NCBI RefSeq assembly: GCF_032854445.1
Contig: NC_088302.1
Coordinates: 310,001-374,000 of the forward strand
Origin: Liolophura sinensis
Lineage: Eukaryota; Mollusca; Polyplacophora; Chitonida; Chitonidae
Direction of reading: 5' to 3'
DNA length: 64,000 nt
Shown here in pieces: positions 1-64,000 of the stretch (its first letter is position 1; each line of letters begins with the position of its first letter). A program made the translations under genes and the position numbers. The notes beneath the pieces are model-generated. The model had not been told where the DNA came from. It worked only from the letters and a program-made list of their open reading frames with translations, and ran no database searches.

Positions 1-28
1 ATCAAATAAATAAGTAAATAAATAAATA
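1..28 (+). mobile_element. 3' tail of a truncated SINE
   Basis: The window opens with atcaaataaataagtaaat and further A-rich TAAA units. This is the same tail that ends the full SINE copies elsewhere in the window after caccaatcaaataaataaa. The body would lie left of the window. Only the tail is seen, so the call rests on similarity to the other copies. Confidence 0.4.
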
Positions 29-247
29 TTTGGCATGGTCTGATAAACATCATTGTCATCTGGCAATGACAAATCTTGTGGAACGCTCAAAAGTTGTTTG
101 TATCATCTAATGTAACACTCCACGCAGTTTTCTTGTAAACAAAACAGTATCAGTACGATAAGGTGTGTTTCAGCATCAGTTCCCCTGGCTGATGCATGTG
201 TGAACTACACGCAGATTCCCACTCGACAACAAACCTGCCCGCGCTGA

Positions 248-589
248 TCCGGAGAGGTTCATGAACAAGGCGGTTGTGAGTTTCCAGTGAAAGAGAAGAA
301 TCTCTACGAGGCGCTTTCCCAAGTGTTTGCTCAATTACATCCGTTCAACTTTCCCCGTGGTCGGCATTTGGCTGAGCTCATGCGTGCTCAGAAATATGAA
401 GGTGGCAAGCTAGTTCAACTTCACAGACGCACACTTGTCATATTGAATGTATCAAAGCGACACCGCCGTATTTTTGGCAGAACAATTATTCTGTCACAGT
501 CTTTTCATAGTTTAATGTCATATTCAGACACAAATGAAAAACATTCAAACAGGTTGAAAGGTTCAGTTGTACTGGAATGTTCTCTCTGA
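248..589 (+). CDS. possible exon or ORF, unrecognised
   Basis: This stretch is open from just after an in-frame TGA at 245 to the TGA at 587-589. The first part reads like real protein, with segments such as LYEALSQVFAQLHPFNFPRG and RHLAELMRAQKYEGGKL, and is richer in GC than its surroundings. A possible splice donor, GAAG followed by GTGGCAAG, falls near 400; after it the translation loses protein-like character. There is no convincing start methionine. I recognise no family, and it could be a chance open frame. The next protein-like stretch on this strand is at 1058-1312, but the phases of the two do not clearly match. Confidence 0.2.
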   Translation, partial: SGEVHEQGGCEFPVKEKNLYEALSQVFAQLHPFNFPRGRHLAELMRAQKYEGGKLVQLHRRTLVILNVSKRHRRIFGRTIILSQSFHSLMSYSDTNEKHSNRLKGSVVLECSL

Positions 590-1057
590 ATGAGGCGAAT
601 CAACGCTGAAAACCTTAGATGGGTTTATATAATAGATAGGTCAAACTAGGTCAAGTGGAAATTTTTCATAACTTCCCTTTTTATGCGTTTCCATAGGCCG
701 ACTTATATAATGGATGGGCTTCTAATTACAAAACTGTCGGTTTTTATAGTCGTGTTGTCTCGTCAGACCTCCGTGATGTTCCAATGTCTCACACAAATTA
801 ACATCTTCTAGGGATATGGCATAAACACTGTGACAAATGGATATACTACATAATGCTATCTTTCTCAATGAATTTAAGGGCTTTCCAAAGGTAGCATTTT
901 ATATGCACCGATTCACACAAACGCTCTAACCATAGGTCATATATATGGGGTAAAAAATGAACATTTAACCGAGAATTATCCACATTGATCAGTCGATAAG
1001 CGATGTATCTAGTTTGCTTTCAATAGAATATTTCCTCCACGTTGCTACAAAACACAG
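590..1057. other. no feature seen
   Basis: AT-rich unique sequence. I see no repeat, RNA gene or convincing coding frame. Confidence 0.5.
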
Positions 1058-1312
1058 TACGATAGAAAACGTCCATTTAGACTAGGACGAACTGGGTCAG
1101 CTATTGAAGCAGCAAAGGAGCAGAATTTAGGGGCCGACTGTGCGCTGTATACGACTGGAGGGAGGGCACCTACTACAATACCCGACAAAAGATTTGGCAA
1201 CAATGGAAGAAAATATTATTCGCAGATGTTGGGAAGCAGCCGTGATTATCAGACGGCTAGAAAAGCCGCATTATCAAAATGGATAAATAGTGGTAATGAT
1301 CGATACCAATAA
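1058..1312 (+). CDS. candidate 3'-terminal exon, unrecognised
   Basis: After a plausible acceptor (aaaacacag at 1049-1057) the frame starting TAC is open for 84 codons to a TAA at 1310-1312. The product is basic and not repetitive, with segments RKRPFRLGRTGSAIEAAKEQ, YTTGGRAPTTIPDKRFG and RDYQTARKAALSKWIN. It contains only one internal Met, so a start-codon-based ORF search overlooks it. I do not recognise the family. The 54-bp minisatellite starts about 75 bp after the stop. If real, this is the last exon of a plus-strand gene whose earlier exons lie to the left. A chance open frame is the alternative. Confidence 0.33.
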   Translation, partial: YDRKRPFRLGRTGSAIEAAKEQNLGADCALYTTGGRAPTTIPDKRFGNNGRKYYSQMLGSSRDYQTARKAALSKWINSGNDRYQ

Positions 1313-1387
1313 TTCATGAATGTCAGCCATGAAATGGCATTAAACTCATTTTCAGTTTGTACATGTAATGCTAGAAACAGATACATA

Positions 1388-1800
1388 GTCTCATTAAAGT
1401 CAGCAGACGTGAGTTACACATTGTCATGTGACAGACACACGCCCTCATTAAAGTCAATAGGCGTAGGTTACACATTGTCATGTGACAGACACAAGCTCTC
1501 ATTCAAGTCAGTAGGCGTAGGTTACACATTGTCATGTAATGGACACACGCCCTCATTAAAGTCAGTAGGCGTAGGTTACACATTGTCATGTGACAGACAC
1601 ACGCCCTCATTAAAGTCAGTAGGCGTAGGTTACACATTGTCATGTAACAGACACACGCCCTCATCAAAGTCAAGAGATGTAGCTTACACATTGTCATGTA
1701 ACAGACACACGCCCTCATTAAAGTTAGTGGACATAAGTTACACATTTTCAAGTGACAGACACACGCCCTCATTAAAGTCAGGAGACGTAAGTTACACATT
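1388..1800 (+). repeat. minisatellite, 54-bp unit, about 7.5 copies
   Basis: Units contain acacgccctcattaaagtca followed by a GTAGG/ACGTAAG segment and gttacacattgtcatgt. Because 54 is a multiple of 3, the array gives a repetitive open frame at 1316-1930 and an antisense one at 1503-1799. Neither has the features of a gene. The same unit type returns at 3540-3765, on the far side of the 43/45-bp arrays. Confidence 0.9.
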
Positions 1801-2480
1801 AGTATGTACTCCCATTAGAGTTCACAAACACATCGTTACTCTCTGTTATGTACTCTCATTACAGCATGCAGACACATACGCCATAACTGTTATGTACTCT
1901 CATTACAGCATGCAGACACATACGCCATAACTGTTATGTACTCTCATTAGAGCATGCAGACACATAGATCACTGTCTGTTATGTACTCTCATTAGAGCAT
2001 GCAGACACATAGATCACTGTCTGTTATGTACTCTCATTAGAGCATACAGACACATAGATCACTGTCTGTTATGTACTCTCATTAGAGCATGCAGACACAT
2101 AGATCACTGTCTGTTATGTACTCTCATTAGAGCATACAGACACATAGATCACTGTCTGTTATGTACTCTCATCAGAGCATGAAGACACATAGATCACTGT
2201 CTGTCATGTACTCTCATTAGAGCATGCAGACACATAGATCACTGTCTGTTATGTACTCTCATTAGAGCATGCAGACACATAGATCACTGTCTGTTATGTA
2301 CTCTCATTAGAGCATGCAGACACATAGATCACTGTCTGTTATGTACTCTCATCAGAGCATGCAGACACATAGATCACTGTCTGTTATGTACTCTCATTGG
2401 AGTATCCAAACACATAGATCACTGTCTATTATATGCTCTCATTAGAGTATTCAGGTACATAGATCATGACTCTTATGTAC
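1800..2480 (+). repeat. minisatellite, 45-bp unit, about 15 copies
   Basis: Units begin atgtactctcattagagcat and continue with gcagacacatagatcactgt. Copies differ at only a few positions, mainly gcatgc versus gcatac. The array follows the 54-bp array directly and grades into the 43-bp array. Confidence 0.9.
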
Positions 2481-3225
2481 TCTCATTTGAGTATCCAAAC
2501 TCAGGGGTCATTGTCCTTTGTACCCTCATTAGAGTATTCAAACACAGGGGTCATTGTCTTTTGTACCCTCATTAGAGTATCCAAACACAGGGGTCATTGT
2601 CTTTTGCACTCTCATTAGAGTATCCAAACACAGGGGTCATTGTCTTTTGTACCCTCATTAGAGTATCCAAACACAGGGGCCATTGTCTTTTGTACTCTCA
2701 TTAGAGTATCCAAACACAGGGGTCATTGTCTTTTGTACTCTCATTTGAGTATCCAAACACAGGGGTCATTGTCTTTTGCACTCTCATTAGAGTATCCAAA
2801 CACAGGGGCCATTGTCTTTTGTACCCTCATTAGAGTATCCAAACACAGGGGCCATTGTCTTTTGTACTCTCATTAGAGTATCCAAACACAGGGGCCATTG
2901 TCTTTTGTACTCTCATTTGAGTATCCAAACACAGGGGTCATTGTCTTTTGCACTCTCATTAGAGTATCCAAACACAGGGGCCATTGTCTTTTGTACTCTC
3001 ATTAGAGTATCCAAACACAGGGGTCATTGTCTTTTGTACTCTCATTTGAGTATCCAAACACAGGGGTCATTGTCTTTTGCACTCTCATTAGAGTATCCAA
3101 ACACAGGGGTCATTGTCTTTTGTACCCTCATTAGAGTATCCAAACACAGGGGCCATTGTCTTTTGCACTCTCATTAGAGTATCCAAACACAGGGGTTATT
3201 GTCTTTTGTACTCTCATTAGAGTAT
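2480..3225 (+). repeat. minisatellite, 43-bp unit, about 17 copies
   Basis: Units contain actctcattagagtatccaa and acacaggggtcattgtcttt. They derive visibly from the neighbouring 45-bp unit by small deletions. Since 43 is not a multiple of 3, all three frames cycle; the overlapping ORFs at 2640-3506 are artefacts of this. Confidence 0.9.
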
Positions 3226-3510
3226 CCAAACACATAGGGCATTGTCTGTTATGTACTTTCACTAGAGTATCCAAACACATAGGTCATTGTCTGTTATGTA
3301 CTTTCACTAGAGTATCCAAAAACATAGGTCATTGTCTGTTATGTACTTTCACTAGAGTATCCAAACACATAGGTCATTGTCTGTTATGTACTTTCACTAG
3401 AGTATCCAAACACATCGGTCATTGTCTGTTATGTACTTTCACTAGAGTATCCAGACATATAGATCATAACTGTTATGTACTTTCATTAGATTATTTCATT
3501 ACATAGGCTA
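3225..3510 (+). repeat. minisatellite, 45-bp unit, about 6 copies
   Basis: Units read atgtactttcactagagtat then ccaaacacataggtcattgt. This is a third variant of the family to its left and ends in a degenerate copy near 3510. Confidence 0.88.
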
Positions 3511-3539
3511 CTCATGCACTTAATGCAGTCACCAGACTT

Positions 3540-3765
3540 AAAGATAAACACACACCCTCAATACAGTCATCAGGCGGAGGTTACAGATTGTTATGCGATA
3601 GATGTGTTCTCTCATTACAGTCACCAGGCAGAGATTACACATTGTTATGCGATAGGTGTGTACCCTCAATACAGTCACCAGGCGGAGGTTACAGATTGTT
3701 ATGCGATAGGTGTGTACCCTCAATAAAGTCACCAGGCGGAGGTTACAGATTGTTATGCGATGGAT
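3540..3765 (+). repeat. 54-bp minisatellite, about 4 copies, related to 1388-1800
   Basis: Units contain ccctcaatacagtcaccagg and cggaggttacagattgttat. The order of segments (gttaca.attgt.atg, then ccctca.ta.agtca, then aggcg) matches the 54-bp array at 1388-1800. The 43/45-bp arrays therefore sit between two parts of one older array. Confidence 0.85.
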
Positions 3766-4514
3766 ACCAATATTCTCTTTTTCAATGTTCGGACTCCCAT
3801 CTTTATTCACTACGTTTAATGTGTAGTGAGCTGGAATATCCAGAAGGATGCCATGATTGCGGATCCAGTCTGCGTACAATGACGACACATCTCAGCGTAT
3901 GCGCGAGCGCCAGCAATGTAAAGCTGAAGTTCAGGTCATTTGAAGAATCACAGTTCGGGCTCTCGTGCCAGAAGAGGAACAAAGGATTGCTGGAGCTTTG
4001 TCCTTCACGTTGAACAATTATAATTGAAAGACAACAGATTTGCTAAGATTCAAACCATTGAGACATTTAGGCGACTATTCATTGCTGCACGCACGCAAAT
4101 AAAATCTATCGGCTTAAAATTGAATCCGTTGCAAATATCATGACAGAGATAGGAATGACCATTGACAATAACGGAGATGACTGATCGGACCAAGTAGAAT
4201 GAGCTTGTCCCGAGAGCCCTTTCCCTTCCGTCTGCCCTTTAACTCAGTCTGTCAAAGACGAGGGCGGTCTGTCTTCCATTTCAAATAATAAATTAAAGCT
4301 ACAGCCCTTCTGCCGTGAGAGGACTATTATACCAGGCCGGAAATTCATTTGGACTAGCAGGCTGAGTAAACATGGCCGGAGCCGAGTCACTGAGAGCAAT
4401 TGTAGAACGTGAAAAATACTGCACGTTTGGGGTCTCTTTCGACCATCACCAGCTGTTTCCCAAAATCATAGATTCAAATCTAAAGTTATCTGAATTTAAT
4501 AGATAGATGATTGA
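3766..4514. other. unique island, possible minus-strand exon, otherwise nothing
   Basis: 3770-4015 is less AT-rich than its surroundings and not repetitive. On the minus strand 3775-3888 reads SLYADWIRNHGILLDIPAHY followed by TLNVVNKDGSPNIEKENIG, ending where the 54-bp array begins. A weak donor-like GTATCC lies at that edge, but no good acceptor precedes it. The plus strand is also open to 4013. Neither is recognisable. 4016-4514 shows nothing. Confidence 0.3.
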
Positions 4515-5110
4515 CACATATTGCTGGGTGTTGTATATTACATCATTGTTATCGCTAGGCAATATAATGTATTAGGTCATTGTGATAACTATGTCTTGTC
4601 ATCTATTACGTTATTGTTATCACTGAGTGTTGTCATTTATTACGCCATTGTTATCACTGGGTCTTGTCATCTATTACGTCATTGTTATCACTGAGTGTTG
4701 TCATTTATTATGCCATTGTTATCACTGGGTCTTGTCATCTATTACGCCATTGTTATCACTGAGTGTTGTCATTTATTATGCCATTGTTATCACTGGGTCT
4801 TGTCATCTATTACGCCATTGTTATCACTGAGTGTTGTCATTTATTATGCCATTGTTATCACTGGGTCTTGTCATCTATTACGTCATTGTTATCACTGAGT
4901 GTTGTCATTTATTATGCCATTGTTATCACTGGGTCTTGTCATCTATTACGCCATTGTTATCACTGAGTGTTGTCATTTATTATGCCATTGTTATCACTGG
5001 GTCTTGTCATCTATTACGTCATGCTTATCACTGAGTGTTGTCATCTTTTACGTCTTTGTTATCAAAGGACCTTGTCATCTATTACGCCATTGCTATCTCT
5101 GGGTCTTGTC
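4515..5110 (+). repeat. minisatellite, 68-bp unit made of two 34-bp halves
   Basis: About eight copies. Each 68-bp unit has one half with cactgagtgttgtcatttat and one with cactgggtcttgtcatctat, both followed by ta.gccattgttat. Overlapping 67-aa ORFs spaced exactly 68 bp apart reflect the unit length. Confidence 0.9.
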
Positions 5111-6580
5111 ATATATTAAGTCATTCTTATCACTGAGTTTTGCCTTACATACGTCATTATTTTCACTGGGTCTAGTATTGTATTACCTCATTGTTATCGC
5201 TGGGTCATGTTTTGTCTTTTGTGACTTCATTATTATCGCTGGGCCATGTCATCTATAACGTCATTGTTATTGCTAGATCATGTCCTGTATTGCGACGTTG
5301 TCATCACTGGGTCATGTCATACTACCACTGGGTCATGTCATACTACCACTGGGTCTTGTCATGTAAAACGTCATTGCTATCACTGGGGCATGTCATACTA
5401 CCACTGGGTCTTGTCATACTACCACTGGGTCATGTCATACTATCACTGGGGCATGTCATACTACCACTGGGTCTTGTCATACTACCACTGGGTCATGTCA
5501 TACTACCACTGGGTCATGTCATACTACCACTGGGTCTTGTCATGTATAACGTCATTGCTATCACTGGGGCATGTCATACTACCACTGGGTCTTGTGATGT
5601 ATAACGTCATTGCTATCACTGGGGCATGTATTGCGTCATTGTTACCACTAGGTCAAATCATACATTGTGTCATTGTTATCGCAGGGTCATGTCACGTATT
5701 GCGTCATTGTTATAGCTGGGTCATGGCATGTATTGCGTCATTGTTATCGCTGGGTCATGGCATGTATTGCGTCATTGTTATGCTGGGTCATGGCATGTAT
5801 AGAGTCATTGTTTTCCCTGGGTCATGTCATGTATAACGTCGTTGTTATCGTTGGATCATGTCTTGTATTGCGTCATTGTTATAGCTGCGTCATGTCATGT
5901 ATAGCGTCATTGTTATCACTGGGTCATGTCATGTGTAGCGTCCGTGTTATCGCCGAGTCATACATTTATTACGTCATAAATATCACTGGATCTTGTCCAG
6001 TATTGCGTCATTGTTATAGCTGGGTCATGTCATGTATAACGTCATTGTTATCTCTGGGTCATGTCTTGTATTGCGTCATTATTATCACTGGGTCATGTCA
6101 TGTGTAGCGTAATTTTTATCACTGGGTCATGTCTTGTATTGCGTCATTATTATCACTGGGTCATGTCTTGTATTGCGTCATTATTATCACTGGGTCATGT
6201 CTTGTATTAAGTCATTGTTATAGCTGGGTCAAATCATGTACTGCGTCATTGTTGTAGCTGGGTTATGTCCTGTATTGCGTCATTCTTACCGCTGGAACAT
6301 GTCATGTATTACGTCATTGTTACCCCTGGGTCATGTCTTGTACAACGTCATTGTTAACCAGGTCTTGTCTTGCACTGCGTCATTGTTATCGCCGAGTGTT
6401 GTCTTGTGTAACATGTAATTGCTACCATGTAAGCATTGGTCATGTCATGTATTGCGTCATTGTTATATCTGGGGCATGTCTTCTATTGCGTTATTGTCAT
6501 CGCTGGGTTATGTCTTGTATTGGTTATCCTTGGATCTTGTCTTGTTTTGAATTGCGTGATTGTTGCAGTTCTCTGGGTAT
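5110..6580 (+). repeat. degenerate 34-37-bp array with an inner 21-bp array
   Basis: Units of the type gtcatgtattgcgtcattgt plus tatcgctgg continue the 34-bp motif of the previous array, but diverged. Between about 5328 and 5535 a shortened 21-bp form (actaccactgggtcatgtca) has expanded on its own. The ORFs here are array artefacts. Confidence 0.85.
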
Positions 6581-7345
6581 TGTACTGATTCCTTGTTATG
6601 TTTAGGTATTGTATTGATTCCTTGTTATGGTTGGTTCTTATATGCATTCCTGTTATGGCTGAGCATTGAACTTATTCATAGTTATCGGTGGGTCCTGTAC
6701 TGATTCCTAGTTACTGTAGAGCCCTATAATGATTCCTTGTTATGGTTGGTTCTTATATGCATTCCTTGTTATGGCTGTGCCTTGCACTGATTCCTTGTTA
6801 AGGCTGGACCTTGCATTGATTCCTTGTTATGGCTGAGCATTGAACTGATTCATAGTTATCGGTGGGTCCTGTACTGGTTCCTAGTTAGGGTTGAACCCTG
6901 TAATGATTCCTTGTTATGGTTGGTTCTTATATGCATTCCTTGTTATGGCTGTGCCTTGCACTGATTCCTTGTTAAGGCTGGACCTTGCATTGATTCCTTG
7001 TTATGGCTGAGCATTGAACTGATTCATAGTTATCGGTGGGTCCCGTACTGATTCCTAGTTAGGGTTGAGCCCTGTAATGATTCCTTGTTATGGTTGGTTC
7101 TTATATGCATTCCTTGTTATGGCTGTGCCTTGCATTGATCCTTTGTTATGGCTGGGCCTTGTATAGGTTCCTTGTTATGGCGGGGCCTTGTATTGATTCT
7201 TTGATATGACTGGGCCTTGCATTGATTCTTTGTTATGGCTGGACCTTGCATTGATTCTTTGTTATGGCTGGGCCTTGTATAGGTTCCTTGTTATGACTGG
7301 GCCTTGTATACGTTCCTTGTTATGACTGGGCCTTGTATTGATTGT
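6580..7345 (+). repeat. 29-30-bp array with a higher-order block
   Basis: Units read gattccttgttatggctggg plus ccttgcatt. The variant ggttggttcttatatgcatt recurs near 6631, 6743, 6923 and 7095, so several units have also been duplicated together as a larger block. Confidence 0.85.
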
Positions 7346-7529
7346 AATGGTTTACCATTTGGAAAGATTTAACCCAGTTGTCGGCGGCTACAATATCTAG
7401 CACCTTATAAACGCCACTGAAGGCACTTGAAACAGCGGCAGATTAAATTTTGTCGCGGACGCACAGGTTCATTATGTTTAGAAATCAACTTTTAATATTG
7501 CTTCAACAAACATCATTATATAGGCTTAG

Positions 7530-7890
7530 GCTCAGAGAGCAAACACATGTAGTGTGAACTCAGAGAGCAGATGAGCAGCATGCGTCAGATACATGGGGTG
7601 TGAGTTCAGAGAGCAGATGAGCAACACGCGTCAGATACATTGGGTATGAGTTCAGAGAGCAGATAAGCTGCACACGTCAGATACATGTGGTGTGGGTTCA
7701 GAGAGCAGATGAGCTGCACACGTCAGATACATTGGGTATGAGTTCAGAGAGCAGATAAGCTGCACACGTCAGATACATGTGGTGTGGGTTCAGAGAGCAG
7801 ATAAGCAGCACGTGTCAGATACATGTAGTGTGGGTTCAGAGAGCAGATAAGCTGCACACGTCAGATACATGGAGAGTGTGTTCAGAGAGC
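7530..7890 (+). repeat. 46-bp array, left arm of an inverted pair
   Basis: About eight copies, each containing agagagcagatgagctgcac and cgtcagatacatgtggtgtg. The same unit occurs in reverse complement at 8175-8440. Confidence 0.9.
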
Positions 7891-8174
7891 AGATGGAGTT
7901 TACTGTATCTCACACTCTCTCGTGGTTTAAATGATCCCATGTAACAGAAGACACATCGTGGAGTAACAATTTCTGTAAACGGAAGGACGAAGATAGCTGA
8001 TGTACCTACATCTACCTTGTCAAGAGACAAAGTCTTCGACAATAATGATTTTACACATCAGTACGGCCTCAATGGGGCATAAATGACAATACTTTGGTAA
8101 AGATATTCCACTGGACAAAACAATAGCAGGTTTAATTGTTAAGGCACCTTTAAACAACGGCAGGTTAACTGACG

Positions 8175-8440
8175 TGCGCAGCTCATCTGCTCTCTGAACC
8201 CACACTCCATGTGTCTGACGTGTGCAGTTCATCTGCTCTCTGACCTCACACCCCATGTATCTGACGTGTCCTGCTCATCTGCTCTCTGAACCCACACTCC
8301 ATGTATCTGACGTGTGCAGTTCATCTGCTCTCTGAGCTCACACCCCATGTATCTGACGTGTCCTGCTCATCTGCTCTCTGAACCCACATCCCATGTATCT
8401 GACGTGTACTGCTCATCGGCTCTCTGAACCCACACTCTCT
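8175..8440 (-). repeat. 46-bp array, right arm of an inverted pair
   Basis: About six copies containing ctcatctgctctctgaaccc and catgtatctgacgtgt, the reverse complement of the array at 7530-7890. The spacer of about 285 bp (7891-8174) is unique and shows no gene. Confidence 0.9.
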
Positions 8441-8449
8441 GAACTCAAA

Positions 8450-10480
8450 TATATAAATGTCAACTCTCACTCTTCTGCATCAGCTAGATACATACCTGTT
8501 AACTCTCACTCTTCTACATCACCCAAATACATACCTGTCAACTCTCACTCTAATACATCACCCAAATACATACTTGTCAACTTTCACTCTTCTGCATCAC
8601 CCAAATACATACCTGTCAACTTTCACTCTTATACATCACCCAAATACATACCTGTCAACTTTCACTCTTATACATCACCCAAATACATACCTGTCAGCTC
8701 TCATTCTTCTAAACCAGCCAAATGCATACCTGACAACTTACACACTTCTACATCAGCCGAATACATACTTGTCCACTCTTTCTTGTACATTAGCCAAATG
8801 CATACCTGTCAACTCTCACTCTTATACATCACCCAAATACATACCTGTCAACTCTCACTCTTATACATCACCCAAATACATACCTGTCAACCTCACTCTT
8901 CTACATCACCCAAATACATGCCTGTCAACTCTCACTCTTATACATCACCCAAATACATTCTTGTCAACTCTCACTCTTATACATCACCCAAATATATACC
9001 TGTCAACTCTCACTCTTCTACATCACCCAAATACATACCTGTCAGCCTCACTCTTCTACATCACCCAAATACATGCCTGTCAACTTTCACTCTTCTACAT
9101 CACCCAAATACATACCTGTCAACTTTCACTCTTATACATCACCCAAATACATACTTGTCAACCCTCACTCTTATACATCACCCAAATACATACCTGTCAG
9201 TTCTCATTCTTCTAAACCAGCCAAATGCATACCTGACAACTTACACACTACTACATCAGCCGAATACATACTTGTCCACTCTTTCTTGTACATTAGCCAA
9301 ATGCATACCTGTCAACTCTCACCCTTCTTCATCACCCATATACATACCTGTCAACTATCACTCTTATACATCACCCAAATACATTCCTGTCAACTCTCAC
9401 TCTAATACATCACCCAAATACATACCTGTCAACTCTCACTCTTATACATCACCCAAATACATACCTGTCAGCCTCACTCTTATACATCACCCAAATATAT
9501 ACCTGTCAACTCTCACTCTTATACATCACCCAAATACATACCTGTCAACTCTCACTCTTATACATCACCCAAATACATACCTGTCAACTTTCACTCTTAT
9601 ACATCACCCAAATACATACCCGTCAGCCTCACTCTTCTACATCACCCAAATACATGCCTGTCAACTCTCACTCTAATACATCACCCAAATACATACCTGT
9701 CAACTTTCACTCTTATACATCACCCAAATACATACCTGTCAACTTTCACTCTTATACATCACCCAAATACATGCCTGTCAACTCTCACACTTATACATCA
9801 CCCAAATACATTCCTGTCAACTCTCACTCTTATACATCACCCAAATACATACCTGTCAACTCCCACTCTTATACATCACCCAAATACATACCTGTCAACT
9901 CTCACTCTTATACATCACCCAAATACATACCTGTCAACTTTCACTCTTATACATCACCCAAATACATACCTGTCAACTCTCACTCTTATACATCACCCAA
10001 ATATATACCTGTCAACTCTCACTCTTATACATCACCCAAATACATTCTTGTCAACTCTCACTCTTATACATCACACAAATACATACCTGTCAACTCTCAC
10101 TCTTATACATCACCCAAATACATACCTGTCAACCTCACTCTTATACATCACCCAAATACATACCTGTCAACTCTCACTCTTATACATAACCCAAATACAT
10201 ACCTGTCAACTCTCACTCTTATACATCACCCAAATACATACCTGTCAACTCTCACTCTAATACATCACCCAAATACATACCTGTCAACTCTCACTCTTAT
10301 ACATCACCCAAATATATTCCTGTCAACTCTCACTCTAATACATCACCCAAATACATACCTGTCAACCTCACTCTTCTACATCAGCCAAATGTTTTCCTGT
10401 CAACTGCACTTTTCTGCATCTGCCAAATATATACCTGTCGCACTCATTTTTCTATATGTGCTAAATACATAACTGCCAGC
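8450..10480 (+). repeat. minisatellite, 39-bp unit, about 52 copies
   Basis: Units read tctcactcttatacatcacc followed by caaatacatacctgtcaac. As 39 bp is 13 codons, open frames of 427, 272 and 252 aa arise with a period like HSYTSPKYIPV; occasional 38- and 37-bp copies shift between them. Larger blocks are also duplicated, for example about 8640-8800 and 9140-9300, which share the variant aaaccagccaaatgcat. No start context, signal peptide or splice site supports a gene. Confidence 0.93.
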
Positions 10481-11529
10481 TCTTACATTTCTGGCGTGGA
10501 GGGGTTTCCAGTTCAAACTCTTTTGTCGGTAGAAATGTTTTATTGCATTATGTGATCTGTCACAAATGTTACGCCACGTTTGCTGACATTAATTTACCGA
10601 TCACCTAGTTTGCCATGCCCCAGTGGTACAAATGACATATCTCTCCTGCAGAAACTTCAAAACCGGTTGCCTAACAGTCTTGACAGGTCACATCATACAG
10701 TGTGACTTTGGCGATTAAAAAGTTCAATGTCGAATCTCCGTTTCTCGTCCATGGCATGTGAGAGATTATTTGAACATTTAGCCAACCTTATGTGCTAAAA
10801 TATTCATCGCCTCAGTCCATTATGTCTCAACTCACTGTACACAATGTTTGTAGTGTCAACTAGAGACCTCTGAACAAACCAACACTACGAATATGTGTAT
10901 GTAAACCTAACCCATAGTTGTTATACTTACAAAGTCATACTTACAGAGCTAATATCCATAGAGCCAGAAAACACACATTCGAATAAAAACAATGCTTAAC
11001 GTACTTTTCTTTTAGCAATCTTTGGTCTGTTTACAGCGGAGTATTTGGAATTATCCACATCATACCCCTCAACTGTTTTATGTAAACTCTTCCGATTGGC
11101 ATCGCTGTAGTTTTTGGTTTCACTTGATATACTGATACACCTCCCCTTTCTGACCTCAGTAGTTGACTTGTTACGTAAATCTGATATCTAGACAGCAATA
11201 ACCTTGCTGTTGCCGTCAGTCCTCCACAACCGTTTACACGGTAGGTAGCTGAACTTGAAGTAGTAGATGGGCGCAGTTGAGTTATCTCCCTTATTCGTAG
11301 ATTCGTTATCGTTGTCTTCCTGTAACATTTCAAATCCTCGGCATTCCATATCCTCGGCATTTCAAATCTTAAGCATTCCAAATCCTCAGCATCCGCGTGA
11401 ATATTATCCAGTGCACTATATATACTCGCTCAAAAACGCATTGAAATTTAGTGAAATAAAAAAAGTAGTGCGAACAAATAAGATTACAATGGTACATTTC
11501 GCATTAAGGTAATGGTACGCAGTGACGGA
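10481..11529. other. no gene seen
   Basis: Unique AT-rich sequence. A short imperfect repeat of the type tcctcggcatt/tcaaatc lies at 11335-11395. Open frames at 11031-11381 are short and unconvincing. Confidence 0.5.
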
Positions 11530-11745
11530 GAAATTAATTTATTGATTTCATTGGTGTTTTACGCCGTACTCAAGAATATTTCACTTATGCGAGGGCTACC
11601 GGCATTATGGTGGGTGGAAATCGGGCAGTGCCCGGGGGAAAACCACGACCATCCGCAGGTTGCTGTCAGACCTTCCCACTTCCGGCCGAACAGGAAGCCA
11701 GCGGGAGCTGAACTCACAGCGACCGCACAGGGAAAAAACCTCTCT
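11530..11745 (-). mobile_element. tRNA-derived SINE, minus orientation, diverged
   Basis: In plus sense it runs from the tail (ttcattggtgttttacgccg, 11550-11570) through attatggtgggtggaaatcg and ccacgaccatccgcaggttg to a diverged tRNA-like part around gaactcacagcgaccg. It matches the copy at 53803-54059 in order and content. The 48-81-aa ORFs over it are incidental. Confidence 0.85.
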
Positions 11746-12469
11746 TACATAAAATAAGGGTATCTGTCCTGGGACACATTTCCAAGTCGTTGCAAACGTT
11801 CAACAGTTTAATTTTAAAGACTACACGACGATATGCCTCGCCCAACCTTAAATGAACGAAATCAAGATGTTGATACGATTGCCCGCAGAAAAAACGCAAC
11901 TGAAAGTTGCAAGGCGCTTGCATTGTTACCGATACACTACTGAAGCATTTGTCCAACGTTAGAAAAATTCTTTGGCTTCGGGCAGAGAAAGTACAATATA
12001 AATAAAAAGACATTGGCTTATACCCATGCACAGCTGAGTTAGTATAGTGTATATCTGTTAAAAGTGAAGCTTTTTGAGTCTGTGTTGAATAGGTTACCCT
12101 CGAGGCCGCTTAGTTAGATCAGCTTTTCTGTCGCTCAGTTGTAATGCAAGCACAGTGCCTACTACTTCATATCGAAAATCGCCCGAAACTCGTTTTCACC
12201 GATGACCTCTGCTGTCAACAGGGTAGTTAAATTCTTCAGATAATATTATCTGTGCGGAAATCACAGGCGAGGCAATGTGTCAGTGAGAGGTATTAATGAA
12301 ACACAAGTGTTAATGGTAACGTATGGCTGGGGTTGTCTAAACTGACGCGAATGTAACTTATACCCCGAGTAATAATATACTGATGAACCAGGGAGGCTGA
12401 TATCCGCACAGATCGCCGGTGAAAGAGGTCATCACACAAGGAGGCTCCTTACAGGATCTCCTGTTTGTT
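11746..12469. other. no feature seen
   Basis: Unique sequence without convincing coding frames or repeats. Confidence 0.5.
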
Positions 12470-12735
12470 CCCGTGGTATGGAGACTTTACGGCGTCATCA
12501 TCAGCGGTTAGCGCGATACCGCAGCGTACTGATCCAGGAGCCTCTCCACAATCCGGTCGCTGTGTGTTCAAGTCCAGCTAATGCTGGCTACCTTCCCGGC
12601 CGTAAGCGGGAAGGTCTGACAGTCGGAGGTTTCCCCCGGGCTTTACCCTTTTTTTCTCCCACCATAATGCTGGCCGCCATCGTATAAGTGAAATATTCTT
12701 GAGTATGGCGTAAAACACAAATCAAATCAATTCAA
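12470..12735 (+). mobile_element. tRNA-derived SINE, plus orientation, near full length
   Basis: The tRNA-like head includes agcggttagcgcg (box A region) and gttcaagtcc (box B, 12566-12575). The body has gcgggaaggtctgacag, cccaccataatgctggccgc and gtataagtgaaatattcttg, with the tail gcgtaaaacacaaatcaaat. It differs from the best copy by small substitutions and a T-rich stretch. Confidence 0.9.
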
Positions 12736-12989
12736 AGAAATTTATCAAACTTTTTCATACATGCATATAGGCATTTACGTTATTTATAAACAACAATAAA
12801 AACAGCTTGCTCTCAAGCCAGTGGTCATTTCTCCACAAGTTTTGTTGTTCTGTAGATTCGCGAAGACAAAATCTTTCTGCATGGTCACGTACTTATCCAG
12901 GGTAAAGCCGGAATGTTTTCATTTAGACTAAATATTAAAGATGGTAGGAGTCTCTGTGGCAGAGGTGATTGGTTGAGGAGCGTTTCTCC

Positions 12990-13115
12990 ACGCTGTCCAA
13001 TCATGCTGGCTCTCTTTCCGGTCCTGCGTGGGAAGGTCTGACAACATCCTGTGGATGGTCGTGGGTTTCCATCGGGCTCTGCCTGGTTTCCTCTCACCAT
13101 AATGCTGGTCGGGGT
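12990..13115 (+). mobile_element. SINE fragment, plus orientation
   Basis: Keeps the middle of the SINE: aatcatgctggctctctttc, gtgggaaggtctgacaac, ggatggtcgtgggtttccat and accataatgctggtc. The 3' part after this is missing. Confidence 0.8.
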
Positions 13116-13789
13116 TTTCAAGTTTTCACTAGTGATGATGTACATCTCAGTGTTTTCAGGCTAAGGAACTTTTTGTTTGCTGTACGTTAAATATTTCATG
13201 CTGTCGTCAAGTAAATTATTGCCCTCTCTACATTATCAGCTGTAGAGCTTTCCTGTAGGTCTATAATACTCTACCTGCTGACACAAGTTTCTAGGAGAGT
13301 TTGGACAAATTTGCGAAAAAATGCTCTTTTACTGCATAAATATATTCGTAGTCGTTACTAAAAAAACCAATCATTTCCTATCTATTATATACATATATGT
13401 ATCTTTATATGTAATTGTATGTGTGCTATTATAGATTCATATTCTCCACGATAGAACGTTTGAATCTATCGACCAGATGCTCTGTCGAAAGAAACAGGGC
13501 TTTCTGAAACAAGTAAAAAAGGGACATAACCTCTATGAGCCAATGACGGGAAAATATTTTGGTAAAGGAGTACAAAGTCTTGTTCGCCTTTGCGTATGTG
13601 TCTTCATTAATATTCACACAATTTACACGAGGCCGATTGTCGACCACAGAGCCTCGCATATCCAATAAAAAAAAAAGATTTTGGTAATACCTGACACCTA
13701 TATCAGATTTGTCAACTCTTTCAGGAGATGTAGTAGACGGCAGGCTATGGGCCCTTGCATTGTTTCATAGTTTCCATGTTCTGACTAAG
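13116..13789. other. no gene seen
   Basis: AT-rich unique sequence with an A-run at 13668-13678. Two small overlapping ORFs at 13429-13668 on opposite strands have no support. Confidence 0.5.
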
Positions 13790-14430
13790 GTAACATGTAT
13801 CCGCCCAGGTGTATCGTTTCATTGTTACCAACCTCTGACTAAGGTAACATGTATCCGCACAGGTGTATCGATTCATCGTTACCAAGCTCTGACTAAGGTA
13901 ACATGTATCCGCACAGGTGTATCGATTCATCGTTACCAAGCTCTGACTAAGGTAACATGTATCCGCACAGGTGTATCGTTTCATCGTTACCAAGCTCTGA
14001 CTAAGGTAACATGTATCCGCACAGGTGTATCGATTCATCGTTACCAAGCTCTGACTAAGGTAACATGTATCCGCACAGGTGTATCGTTTCATCGTTACCA
14101 AGCTCTGACTAAGGTAACATGTATCCGCCCAAGTGTATCGTTTCATCGTTACCAAGCTCTGACTAACGTAACATGTATCCGCACAGTTGTATCGTTTCAT
14201 CGTTACCAAGCTCTGACTAAGGTAACATGTATCCGCACAGGTGTATCGTTTCATCGTTACCAAGCTCTGACTAAGGTAACATGTATCCGCACAGGTGTAT
14301 CGTTTCATCGTTACCAAGCTCTGACTAAGGTAACATGTATCCGCCCAGGTGTATCTTATGATCGTTGCCAAGCTTTGACTAAGATAACATGTATCCACCC
14401 TGGTGTATTGTTTGATCTTTACCAGGCTCT
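13790..14430 (+). repeat. minisatellite, 54-bp unit, about 12 copies
   Basis: Units contain aagctctgactaaggtaaca, tgtatccgcacaggtgtatc and gtttcatcgttacc. The 18-codon period leaves both strands open (262 aa plus, 217 aa minus). Both frames are array by-products. Every copy carries aaggtaac, which resembles a splice donor, but I see no exon beside it. Confidence 0.92.
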
Positions 14431-14469
14431 GACTAACATGAACCTCCCAGGACTATGTCAAGTCCCGGT

Positions 14470-14612
14470 TATGCTTATCCTCTCAGGCCGTACGTGATAA
14501 AGTCTGCCAAGCAACCTGCGGATGGTCGTGGGTTCCCCCTGGCTCTGTCCGTTTTTCTCCAACCAGAACGCTCTCCGCCGTCGTATAAGTGAAATTTTAT
14601 AAATAATTAATT
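14470..14612 (+). mobile_element. SINE fragment, plus orientation
   Basis: Contains caggccgtacgtgataaagt, aacctgcggatggtcgtggg and cgccgtcgtataagtgaaat. The tRNA head is lost and the tail is replaced by AT-rich sequence. Confidence 0.8.
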
Positions 14613-15814
14613 GATTTAAGCTTTTTCTGAGGGCGCAAATAAGTGTATAAGTGTGGACAGATGTAACTATAGATCACAGAGACTTAAATGCTTGATGTAT
14701 AACCCTATGTACCAAAATGATTCTGCAATACCGCGACAAGATACTGGTCTCAGTGACGACATACATGTTTTCAACACTCAACAGACTGAGTGTACGCCAC
14801 ACATCATGCAATGCAGCAGCAGGTCGGCCAGACCAACCAGTACCAAGTACCACTTTGTAGTCAAATCCTTGGCCTAGCCCGAGGGCGTGATGAACTTAGA
14901 ACCTTCGCTTGTGTGGTGAACGGTGATGGTACCTTAGCCGTCGACCAGTGATCTGAAATCATGGACTGCCTATTGCTTTGCAAAAACCGCCAAACACTTC
15001 TGCATTAAGTCATGTACGATACCTCACAAAGTATGATGTATGACACACCCTACGGCCTAGTGGCAGGTCTTTCCACGCCCTATTTTCGTTTCTACGGCCA
15101 AATCATAAGTACTGCGTAAATAACTCAAATGGCCATGGGCTATGGGTTACACCGAATGTCAACCCACTTGTGTGCCGTCGGCTACAACTGTACAGAGATC
15201 ATATATCTCCCTAACGGGCATATTTATGATTCCTTGATACTATATCCGTTAATTGTTGTGGTCGTAAGCTGTATCAGCCAATCAATGTCATCATTTGTGA
15301 TGACCGGCCAGAATCACTGGTACGAGAAATTCGAGCCATGTCACGGATTGGATTCCAAATCCATGCGCATTAACTTTAGTCAATGTTAAAGTTTGACTAA
15401 AATTTTATACATACACCAGCTATAGTTATGTGCCTCGGTGAGAATCCAAAATAAACATACGCAACGCCTGCAAATGGAAAGGCATCCGCCATTTAGTTGC
15501 TAAACGTGTGTCGGGTGTGTTACCACAGACCTGTATGGTTGGCGCACAGATTGTGCACCTTCTCAGTGTAGCTCACAGGTATTTAAATGACTTATTGCCA
15601 GAACCTAGGAATAAATCTATGTGTAAGAAATGCTCAAAACTCGAGAACAATGTACAACAACTGACTGCCGTATTGGCGCCAACGTATGGCGTACGGAGTA
15701 CGGTGTTGAACACCCATCATATGAATAAATGTAGCTTCCGAGCATAGTCATATTTTATAGTCTACGATATTCCTCATTCGCCACCCCTCATCCTGACAAA
15801 TTTGACTCCTGAGT
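14613..15814. other. no supported gene
   Basis: Unique sequence. ORFs of 74-86 aa at 14653-14877, 15129-15389 and 15508-15747 have no recognisable domain, repeat or splice context, so I do not call them. Confidence 0.45.
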
Positions 15815-16075
15815 ACGCACATGTACCGGTATATTAAAAGCAATTACAAGTACGGGTATATTACAGACAAGTTGATGAGTATGTACGGGTATATTACAGG
15901 CAAACTAATGAGTACGTACCGGTATATTACAAGCAAACCGGTGACCACGTACCGATACATTCAACCAAACTGCTGTGTACGTACTGGTATATTACAAGCA
16001 AACTGCTGTGTACGTACAGGTATATTACTAGCAAACTGCTGTGTACGTGCCGGTGTATTACAAGCAAATTGATAT
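15815..16075 (+). repeat. short array, about 35-39-bp unit, 6-7 copies
   Basis: Units contain gtacgtaccggtatattaca and agcaaactgctgt or aagttgatgagta. Divergence between copies is high at the left and low at the right. Confidence 0.75.
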
Positions 16076-17134
16076 AATTGTTGATACGGAAACATAAAAT
16101 CGTGTTGTATACAATAATGCAACTCTTGACGCTTGTTCGTTTGTTAAACCAAATAATTATTTTACGCACCACGTCCAATTGTTTTTCACCATTTTCAATC
16201 CGGTGAATTTTAAGTTTAGTTTCAAATACTTAAACAGCTCATTATGTGTACAAAGGAGGGTAAAGTTATAAAAGTTCATAGTAATTGTGTGCATGTATTT
16301 TTATGGCAACACAGAGAGTTAGTTATCGTGGCATGCATTTGTATGGTAACCCGGAGAGTTAATAGTTATTAAGTGCATGTATTTTCATGTCAACACAGAC
16401 ACTGACTGCACTGATTACTCTAATCAGAATAATGCAGTTCGATAAAACCGACATGGGACATCATATAGCGTGCGGATAAATACAAAATGACCAACAATTT
16501 ATGGCAGCCTTTTTTGCTCCGTGTTTGTTTTGTATGGTTTGTTCTTTTTTGTTTTCTTTTGTGTGTGTGTGTGTTTGTGTTGTGCCTAGGGACAGGGTAT
16601 ATAGTCGTCGAAATAACGTTGTTACTTCTGATAAGTCACTTGTAGCGTTGACCTTTATGAATTCCGCTAAATCACTTTCAGTCTTGACCTTCACGTATTC
16701 TGCTAACCAAGTCAGTATGTCATGGTATTTTTGGTAATTGAAAATGGCCTACATTGTAACCTTTTTTTTGAAGTGAGACCATCATCATAATTATAAAGTA
16801 ATAAGTGCCTGCTAGCGAATTCCGTCAATCAAAACAGAAATGCACTTGTCTAAAAAAGTAAGCAAGAGTAGTACAAACAGTTGTATGAGCACATTGACTT
16901 ACATTTCTATTCAAGTGTGGTTCATTTTGAAACTTCAAGTCGACAAACAAACATCACTCACCAAAAGAGCACTGGAAGCTTGTCCTTTTTCCTAAGCCCA
17001 CATGAAAACTTCTACAATTTTTATTTTAACTTATTGCTACTGATAGTATTTGTTGCATTGATATTAATCTTACCGGTAAGCCAATCACACATGTATGTAT
17101 GCATGCTTGGGGTTTTTACGTCATACGCAGTAAT
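16076..17134. other. no gene seen; weak repeats
   Basis: Three imperfect copies of about 50 bp around gtgcatgtatttttatggca occur at 16270-16400, and a TG-rich run lies at 16560-16580. The ORFs at 16461-17147 are unsupported. Confidence 0.5.
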
Positions 17135-18490
17135 TGTGACATTCTGAACAGTTGTGACATTCTAAACAGTCGTGACATACTGAACAGTCATGACATAATG
17201 AACAGTCGTGACATGATGAACAGTTGTGACATTCTGAACAGTTGTGACTTTCTGAACAGTTGCGACATTCTGACCAGTTATGACATTCTGATCAGTTGTT
17301 GCATTCTGAACACTTGTGACATTCTGAGCGGTTGTGATATTCTATACTGTTATAACATTCCTATCAGTTGTGACATTTTGACCAGTTTAAACATTATGAC
17401 CAGTTTTGACATTCCGAACAGCTGTGACATTCTGACTAGTCGTGACATTCTGGCCAGTCCTGACATTCTGAAAGGTTGTGACATTCTTACTAGTCATGAC
17501 ATTCTGATCAGTCATGATATTCTGATCAGTCGTGACATTCTGAACGGTTGTGACATTCATAGCAGACATTCTGAACACTTGTTGCACTGTAAACAGTTGT
17601 GACATGCTGAAGGTTCTAACATTGACCATGTGTGACATTCTGAACTGTTGTGACATTCATAACGGTTGTGACATTTATAACAGTTGTGACATTCTGAACA
17701 GTTGTGACATTAATAACAGTTGTGACATTCTGACCAGTTGTGATATGCTGAATAGTTGTGACATTCTGAAGAGTTGTGACATTCTGAACAAGTGCGACAT
17801 TCTTAACAGTTATGACATCTAAACAGCTGCGGCATTCTGAACAGTTGTGAACTTCGAAACACTTGTGAACAGTTGGGACACGCATAATAGTTGTGACATT
17901 TTATACAGTTTGACATTCTGTAAAACTGTGACATTTAGAGTAGTTCAGACACTTTGAACAGTTGTAACATTCTCAACAGTAGTGACATTCTGAAATGTTT
18001 TGACATTCATAACGGTTGTGACATTTATAACAGTTGTGACATTCTGAACAGTCGTGACATTCTGAACAGTTGTGACGTTCTGAACTGTGGTGAAATTCAT
18101 AACAGTTGTGACATTTATAACAGTTGTGACATTCTGACCGGTTGTGACACTGTGACCAACCGTAACATTCTGACCAGTTGTGATATGCTGAATAGTTGTG
18201 ACATTCTGAAGAGTTGTGACATTCTGAACAAGTGCGACATTCTTAACATTTAGAGTAGTTGAGACACTTTTAACAGTTGTGACATTCTGAAGTGTTGTGA
18301 CATTTAGAGCAGTTGTGACCCTCTTAACTGTTGTGATATATTAACAAACTGTGACATTTTGAACAGCTGTGACATTCATAAATGTTGTTGTAGTATACCA
18401 GTAAGTTGTGGTATTTTGACCAGTGGAAACATTCTGACAACTTGTGACATTCTGAAGAGTTGTGACATGTGACTAGTATGAGATCTTTAC
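17135..18490 (+). repeat. 18-bp satellite, about 75 copies
   Basis: Units read acattctgaacagttgtg with many substitutions. The six-codon period makes long frames (CDILNS type) on both strands. The same unit forms a second array at 18930-19315. Confidence 0.92.
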
Positions 18491-18929
18491 ATATTAACAG
18501 GAAAGACGTAATTGTCCGTTACTTTTGAATCACAATCTGATCAGTTAGGGTCTGTAACGCTCGTCATTTTCAAACTGTGTCTAATATCGCTTAACCTGGG
18601 GCTAGGGGCCGTAAAAGCAGCCATGCTCATTACATCAGCATGATGCCTTTATGAACAGTTGCTATCAAAGCACGACTGAGATAGCTTGTTTAATTGTTAT
18701 TTGACCTGAATATTTGATATGGAATTCATGCCTGGAATATCCACTGTCTGCCCGACATCATTGAAAAATGATTACCGCTTATCTCTTATGTGTTACCGGC
18801 TTTATTTCTTATTTGTATAATTTCTTACATACCTTTGTCTTTGGGAGCTAGTGTTAAACGTTGTTTTGGAAATGGATCTTGCGATTATCGACTTGGAACG
18901 CCCTTTCCGGACTACGAATGCTATATGAA
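18491..18929. other. spacer between two 18-bp arrays, nothing else seen
   Basis: Unique AT-rich sequence. It separates two blocks of the same satellite and carries no convincing ORF. Confidence 0.5.
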
Positions 18930-19315
18930 TGTCGTAACAGTTCTGACACTCTGAACTGTTGTGACACTCATATGACATTCTGAACCTTTGTAACATTCTG
19001 AACAGTTGTGACATTTTGAAGAGTTGTGGCATTTTGAAGAGTTGTGATATTCTGACCAGTCCTGACATTCTGAACAGCTACGCCATTGTGACATTTATAA
19101 CAGTTGTAACATTATGAACAGTTGTGACATTCTGAACTGTTGTGACATACTGAAGAGTTGTGACATTTATAACAGTTGTGACATTCTGAACAGTTGTGAT
19201 ATTCTGAACTGTTGTGACATTATGAACAGTTGTGACATTCTGAACTGTTGTGACATACTGAAGAGTTTGAACATTATGAACAGTTGCTATATTGTTGGCA
19301 GTATTTTTGTACATT
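18930..19315 (+). repeat. 18-bp satellite, second block, about 21 copies
   Basis: Same unit as at 17135-18490 (acattctgaacagttgtg, alternating with actgttgtgacat and gaagagttg variants). Here three-unit blocks repeat, seen twice between 19110 and 19270. Confidence 0.9.
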
Positions 19316-19795
19316 AGGCCTCTAGTGAGGCATATATTTACATATAAAAATACATGCATATATTTGTTTAATCTCTCGAGCTACAACTACAATTGTTTAA
19401 AACTTCCTTGAAAAGCATTGTGCTTTAATAGTACAACAAGTAGCATAAAAAATTAAAGTCTTCCTATTACCAATGTCACTACTTCTTTAAGCTTTAGCTC
19501 ACAAAAGATTTATTGTATGTTTATATTTCACTTTGTGTGTAAGTAACCAGTTAATCTTTGAAAAGCGAGACAATGTAGTTACTGAGAAATCATAGCATAA
19601 TTTGCGCCGTAAGATGATCCCGGTTTGTGTTATGTGACACGACTGGTTTTCTATACGTCGCACTTACACAGTTTCGAGGTCAAAAGGCGTCAGACTGGTG
19701 TCTTGTCCAATTAAAATTTAGGTTAATAACAGCTACTGTCTATCCGCATCCTAGAGAATGCTTTCAACGTAGTTGTTTGTCCACAAAACTGGAGG
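19316..19795. other. region upstream of the TATA box, no gene
   Basis: Unique AT-rich sequence between the satellite and the TATA box at 19796. It is the likely 5' flank of the peptide-precursor gene. I recognise no further defined elements. Confidence 0.45.
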
Positions 19796-19803
19796 TATAA
19801 AAG
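19796..19803 (+). promoter_or_regulatory. TATA box of the peptide-precursor gene (likely)
   Basis: TATAAAAG matches the metazoan TATA consensus and is preceded by GC-rich ggagg. About 30 bp downstream lies a plausible start around 19827. A perfect donor (GAG then GTAAGT) follows at 19933, so a short first exon can be drawn. That it belongs to the gene starting at 22036 is inference from strand, spacing and the acceptor at 21916. Confidence 0.55.
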
Positions 19804-19826
19804 ATCAGGCACCCCCGGAGATAACC

Positions 19827-19932
19827 ATCTCAAACGCCTTGAACTACACAGCAAAAACTGACTACAACGGCATCAACAGATTGCAACAATATCTGGACAG
19901 CTCGCTGTCTTATTGTTTTCCAGTATATCGAG
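19827..19932 (+). other. probable non-coding first exon
   Basis: The segment begins about 30 bp after the TATA box and ends ATCGAG before GTAAGT (GT at 19933-19934). An ORF crosses it (19773-19970) but begins upstream of the TATA box, so it is more likely untranslated. The next acceptor in line is atttcttatatag ending at 21916. Exon 2 would then start at 21917 with 119 nt of leader before the ATG at 22036. Confidence 0.45.
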
Positions 19933-20494
19933 GTAAGTTGGTTATTTTATTAATCCATTCCACGAATTAGATTTATTTTAGTGGTTTATTTGATTCCCTG
20001 TAGACATGTATACAAATCGCTTATAAATGTCCTTAGTTTCTGTAGAACTTAGTCCAGACACACGAGCAAACTCTTGACACAACATCGATTATTGATATAC
20101 ACTACAAGATCCTGTCTGTGGGTTCGTTCCAGGACTGAATCACAATTTCCCTTAAACCATTTTCGCGTTTGGCGAGGGTATTGGGGCGTAATGGGCACAA
20201 AAAAATAAGAATCGCTTATATTATTGAAATCAACGAATAGGAGTTTGGTAAGAGTAGAATCAGTTGTAATATCTGAGATCTGACGGTCAGAGTCCCCATT
20301 ATCAGCAAGCAATGGCCAGCTTCAGCGAACTTAATAAGTCTGGCGATTACTTAACCTCAGGTTTCAAATATAATTGCATTTAGAAAACAGTTTTCAGTTG
20401 TATGAGTTGAACTAAACCCGTGTGCAAACCCGCCCCCCCCCCCCCCTCCCTTCCATGGTCTCTTCGATGTGCTAAGCAATTTGTATTTTATTTA

Positions 20495-20560
20495 ACTGTT
20501 TTTTTTTGTTTATATGTTTGAGTACAACATAAAACACTAATCAAATAAATAAATAAATCA
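20495..20560 (+). mobile_element. 3' end of a truncated SINE
   Basis: The sequence gagtacaacataaaacacta followed by atcaaataaataaataaat is the tail of the SINE family. Only the last 50-60 bp remain. It lies in the first intron of the peptide-precursor gene. Confidence 0.7.
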
Positions 20561-20669
20561 TATTTATGCTATGTTTGAGATAGTTCTGAACGTCATAACT
20601 TCAGGCAAATGCTATCAAATGACAACTCTAGATCGAGACTAATGCTGGCGCAAGATTAACGGTCTATTA

Positions 20670-21225
20670 ACGGATACCTGCCCTAACTCCATAGAAGCCG
20701 CTCTGTTGGCCACTAACATGAGCCAACTCCTAACAGAACCAAGCTGACTACACCCTCGTCACAATGGTTCAGCGATGACTGTGACATTAAACGAGAAATA
20801 TTTTATAAGAGATTAAAGTGTTTTAGGAAAGAAAAGAGTGAATATAACAGAACTACTTTAGTGACTGCTCATTCTAAGAGAGTTATACGGAAAGACCCCT
20901 TTTCAAGAGTACCGAAACTTAGAACTTTGAAAGATTAAGATTTTCAAATGGGAAAGAATATTGGAAGCTTCTATGAAGTGTGGTCCCTATGCGCTCACAG
21001 CTTTCCCGATGTCTAATAGCGTGAGGTATTTCAACGTCATTAATAAGCCTGCTAGCAAATTCTTTATACCAGACGAGGAAGCTGAACATGTGAGTAATTT
21101 TCTGCAGGGAGAAATACAAACAGAGTTTGATGAGTGGGAATATGTCATTACAGATGATGAACTTCGTCTAGCGATACTTCAGCTAAAAAGAAATGTCAAG
21201 TGGTCCGGATCGGTTACTTCATGAA
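20670..21225 (+). mobile_element. decayed non-LTR retrotransposon, region before and into RT
   Basis: Translated pieces in shifting frames resemble the linker and N-terminal reverse-transcriptase region of CR1/Jockey/RTE-type elements. One is WFSDDCDIKREIFYKRLKCF with a basic helical continuation; another is FFIPDEEAEHVSNFLQGEIQ; then ITDDELRLAILQLKRN, the usual segment before the conserved gkasG.D motif. Several stops and frame changes show it is dead. The 87-aa ORF at 20961-21224 is its longest intact piece. It lies within the first intron of the peptide-precursor gene. Confidence 0.6.
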
Positions 21226-22035
21226 TTTTTTTCATTTATGGCATAGATTTTGTTCAGTCTATATTATTAGCGTTATTCAATGCAATTCTGTCCAGTGGTC
21301 ATTTCCTGTTTCTAAGTGACTTTCAGTAGATTTTCTTTCAATCCTATTTAAACGTTGTTCCTAAATTTAGATCGATACAAACACGATTACGTGTCCCATC
21401 GATTACATCGTCCCATCGATAACAAGTGGAGATGGGTAGGTAGCACAAGCCACCTCAGAAAATAGAAAACGTGTTCTATGTAATATACTGGAGAATGAGT
21501 TTCATTTTATTTTTGTTTGCACAGTGTTCACTAATTTGCTTAAACAGTATATTCTACTTTTTTGTTGGAAATATGCATCACTGGCAGAAACTGGTTGCAT
21601 TACTGACAGAAATTCCAAATGTGTAATTAGAAGTTTCAATATTTTTATTTTCAAATCGTTTAAGCTAAGAGATGAACTGTTATATGGTAATGTATACCAG
21701 CTGTAACACACCGCCTGAACTGTTATATGGTAATGTATACCAGCTGTAACACACCTCCATACATGATGTCTGTTGTCTGTTGTCTGAATTTCGATGGATC
21801 AATTGGTATTGTACAATAAAGTATTTATGTACCTATATCCATTTTTTTTTACTTTTTGTGCTAAAAGCAATGCCAAATAAATATAGATCATTCGTTGAAC
21901 TTTATTTCTTATATAGGGCAAAGCACCTGAATCCAGTACGTGAAGTCGCCTGTTGAAGACGTGTTGAATAGCTGTTTACCAGTTGAAGACTTGTTAAATT
22001 AGCTCTTGGAGAAAGCAATTGGAGAGAAGTCGACC

Positions 22036-25000
22036 ATGAAGCTGATTGTGCTGGGGATCTTGGCAATGGTAGCTGCTGCAAGCTGTAAGTTTTTCTTGAT
22101 TAATTTTATAACGAAAATACCTGCATAAAATCAAAATCAAAAAACATAACTGTTCGACTGTCCACCCAGTGTGTCAGGTATTTGCCATTTGAGACTGATA
22201 AAACATGTGACGTCGCGTACCAGTTTTGGGCTGGGACTGGCATACAGTGATAAAACATGTGACGTCGCGTACCAGTTTTGGGCTGGGACTGGCATACAGT
22301 GATAAAACATGTGACGTCGCGTACCAGTTTTGGGCTGGGACTGGCATACAGTGATAAAACATGTGACGTCGTGTATCAGTTTTGGGCTGGGACTGGCATA
22401 CAGTGATAAAACATGTGACGTCGTGTATCAGTTTTGGGCTGGGACTGGCATACAGTGATAAAACATGTGACGTCGTGTATCAGTTTTGGGCTGGGACTGG
22501 CATACAGTGATAAAACATGTGACGTCGTGTATCAGTTTTGGGCTGGGACTGGCATACAGTGATAAAACATGTGACGTCGTGTATCAGTTTTGGGCTGGGA
22601 CTGGCATACAGTGATAAAACATGTGACGTCGTGTATCAGTTTTGGGCTGGGACTGGCATACAGTGATAAAACATGTGACGTCGTGTATCAGTTTTGGGCT
22701 GGGACTGACAAACAGTCATGCATAACAACTTATTAACCTGATAAGTGACTCACAGCACAGAGAGTAAAACAACAGCCGTCACGACAGTTTGATAGCTGGC
22801 AAATGATCACACGTAACCGGTGAAATACGGCTACAGCATAGAGAGTAAAACACGAGCAGTGACGACAGTGTGATAGTTGGCTAATGATCACGGTTAGAGT
22901 TTTAATCTCATTGTTAATGTAAATGCTTAAATAGTAGCAAAGTACTCCTTAGATAGATACGCTGTATCGGGATGAGAAATTTTTGGCAGCAAAATAGTGC
23001 TCCTTTCAATCTCTTTCACTGAGCACGGAAATTTGCCCATTTTGACATAAGTCACTTATGTACTTTTCTCGACGCTCTATTAGGCCACGTGATGCTTCAA
23101 AAGCAGCCCACAATTGTTGTGTGGCTGACGTAGCATAGCAAACATTAATCCAATCTTTATCAAACATCAAGCATAAACCCAATCTTTATCAACTACCAAC
23201 CACTGATTCAGTCCTTATCAAATACCAAGCATAAACCCAATCTTTATCAACTACCAAGCACTGATTCAGTCTTTATCAAACATCAAGCATAAACCCAATC
23301 TTTATCAAATACCAACCACTGATTCAGTCCTTATCAAATACCAAGCATAAACCCAATCTTTATCAACTACCAAGCACTGATTCAGTCTTTATCAAACATC
23401 AAGCATAAACCCAATCTTTATCAACTACCAACCACTGATTCAGTCCTTATCAAATACCAAGAATTAATCCAGTCTTTATCAAATACCAAGCACTGATTCA
23501 GTCTTGCCAAGCATTAATTACTTCGATGATAGATCAGTTTATTAATTATTACTTTTTCTTCTAAGTGAATAGACCATAAATCTAGAATAGCGAGGCGAAT
23601 GACAGGTCAATCAGCTGTATGGCATCTGTCTGTAGTCCAGTATGCCATGAACAATGAAGTGTAGGATAGCGAAGCAGTTAGCAGATCAGTCAGCCTTATG
23701 GTATCTGTTTGTAGTTCAGTATGCCATGAACAATGAAGTGTAGGATAGCGAAGCAGTTAGCAGATCAGTCAGCCTTATGGTATCTGTTTGTAGTTCAGTA
23801 TGCCATGAACAATGAAGTGTAGGATAGCGAAGCAGTTAGCAGATCAGTCAGCCGTATGGTATCTGTTTGTAGTTCAGTATGCCATGAACAATGAAGTGTA
23901 GGATAGTGAGGCAATTAGCAGATCAGTCAGCCGTATAGTCTCTGCCTGTAATCCAGTATGCCATGAACAGTGAGGTGCAGGATAGTGAAGCAATTAGCAG
24001 ATCAGTCAACTGTATGGTCTCTGCCTGTAGTTCAGTATGCCATGAACGGTGAGGTCACAAGTTCCTTTCCAGCTTCTATTCGATAAGATAAGGCTTTCAT
24101 TGAAGAGACAACTAAATACTGATGCAATACAATGAACATTGCTTTTCACTCTCGCTTAGCGATGTTTTCTTCATTTAATCAATGAATAAAGTAAACAAAT
24201 AATTAAAACACTATATTTGAAAAAAATCTTTGCTTCGTATTGCAAAACAAATTCCCTGTTTAGAAATAGATAATGACTTAATACAATACATTAAATTTTT
24301 TCAGGCCTGCCTCTTCAACAACACATCCCCTCCAAAACAAAAAGAACAGCTGAATATGTTGTTCGTTCTAAAACAAAGAGAGATGTTGAATTCGACCTTC
24401 CTTCCAAAACCAAGAGAGATGTTGAGTTCAAACTTCCCTCCAAGACCAAGAGAGATGCTGAGTTCGACCTTCCATCAAAAACCAAGAGAGATGCTGATTT
24501 AGAGCTCCCTTCCAAAACCAAGAGAGAAGCCCTTCCGTCCAAAACCAAAAGGGCAGCCCTACCATCCCAAACAAAGAGAGATGCTGAGTTCGAATTTCCC
24601 TCCAAAACCAAGAGAGAAGCCCTTCCTTCTAAAACTAGGAGAGATGCTGAGATCGACATTCCATCCAAAACGAAGAGAGATGTTCAGTTCGAATTTCCCT
24701 CCAAAACCAAGAGAGACGCTCTTCCTTCACAAACCAAGAGAGATGCTGAGATCGAACTTCCCTCCAAAACAAAGAGAGATGCTGAGTTCGAACTTCCATC
24801 AAAAACCAAGAGAGATGCTGATTTAGAGCTCCCTTCCAAAACCAAGAGAGAAGCCCTTCCTTCCAAAACCAAGAGAGATGTTGAGTTTGAATTACCCTCC
24901 AAAACCAAGAGAGAAGCCCTTCCTTCCAAAACCAAGAGAGATGCTGAGATCAACTTTCCTTCCAAAACAAAGAGAAATGCTGAGATAGGCCTTCCCTCTA

Positions 25001-28000
25001 AAACCAAGAGAGAAGCCCTTCCTTCCAAAACTAAGAGAGATGCTGAGTTCGAGCTTCCCTCCAAAACAAAGAGAGAAGCACTGCCCTCCAAGACCAAGAG
25101 AGATGCTGATTTCGAATTACCCTCCAAAACCAAGAGAGAAGCACTTCCCTCCAAGACCAAGAGAGAAGCAGTTCCGTCCAAGACCAAGAGAGAAGCTGAT
25201 TTCGAACTACCCTCTAAAACTAAAAGAGATGCCAATTTCGAATTACCCTCTAAAACCAAGAGAGATGCTGAGATCGACCTTCCATCTAAAACCAAGAGAG
25301 ATGCTGATTTTGACCTTCCATCCAAAACCAAAAGAGCTACCCTGCCTTCCAAAACAAAGAGAGATGCTGAGCTAGAGCTTCCTTCCAAAACCAAGAGAGA
25401 GGCCCTTCCTTCCAAAACCAAAAGGGAAGCCCTACCATCTAAAACCAAGAGAGATGCTGAGATCGACCTTCCATCCAAAACTAAGAGAGGTGTTGATTTC
25501 GAGCTTCCCTCCAAAACCAAAAGGGAAGCCCTGTCTTCCAAAACTAGGAGAGATGCTGAGCTAGAGCTTCCTTCCAAGACCAAGAGAGAAGCCCTTCCTT
25601 CCAAAACCAAAAGGGCAGCCATACCGTCCCAAACGAAGAGAGATGCTGAGTTCGAACTTCCCTCCAAAACCAAGAGAGAAGCCCTTCCCTCCAAAACCAA
25701 GAGAGATGCTGAGATCGACCTTCCATCCAAAACTAAGAGAGATGCTGATTTAGAGCTTCCATCCAAAACCAAAAGGGCAGCTCTACCATCCCAAACGAAG
25801 AGAGATGCAGAGATAGAGCTTCCTTCCAAAACCAAGAGAGAAGCCCTTCCATCCAAAACCAAGAGAGATGCTGAGATTGACCTTCCATCCAAAACGAAGA
25901 GAGATGCTGAGTTCGAATTTCCCTCCAAAACCAAGAGAGAAGCCTTTCCTTCCAAAACCAAGAGAGATGCTGAGATCGACCTTCCATCCAAAACTAAGAG
26001 AGATGCTGATTTAGAGCTTCCATCCAAAACCAAAAGGGCAGCTCTACCATCCCAAACGAAGAGAGATGCAGAGATAGAGCTTCCATCTAAAACCAAGAGA
26101 GAAGCCCTTCCATCCAAAACCAAGAGAGATGCTGAGATTGACCTTCCATCCAAAACTAAGAGAGATGCTGAGTTCGAATTTCCCTCCAAAACCAAGAGAG
26201 AAGCCTTTCCTTCCAAAACCAAGAGAGATGCTGAGATCGACCTTCCATCCAAAACTAAGAGAGATGCTGATTTAGAGCTTCCATCCAAAACCAAAAGGGC
26301 AGCTCTACCATCCCAAACGAAGAGAGATGCAGAGATAGAGCTTCCTTCTAAAACCAAGAGAGAAACCCTTCCTTCCAAAACCAAAAGGGCAGCCCTACCG
26401 TCCCAAACGAAGAGAGATGCTGAGTTCGAACTTCCCTCCAAAACCAAGAGAGATGCTGAGATCGACCTTCCATCCAAAACTAAGAGAGATGCTGATTTAG
26501 AGCTTCCATCCAAAACCAAAAGGGCAACTCTACCATCCCAAACGAAGAGAGATGCAGAGATAGAGCTTCCTTCTAAAACCAAGAGAGAAGCTCTTCCCTC
26601 CAAAACCAAGAGAGATGCTGAGATCGACCTTCCATCCAAAACAAAGAGAGATGCTGATTTAGAGCTTCCATCCAAAACCAAAAGGGCAACTCTACCATCC
26701 CAAACGAAGAGAGATGCAGAGATCGAGCTTCCTTCTAAAACCAAGAGAGAAACCCTTCCTTCCAAAACCAAAAGGTCAGCCCTACCGTCCCAAACGAAGA
26801 GAGATGCTGAGTTCGAACTTCCCTCCAAAACCAAGAGAGATGCTGAGATCGACCTTCCATCCAAAACTAAGAGAGATGCTGATTTAGAGCTTCCATCCAA
26901 AACCAAAAGGGCAGCTCTGCCATCCCAAACGAAGAGAGATGCAGAGATAGAGCTTCCTTCTAAAACCAAGAGAGAAGCCCTTCCCTCCAAAACCAAGAGA
27001 GATACTGAGATTGACCTTCCATCCAAAACAAAGAGAGATGCTGAGTTCGAATTTCCCTCCAAAACCAAGAGAGAAGCCCTTCCCTCCAAAACCAAGAGAG
27101 ATGCTGAGATTGACCTTCCATCCAAAACTAAGAGAGATGCTGATTTAGAGCTTCCATCCAAAACCAAAAGGGCAGCTCTACCATCCCAAACGAAGAGAGA
27201 TGCAGAGATAGAGCTTCCTTCTAAAACCAAGAGAGAAGCCCTTCCATCCAAAACCAAGAGAGATGCTGAGATCGACCTTCCATCCAAAACTAAGAGAGAT
27301 GCTGAGTTCGAACTTCCCTCCAAAACCAAGAGAGATGCTGAGATCGACCTTCCATCCAAAACCAAGAGAGATGCTGATTTAGAGCTTCCATCCAAAACCA
27401 AAAGGGAAGCCCTGTCTTCCAAAACTAGAAGAGATGCTGGGCTAGAGCTTCCTTCCAAGACCAAGAGAGAAGCCCTTCCCTCCAAAACCAAAAGGGCAGC
27501 CCTACCGTCCCAAACGAAGAGAGATGCTGAGTTCGAATTTCCCTCCAAAACCAAGAGAGATGCTGAGATCGACCTTCCATCCAAAACTAAGAGAGGTGCT
27601 GATTTAGAGCTTCCATCCAAAACCAAAAGGGCAGCTCTACCATCCCAAACGAAGAGAGATGCAGAGATAGAGCTTCCTTCTAAAACCAAGAGAGAAGCCC
27701 TTCCCTCCAAAACCAAGAGAGATGCTGAGATCGACCTTCCATCCAAAACGAAGAGAGATGTTGATTTAGAGCTTCCATCCAAAACCAAAAGGTCAGCTCT
27801 ACCATCCCAAACGAAGAGAGATGCAGAGATAGAGCTTCCTTCTAAAACCAAGAGAGAAGCCCTTCCTTCCAAAACCAAAAGAGATGCTGAGATCGACCTT
27901 CCATCCAAAACTAAGAGAGATGCTGATTTAGAGCTTCCATCCAAAACCAAAAGGGCAGCTCTACCATCCCAAACGAAGAGAGATGCAGAGATAGAGCTTC

Positions 28001-29220
28001 CTTCTAAAACCAAGAGAGAAGCCCTTCCTTCCAAAACCAAGAGAGATGCTGAGATCGACCTTCCATCCAAAACAAAGAGAGATGTTGATTTAGAGCTTCC
28101 TTCCAAAATCAAAAGGGCAGCTCTACCATCCCAAACGAAGAGAGATGCAGAGATAGAGCTTCCTTCTAAAACCAAGAGAGAAGCCCTTCCTTCCAAAACC
28201 AGGAGAGATGCTGAGCTAGAGCTTCCTTCCAAAACCAAGAGAGAGGCCCTTCCTTCCAAAACCAAAAGGGAAGCCCTATCATCCCAAACGAAGAGAGATG
28301 CAGAGATCGAGCTTCCTTCTAAAACGAAGAGAGATGCTGAGATCGACCTTCCATCCAAAACTAAGAGAGGTGCTGATTTCGAGCTTCCCTCCAAGACCAA
28401 AAGGGAAGCCCTGCCTTCCAAAACTAGGAGAGATGCTGAGCTAGAGCTTCCTTCCAAGACCAAGAGAGAAGCCCTTCCATCCAAAACCAAAAGGTCAGCC
28501 CTACCGTCCCAAACGAAGAGAGATGCTGAGTTCGAATTTCCCTCCAAAACCAAGAGAGAAGCCCTTCCCTCCAAAACCAAGAGAGATGCTGAGATCGACC
28601 TTCCATCCAAAACTAAGAGAGATGCTGATTTAGAGCTTCCATCCAAAACCAAAAGGGCAGCTCTACCATCCCAAACGAAGAGAGATGCAGAGATAGAGCT
28701 TCCTTCTAAAACCAAGAGAGAAGCCCTTCCCTCCAAAACCAAGAGAGATGCTGAGATTGACCTTCCATCCAAAACGAAGAGAGATGCTGAGTTCGAATTT
28801 CCCTCCAAAACCAAGAGAGAAGCCTTTCCTTCCAAAACCAAAAGAGATGCTGAGATCGACCTTCCATCCAAAACTAAGAGAGATGCTGATTTTGAGCTTC
28901 CATCCAAAACCAAAAGGGCAGCTCTACCATCCCAAACGAAGAGAGATGCTGAGATAAGCATTCCCTCTAAGACCAAAAGAGAAGCTGATTCAGAGCTTCC
29001 TTCTAAAACCAAAAGGGAAGCCCTTCCTTCCCAAACAAAGAGAGATGCTAAGTTCAAACTTCCCTCCAAAACCAAGAGAGAAGCACTTCCTTCCAAGACC
29101 AAGAGAGATGCTGATTTCGAGCTACCCTCCAAATCCAAGAGAGAAGCACTTCCCTCCAAGACCAAGAGAGATGCTGATTTTGAGCTACCCTCGAAAACTA
29201 AAAGAGATGCCAATTTTTAA
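22036..29220 (+). CDS. secreted multi-peptide precursor with about 150 dibasic sites
   Basis: Two coding exons: 22036-22084 and 24305-29220. Exon one has a good start context (A at -3) and encodes MKLIVLGILAMVAAAS, a signal peptide; the donor is T then GTAAGT. The acceptor tttttcag restores TGC (Cys). From 24307 the frame is open for 1637 codons to TAA at 29218; I translated every line and found no stop or frameshift. After LPLQQHI the protein is only units ending KR or RR: long ones (DAEIDLPSKTKR, DADLELPSKTKR, DAEFEFPSKTKR) and short ones (EALPSKTKR, AALPSQTKR). Prohormone-convertase or furin-like cleavage at K-T-K-R would release about 150 peptides ending SKT or SQT; none has Gly before KR, so no amidation is expected. 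Beyond the signal peptide there is no Met and almost no Cys. This resembles neuropeptide or other secreted polyprotein precursors, but I do not recognise the family. A secreted disordered matrix protein is the alternative. Confidence 0.82.
22190..22715 (+). repeat. 52-bp array with a CRE-like core, about 10 copies
   Basis: Units contain tgataaaacatgtgacgtcg and cagttttgggctgggactgg. Each copy carries TGACGTCG, one base from the cAMP response element TGACGTCA. The first copies read gtcgcgtacc and the later ones gtcgtgtatc, so two subtypes expanded in turn. It lies 100 bp after the signal-peptide exon, in the second intron of the precursor gene. Confidence 0.92.
23150..23512 (+). repeat. array, about 58-60-bp unit, 6 copies
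   Basis: Units alternate caagcataaacccaatcttt with accactgattcagtccttat and atcaaataccaa. Intronic in the precursor gene. Confidence 0.85.
23595..24055 (+). repeat. array, about 79-bp unit, 6 copies
   Basis: Units contain cagtatgccatgaacaatga, agtgtaggatagcgaagcag and ttagcagatcagtcagcc. It ends 250 bp before the acceptor of the long coding exon. Confidence 0.88.
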
Positions 29221-29268
29221 TTACCCTCTAAAACCAAGAGAGAAGCCCTTCCTTCCAAAACTATGTGA
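24335..29268 (+). repeat. coding tandem array of 27- and 36-bp units
   Basis: This is the repeat that makes up the long exon of the peptide precursor. Units are 27 bp (9 codons) or 36 bp (12 codons), all multiples of 3. From about 25740 to 28750 five units recur in fixed order as a 162-bp block: EIDL, DLEL, AALPSQT, EIEL, EALPSKT types, with at least twelve partial or complete repeats of the DLEL-ALPSQT/TLPSQT-EIEL core. The first and last kilobase are more diverse. The array continues for two units past the stop codon. The opposite strand is open for 1509 codons (24684-29213) only because of this period. Confidence 0.95.
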
Positions 29269-29673
29269 ATTTTTATTTTCGACAAAGCGAAATATTTATC
29301 ACGCTGGAAAAAAAACAAAAAGATCATTCCATGCGTTTTGCATTGAACCAAATCTATTTGGACTAAGATGTGTTTTGCATTCCTGATATTAAATAGTTTT
29401 TGGCTTCAGGAATGTTGGTCATTCCTAATAGTAAGCGATATTCATATCGATAAACAAGTGAAAGACCTTTAATGATCCGATGAGAAGAAATCTCACTGGA
29501 TATTTTCTGAAACACTTTAAGCCTTTTATCCGTTTGCAAGGATATCTACTGTTATTTAATTTCTAGAAGATACTCTTGAAGGGTGTAGTACATGTAATTG
29601 TTGTGAGTATGTAATATTTATTGAGGGGTGTAATGTAAATTATAGACGCTGTGTGTTTTATAGACCCGTAGTC

Positions 29674-29679
29674 AATAAA
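29674..29679 (+). terminator. polyadenylation signal AATAAA
   Basis: AATAAA at 29674 follows the precursor stop codon by about 450 bp, with T/G-rich sequence downstream. The interval 29221-29673 is AT-rich, non-repetitive after 29270, and fits a 3' untranslated region. Confidence 0.5.
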
Positions 29680-29807
29680 GTTACAAGATAATATGAAACA
29701 TGGAGTAATAGTGTTTTTCACGTACCATAAGATAATCATCAATGAAACATCGATGGCGTATACCGGTGATCTGTAAAGGATTAGTGTTCAATTTATTACT
29801 TATTCTC

Positions 29808-29982
29808 ACCAATGCGGTCGCTGTGAGGTACGTGGGAAGGTTTTGCAGCAACCTGCGGATGGCCGTGTGTTTCCCCCGTGTTCTGCGCGCTTTCCTCCCA
29901 CCATAATGCTCTCCGCCGTCGTATAAGTGACTTGTTCTTGAGTACGGCATAAAACATCAATCAAATAATTAAATAAATATTT
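29808..29982 (+). mobile_element. SINE, plus orientation, internally deleted
   Basis: The tRNA-like part keeps accaatgcggtcgctgtgag and then jumps directly to gtacgtgggaaggttttgca. The body has cccaccataatgctctccgc and the tail gagtacggcataaaacatca. Confidence 0.88.
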
Positions 29983-30261
29983 TTATTCATAGCTACCACT
30001 GTATATATTCTTAAATTGAGTTCATCAAAATATTAAAAAATGGTACGTTAATCTGAGTAATATGGCCGCATAAAATCATTGGTTAATGAGATTGGTTTCC
30101 AACACTCGATAGTCTCCGCGGAATAATGTCGTACAAGTCCAAGCTGTCGAGCTGCCAGTGTTTCGCCATTGAGTGTTAAAAAAACACAAGAATGTGAACG
30201 AACATGTCGAATTTCTGCACGAAATGGTTTGCAATATGGTTGTAAAAATATTTCGTTGAAG
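29983..30261. other. no feature seen
   Basis: AT-rich unique sequence. Small opposite-strand ORFs at 30048-30296 overlap the repeat edge and are unsupported. Confidence 0.45.
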
Positions 30262-30690
30262 ACCATATCTCTACCAGGTGTTGTGTTTTCCCGCATTGAT
30301 CATAGGTGCTACCACATATATCTCTACCAGGTGTGGTGTTTTTCCTCGCTCATCATTGGTGTCACTACACATATCTGTAACAGGTGTGGTGTTTTTCCCA
30401 GGCATATCAATTGTGTCAAATCACATATCTCTACCAGGTGTGGTGTTCTTCCGCGCTCATCATTGGTGTCACTACACATATCTGTAACAGGCGTGGTGTT
30501 TTTCCCGGGCATATCAATTGTGTCAAATCACATATCTCTACCAGGTGTGGAGTTTTGCCGGGATTACCAATGATGTCACTTCACATATCTCTAACCAGGT
30601 GTGGTGTTTTGCCCGGGCTTACCAATGGTGTCACTTCACATATCTCTATCAGGTGTGGTGTTTTCCCGGCTGGTCATGAGTGTCTCCACA
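30262..30690 (+). repeat. array of about 55-60-bp units, 8 copies
   Basis: Units contain acatatctctaccaggtgtg and gtgtttttcc, alternating with gctcatcattggtgtcacta and gcatatcaattgtgtcaaat. Pairs of units also repeat as a block of about 115 bp. Confidence 0.88.
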
Positions 30691-31874
30691 TATGCATCTA
30701 CCGCACCTGCTAAAGACTACAGCCAAAACTTCCTTTACTGGTTTTCACAGAACTGCTATCCATGATTATCATTATGGCCCAGGATATTTTAACTCCCACT
30801 TGATTGCATTTGCTTTAAGTAAACTAGCCATCCACAATTTATCATCTTATTTCGTGTGAAGTACGTATGTTGACATTTTTCATTGGGCTACTCGGAAAAG
30901 TAATGTTCTAGTCATGTTTGTTAGCTTTTTATCCCCTTTCATCAGATTCAGCGTTATTGTTGTTGTTGTTGTTCTTGTTAAACTTGCCTTTTGAACGTTG
31001 CTAGTTACTACTACTGGACTGGAAATGAAATTATTTAGTGCTACTTATATACTTCCCAAATGTGTGGTAAGTCCATTTAGTGCTGTATAATGCTGAAAAT
31101 AACAACGAATGTGGCATTGTTCTCCCAACTGTTCTGTCGTATGTCACCGCCATGGTTGGTTTTTACTGTGAAAGAAGTGTTACTGGTTCGTGTCGCAAAA
31201 TCTGTTTTAAACATTGTTCCCCAGTAAATACTTGCTCCTTTGGGCCATTTCATAAATCTTGAGAAATATCAATTAATTTTATAATTTCGCTCTGAGACAA
31301 GGGTTTATTATGCTGAACTAGGTTACTGGAGCAGACTTTTTTGTATGAGCTTCATGCGTGCACGTCGGCTGCTGGACTATTTTCTGTCACATACTCTTAT
31401 TTACTGACCTGGTCTCCATTGAAACTAGTTACAGGTAAGGAGTAAAGTGATTAAGGATTTTACTGATTTTAAACTTGCAGGAGTTTTTGATTTTGTTTTG
31501 ATTTGGACACTGTTGTAAGTCAGACTCGTTATTTCTTACTGAACTAGTGAAAAAAATTAGGGCCTGAAAGTTGTGGGAAAAATCTCCTAAAGTCTGCTCG
31601 AAGCTCCGTGGGCTTTCTTTTATTTGATTTAATTTAATAGTCAAAGCTGACCAGTTGTACTAACCAAGTCGAGCTACTTTGATAAAAGTGATTTTGATTG
31701 GTCAATTGACTCCTGCCAGAATGCATAAAAGGGGCCATGTCCCCTCCTATCACCCCCCCACCCCTCACCCCCGAGTCATCAGATAGAGTCCTCCTCTCTG
31801 AAAACTGAGGATGTTATATTTACCAGGTAGGTAATAAAAGACGTTGAGATTACCTTAACTCTCCAGTCACGCTT
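30691..31874. other. no gene seen
   Basis: Unique sequence with a GTT run at 30955-30978 and a C-rich stretch at 31740-31775. ORFs of 60-71 aa have no support. Confidence 0.5.
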
Positions 31875-33380
31875 TCGTCCTCTTTCAGATATCTCGGAGT
31901 GATACTTCATGCATGTCTAACGTGGTCTAAACGTATCAACTCCATGGTAACCAAATGCAGTAAAGTTATCAACTTAATGAGGGAGGTGTGTCTCTGGGAG
32001 AGCATGGGGTGCTGACAGGCATTGCCTCCCATTATTGTACCGTTCCCTTATTCGCTCAAAGCTAGATTACTGTTTTGAGGCATATGACTCGGCCTGTGAC
32101 AGTCATTGAGTGTGCGGTGTTGCGGATTTGTACAGGTGGAATGCGGACTTCCCAAATCAATGTTATGCAGGTGTTCTATCACAAATGGCCCCTGCACATT
32201 CGTCGGCGCACTATCGGGTTCTTGTTTAGACTTAAAGCGAATAAAAACAACTCTGCTTCCCGTATCCTCGAACATTCCTATTACGACGGCCTATGTGACA
32301 TACGTCCCAATGCAGCACTATCGTTCAAACAAAGAGTCAGTAAAATACCCGCTTCCGTTCAATGTAATGATTTAAGCTTACAGTTTTTCCTCTGTACTTC
32401 ATTTTCCGCCGTGGCACATGTATCCACTAATCTCCGTAATAAGATTAACAAGTCTGATAATCCTGCTATATCCTTTCTATCTTCTAAAGATCCTATCCAG
32501 TCTTATTGATCGGAATATTCGCAACTCTATATTGATGCATCTAAATGCCCTGACACTTGTGTAGTGGCAACGTCATTTTGTGTGCCAGAAATTAAGTATA
32601 GCAAGTCCTAAAGACTGGGTTATCTGGGTTCACTGTCGAACTCACTGCAATTATTATTGCCCTCCAGTTTTTGATGGAACGAAGACCAATCCGCGCCGTT
32701 ATTTTCACGGACTCTCTGTCTTCTTTACAAGCTCTTGTTAATTTTGGGGGGAACAAATCATCTACACTAATATTCGAAAGGCTTCATCTATGTACCACGC
32801 TTAATCAGCGCGGAGTGTCTGTATCTTTTGACTGGGTGCCGGCTCATACCTGACAACGAGCTGGCTGACCAGTTGGCTAAACAGGCTCTTCTGTTACCTA
32901 ATATAACCTCACTGTCCCTTTATCATTGGAAGCGGAAATTAGATCAATAAAGCAAAAGTTCACAGGTATCTGGCAGAACGAATGGGATAATTCTGAGAAA
33001 GGGAGGTTTTTCCATTGACGTAACGCATCTGTTAGTCTATGATATGACCGGTCGCTTAATCGTCGTCAGGGTGAAATACTATTATTTCGACTTCTATCAG
33101 GCCATCTACCGACCAACCTATACTTATTCAGATTTGTTCTCCACGATACAGGGCTTTGCGAGGAGTGTTTTGTCGAGGACTCTATCTCCCATCTCATATT
33201 TCGTTGCCTCCGTCACACGTACACCCCCCCCCCCCCCTCCCCGCCCAGTCCCCCGACACCTATTTTACGCGGAATTATGGCCCCTCGGCATCCGTCGTTT
33301 TAATGAAGTAACAGTGTTGAGCCCTATGAAAAATCTTAGTAAGGTATTTCAGGCTGTTGCTAAATTCTCGTTGCCATAGA
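31875..33380 (+). mobile_element. decayed non-LTR retrotransposon, RT end plus RNase H
   Basis: Translation in shifting frames gives YLGVILHACLTWSKRINSMV and TKCSKVINLMREVCLWES, the C-terminal reverse-transcriptase part of I/Jockey-like elements. Next come recognisable pieces near 32110-32280, with an intact ORF at 32075-32509. RNase H follows: YIDASKCPD (first Asp, near 32532), TVELTAIIIALQFL (Glu), FTDSLSSLQAL (Asp, 32708) and PDNELADQLAKQAL (near 32850). Stops such as the one after VPAHT break it. An RNase H domain points to the I group or a relative. It is a pseudogene fragment without visible ends or target duplication. Confidence 0.75.
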
Positions 33381-33779
33381 TTCTAGCCGCTCTAAGGAAA
33401 TTACATGTATGATTATGGCCACTTAATGTATGGAATTCCTTTTTTATGAAATGTATTTTTATTTGAAGCAAAGGTAATGAACTTCAAGTCCTGGCTGGCG
33501 TGCACTGGGGCGGAAAACGCAAGAACAAATCCCCCCACTACCCAAGTCATCAGATAGCTGCCTGACAGGCTTTGCATTAACATCTATGCTGAATATTACG
33601 GTAAACTACATAGGGACTTTTACCCTGAATTTGCCTATATAATACAACATTAAAGTTGACAATGGCATTTTTGGGTGTGAATGGATTACTACAGATTTAG
33701 CTATTTCCTCCTTTTACAACACGGAGTATCATTTGTTCTGTTACTTTTATACTATAACTATAATACATTCCTGGACATA

Positions 33780-34255
33780 TACACGACATTTCTGGCATGT
33801 GGTTTGGTTAGTTTACATAATACGTTCCTGGACATATACATGACATTTGTTGCATTTGGTTTGGTTAGTTTACTATAATACGTTCCTGGACATATACATA
33901 ACATTTGTGGCATTTGGTTTGGTTAGTTTACTATAATACGTTCCTGGACATATACACGACATTTGTGGCATTTGGTTTGGTTAGTTTACATAATACGTTC
34001 CTGGACATATACATGACATTTCTGGCATGTGGTTTGGTTAGTTTACTATAATACGTTCCTGGACATATACACGACATTTGTGGCATTTGGTTTGGTTAGT
34101 GTACCATAATACGTTCCTGGACATATACACGACATTTGTGGCATTTGGTTTGGTTAGTGTACCATAATACGTTCCTGGACATATACACGACATTTGTGGC
34201 ATTTGGTTTGGTTAGTTTACTATAATACGTTCCTGGACATATACATGATATTTGT
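33780..34255 (+). repeat. 58-59-bp array, about 8 copies
   Basis: Units contain ggtttggttagtttactata, atacgttcctggacatatac and acgacatttgtggcattt. Short ORFs on both strands come from the array. Confidence 0.9.
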
Positions 34256-35099
34256 GGCTGACAAATAGATAAGTGTGATTTTATCTTGGAACTTACATTG
34301 GACTTTACATTGTTCTTAATAATCCTAACCACGTGATACTGGGATTACAATTTAAGGAATGCAAGAGGACCAACTGCTACGTTCTGGAATAAACTAATTG
34401 GAAACCGTGAACTGTAAAATAACTGCACCGTTGTGTTGTTACCTCTCGTGTTGTGTGCTTTATTATAATCCTACATCAGATTGTTGCTCTTGTACCGAAC
34501 TTTCCATCATGAATTAGCACTTAGTCTACTCCTGATTGGTGTGAAACACGAGTTTACATTTTAATGATGAATTCGTAACTTATATAGAACGATTCGATAA
34601 CTTATAGATAACTTATAACATTGTATACTTAGCGTGTTGCTGGCGTTGACAACTTATACCCAACGATAGTCTTACTTATGCTTAGCTCACAGCAGCGCAT
34701 TGCTGACGATCACGTGCCCCAGCCTATGAAAAAAGGCTTCCTCTCGATGATTCTAATCATATGTTAAGAAATAAACTTTGAGTACGCTGGACATTATCTC
34801 GATGTATTTCGACTTACAAGTTACTTACAAGTAACGTGTGTGGCAACCTCGCCGTACTACGACGTATACCCGCATGCTTCGGTGCACTCTTTTAAGATAA
34901 CTTTTTCGACGTACACAGGGTATTTTTTTCTTACGTTGGCATACACTGGCTAAATCGTTAAGGTGTGACAGGGCCTTAAAGTTAAATCTTAAGACAGTTT
35001 TGAACCAGAGTCCCTTCGACGTTCTGTAAGGTATCAAAAGGGCACTTTCACGTTCCACTATTACCCAGTTTTTGTTTTACAACCCCGTTCTATTACATG
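34256..35099. other. no gene seen
   Basis: AT-rich unique sequence. A 77-aa minus-strand ORF at 34825-35058 has no recognisable feature. Confidence 0.5.
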
Positions 35100-35205
35100 T
35101 TGTGTGGGTTTTTCCCCGGGCTCTGCTAGGTTTTCTTCCACCACAATGCTATAAGTGAAATATTCTTGAATACGGCATAAAAGACCAATTAAACAAATAA
35201 ATATT
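35100..35205 (+). mobile_element. SINE 3' fragment, plus orientation
   Basis: Contains gggctctgctaggttttctt, ctataagtgaaatattcttg and aatacggcataaaagaccaa, ending in an AT-rich tail. An internal deletion removed the gccgccgtcg segment. Confidence 0.82.
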
Positions 35206-35299
35206 ACATATTGCGACGCTACGCATTACTTATTTGACTGAAATTTAACACCGAACTGTAAAAGAATTCACATATATGAAGACGGTCAGCTTTATGGGT

Positions 35300-35440
35300 G
35301 TATTTTATTTGTTTATTTCATTGGTGTTTTACGCCGTACTTAAGAGCATTTCACTTATACGACGACAGGGTGTCGTGGGAGGAAGCCGGGCATCGCCCCG
35401 GGGGGGAGACCTACGACCATCCGCAGATTGCTGTTATTGT
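35300..35440 (-). mobile_element. SINE 3' fragment, minus orientation
   Basis: In plus sense: tttcattggtgttttacgcc, acttatacgacgaca and ctacgaccatccgcagattg. It lies 95 bp from another fragment in the opposite orientation. Confidence 0.83.
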
Positions 35441-36006
35441 ATAAAAAAGCATATTTTCTAATCCCATACAGTTGCATTAGTTTAAAGCAAGGCTTCGAGC
35501 CACCTCATGCCAGTAAGTCGTGCAGCCAGGTGTCTGTGTCCTGTGTCTCTATTACGTTAGATGTAAGGAGTGTCTTTGAAGCATCCTAAAATTAGACTTG
35601 TTCAGTGGGCCATTTTTACCATTTGATTCTAAATATTGTGATTCTAGGTTTGTCTCATTATTAACACACAGTGTAGGTGCAGATGGAAAGATATCACACA
35701 GACATGGATGGAGAGATATTACATAGATATAGGAGGATATGGAAAGAGGCAGGAAAAACACTATATCAAGAGGTGAATCAGTGCATAGAAGGGGCGACCA
35801 TTCGATCAAAGTCCACGCAGATCAGTAAACCCTGTACTAATATTCCTCGTCAGTGAAATTGAATGAACGACGGCAGACGAGAAATATCACGTGATCAGTA
35901 TATTTACTGGCTGAAATTATTGACCACGAACCTCGTGTGAGCAACACACACAGATATATAATAGCTGTAGCTCAGTGGCCATCCTCCGTTGTCTCATCGA
36001 TGTATT
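35441..36006. other. no gene seen
   Basis: Unique sequence. An 85-aa minus-strand ORF at 35552-35809 is unsupported. The last 30 bp (gtggccatcctccgttgtct near 35977) recur with changes after the next SINE, near 36182. Confidence 0.45.
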
Positions 36007-36186
36007 ATTTATAGTGGTACGTGGGAAGGTCTGTCAGCAACCTGCGGATGGTCGTGGGTTTCGCCCGGGCTCTGCCCGGTTTCCACCCACCATAATGCTG
36101 GCAGCTGTCGTATAAGTGAAATATTCTTGAGTACGGCGTAAAACACCAATCAAATAAATAAATAAATACATAAATATTTATAGTGG
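36007..36186 (+). mobile_element. 5'-truncated SINE with an 11-bp target duplication
   Basis: The element runs from gtacgtgggaaggtctgtca to the tail caatcaaataaataaataaa. ATTTATAGTGG flanks it at 36007-36017 and 36176-36186, which I read as the target-site duplication. The tRNA head is absent, so the copy inserted 5'-truncated or was templated by a truncated RNA. Confidence 0.85.
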
Positions 36187-36312
36187 CCATCCTACGTTAT
36201 CTGATCGAGGAAACCCAGGTTGCTGCATTATATACCCTTGTGTAGACAACGTGTAGCGGGACGAGGGGACGAGTACAGTCACCGTTCGCCCTCGAAATGA
36301 GCACGGCTTGAC

Positions 36313-36636
36313 ATGATAGCAGACATGATGGCAGACATGATTGCAGACATGATGACAGACATGATGGCAGATATGATTGCAGACATGATGACAGACATGA
36401 TTGCAGACATGATTGCAGACATGATTGCAGACATGATGGCAGACATGATGACAGACATGATTGCAGACATGATGGCAGACATGATTGCAGACATGATTGC
36501 AGACTTGATTGCAGACATGATGACAGACATGATTGCAGACATGATGGCAGACATGATTGCAGACATGATGACAGACATGATGACAGCTATGATTGCAGAC
36601 ATGATTGCAGACATGATGACAGACATGATTTGTTGA
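36313..36636 (+). repeat. 12-bp satellite, 27 copies
   Basis: Units are atgattgcagac, atgatggcagac and atgatgacagac in mixed order. The four-codon period leaves both strands open: a plus frame of IADM type (107 aa) and a minus frame of SAIM/SVIM type (115 aa). No gene evidence. Confidence 0.93.
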
Positions 36637-37591
36637 TTTATGGCCCAGACTATCCGAGTTTATAGGATGCTCGCTCCTCAGATTTCAAATATCGGGATGA
36701 GGTCCCCAACACAGGAAGAAATCGCCACCAAGCTTGGTCAAACTGGTATTTTTTACATTTCCATATTCATAACACTCCGATGTCCGCTTAGATCGGCCGT
36801 CCGCTATTATCAAGTCCTTGTGGACCGCCATCTTGCAGATCATGTGTCCTGGATTTCGCAACTACTTGACAGGAGATAGCTTTCCTTCCCCCACACGGCA
36901 AGGTATCGTTCATGAATGAAAGAAATTATCAAACACGTTAGATATTTGGTGCAGCTCCACAAAAGGCAAGAAACTTACAGAAAAGCTCACCGCAGACGAG
37001 AGTTACGTGCTTAAGGCAGGTGCGACGAATGAACTTTTGCTAAGCACATAGCTCTCGTGTGCGTCGGGCTTTACTGTACTGGAGCAGGTTTTCACAAAAC
37101 TTCTTAAGTTCACTAAAGTCCAAAGTCAAACACTACGTTGGTATACTGTTATGTTCCTAAGCCCGTGTTAAAGACAAGAGACCTAGAAATACTCCCTAAT
37201 ACAGCGCTAAACAGATGTGTTACTGACACCCATTCAGCTATCTTAGTTCACTACACTGTCTTACCCTATAGAGTAATCGTTTATCTAAAAAAACATGAAC
37301 ACAAATGTAATATTCATGATAAGCCCATATTTTCATTTTTGTTTCATAAGTCACCACAAAGGCATAGTAATGGTCATCAGTACGCTCTAAACTGACCGAC
37401 CGTAAAGATCAGGGCTCTAAAGTGACCGAACGTATAGATCACTTCAGACTTGTGAGGCCCAAAGTGATATATAAAGTTTATACTAAAAGAGAATACCCAA
37501 AGCAGGATTTCGTGTCCCAAATACACATGTAAGTCCTCATACAAAGCTTATAGTGAGAGAAGACTGAAAGCAGTCATTTGTTGTCTGAGCG
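36637..37591. other. no gene seen; 3' flank of the minus-strand gene
   Basis: Unique sequence. ORFs at 36640-36879 and 37138-37395 are short and unrecognised. Part of it probably is the 3' untranslated region of the gene ending at 37592. Confidence 0.45.
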
Positions 37592-40500
37592 TCAATCGGC
37601 CGCACAGTAATGAAGCAGAGAACTGTATTCGTCCACATCTACTTCCTCTTGGTCGCTCAGAATATGCACTGTGTTGTTCCTGTTGAAGTCCATCTCAACG
37701 ACTACCCCATGGTGATTTGCGTCTGACTGTTCCTCCGATATGCTATCACCCGAGACAGGTGTTCCGAAACCCCGTGACACAGCCTTGCCACACACAACGT
37801 CGCCGTGACAGAAAAACGCTTTAATTTCTTCACTGGTTATGACTACAGTTCCTGTATCCACAACACTTCCACTACAGTTTCTGTTCTGTTGCGCAGAAAC
37901 TGGAATAACTCCTCCTCGTAGAGAGTACTTGTGATACTCGTTACACAGCCGTTTGGTATTGTCATCCCGATGGCAACCCGAACTGTTCTCTGTTAAAGCG
38001 ACAAAACTTTGACTCCCCAGCTCATAGGAAACTAGGGATGCGTCAGCGGTAGACTGTTGTGGGACATCGTCAGAAGACGGCATGCTAGTGGCACAACTGC
38101 CATTACTGTTATCGTGTTTAGGTACATCTTCACGTGGTGGCTGGTCAACAGAACCAAGCGCGGCAATATTCTCGCATCCAGCCGTTTTTATGGCACTATT
38201 CCTATCTACATGGCCACAGACTGACTTCGGAATAGCATATCGTTCAGCTTCACCTTCACACAGAGGTTTATGAACGTAGTTCGAGGAAGTGTCCGAATCT
38301 ACTGAGTAGCGGACTGAGCATCCTTCCAGTTTGCCAAACGTCTCTTCTGACAGAGCATTTCTGTGGAGACAGCCTTGCTCCCGGCTGCTTCCGGCGTTAT
38401 TGAACCTGGGCAGGCTGGCCTTCTCAGGCAAGAGTGGGGTACTGAGGTCCACTGGGCGCTCATCATTCATCAAACAGCTATTAACAGAGGACAGACTTAG
38501 TTTTCTCTCTGGACCTGGTGATAAACAAGCCTCAGGTGTGTCAACAGGTAAGACCGAGGTTTCGCTGTTTGATATAGCTGTCCGTGCCGGATTGTTGGAT
38601 GTCGTGTCAGCGTGTACCGTGACAGGAGACGCACCAAGTCGCGGTTTCCTCATCTTCAAAGACACGGTCTCTGACCAGAGGCTATTATTGTTGCTCTGCT
38701 CCCCACCAGGTGCTGGCAGGGCGGTGCCGTCTTCAGATATGTTCGGGAAAGTTCCAGGCCCATATGTTGGAAAGTCTTTCCAGTCCTCGCCAAAAATTTT
38801 ATTTACTTTTGAAATATAATCTTTGTTTCCTGCTGCAGGATTCTGAAAGATCCAAGGCGAAAAGAAATAATTGACACATTAAATGGATTTCCAAACAGAA
38901 CATCATGTTTTGTTATTGAAAAGAACTTTTATCTGAAGTTTGTTTATTTGTTATTATTCTTGGAGGCTATCACATTTCGGTCATGTTATCCTTGTAACAG
39001 ACCGGTCTCAAACAACAAATAGTGCTGCTTCACTGGAACGCCTTGATGACAACACCATATCGCGACTCACTCAGCCACAGTAAACAGTGTCTTAACTCAC
39101 GTGTAGGGTATTGACGACGGACTAACTTTTTAAATTACGTCGGTTTCTAGAAGCACGTCTCAAATCTTGCCGGCCGGCGGGAGGAACTACTACAATCTAT
39201 CAAAGGATTAGATTTGGACAAGAAAGAGAAGTCTTCAGTGAGAAAATTAACAACATACGCGTTGACGTATACGGTTACGCATGCACACATTTCCCTGGTT
39301 CAGTTTCTGTAGCGGGTGACTAAAAAAATGCATGATGGTTTGGGCGACGCTTATCACGGCGTCTCTGGTCTACATTTGCCGTCATATTTCCATGGCCGCA
39401 ACCGGGGTTACCTCACCTCCACAGTAGGCGCAAAAAGTATCACCTGTCGAGGGCGTGGATTTGTTTCAAGAAAGGATGATGTAGTTGTGACTTAAGGCAG
39501 ACATAAACCTAAGACCTTGGTTCATGTAAGTGTCCTATGATAAACAGACACCCGAGCCCCTGTCACCTTTTTCAGATCAGACAGGGCGTTTTTATGAGTA
39601 AGTGTCCTATGCGAAACAGGCACCTGAACCCCTGTTACCTTCTTCAGATTAGACAGGGCTATGTCTAAGACCTTGGTACATGTAACTGTACTATGAGAAA
39701 CAGACACCTGAGCCCCTGTCACCTTTTTCAGATCAGACAGGGCGTTTTTATGAGTAAGTGTCCTGTGAAAAAGAGATACCTGAGGCCCTGTTACCTTCTT
39801 CAGATCTGACAGCCCTTAGCCTAAGACCTTGGTACATGTAAGTGTCCTATGCGAAACAGACACCTGAGCCCCTGTTACCTTCTTCAGATCAGACAGGGCT
39901 ATGTCTAAGACCTTGGTACATGTAACTGTACTATGAGAAACAGACACCTGAGCCCCTGTCACCTTCTTCAGATCAGACAGGGCGTTTTTTATGAGAAAGT
40001 GTTCTATGAAAAAGAGGCACCTGAGGCCCTATTACCTTCTTCAAATCTGACAGCCCTTAGTCTAAGACCTTGGTACATGTAAGTGTCCTATGCGTAACAG
40101 ACACCTGAGCCCCTGTCACCTTTTTCAGATCAGACAGGGCGTTTTTATGAGTAAGTGTCCTATGAAAAAGAGACATCTGAGGCCCTGTTACCTTCTCCAG
40201 ATCAGACGGGCCTTAGCCTAAGACCTTGGTACATGTAAGTGTCCTATGATAAACAGACACCGGAGGCCCTGTTACTTTCTTCAGATCAGACGGGCCTTAG
40301 CCTAAGACCTTGGTACATGTAAGTGTCCTATGAGAAACAAACACCTATGCCCGAGTTACCTTCTTCAGATCAGACAGGGCGTTTTTACGGCTTATCTCTT
40401 TCTTTGTATTTCCCTTATTGCCGTTCTTGTTCCCTTTCTCCTGAAAATATAAAACAGATGTCAAATTGATCATTATTTAAGTTTGCAGTGGTTCTCTGTC

Positions 40501-43500
40501 TGCCATTATATAACAGAACCGGAATATCGGAACCCTGGGGCCACTTTCACAAATCAGCGTACGGCATTTATTTATCGTACATTTGTCGTACGATATTTTG
40601 TATGATATATTTGTGAAAGTGGCCCCTGAACTGTTTCTCACCTAATCGATAAAGTATATCTACACTGGGCCTGAAGACATCCAGTACATCCAGTACATCC
40701 AGGAACATACAATCACTTACATCTAGGAACATACAATCACTTACATCCAGGAACATACCATCACTTATATCCAGGAATATACCATCACTTACATCTAGGA
40801 ACATACCATAACTTATATCCAGGAACATACCGTCACTTACTTCCAGGAACATACAATCACCTATATCTAGGAACATACCATCACTTACATCCTGGAACAT
40901 ACAATCACTTACATCTAGGAACATACCTTCACTTACATTCAGGAACATACCATCACTTACATCCTGGAACATACCATCACTTACATCCAGGAACATACCA
41001 TCACTTACATCCAGGAACATACCTTGACTTACATTCAGGAACATACCTTCACTTACATCCTGGAACATACCGTCACTTACATCCTGGAACATACAATCAC
41101 TTACATCCAGGAACATACCTTCACTTACATTCAGGAACATACCTTCACTTATATCCTGGAACATGCCATCACTTACATCCAGGAACATACCATCACTTAC
41201 ATCCAGGAACATACAATCACTTACATCCAGGAACATACCTTCACTTACATTCAGGAACATACCTTCACTTACATCCTGGAACATACCATCACTTACATCC
41301 AGGAACATACAATCACTTACATCCAGGAACATACCTTCACTTACATTCCCTTACTTCCTTGAACATACCATCACTTACATCCAGAGACATACCTTTTTGC
41401 TAGACTTCTTCGTCTTCTTGGATCCCTTTCCGTCCTGGCTGTTTTTGGATTTCTTTTCCTGTTACAGGGGAACATGTCGATAAACCAAGTGCGCTGTGAG
41501 AGTATGCGGACTCATTTTCAAGAAGGAACAATATTTTGCTGCACATACAAATGTATTAAAATAGGATTTTTGTTGTTTAAAGTTGTTTTCAACATTGTTT
41601 TGGTGAGCTCACGACGGTGAGTTTATGACGGTGTGTCCACGCCTGATTCCAGTCCCGCCATGTTCGTGGTCCTACCTCACTGGAACGCCACCAGACGACA
41701 TGCCTCATCTAATCACAGAACACAGACACCGGGCCGAGCAGTACTTGTCATTGGTCTAAACGACGCTGAACAATTGCCCAGATCTAGGCCTAATATGCAC
41801 GTATATGCCGCCATGGGGCTGAAGCACAGATCTTCCAAACATGAGGGGGATGTGTAGACGTATGTGTAAAACTCTAAGTGCTCGCAAACACATTGGTGAA
41901 GTTCATCAAGTGAAGATGATGTACCATAAATTAAAACACTAGTTACATACTAGTTCAGGTGTACTCAGCAACATTCAGTTTTACTTACCAACTTCGCTTT
42001 CTTAGCCTGAAAAAAGCTGAAAAGTAAATTACAACCATTTGGTGAGAACTAATATCAGTGGTTTAAAGTCACAGTAGAATGCTACCAGCAGATAAAGAGA
42101 AACATCGGTGTCATGTAGATCAACTGTGATGTCTGGATAAAACCTTAACTGGTTACACAAACTTCAGTCTGCCGCAGTGGTGTGACAATGGTGTCTCATA
42201 TGAAGTGTATACAGGTCATCAGACGTAAACGCACTATCAGAGAACACCCCAATCTGTTCATCAGAATTCTTACATTTATTTCTTGGAATGTGTTTTCTGG
42301 GTGATAAAATGTATTTCAAACTTGAGCACGGAGGACTGCCTTTTAAGACGAAGGTATTAAGAATACGCATATAAATCGTAAAATGAATTCAATAAATAAC
42401 ACAGCCATGTTTAAGTGTTAGCTTTGGCCTTTCAAACACACAACCCCTCAAACAAGGCTGTTGTAATCAGTAATAAACACACAATCCCTTACCCAGTACT
42501 GTTGTATTCAGTAACAAACACACAATCCTTTACCCAAGCTTGTTGTATTCAGTAACAAACACACAATCCCTTACCCAATGCTGTTGTTTTCAGAAACAAA
42601 CACACCATGCCTTACCCAATGTTTTTGTATTCAGAAACACGCATAATCCCTTACCCAAGGCGGCTGTGTTCCGTAACAAACACACAATGCCTTACACAAA
42701 GCTGTTGTATTCAGTAACAAACACACAATCCCTTACCCAAAGCTGTTGTATTCAGTAACAAACACAAAATCCCTCACCAAAGGCTGTTGTATTCAGTAAC
42801 GAACACACAATCCCTTACCCAAGGCTGCTGTATTCTGTAACAAACACATAATCCCTTACCCAAGGCTGTTGTATTCAGAAACAAACACAATCCCTTACCC
42901 AAGGCTGCTGTATTCAGTAACAATCACTCAGTCCCTTACACAAGGCTGTTGTATTCAGTAACAAACACACAATGCCTTATCCAAGGTTGTTGTTTTCAGT
43001 AACAAACACGTAATCCCTTACCCAAGGCTGTTGTATTCAGAAACACACACAATCCCTTACACAAGGCTGTTGTTTTCAGTAACAAACACAGAATCCCTTA
43101 CCCAAAGCTGTTGTATTCAGAAACACACACAATCCCTTACACAAGGCTGTTGTGTTCAGTAACAAACACAGAATCCCTTACCCAAAGCTGCTGTATTCAG
43201 AAACAAACACAATCCCTTACCCAAGGCTGCTGTATTCAGTAACAAACACAGAATCCCTTACACAAGGCTGTTGTATTCAGTAACAAACCATCGATCCCTT
43301 ACCCAAGGCTGTTGTATTCCGTAACAAACACACAATCCTTTACCCAAGCTTGTTGTATTCAGTAACAAACACAGAATCCCTTACCCAAGGCTGTTGTATT
43401 CAGTAACAAACATCAATCCCTTACCCAAGGCTGTTGTATTCAATAACGATCACACAATCCCTTACCCAAGGCTGATGTATTCAGTAACAAACACACAATC

Positions 43501-46500
43501 CCTTACCCAAGGCTGTTGTTTTCAGAAACACACACAAGCCCCTACTCAAGCTCTTGTATTCAGAAACAAACACACAATCCCTTACCCAAGGCTGTTGTTT
43601 TCAGAAACACACACAAGCCCCTACTCAAGATCTTGTATTCAGTAACAAACACAGAATCCCTTACCCAACGCTGTTGTATTCAGTAACAAACACACAATTC
43701 CTTACCCAAGGCTGTTGTTTTCAGAAACACACACAAGCCCCTACTCAAGCTCTTGTATTCAGAAACAAACACAATCCCTTACCCAAGGCTGCTGTATTCA
43801 GTAACAAACACAGAATCCCTTACCCAAGGCTGTTGTATTCAGTAACAAACCCTCGATCCCTTACCCAAGGCTGCTGTATTCCGTAACGAACACACAATCC
43901 CTTACCCAAGGCTGTTGTATTCAATAACGAACACACAATCCCTTACCCAAGGCTGATGTATTCAGTAACAAACACACAATCCCTTACCCAAGGCTGTTGT
44001 ATTCAGAAACACACACAAGTCCCTACTCAAGCTCTTGTATTCAGAAACAAACACAATGACTTACCCAAGGCTGATGTATTCAGTAACAAACACAGAATCC
44101 CTTACCCAAGGCTGTTGTTTTCAGAAACACACACAAGCCCCTACTCAAGCTCTTGTATTCAGAAACAAACACAATGACTTACACAAGGCTGTTGTATTCA
44201 GTAACAAACACACATTTCATTATTCAAGGCTGTTGTATTTAGAAACACACAATCCTTTACCCAAGGCTGCCGTATTCAGAAACAAACACAATCCCTTACC
44301 CAAGGCCATTGTATTCAGTAACAAACACACAATCCTTTACCCAAGGCTGCTGTATTCAGAAACAAACACAATCCCTTACCCAAGGCTGTTGTGTCCAATA
44401 ACAACACACAATCCCTAACCCAACGCTGTTGTATTCAGAAACACACACAATCCCTTACCCAAGGCTGTTGTATTCAGTAACAAACACACAATCCCTTCCC
44501 CAAGGCTGTTGTATTCAGTAACAAACACACAATCCCTTACCCAAGGCTGTTGTGTTCAGTAACAAACACACAATCCCTAACCCAACGCTGTTGTATTCAG
44601 AAACACACACAATCCCTTCCCCAAGACTGTTGTATTCATAAACACACACACTCCCTTACACAAGGCTGATGCAATGTCTAACAAACACCCCATACTTAGT
44701 CGGTAGCACAAGACGGTTGTCATCTGTAACAGACACAATCCCTTACTAACGTCTGTTGTAATCATGCTCCCTTAACCCACGATGTGGTAAAAATGTCCGC
44801 CGATCAAATCTACTTACCTCAAGATTCCTTTCTTTCCTCCGGTTTTCTGTTTCCTTTTTTTCTCCCAATCAGGATCGTTTCTGATCTTTTTGGACTAAAC
44901 ACACAAAGCATCGTCACATTAAGTTCTATATTTTACTACAAATTTCCGTTTAAGCCCCTGAAATAATATGATAATGACTTATGGCTAGTCCTAAGATGTG
45001 TACATTCGTGAAGTGCCCAGACTACATGTATGAAATACCAAGCCTACATTCGCGAAGAGCCCGGTCTATATTCGTGAAGAGCCCGGTCTATATTCATGAA
45101 GAGCCCGGTCTACACTCGTTACAAGTCCGTGCTACATTTGTAAAGAGCCCAGTCTACATTCATGGAGGGCTCGGTGTTTGCATTCATGAAGATCCCAGTC
45201 TACTTTCGTGAAGAGCCCGGTCTACATTCGTGAAGAGCTCTGTGTTTACATTCATGAAGATCTCGGTTTACATTCCAGGCATGAAGTGCCAGGCCTACAT
45301 TCATGAAAAGCCTGGTCTACATTTGTGGAGAACCCGGTCTGCATTCATGACGAGCTCGTTTCACATTCATAAAGATCCTGGCCTACATTCAGGAAGAGCC
45401 CGGTCTACATCCGTGATGAAGCCGGTTTCCACTCGTGCAAATCTCCGTCTACATTCGTGATGAGCCCGGTATACACTCGTGAAGGTTCAGGCCTACAATA
45501 GTGAAGAGCTTATGAAGTGCACGGTTTATACATTCGTGAAAAGCGATGTGTAGTAACACGAATGTACATTCTTGAAGTGCGCAGTGTACATCCGTGAAGT
45601 ATGTGGTATATATTCGTGAAGTGTGTGGTATTTATTAGTGAAGAAGCGGTGTATTTTTCTTTACGCGATGTACATTCGTGAAGTATCCGGTGGACATTTG
45701 TGAAGTGCCCGGTGTATATTCGTCGGGTGTGCTATGTACATTCGTCAGGTTAACACGGTGTACGTTCGTCAGGTGTGTTATGTGGATTCGTCAGGTGTGC
45801 GGTGTACATTCGTCAGGTGTGCAGAAAATGGGCGATTCTTACCACGTAGAAAACCAGATAGGACAAGCCAAATATGACAGGTACCATGACGGTTGCCATT
45901 ATGATCATAATATAGATGAAGTCGTCCGCTTTTAGCTTGTTATAAACCGACTCTCTCTCGGGTGCATCTGTGAGAAAAAAATGTATAGCAGGTACATTAA
46001 TGTTACTGTAGTTATTTCATAGCATTTGTAGTCAAACTTGAACACTTAAGTTTTCTCGGGTTTTATACACGCAACACCGTGAGTGACCAAACTAGTTACT
46101 GTATACTGAAATGCATTAAAATCGCACCAGAGGAACTGACACTCAACCAAATTTTATTTTGGTGTTGGCAATGTTTACACATTTACACTCAGATAAATCA
46201 GTTACGCATTAGTAATGACAAATGTCACTGGAAAGTACAAAATTTTAATGTAGATAAAATGGAACACACAAGAGGTCCAAAGACAAAGTTGGTACCGGGT
46301 AGGACCACCTCAGTTTACAACGCATGCCACACAACGCACTATAAGTCTCTTGTGGTCAGTGAAGAGTGCAGGCTACGACCGTCTATGATTAGTTTACAAT
46401 TCTACTGACGTGCTTCCTGTTATATACCTGTTACTTTTTGAATAGCGACCCAGTTGTCAGAATCTCCTAATATTGTGTCCGTTTTCGACAAACCTAATTC

Positions 46501-49500
46501 TTCTGATGTGGCCGAAAGTTTCTCAGCAGCCGTGTCAATATCCTCGTAATCCGCTATTTCTGACGTCACAGGCTCAGATTTGGCAGTGGCTGAAAGTAGG
46601 AACAATGTACACTAACAATTAGGCTATTACAGCTTCATGTATAGTCGGATAAGCCCATGCCTTCTTCCTCACATTTGCCCTAAACTTAGCTACAACAATA
46701 TTCGCACAACACTTTGAGATTTAGTTGAGATTAGGTTGTGATCAGAACTTAAATTACAACTCGGCTCAGAAGAGCGACATTCGGCCAATAACACGAGATA
46801 AGGACGAGGTTGGGAAAACAGGGCGACATTCTGACGAGATTAGCACGCCATTTAGTCGACATTGAGTGAGTTAGAGAATTGGTGGTCACGACTGAATCTC
46901 CACTAAATCTCGCGTTTTACACTAAATCTCCACTCGAATTTCTCCAGAATCTCGTGCTGTTCTGCGAGTTTCGCTAGAATGCCAGACACGAGACTCGACT
47001 CGACTGAATATCGTTGGAATCAGTTTGAAATCATCAGAATGTCGTGTTGTCCTAATTTCGATGAAATCTCTCACTATCGTTCAAATATGGCCATTCATGT
47101 TTTGGGGAAAATGTGGAGAAAGCGTAGCCGCATCAGGTTCCATAACTTCAGCTTTGGACAATGAGAAAATGGGAAACAGGCACTTTGTAATGAAAATACC
47201 TCCACCGCCACAGAGGCAGGATGACTACAACCTGCTGGTATCATTCAAACAAAGAATACGGTATGCACATGCCTACTGTACTTGTCGTAAACTTGACCAC
47301 AAGAAGGACAGATATAAACGGCTTACTGATGATGAAATCTCATCCACATCGCATTGTCGCTCAGTCTAGCAACAGTTACCGACGCCGAAGGCTTATCTCA
47401 CAAAACAAATGCAAGTAAATCCAAAGCAAAAAGGGTAGACTGCTTTACTAATTTCATGTCTGCAGTGTCCCGGAAGGGTAAAAGTTGCACGAATAGTGCA
47501 TGTAGGCCTATGTTTGACGTTTCGTGCAATATGTGCATGTAGGTCTGTGTGGAAAAAACTTGCGAAGTGAAAAGAGAAATTCTGAATAGACAACCTTAGC
47601 ATGTTTCTGGTATACGTTTGTCATTTCTCTTCACACCGGAATACTGGCGTGGAGACCGATACGTACGACACAAAGTGGTGGCTTTCTTCAGACAGCTTCG
47701 TACCGCCTTTGTCGTCATCAGGTGGATTTTTTGCTGTACGATCTGTGTGGCGAAATGATACCAATAGCAGTGGCAGAGAAGATGGTCCACCTTGATGACA
47801 CTGACAAAAACACCGAAACAAGAGCATCTGAATAGAACAAGTACGAGTAGTCTTCATGATGGGAGAAAGCTGATAAAATAATAGATTTCGTAATGTTTTC
47901 TCAGTGTTTTAGTCACATATAACGAGCTTTCGTATTCATGTTGTCAACAGAGGGATCTGACTGGCTCTGTGCATCTTATTTATGTATGAATCAATGTAAA
48001 TATTAAATTACATGTATCAATGATTTGATTTAATACAGACTTAAGAATTTTTCGCTGAAACGACAACGGCCATTTTCGTGAGTGAAGGAAATTGGAGTGT
48101 GCGGGTTGACCCACCCACATCTGACGCACATGTTTGCTCGCCTTAATTGTGAAAGACAAGACGAATGTATAACTGAGCACACAGCCCCAAGAACGCCGCT
48201 CTCGAGGGTATGACTGAGCACACAACCCCATAAACTCCGTCTACGATAGTATGACTGAGCACACTGCTCTACGAACGCTGCCTACAAGGGTATGACTAAG
48301 CACACAGCTCCACAAAGGCCGCATACGAGGGTGTGTAACAATTTGTAAATTTTCGTAAAACCTTCGTGATTAATCGTAAAGCTGTCGGTTCCATCATAAC
48401 GCTTTACAAAATCAGCCGGTTTAGGGCAAACAGACATGGAATACTTGCGAATGAATACGAATTTACGATTGATAGTGTCATAACACATTCTTAATTATTC
48501 GTAATTCTATGTCCTGAGATTCTCATTCTCATGGTCATTATTCTCAATCACAGCCCTAACAAATGTATGACTCAACAGAAATCACACCGATCGCGGGCAG
48601 AAGAGACACACAGTCGGCAATCACAGCCCTAACAAATGTATGACTCAACAGAAACCACACCGATCGCGGGCAGAGGAGACACACAGTCGGCAATCACAGC
48701 CCTAACAAATGTATGACTCAACAGAAACCACACCAATCGCGGGCAGAGGAGACACACAGTCGGCAATCACAGACCTAACAAATGTATGACTCAACAGAAA
48801 CCACACCAATCGCGGGCAGAGGAGACACACAGTCGGCAATCACAGCCCTAACAAATGTATGACTCAACACAAACCACACCAATCGCGGGCAGAGGAGACA
48901 CACAGTCGGCAATCACAGCCCTAACAAATGTATGACTCAACAGAAACCACACCAATCGCGGGCAGAGGAGACACACAGTCGGCAATCACAGCCCTAACAA
49001 ATGTATGACTCAACAGAAACCACACCGATCGCGGGCAGAGGAGACACACAGTCGGCAATCACAGCCCTAACAAATGTATGACTCAACAGAAACCACACCG
49101 ATCGCGGGCAGAGGAGACACACAGTCGGCAATCACAGCCCTAACAAATGTATGACTCAACAGAAACCACACCAATCGCGGGCAGAGGAGACACACAGTCG
49201 GCAATCACAGCCCTAACAAATGTATGCCTCAACAGAAACCACACCGATCGCGGGCAGAGAAGACACACAGTGGGCAATCACAGCCCTAACAAATGTATGA
49301 CTCAACAGAAACCACACCAATCGCGGGCAGAGGAGACACACAGTCGGCAATCACAGCCCTAACAAATGTATGACTCAACAGAAACCACACAAATCGCGGG
49401 CATACGAGACACATAGTGGGCAATGACCGCCCTAACTAATGTATGCCTCAACTCACACCACACCGATCGCCAGCATACGAGACACACAGTCGACAATCAC

Positions 49501-49753
49501 CGCCCTAACTAATGTATGCCTCAACTCACACCACACCGATCGCGGGCATATGAGACACGCAGTTGGCAATCTCTCTCAGATGTTTTGCTGTCTTGTTTCC
49601 GGAACAAATCAACTCTTCCTCGTGCATAAGGCATGTTGACGCACACTCCACAGTTGATGGAGAAGCAGAAGTTTCCAGCCAAATGTAGGAGATTGCCAAT
49701 ATCAACATCGCCGGAAACACCGGGGAGTCCACCCTAACTGGCCCATTCTTCAT
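37592..49753 (-). CDS. single-pass membrane protein with Lys-rich tail, unrecognised
   Basis: Eight exons (high to low): 49753-49537, 46589-46428, 45967-45843, 44890-44814, 42016 or 42006-41989, 41458-41393, 40440-40360, 38842-37592; about 668 aa. Exon 1 gives a signal peptide (FPAMLILAISYIWLETSA), then four Cys (CASTC, ICSG, IANC) and an NKT glycosylation site. Exon 2 is acidic (ADYEDIDTAAEK). Exon 3 has one membrane segment, IMIIMATVMVPVIFGLSYL. Exons 4-7 are Lys-rich (NDPDWEKKRKQKTGGKKG, EKKSKNSQDGKGSKKTKK, EKGNKNGNKGNTKKE). Exon 8 encodes 416 Ser/Thr/Asp-rich residues ending YSSLLHYCAAD. All junctions are GT-AG and phases agree, except that exon 5 needs its upstream acceptor (42017) to stay in frame. 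A receptor or adhesion-like type I protein is plausible, but I know no family. The exon 1 donor is chosen on phase; another exon near 47650-47800 is possible, and the leader may extend above 49791. Confidence 0.62.
39500..40359 (-). repeat. array copying the end of exon 7 and its splice donor
   Basis: About twelve copies of a unit of roughly 70 bp in two alternating forms. On the minus strand each contains gccctgtctgatctgaagaa followed by g and GTAACAG or GTGACAG, that is, the last codons of exon 7 (ALSDLKK) plus its donor, then cacctgtttctcatagga or a variant. It begins exactly at the genuine donor at 40360. Confidence 0.9.
40675..41392 (-). repeat. 24-bp array starting at the exon 6 donor, about 30 copies
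   Basis: On the minus strand each unit starts GTATGTTCCTGGATGTAAGT and ends gatg. The genuine donor of exon 6 (41392) reads gtatgtctctggatgtaagt, so it is itself the first unit. Each unit offers GTATGT and GTAAGT. The eight-codon period gives a 254-aa ORF (MFLDVSDG type), an artefact. Confidence 0.92.
42425..44720 (-). repeat. 41-bp array, about 55 copies
   Basis: In plus sense units read acacaatcccttacccaagg then ctgttgtattcagtaacaaa. On the minus strand each carries CTTGGGTAAGGG, which resembles a donor. It begins about 90 bp after the exon 4 donor; the intervening gtgggttaagggagcat looks like a degenerate first copy. Subtypes with cacacaagcccctactcaag recur as blocks between 43520 and 44160. 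Confidence 0.92.
44985..45830 (-). repeat. 22-24-bp array, about 36 degenerate copies
   Basis: In plus sense units read tacattcgtgaagagcccgg; toward 45830 they change to acattcgtcaggtgtgcggt. The array fills the intron after exon 3 and starts about 15-20 bp from that donor (45842). Confidence 0.87.
46590..48180. other. unique intron sequence, possible extra exon
   Basis: Intron between exons 1 and 2 of the minus-strand membrane-protein gene. After a good acceptor (gtgtttttgtcag, about 47806) the minus strand reads CHQGGPSSLPLLLVSFRHTD and TAKNPPDDDKGGTKLSEESH, open for about 60 codons, and could be an additional ectodomain exon. No donor clearly fits the phase. Other ORFs here (47025-47418 plus) are unrecognised. 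Confidence 0.3.
48185..48320 (-). repeat. short array, about 46-bp unit, 3 copies
   Basis: In plus sense, tatgactgagcacacagccc and variants recur at 48183, 48209, 48250 and 48290 with gaacgccg segments between. Intronic. Confidence 0.6.
48545..49545 (-). repeat. 73-bp array copying the end of exon 1 and its donor, about 14 copies
   Basis: In plus sense units contain cagccctaacaaatgtatga, accacaccgatcgcgggcag and aggagacacacagtcggcaa. On the minus strand this is the last 30 bp of exon 1 (attgcc.actg.gtgtctc and gcccgcgatcg) plus the donor GTGTGG. The rightmost copies pass without a break into exon 1. Confidence 0.92.
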
Positions 49754-49906
49754 GCCGACATCACAGGATTGTGATCTCACCACTGGACGACCTGAAAAAT
49801 GACAAAATCTTCTTGTAGCTCTACATGTGGACAATTGTAACTGACATTCCCCTGGCAATGTATCACGACTTGTAACTGACATTCCCCTGATAATATATCA
49901 CGGCAA

Positions 49907-50070
49907 TATATTTATTTATTTGATTGGTGTTTTACGCCGTATTCAAGAATATTTCACTTATACGACGGCGGCCAGCATTATGGTGGGTGGAAACCGGGGG
50001 AAACCCACGACCATCCGCAGGTTGCTGATAGACCTTCCTACGTACGAAGCCAGCATGAGCTGGACCCCTG
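49907..50070 (-). mobile_element. SINE, minus orientation, 5'-truncated
   Basis: Runs from the tail (atttatttatttgattggtg) through ggcggccagcattatggtgg and cgaccatccgcaggttgctg to ccagcatgagctgga. Copies of the degenerate array flank it on both sides, so it inserted into that array. Confidence 0.9.
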
Positions 50071-50495
50071 ATAACGTATCACGGCACAACTTGTAACTGA
50101 CATTCCATTGATAATGTATCACTGCACGACATGTTACTGACATTTTCCTATTAATGTGCCTCAATACGTCTCGCTACGGATGTTCCCTGATAATGTATCT
50201 CACCAGATCTTGTAAATAACATGCCCTTGATAATGTATCACTACACGTCTTTTTACCGAAATTCCCGTGATAATGTATTACTGCACAACTCACGTTTTCC
50301 CTGATAGGGCCTAATGTACCTCACCACGCCTTGTAAATGACATTCCCCTGATAACGCATCTCAGCACGTCTTGTTACCGAAGTTCCCTGACAATGTATCA
50401 CTTCAGGACTTGTAACTGAAATGACATTTCCCTCATAACGCATCAGTACACGTTTTGTAACTGACATTCCCTAGGTAATGTATCACACGGATATT
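50071..50495 (+). repeat. degenerate array, about 43-bp unit
   Basis: Units of the type ctgataatgtatcactgcac plus gacttgtaactgacattcc, strongly diverged. Further copies lie at 49830-49900, left of the inserted SINE. Confidence 0.78.
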
Positions 50496-52739
50496 TTTAT
50501 CTCCAAATCTCCATTTGAAAAGCGTTTCAATACGCTTGAAAACCTTAAAAATTCAGGGAACGATCAGAACTCTTTGCAGGACTAAAGATCACAACAACGT
50601 CAAAAAGGAAATGTATTCTGTTTTGTAGTGTAGCTCGCGATGTAAACATATCATATACGGCATGTGCGCTCATATTGTGGTACCGCGTACACAAACATGT
50701 GTAAGTGAGGTACACTTTGACGTCTGTCCGCACGAGTTTGTTACATTCATGGGCAACGGGCGATCTTAGTCAAAATTTCAACCATTAAACTTATAACAAT
50801 TAATCACAATAGGATATAACAATTTTAAAGTCATGGGAAATTTTACACTGAAGTGTAAGATCGCTTCGTGATCCTGTTCACTGGCGTACACACCATGTGT
50901 AAGTTTTATACTCAGTTTTTGCCGTTAAGCACAAATCGTAATATGGGACGAAGGGCAGCCTCAGCAGAGCGATTCTGATGTCGCCTAAGCTATATGTTCA
51001 GAAAAACACAAAAAAGCGTACCTCAGGAGCTAAATTTTAGTTCTCATTTGTGTCAAATAGTAAATACTAAGAAGAGAAATTGAAACGATTAACACTGCTG
51101 TGTGTCTGTCATAGTACATAGAGCCTACTGCTGTGTGCTTCAGGTTATGCAGATGTGGCACGGGATATTACCGACGTCAAAATTTATCTGACACCTTTGA
51201 CAATACTTGATCTCCTTCATCACGTTCACATACCGTACCTTGCCGATATTTCCGATCCAGTCACCCAGCTCCACCACAGGGCATTCTCCTCGGAAATGGT
51301 ACATTAAACTGTATATTTGAATATAAACTTCGGAACCATGTTTCATTTAATAACGTTTGTTTCCTTTTTTCAAAAAACATACTGAGCTGAATGTATGGAT
51401 TTAGGGCGTTGAGGATCAGAAATAAGAGGTATAGGGAGATTTTTACACGACCAATTATGTGATAAATGCATGTTTGGGTACCGGTACACATAGGCCTACA
51501 GTTGTCGGATCATGTCGCAGATACATGTACCTTTGCACTCGTAGCTGGATTAATCATTACAAGCCGTTGATACGATTTCCCTCACAGAAATGGTTTTGTT
51601 TATGATGTCCAGGTGGAGTAGACCTGTATATGATTCAGTGGTAGATACAGACCTCTATCCATCAGCTTACCTATTGTGACACTTTGCAATAAAATGTTTC
51701 GTTGTTGTTGCTCTCATCATCAGGCCGCTGTGCAAACGCGAAATGACGCCATCATGTTCTCTGACGTTAAGTTACGTGTGACGCCTTCTGACATTACGCG
51801 CAAGCAACCGAAGGAATGGCCGTCATCAGAACGTCACAGATCACGTGCTGTCATCGATACCAGGAATATAGCAGTGGGAGTTAATCTTATCAGCGCGAAA
51901 AATGATCTGGGGTGCAATCAGCCTGAAAACGCCTTAAGAGGGCATGTGTCTTCACAAATAGTATGGAAAAGACATTTTAAATCGACATGTAGGCGCATAA
52001 GCCTGGTCACTGACGGTGTATGCAATGTAGCTGCAGCACTGATTGTTTTCATTGATTCACATCGCACTTCATGCAAAAAAGTTTTGATTAGAAGTGAACA
52101 CGCTTCAGGACTGTTTTGGAATTTCCTCATTTTCACTGTACGTGTATTTTCACTTCTCCAGTAGAATACAACTTTGCTAAACAATATTCACGAAAGTGGA
52201 TGTTGCATTTGTTTATTTGTATACACCTTAACCAGATCATACTAACCTAACACGCCAAAGCACTAGTGCAAACTAAAACGTCATTTAAATGGGCAGTCGT
52301 ACTTTTCGCGTCGTGTGAGAAGAGAACATTGTGTCGTGTGAAAAGAGAACAGTCTTGCATACGGCAATGGGTTACCTGCAGAATAAAGGAGGGGGATATG
52401 TTTAATACGCCATTTCACTGACGCTGAGTGTTTCACTCCTGCGTCATAAGCATCACGTCACAGTGATGCACGTTGACATCGCGAAACAAAAGATTACTTT
52501 ATGACGTGAAGTCTCATCTCACTGCAGATTGCCCCCTGGGTTATTTTGCGTCATTAAACTTTGGTCACATGTCAAAGTGGCTTGCTGCTGTGGCTGTCAC
52601 AGTCGTGTCTATGTCCCCTAAAAATGACATATCAGTCAGTAGGTGATACCTATACATAAGCCTGTAATTAGTAACGCAGTGTTTTCTCCTAGAAATACCC
52701 TGTATACAGTCACAACCACTGCACCTCAGATGATCGGCT
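50496..52739. other. no supported gene; TGACG-rich stretch
   Basis: Unique sequence right of the minus-strand gene. On the minus strand ECPVVELGDWIGNIGK followed by GTACGGTATG at 51240-51290 could be an exon end, but nothing confirms it. 51720-52560 contains many TGACG or CGTCA pentamers and one CACGTG-like site (tcacgtgctg). The 162-aa plus ORF (51676-52164) has no domain. Confidence 0.35.
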
Positions 52740-53440
52740 GCGGTCACAAACCATTGCATCTCAGATAACGTATAATAGTACAAAACAACGGGCTTCAAAT
52801 AATCGTCTATACAGCACAAATGACCGCACCTCACAAAATTGTCTAAGGTCATAACCACTGCACCTCAGGTACCTGTCTGCGGTCATAAATTGCATCTAGG
52901 ATAATTGTCTGCGGTCACAAATCACCGCACCTTACATAATCGTCTCCAGTCACAAACCACCGCGCCTCAAATAATGGTCTATTGTCACAAACCACCGCAC
53001 CTCACAGTCATTTACGGTTACAAACCACTGCGCCTCAAATAATGGTCTATTGTCACAAACCACCGCACCTCACAGTCATCTACGGTTACAAACCACTGCG
53101 CCTCAAATAATGGTCTATTGTCACAAACCACCGCACCTCACAGTCATCTAGGGTTACAAACAACCGCGCCTCAAATAATGGTCTATTGTCACAAACCACC
53201 GCACCTCACAGTCATCTACGGCTACAAACCACTGCGCCTCAAATAATGGTCTATTGTCACAAACCACCGCACCTCACAGTCATCTACGGTTACAAACCAC
53301 TGCGCCTCAAATAATGGTCTATTGTCACAAACCACCACACCTCACAGTCATCTACGGTTACAAACCACCACGCCTCAAATAATGGTCTATTGTCACAAAC
53401 CACCGCACCTCACACAATGGTCTACGGGCACACCACTTGA
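52740..53440 (+). repeat. 68-bp array, about 9 copies
   Basis: Units contain aaaccaccgcacctcacagt, catctacggttacaaaccac and gcctcaaataatggtctatt. The left 150 bp are diverged and the middle copies nearly identical. Confidence 0.9.
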
Positions 53441-53790
53441 CTACGTGACTATTGGATTCATGATCACGTGACTGTCTTAGACTTATGCCATACCTAACTC
53501 GTGGTAAGATTCCTGAACTTATTTTTTAATTTTAGCGCTAATTTTCGTTATGAGTATCCAAGACAGCTTCACGATCCCAAATTGTGGATGGTACATTGTT
53601 GTAAGTGTACACATTTTTAACTTCTTAAAGCAAAGGATTTAATGTGTAACTGTGTTTGAATTTATTAATCAAGTCGTAAAATGTTTAATAAATGACGCCC
53701 TTGGTTAACAGCTAGATGTCCCAAATGAAGACGTTGAAGGCTGAACCACACGGATAGTGGTAATGTAGGCCTTGAGGACTATATTCACCT
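53441..53790. other. no feature seen
   Basis: Unique AT-rich sequence between an array and a SINE. Confidence 0.5.
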
Positions 53791-54071
53791 TATTTTATGT
53801 TTTTTTTTTTTTTTTTTTTTTTGATTGGTGTTTTACGCCGTACTCAAGAATATTTCACTTATACGACGGCGGCCAGCATTATGGTGGGTGGAAACCGGGC
53901 AGAGCCCGGCGGAAACCCACGACCATCCGCAGGTTGCTGGCAGACCTTCCCACGTACGGCCGTAGAGGAAGCCAGCATGAGCTGGTCTTGAACTCACAGC
54001 GACCGCATTGGTGAGAGGCTTCTGGGTCACTACGCTGCGCTAGCGCGCTAACCGACTGATATTTTATGTTT
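53791..54071 (-). mobile_element. complete tRNA-derived SINE with 12-bp target duplication
   Basis: TATTTTATGTTT flanks the element at 53791-53802 and 54060-54071. The minus-strand order is: head with box A (tcagtcggttagcgcgctag), box B (gtgagttcaagacc, near 53993), the body with gtacgtgggaaggtctgcca, aacctgcggatggtcgtggg and cccaccataatgctggccgc, then gtataagtgaaatattcttg, gtacggcgtaaaacaccaat and a run of about 20 A. It is the best copy in the window and defines the family. Confidence 0.93.
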
Positions 54072-56000
54072 GGATAGATGCTCATAAAGTGCATAGATCG
54101 TAATGGTGATTTTATGGTAAAAACATTTAAGTCTATTCAATTTACTGCAGTCGGGTCACGCATGGAAATTCTGATTTCGGCGCGCCTTCGATCAGCGGTC
54201 AGCATACATGGATGGACAGGGTACTGTCAGCGTGGTGTTAGTACACCGAGTCTTCATGCCTTGTATTAACCGTTTGTTGTCTTCCCCACAGCGTTGCCTG
54301 CAGTGAGCAACAGTAGTAAGTACGCCTGCTCTGCTTTGATATCGTGCGTTTTTATTTGACAACAATTTTTCAGTCATTTGACGATGAGCAGCCATTATCT
54401 GAGTATACATAGGCCAGAAGACGAGCCCATGCCGCCAATGTGCTTCCGCCACTGAAATATCATGCCGAAGACACCAGATACGACACCCCACTAACTCACA
54501 TTATACTGACAACGGGCCAATCAGCCACGTTTCCTTGCTCTAACCTCTCAGTGCTGAGCGCCAGGCGAGGCACGAATAAGTACCAATTTTAAAGTCTTTG
54601 GTATGACCTGCCTGGGTTTCATCCTCGGTCTCCAGACTTCGAAGCACCATAATATTAAAAGCAACGTTACGCACTCAAACCTGTAGGACAACGGTTAAGC
54701 TTCCCGGTAATGAGAAGTACCGGCGTATTTCCCAGACTGATACATAACAACAACAACGTGAACAATTTGTAGCCGTTAATGGTGTGATGTCAAAATGTTT
54801 TTATTGAGCAATTTGTAATATAGCAACAATTAATCGAACACTATTGTGATACAAATTTCATCTCCAACAAATCAATGCGCCTCCAATGGAGATTATCTGA
54901 TCACGCAGATCATGAAATTACACAGTTTTAGGATATTTGGAGTACCAATCTAATTCCCAAACTGTCCGGTTACAATCCTACCGTTGCAGACATTACTCCT
55001 TGTCTGTATTGTTCAGAAATAAACATTTTCATCGCAAGTGTATTTACAGTCATTGCCACGACAAACCATTACATCTGCCTGAAATCGTTGAAACTGTTTT
55101 AAGAAAATGCAGCATGCAGAAACTAAACCCAGACATCTTCCCTAAGGAACTTATGTTTGGACAAAAAGTTTTTAAATTTTAGGTCAAACGTGAGCAAAGT
55201 TTAGCAATACAGAAAAGCTGCCATGGTCATTTTCAGTCGAATCATCATAGATCATTGATAACCAACGAACACAATTCAGATATCATATATGCCATAGTCC
55301 CATATCAATATGGGATAGATATGATGGTACTTATTGCTGGATAAAAACCCATCACAATCACCGTGCCGTCTTATGGGACGGCTTATCCCTTATTAAAGGC
55401 TTATCCCTTATTAAAGGCTTATCCCTTATTAAAGTCACAAATACTGAACATTCAGGATATTTCATTTCCAGGAGTCCAACAGCAAAAGTAAATAACATCT
55501 GTAGGTCACATTAACCTCATATGGCACACACAATAATTTACACTCATCATACACTGAAGACATTTTGATATGATGGACAATTTTTTTTTGTAATAATCCT
55601 TACCCAAGAATTCTCTTCAAATATTAAAAAAGAAATCATCTTTTTTTCAGATTCTACTCAAAAAAAACACTATTCTAACCCTCTTTTTACAACCCAACAA
55701 ATTATGCAGTAAAATCAACATAACAGGAAGCACTTAGGCACTGCATATAAGCATATATAAGATCAAAGATCATCAGTCAAACATCTCCTCTTTAGGGCCT
55801 TGAATCCCCCAACACATGTACCTACATCATCATAGCCTGAAATCTCTTATACACCATGAAACAAAACAGGCTATTTCTAGTACACACCTTGTCATTCAAG
55901 GTATCAAGACAGGATTCCTATATACATGCACTTCATGATTTTTTACTTTTTTCTGGTTCACATATTATACCAGTTACAGTGCAAAATATGCATGTACATG
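54072..56000. other. no gene seen; downstream flank of FBP1
   Basis: AT-rich unique sequence. ORFs at 54192-54491 and 54937-55182 are unrecognised. A 20-bp repeat (aaggcttatcccttatt) occurs three times near 55390-55432. Confidence 0.45.
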
Positions 56001-56006
56001 TTTATT
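56001..56006 (-). terminator. possible polyadenylation signal of FBP1
   Basis: TTTATT on the plus strand is AATAAA on the minus strand, about 430 bp after the FBP1 stop codon. Further candidates lie to the left, so the site is uncertain. Confidence 0.35.
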
Positions 56007-56435
56007 CAGCCAATCCTCAAGGACATTATGACAGTCCAAAATGCATATATTAGTACGCTGAGATTTTTAAGCAATGAAATTCAAGATAAATGTAAGTAAT
56101 TCACAGTATTGGTAAATATATGTATATTTAACACTTAAAGCTGAACATGAATGACACAACACTCAACTTCCTTCCCACTTCCACCTCCCCATCTTGCACA
56201 TTCTCACCCGACATGTCCGCACCCCTCGCATCATGTGACCTTCAAAATCCTCCCCTCCCCCCCACCACCCCTGTCCTCCTCTTACCTGTATGCTCCCTAA
56301 CCTAACCCTCTACTTGCCATGTTTCCTGTACACCGCCTTCACATATTCCACATTGTAACTAGGCATGTCTGTACCCTTCCCCTCCACCACCACCCTCCAG
56401 CTTACATGTATGTTCCCTGGCCTACATGTAACCCT

Positions 56436-59400
56436 CTACTTGGCATGTTTCTTGTACACTGCCTCCACATCTTCCACATCTTCCTTTGAGCCCAGGAATA
56501 TGGGTGAGCGCTGGTGAATTTCTGTAGGTTGTAGGTCTAGGATAGGGGAGGTACCCGTGCTGGCCTTCCCTCCTGCCTGCTCCATTACGTACGCCATGGG
56601 GTTACACTCGTACAGAAGACGCAACTGCCAACAAAAGGTAACACCATAAAGTCATGTGAGTCTCTATCAGGGAAGACAGCTACCTACAAAAGGTAACACC
56701 ATAAAGTCATGTGGGTATCTATCTGGGGAGACAGCTACCTACAAAAGGTAACACCATAAAGTCATGTGGGTATCTATCTGGGGAGACAGCTACCTACAAA
56801 AGGTAACACCATAAAGTCATGTGGGTATCTATCTGGGGAGACAGCTACCTACACAAGGTAACACCATAAAGTCATGTGGGTACCTATCTGGGGAGACAGC
56901 TACCTACAAAAGGTAACACCATAAAGCTACGTGAGTATTTGTCAGGGGACATAACTGCCAACAAAACACCGTAAAGCTATGTGAGTATCTGTCAGGGGAC
57001 AAAACCGGAACAAAACACCATAAAACTATGTGAGTATCTGTCAGGGGACAAAACTGCCAACAAAACACCATAAAGCTATGTGAGTATCTGTCAGGGGACA
57101 TAACAGCCAACAAAACACCATAAAGCTATGCGAGTATCTGTCAGGGGACATAACTGCCAACAAAACACCATAACACTATGTGAGTATCTGTCAGGGGACA
57201 TAACAGCCAACAAAACAGCATAAAGCTATACGAGTATGTCAGGGGACATAACCGCAACAAAACACCAGAAAACTATGTGAGCATATGTCAGGGGACATAA
57301 CTGCCAAAAAACACCATAAAGCTATGCAAAGTACCTGTCAGGGGACATAATTGCGAACAACACACCATAAAGCTATATGAGTATCTATCAGGGGACATAA
57401 CTGCAACAAAACACAATAAAACTATGTGAGCATGTGTCAGGGGACAAAACTACCAACAAAACACCATAAAGCTATGCGAGTATCTGTCAGGGGACATAAC
57501 TGCCAACAAAACACCATAAAGCTATGTGAGTATCTGTCAGGGGATTTGATTTTAAAAATTGGAAACTATTGTAATATGCATTACATAAAAAAAGAAGTCA
57601 CATGAACAATTTATCCTGTACACACGTAAGTTCAAAAATACAAAATGGTCTGCTGAAACACGGGATGTTCATTATTAGGTCTATTCCCCCTTCACACAAT
57701 TCATACAGCACAGTGTCTCAATTTGTCTAAGACCAGCCGTCTTGCAGTGGTTGTTGACCCTTGGAGAAAACAGTGAGTTCCCATCCACTGCCCTCTGCCC
57801 ATTAGAAACATCCTGGCTGCTTCCTTGACTTTTCCAGGACAGTTGAATGCAGTGTTGACTTCCCAGCCCACAAGGCTAAGCTCCAAGGCCACATGCTGAC
57901 CTCAGAACCTGGTGGATTTAAGATGTCTGACAGCATATCCTCATTTTCCCAACAACAAACACAACAAATGCAGCCTGTAGACGCTGTATGTGCATGTTTA
58001 AATAATCTTTTGTTTAAAGGCAGTAATAGCAACTGCAGCATTTGTTGGATGTTTTGTTACAAAATGCTTGGCTTCAATGTGTCCACGCCTATTTCACTCT
58101 TCCACGCCTATTTCACTCTTCCTCTCTGAAGTGAAGTTTCGGTTCACTTTTGCTCTTCTTTCCAAATTGGGGTTGGCAGACTTCCTGATGACGCCCTTTC
58201 TGATACTTCTGTCCATGCTAGGTCCTACCAACTGCTTTCAAATAAAAATAGTTTTTATAAAATCCACTCTTTGCTTATGGGAACATTTGCAAACCATCTC
58301 ATCCCAAGAAACTGAAAGAAATAAAATTCAAAGCAGAAGCAATTTACTCCGCATGTAAACATACCTTTCCCTTCGGGGACTGAGTTGTGGCAGGGTACAT
58401 AAAGATTCCCCCATACATCAGAGTTCTATGCACATCAGCCACCATTGAGCCTATGTAACGTCCTCCGTACGGCTTACCTGACTGCAAAGTAACAAGAAAA
58501 TCATTCACAACAATCACTGTTTCCTGGCTGGCCCTCTGTACAGTTTAAATACTGACTGCAAAGTTAAAATCAGGAAGAAAAATCTTCACCAAATTACTGA
58601 TGTCTGAATTATAACAGGCTTTTCGATAATTACTTTGCACAAACAGTTTGTTTAAAGGGAAACATTTCAAGTCGTTGACTCACCAGAATACATGTACAAT
58701 GTATGTCACAAATCTTTATAATCTACTACATGCTTACCTCTGGGAATTTCTTGCTTTTCACATACTCTTTTGTTGCCTCATCCCAGTACTGCTCATAACC
58801 TTCATTCAGAGAGTAGATCTTGCCACGGGGCTTTATTTTTATATTTTTTTCTGTTAATATAAACTCTCCAATTGCCTGCAAAGAAAACATGCAATGTGTC
58901 ACATGTATCAATACAATAGGCAACAAACCATTAAAAAAATACATTAACCTTGTCAATCCTTATAGACCCCTTGCATGCCCTAAAGGACCCCTTGTATTCC
59001 CTTAAAGACCACTTGCATTCCCTTATGTACTCTTTGCATGTCTTTAGGAACCCCTAGCACTCCACAATCCCCAAGCACACCACAATCCTCAAGCACACCA
59101 CAAACCCCTAGCACACTGCAAACCCCCTAGCAAACCACAATCCCTCTAGCAAACAACAATCCCTCTAGCACACCACAATCCCCTAGCACACCAAAAACCC
59201 CTGGCACACCACAAACCCCTGGCACACCACAATCCCCAGGCACACCACAAACCCCTATCACACCACAAAAACCCTAGCACACCACAAACCCCCTAGCAAA
59301 CCACAATCCCTCTAGCAAACAACAATCCCTCTAGCACACCACAATCCCCTAGCACACCACAATCCTCAAGCACACTGCAAACCCCAAGCACACCGCAAAC

Positions 59401-62005
59401 CCCTACCACCACTAGCACACCACAATCCCCAGGCACACCAAAAACCCCTGGCACACCACAAACCCCTGGCACACCACAATCCCCAGGCACACCACAAACC
59501 CCTATCAACACCACAAAAACCCTAGCACACCACAAACCCCCTAGCACACCACAATCCCTCTAGCAAACAACAATCCCTCTTGCACACCACAATCCCCTAG
59601 CACACCACAATCCTCAAGCAAACCGAAACAGACGTTCGTATACCAGCCGTAAACCAAGTTGGACATTCCACGTAAATAATCGCAAGGCTAATTCCAAAAA
59701 TGAAGTTTAACACAAACCAGAATGAAGAAAGTATATACACTCAACAAAAATACATAACGTACAAACCAAAAATGCTATTTTAAAATGAGCTTTCATCAAA
59801 CAATTATTTGTATACTGATTGATTTGTTTTCTCACATCAAGGGGCCTAACTTTAACTGACCACTCCCAGAGGATTTACTCACAGGTTGGATTATTCATGT
59901 TGGGCAGCATGAAGGATGATAATGTGGTGGTTAGTCAGTATGACCACTACATGGACACTCCTTACACTGGGACGCTATAACGGGCATCCAAAAGTGTGGA
60001 CCTTTGCCACTTGTCAACATACCACAGATGTCCCAATTCCTGAAGGAGCATGTCACTGCCCTGCTCAATGCAAAAATGTCAGCAACAACAGTGGCAGCAC
60101 AACTAAATGTGAGTCATTCCACCATCAGTCGCTTAAGAACACGTTTCCTAGAGACTGGGAGCACTGTAAACCACCCACGTAAACCACCCACATGCAAACG
60201 GCTGGAGGGAGGGTGGCCCCCCCAGTCGGCCAAACCCACCGAGGTCTCGACTTGACGACAGCCCGTCTGGCCACCATAATCCCCCAACAGGTAGCACATT
60301 GAACTGGGACGTTCTGTGTGACCACCTGTTCCAGTACCAGAGAATCTCCGCCAGCTGCGTGTGGAAGTTCAGGAGGAATGGGACAATATCCCACAGGCCA
60401 CCACTGACAATTTGCGGAACATGTCTATGTGCAGAAGATGTACTGCTCTTTGTGATGCTAGTGGTGGACACAATCAGCATGGAGTCCTGTGAACTGTGAC
60501 TACCGACCAATCTTTTCACGCTGCCATAGCTCATGAATTATTGCCCTAAAATGTGAAAACCTGATGGAAACTGAAGCCACCATCAATAAAGAATTCTTAC
60601 CCTATAAAGTATTGAACTAATAGGTCAATTATGAATGAGAGAAAACAGCATTAAACATGATTCATGCGTTATATTTGTCGACTTATACACTCAACAAAAA
60701 TATGACAGAATCATGCAAAGAGTAGCAGTCAACAATTTTCAATGATACTGAAAAGATGCAAGGTATGTATGAGAAACTAGTATTTAAATCATGTACCATT
60801 CTAGGATAAAAGTTATTGATAATAAATTATGTATTTCAGTTTGCCGTGTTTGCAACTGTTCACATATCCAACATCTCAATCCAATTAAACACGATGAATA
60901 TAGAATTCCTAGCCCAGGTTAAGTAGAATTAGACACAATCATGAAGCAGAACCTTGGAGATTCTGGATGCTCTGTCCACTTTTATTATACTCATTGTAAA
61001 ACTGAAGAAACTCACAGTGAAAGGTATTTGATAGGATAACCTTCAGACTCTAGTCTTTGCAGAAATAACTTGTGACAATTGACTAGAACAGTCACATAAC
61101 ACACGCAGGATCCATGTAAATGTAACTGTCCAAGTAAGGATAGTGTCAAAATTCAAACTATCCCTCTTGTCATAAGGTAAGGAACCCCTGCTCTATTAAG
61201 AACCCCTTGCACACCACTAGGAACCCTTTGCACACAATCAGAAACCCTTAGCACCCACTTAGAAATCCCTTGCACACAATTTCTATACGAAGTACTCACA
61301 GGATCTAACATGAACCCTTGAACGCCATTGCCCACGGAGAGAACCACCATTGTAGCACTTCCATAGAGAGCATATCCTGCTGCCACTGTGTTCCTGCCAG
61401 GCTGGAGAGCATCCTTGACGGTAGGGGGTCCCTCAGTTGTCTGTAATAAATCACAAACATAGCTCAGTCAGGCAACAAAATCAGCAGGTGAGAACCAGGT
61501 ATCATACCTAAACTTTGATCGACTTAATCCACATTTCTGGCTTCCTTTCTGGATGTATGCAGGAAGGCCTGTCAGCAACTTTGCAAGGCTTCCTTCTACC
61601 ATAAGCTGGCTGCCGTCTAACAAGTAAAATATTCAACAAGTAATATATAGTACGGAGTTCACCACCAATCAAATAAATAAAAAATTTCACATTCATTGCA
61701 GGTGCTTTCTTCAATGTAACTTTAACTTACAGCCAGGGTCAAGTTTTTGAGGAAACAATGACGAGGAAACAATGACAAGAAAAATTTAGAGTTTTTGTTA
61801 CAAAGGCATTTCAAATAAGGCATAGATCTCTCTTCACCAAATTAAGGGTGCACAATCTATAACTAACAGGAAAGCCTGCTTTTACAGAGTGTCAGTAATC
61901 TGTCCATCTTACCTTCCTATAAATGCCAAAGATGGAACCGATGGAAACGAGACAATCAATATTTGAGGAACCATCCAATGGGTCAAAGCACACAATGTAT
62001 TTTCC
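56436..62005 (-). CDS. FBP1: fructose-1,6-bisphosphatase, C-terminal 225 residues
   Basis: Cytosolic gluconeogenic enzyme that hydrolyses fructose 1,6-bisphosphate to fructose 6-phosphate. Five exons (high to low): 62005-61913, 61440-61300, 58875-58738, 58481-58365 and 56624-56436, all phase 0 with GT-AG borders. In order they encode the metal-binding motif [11 protein letters not shown] with [10 protein letters not shown], then [16 protein letters not shown] and FMLDP, then [14 protein letters not shown] with [10 protein letters not shown], then [19 protein letters not shown], and last [19 protein letters not shown] ending KKHAK and TAG. These match the substrate-site segments of the animal enzyme almost residue for residue. 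Animal FBPases are near 335 aa, so about 110 N-terminal residues, including the AMP site, should lie right of the window; I do not see them in 62006-64000. The introns hold a deleted Tc1-like element, a SINE fragment and several arrays, one at the last acceptor. No frame breaks: probably functional. Confidence 0.95.
56625..57545 (-). repeat. 55-bp then 50-bp array at the last FBP1 acceptor
   Basis: Nearest the exon are about 5.5 copies of a 55-bp unit (plus sense: acctacaaaaggtaacacca and taaagtcatgtgggtatct), then about 12 copies of a 50-bp unit (aactgccaacaaaacaccat and aaagctatgtgagtatctgt). On the minus strand the second unit reads ttttgttggcagtt, identical to the genuine acceptor before LRLLYE. 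Confidence 0.92.
58960..59640 (+). repeat. array of about 18-19-bp units
   Basis: Units such as ccctagcacaccacaaaccc and tcctcaagcacaccacaa. A block of about 250 bp is duplicated: compare 59100-59330 with 59340-59590. It is intronic, about 85 bp from the exon ending at 58875. Confidence 0.87.
59733..60688 (+). mobile_element. internally deleted Tc1/mariner-like element
   Basis: The left terminus is tatacactcaacaaaaatac. The N-terminal helix-turn-helix is clear: [20 protein letters not shown] then [19 protein letters not shown] and [12 protein letters not shown] frameshifted [16 protein letters not shown] follows. The sequence then jumps to the C-terminal part: [20 protein letters not shown] and [15 protein letters not shown]. 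The catalytic centre (most of DDE) is missing, so a deletion of several hundred bases is inferred. The right terminus is degenerate (atatttgtcgacttata). Immediately after it a second ttatacactcaacaaaaata starts at 60683 in the same orientation. It lies in an FBP1 intron. Confidence 0.8.
61165..61292 (+). repeat. short array, about 30-bp unit, 4 copies
   Basis: Units such as gaaccccttgcacaccacta and ggaaccctttgcacacaatc. On the minus strand it starts about 10-20 bp after the donor at 61299. Confidence 0.75.
61535..61690 (+). mobile_element. diverged SINE fragment, plus orientation
   Basis: Recognisable pieces are gcaggaaggcctgtcagcaa, ctaccataagctggctgccg and the tail caccaatcaaataaataaa. It is the most diverged copy here and lies in an FBP1 intron. 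Confidence 0.65.
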
Positions 62006-62307
62006 CTGAAAACAGATGAGGAGTAGAGTTCAATGGCTGCACAGCACTATCCATGCACACAATCCTATCATTCTCACGGTAGAGACACAGCTACGCTCAT
62101 CAGCTGATCACAAATAGAAGATTCACAGTAAACATTAGAAAAACTGCCTAATAGACATGTGCATATAGTTAAAAATAAGGCTTGAAAATTGAAAACCATT
62201 GCATGAAATATGTAATGTACTGGTTACACATATGCAAGCTTGAATGAATGATAAGGCTTTTAAGTAGCAGTACTGTGCTGTACAGACACTGAGCACTGCT
62301 TATTTGT

Positions 62308-62495
62308 CAAATGTACAAAACTGACCAATGTGTACCACACAATACTGACCGCTGTGTACCACACAAAACTGACCACTGTGTACCACACAATACTGACCGC
62401 TGTGTACCACACAATACTGACCGCTGTGTACCACACAATACTGACCACTGCGTACCACACAAAACTGACCACTGTGTACCACACAAAACACAAAT
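62308..62495 (+). repeat. 24-bp array, about 8 copies
   Basis: Units read ctgaccactgtgtaccacac plus aata or aaaa. The eight-codon period leaves several frames open on both strands; these are artefacts. Intronic in FBP1. Confidence 0.9.
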
Positions 62496-62914
62496 GTTAC
62501 TTGAGAAACACAGGTATATGAATGCAGCTTTAACAATTTCAGGACCATTAGCCACTGTCAGTCAAAATCTCACCATCACCAACTGCAAATCGAAATACTA
62601 CATTAGCCAGTTAGAATAGTTGATATTTGTTGACATGGCAATTTTACCTGACATGTTAGCCGGTCAAGTGAACACGTTTGAAGGTGAAGGCATTAGGAGG
62701 TGTGATGATACCTGAGTTGATGCTCCATTATACATACACATGTACATGTTAAATTACCATGACCACATGCCACCCAGTGCTGCCACATGATACAGCCCTT
62801 TAAAGGTATCACAGCTTTATGGTCTTGTTACCAGGATAGACACGTGTTGATGAACTGTGTGTGGTCTAAGCCATCACCACCTCAGTAAAATCTGCCCACC
62901 ATTCAGGCAACATG

Positions 62915-63930
62915 TGAGCAGAATAACCAGCACTTGCAGCATAACCAGCAATTGCAGCATAACCAGGAACAGCAGCATAACCAGCAATTGCAGCAAAACC
63001 AGGAACAGCAGCATAACCAGCAATTGCAGCTTAACCAAGAACAGCAGCATAATCAGGAATTGCAGCATAACCAGCAATTGTAGCATAACCGGGAACTGCA
63101 GCATAACCAGCAATTGTAGCATAACCAGGAACAGCAGCATAACCAGGAATTGCAGCATAACCAGCAAATGCAGCATAACCAGCAATTGTAGCATAACCGG
63201 GAACTGCAGCATAACCAGCAATTGTAGCATAACCAGGAACTGCAGCATAACCAGGAACAGCAGAATAACCAGCAGCAGCAGCATAACCTGGAATGGCAGC
63301 ATAACCAGCAACAGCAGAATAACCAGCAACTGCAGCATAATCAGGAATTGAGCATCACCAGGAAGAGCAGCATAACCATCAACTGAGCATAACCAGCAAC
63401 TGCAGCATAACCAGCAACTACAGCATAACCAGCAACAGCAGCATAACCAGCAACAGCAGCATAACCAGCAACTGCAGCATAACCAGCAACTGCAGCATAA
63501 CCAACAACAGCAGCATAACCAGCAACAGCAGCATAACCAGCAACAGTAGCATGACCAGCAATTGCAGCATAATCAGGAATTGAGCATAACCAGCAACTGC
63601 AGAATAACCAGGAATTGAGCATAACCAGGAGTTGAGCATAACCAGGAACAGCAGCATAACCAGCAATTGCAGCATAACCAGTAACAGCAGCATAACCAGC
63701 AACAGCAGCATAACCAGCAACAGCAGCATAACCAGCAACTGCAGCACAACCAGGAATTAAGGATAACCAGGTACAGCAGCATAACCAGGAACAACAGCAT
63801 AACCAAGAATTGCAGTATAACCAGCAACAGCAGCATAACTAGCAACAGAAGCATAACCAGCAATTGCAGGATAACCAGCAATTGCAGCATAACCAGGAAC
63901 AGCAGCATAACCAGGAATGGCAGCATCATT
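62915..63930 (+). repeat. 18-bp array, about 56 copies
   Basis: Units read cagcataaccagcaattg, with caacagcag and gaactgcag variants. Frames of 93-164 aa on both strands are artefacts. The array probably lies in an intron upstream of the first visible FBP1 exon. Confidence 0.92.
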
Positions 63931-64000
63931 TTTTTTTAAATGTGATGGTCCTTTAACTGTTCATTGTTCATTCAAACTCCCCAAGGAAGTTCAGGGAGTA

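What the first reader, a model, noticed from the sequence alone, without database searches (positions are those of the whole stretch)
22036..29220. A 1.65-kaa secreted polyprotein with about 150 Lys-Arg sites and no Met in its long exon
Seen: a signal-peptide exon, a phase-matched GT-AG intron, and 1637 consecutive sense codons built only of 9- and 12-residue units ending KTKR, QTKR or KTRR. Known: metazoan peptide precursors combine a signal peptide with repeated peptides separated by KR cleavage sites, but usually release tens of peptides and often amidate them through a Gly before KR. Here about 150 copies occur and none has that Gly. Inference: it yields swarms of short acidic-then-basic peptides ending SKT or SQT, or is a secreted disordered matrix that is partly processed. 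I know no described family with this unit.
Basis: partly seen in the sequence, partly recalled or inferred. Interest (0 to 1): 0.95.

Follow-up and report, generated by a model that had tools for sequence, protein, structure and literature searches.

The report
Giant repeated-peptide precursor gene in chitons
A chiton gene appears to encode one long secreted protein made of about 150 near-identical short segments, each ending in the cut mark that animals use to release small peptides; the sequence evolves like a real gene, but what the peptides do is unknown.

Summary
Exon 1 (22036-22084, MKLIVLGILAMVAAAS), a GT-AG phase-1 intron and exon 2 (24305-29220) give 1654 aa with 150 complete units (60 of 9 aa, 90 of 12 aa), each ending [KR]R, none with Gly before it. 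The genome is the chiton Liolophura sinensis. Tandem arrays, this one included, fill 42.8% of the window and others are open by chance, so length proves nothing; the substitution pattern does: plus-frame omega 0.16 and 0.21, against 0.74-1.36 in a C11 control array. The signal exon is the most hydrophobic of 80 candidates. Partial searches found no second such array in the genome and no relative among proteins. Best reading: a secreted multi-copy precursor cut at KR into non-amidated 7- and 10-mers ending LPSKT or LPSQT, three times the 50 copies called 'impressive' in a coral precursor (PMC7523074). Transcription, cleavage and function are untested; an uncut charged matrix protein is the main rival.

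The parts
21910..21915 (+). TATA-box-like site, about 125 bases upstream of the ATG
   Evidence: TATATA found at 21910; consensus match only, transcription start not shown
22036..22084 (+). exon 1: start codon, signal peptide MKLIVLGILAMVAAAS and first base of a Cys codon
   Evidence: most hydrophobic of 80 ATG+donor candidate exons in the window
22085..24304 (+). phase-1 GT-AG intron containing minisatellites (52, 58/29 and 79 bp periods)
   Evidence: splicing itself not shown
24305..29220 (+). exon 2 coding part: 13-aa first segment, 150 units of 9 or 12 aa each ending [KR]R, 4-aa remnant, stop TAA
   Evidence: purifying selection
29221..29268 (+). in-frame remnant after the stop (LPSKTKREALPSKTM then TGA), probably the older C-terminus
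29674..29679 (+). AATAAA polyadenylation-like signal
   Evidence: consensus match only

Best explanation
A real protein-coding gene of the chiton Liolophura sinensis for a secreted, tandemly repeated peptide precursor. The signal peptide sends it into the secretory pathway; proprotein-convertase-type enzymes cut after each [KR]R; a carboxypeptidase removes the basic pair; about 150 short, non-amidated peptides result, mainly EALPSKT (29), DAEIDLPSKT (21), DAEIELPSKT (14), AALPSQT (13) and DADLELPSKT (12) (counts), nearly all sharing a core [LFIV]PS[KQ]T. The array grows and is homogenised by in-frame duplication of blocks in its middle, under selection on the protein. Shown: the frame, the units, synonymous bias in the plus frame. 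Inferred: transcription, splicing, cleavage, trimming, signalling role.
For: Signal exon in phase with exon 2, the most hydrophobic of 80 candidates (13 plus, 67 minus strand, many of the latter from one repeat array), 3.21 against 1.65 for the next. Plus-frame pN/pS 0.175 and 0.212; codon-model omega 0.159 and 0.211, against 1.049, 0.739, 1.364 in three frames of the C11 control array. Single-step edges of minimum spanning trees: 26 synonymous, 15 nonsynonymous, 0 stop, expected about 11.6 and 29.4, binomial P 3e-6. Last residue Arg 150 of 150; preceding residue K 145, R 5; their third bases vary only synonymously, while Thr and Pro codons use all four third bases. P1' is D85, E41, A17, G3, S3, T1, N1 and P2' A138, V7, T6 of 151. 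73 of 73 exact internal repeats of 60 bases or more are offset by a multiple of 9.
Against: No transcript, peptide or cleavage evidence was available. No relative, no amidation signal. The reverse frame -1 also shows reduced ratios (0.396/0.362; omega 0.267/0.458; 20 synonymous of 41 edges, P 0.018): weaker, and explicable as the shadow of plus-frame third positions. Pairwise ratios are noisy in short units: 6 of 10 other arrays in the window have some frame at or below 0.33. Copies are not independent (concerted evolution), so P values are rough. A stop has entered near the end. No NCBI protein of this species matched in the length ranges searched.
Confidence: 0.6

Rival explanations
1. A secreted, mostly uncut disordered polyampholyte (matrix, mucus, egg-hull or radula component): acidic then basic blocks in each unit carry the function, and KR is only part of the charge pattern.
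For: Charge alternation visible in the units, pI 9.98, net +139; no amidation, no homologue found; chiton radular matrix protein RTMP1 is a secreted repetitive, partly disordered protein (PMC6351634, passages).
Against: Arg is never replaced by Lys at the last position (0 of 150), while Lys is replaced by Arg before it (5 of 150); a pure charge pattern would tolerate both. These five may be only one or two events.
Confidence: 0.27
2. A sub-case of the best reading: KR cleavage followed by stepwise N-terminal trimming to the Pro-protected core, so that nearly all units converge on one pentapeptide, LPSKT/LPSQT/FPSKT.
For: Variation in length and sequence lies mostly before the core; core [LFIV]PS[KQ]T in 145 of 151 segments; leaders EA 37, DAEID 22, AA 14 and others. 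Acidic leaders and X-Pro protection are described for cnidarian and placozoan precursors (PMC7523074 and PMC9545775, passages).
Against: [quoted passage not shown] In the 10-mers a dipeptidyl peptidase of X-Ala/X-Pro type (specificity recalled) would remove DA but leave three residues before the core.
Confidence: 0.12
3. An ordinary non-coding minisatellite whose 27- and 36-bp units happen to be open.
For: 47 tandem arrays, this one included, cover 42.8% of the window; C11:487-493 kb holds an array open over 1405, 1333 and 975 aa in three frames; the opposite strand here is open for 1510 aa; best-of-six-frame ratios of 0.27-0.33 occur in 6 of 10 other window arrays.
Against: Strongest bias is in the plus frame, the one the signal exon enters, in both unit classes, and below all 57 ratios obtained from 60 control frames; the lowest control frame, 0.27, holds stops, and the lowest stop-free one, 0.33, rests on 7 units. 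The C11 array shows 0.74-1.36.
Confidence: 0.04
4. A formerly working gene now decaying.
For: A stop interrupts the final unit; no NCBI L. sinensis protein matched in the length ranges searched, though at least one such protein is in the database.
Against: The stop removes only the last 15 residues; no other stop or frameshift in 1637 codons.
Confidence: 0.05

Closest known systems
Metazoan multi-copy neuropeptide / peptide-hormone precursors with dibasic sites (mollusc FCAP, pedal peptide, FMRFamide, APGWamide)
   Same: Signal peptide, short repeated peptides bounded by dibasic sites; non-amidated members exist (pedal peptide, PMC4200219 passages).
   Different: About 150 copies against up to 28 for molluscan FCAP (PMC6425005 passages); no amidation; no peptide or transcript shown. 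No sequence comparison with these precursors was run beyond the database searches.
Cnidarian GPRGamide and Antho-RFamide preprohormones
   Same: Very high copy number (50 GPRGamide copies in Stylophora pistillata, PMC7523074 passages); acidic residues before the peptide, as in Antho-RFamide (PMC9545775 passages).
   Different: Those are amidated through Gly; here none; different phylum and peptide.
Fungal Kex2-processed repeat proteins (KEPs)
   Different: Animal genome; cyclising enzymes not looked for; [quoted passage not shown]
Chiton radular teeth matrix protein RTMP1
   Same: Chiton, secreted, repetitive, partly disordered (PMC6351634 passages).
   Different: RTMP1 is 539 aa, Gly/Ser-rich with W/F- and H-rich regions; here G 6, H 1 and no W in 1654 aa.

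Membership tests
Multi-copy dibasic peptide precursor (neuropeptide-like) | N-terminal signal peptide | tested here: met
   (hydrophobicity and phase only; no signal-peptide predictor available)
Multi-copy dibasic peptide precursor (neuropeptide-like) | Repeated short peptides bounded by conserved dibasic sites | tested here: met
   151 [KR]R sites, 150 of 150 complete units end in [KR]R
Multi-copy dibasic peptide precursor (neuropeptide-like) | C-terminal amidation Gly (frequent, not obligatory) | tested here: not met
   residue before the basic pair is Thr in 148 of 150, Ile in one, Ser in one
Multi-copy dibasic peptide precursor (neuropeptide-like) | Cleavage in vivo and release of peptides; neural or endocrine expression | not testable with these tools
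   no RNA or peptide data
Known protein families (Pfam, NCBIfam, PDB) | Sequence match to a family model or solved chain | tested here: not met
   Pfam 0 at E up to 1; NCBIfam one match far under its cut-off, 37.9 against 141 bits; PDB 0 for the first 300 aa of exon 2
Fungal KEP | Fungal origin with signal peptide and Kex2-separated repeats | tested here: not met
   architecture met, but the genome is a chiton
Non-coding minisatellite | No codon-position bias in any frame | tested here: not met
Chiton matrix protein (RTMP1) | Gly/Ser-rich repeats with W/F- and H-rich regions | tested here: not met
   composition; definition from PMC6351634 passages

The most novel reading that the evidence does not exclude
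A chiton signalling system in which a single mRNA yields about 150 peptides that are trimmed past their acidic leaders to one Pro-protected, non-amidated pentapeptide (LPSKT or LPSQT): a bilaterian using the acidic-leader style of N-terminal processing described for Cnidaria and Placozoa, with a copy number above any in the passages I read.
Probability: 0.12. Interest if true: 0.85.

Novelty: new variant of a known kind. Interest (0 to 1): 0.62.

Why it matters
If cleaved, it would have about three times the copy number of the highest precursor in the passages read here (50, PMC7523074), in a molluscan class for which a 2019 survey said systematic studies of peptide signalling were still lacking (PMC6425005, passage). 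It is also a natural test of how minisatellite growth and protein selection interact: the window is full of tandem arrays, several open by chance, and this one, unlike those compared, evolves as protein. If uncut, it is an unusual repeating acidic-basic biomaterial.

Tried and rejected
Protein searches with exon 2 (1637 aa) and the first 402 aa of the spliced protein: the first gave one hit, 22% identity to a bacterial Ig-like protein, rejected as composition; the second none at E up to 10. Their length limits leave under about 221, about 704-899 and over about 2865 residues unsearched, only 8000 candidates were scored each time, and correction for biased composition may hide relatives (inference). 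Viral contigs: 6 pattern matches, none confirmed. Literature searches: PSKTKR 0 papers; LPSKT 7, by their listed titles unrelated; Liolophura with neuropeptide 0; Polyplacophora with neuropeptide precursor and chiton 2 listed, not read; two broader searches gave 0 and 1, the one not read. Own-genome protein search with 200 aa: 117 matches, 18 on this locus and 99 elsewhere, best of those E 2.6e-11; only 150 of 382 candidates were scored. Of the 99, 15 lie whole (one more in part) in the five loci I looked at, L037, L039, L040, L041, L042: minisatellite frames without a KR series. Against that: L039 has one 128-aa frame with 15 RR pairs (SHTRRP repeats), but frames beside it are open too (178 and 138 aa) and its codon-position diversity, 0.043/0.117/0.097 over 21 units, shows no third-position excess. 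The other 83 places were not inspected. Pattern for PSKTKR in the genome: 264 matches, control 218; 122 of the 264 lie in this exon or its remnant after the stop, leaving 142, under the control; the list of places was cut within C8, so later contigs were not seen place by place. 244 kb around the gene: no other [SP]K[TS][KR]R match; two other frames with 5 or more KR, both unlike the finding. Pfam weak matches to Bflower_2 and ALTTAQ in repeat regions taken as chance. Pfam was run on parts of the window only: three minus frames and two plus frames of about 29.3-42.4 kb, three minus frames of about 49.6-63.0 kb, and seven open frames. Searches for convertase (PF01483) and dipeptidyl peptidase (PF00930) genes, for copies of the promoter region and for copies of the 3' end did not complete. 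The codon-model script printed no omega, recovered from its logs; kappa stayed at 1.0, units with a stop in the frame tested were dropped (36 and 47 unique units in the plus frame, all kept; C11 45, 46, 42), and one off-frame run with 3 rows was left out. No structure was predicted.
Full report
WHERE IT IS. The window carries fructose-bisphosphatase exons on the minus strand between about 56.4 and 62.0 kb; 225 residues typed from them are 100% identical over the whole query to a protein of Liolophura sinensis, on a contig of 58,388,612 bases. The genome holding the window has 609,464,459 bases in 632 contigs, the window being C8:310001-374000, and C8 is 58,388,612 bases long. That matches the ~609 Mb assembly published as L. 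japonica (PMC11068029, passages) and renamed L. sinensis (PMC12441733, whole text). It is a chiton. The window lies near one end of that contig.

WHAT IS THERE. ATG at 22036, signal exon MKLIVLGILAMVAAAS, donor GTAAGT after 22084, acceptor ending at 24304, phase 1, then 1637 sense codons and TAA at 29218-29220: 1654 aa spliced. A TATA-like site lies at 21910 and AATAAA at 29674. After a 13-aa first segment come 60 units of 9 aa and 90 of 12 aa. Commonest units: EALPSKTKR 26, DAEIDLPSKTKR 21, DAEIELPSKTKR 14, AALPSQTKR 13, DADLELPSKTKR 12. The frame goes on for 15 sense codons after the stop to a TGA.

IS IT A GENE. Length is not proof: 47 tandem arrays cover 42.8% of the window, 4882 of their 27374 bases being this exon and its remnant; the opposite strand is open for 1510 aa; and an array on C11 is open for 1405, 1333 and 975 aa in three frames. 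The pattern of change is the test. Mean column diversity over 63 unit columns is 0.098, 0.048 and 0.372 at codon positions 1, 2, 3; 0 of 20000 permutations reach it. pN/pS in the plus frame is 0.175 and 0.212; the other plus frames are 1.3-9.9 and the reverse frames 0.36-3.5. The same ratio is noisy in short units: in ten other window arrays with period divisible by three, 57 of 60 frames gave a ratio (three had no synonymous change), and 6 of the 10 arrays have some frame at 0.27-0.33; the lowest, 0.27, holds stops, the lowest stop-free one is 0.33 from 7 units, and none reaches the two values here. Counting only single-step edges between unique units: 26 synonymous, 15 nonsynonymous, 0 stop, against about 11.6 and 29.4 expected, P 3e-6; reverse frame -1, the next best, has 20 of 41, P 0.018. 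Codon-model omega is 0.159 and 0.211 here, 0.267 and 0.458 in reverse frame -1, 1.514-11.572 in the other plus frames run, and 1.049, 0.739 and 1.364 in three frames of the C11 array (kappa 1.0). In pairwise form the C11 units give 0.79-4.34 on that strand and 0.6-2.47 on the other. Copies share history through duplication, so P values are rough, but these tests point one way. The signal exon has the highest hydrophobic stretch of 80 ATG-plus-donor candidates of 12-30 codons on both strands, 3.21 against 1.65.

HOW IT EVOLVES. 73 exact internal repeats of at least 60 bases, longest 188, are all offset by multiples of 9 bases; units in the middle have near-identical partners (means of 0.1-0.5 differences for units 41-120), the ends are older (1.2-2.6 for units 1-40, 2.2 for 141-150). 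So blocks seem to duplicate in frame in the middle.

HOW IT MOST LIKELY WORKS. The last residue of each unit is Arg in 150 of 150 (AGA 125, AGG 25), the one before it Lys 145 or Arg 5. Convertases need Arg at P1 and accept Lys or Arg at P2 (recalled), so this asymmetry favours cleavage over mere charge, though the five Lys-to-Arg units may be only one or two events. The residue after the cut is D85, E41, A17, G3, S3, T1, N1, then A138, V7, T6; KR-EA and RR-DA are the cuts of yeast alpha-factor and human proalbumin (recalled). Trimming the basic pair leaves mostly 7- and 10-mers with a shared end: [LFIV]PS[KQ]T in 145 of 151. No Gly precedes the pair, so no amidation. Whether acidic leaders are trimmed to the Pro-protected core is open; that style is described for Cnidaria and Placozoa and said to be absent in Bilateria (PMC7523074, PMC9545775, passages). 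All of cleavage, trimming and role are inference; the searches for processing-enzyme genes did not complete.

RELATIVES. No family match, no relative in two protein searches with stated gaps in length range, although at least one NCBI protein of this species is in the database. In the genome, exon 1 with the start of the intron matches only itself; the protein search gives 18 matches on the locus and 99 elsewhere, 150 of 382 candidates scored; the 15 whole places looked at, in five loci, are minisatellite frames without a KR series, one with RR pairs but no third-position excess. The DNA pattern for PSKTKR gives 264 matches against 218 for its control; 122 are in this exon or its remnant. So a second array of this exact motif is unlikely, and a diverged one is not excluded.

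COMPARED WITH THE KNOWN. It looks like a multi-copy dibasic precursor. Molluscan FCAP precursors reach 28 copies (PMC6425005, passages), and 50 GPRGamide copies in a coral were called impressive (PMC7523074, passages). Fungal Kex2-processed repeat proteins share the architecture (PMC7329392, passages). Membership in the neuropeptide class cannot be tested without expression and peptide data. I found no description of this unit in the searches named in Tried and rejected; that library omits most subscription papers.

VERDICT. In all likelihood a real chiton gene, undescribed as far as these searches reach; probably a hugely amplified secreted peptide precursor; possibly an uncut polyampholyte matrix.

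Noticed in passing
about 56439-62014, minus strand: Fructose-1,6-bisphosphatase exons, identical to a Liolophura sinensis protein; used to name the organism. Exons further upstream were not located.
   Followed up: partly
37592-38878, minus strand: A 428-aa open frame of ordinary composition with no Pfam match and no significant PDB match (best E 0.17); perhaps the last exon of an unidentified gene.
   Followed up: partly
1-64000: 47 tandem arrays with many different periods cover 42.8% of the window, which lies near one end of a 58.4-Mb contig.
   Followed up: partly
L040 1-6000 (C11:487001-493000): A minisatellite with units near 33-36 bp, open over 1405, 1333 and 975 aa in three frames with no sign of selection: long open frames in arrays occur here and need a substitution test.
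   Followed up: yes
L042 from 276, plus strand (C1): A 780-aa open frame of repeats around DDLSDKYLSLSSRDTGESFPSLTH; not tested for selection.
   Followed up: no
L039 1489-1872, plus strand (C6): A short array read as SHTRRP repeats with 15 RR pairs in 128 aa; other frames open too and no third-position excess.
   Followed up: partly
22085-24304: The gene's intron contains three minisatellites (52, 58/29 and 79 bp periods).
   Followed up: no
L005 from about 6455, plus strand (C8:256455): A 162-aa open frame with 10 KR sites in repeats like RPHAKRRSTRPYEKRRR; basic and unlike the finding.
   Followed up: no
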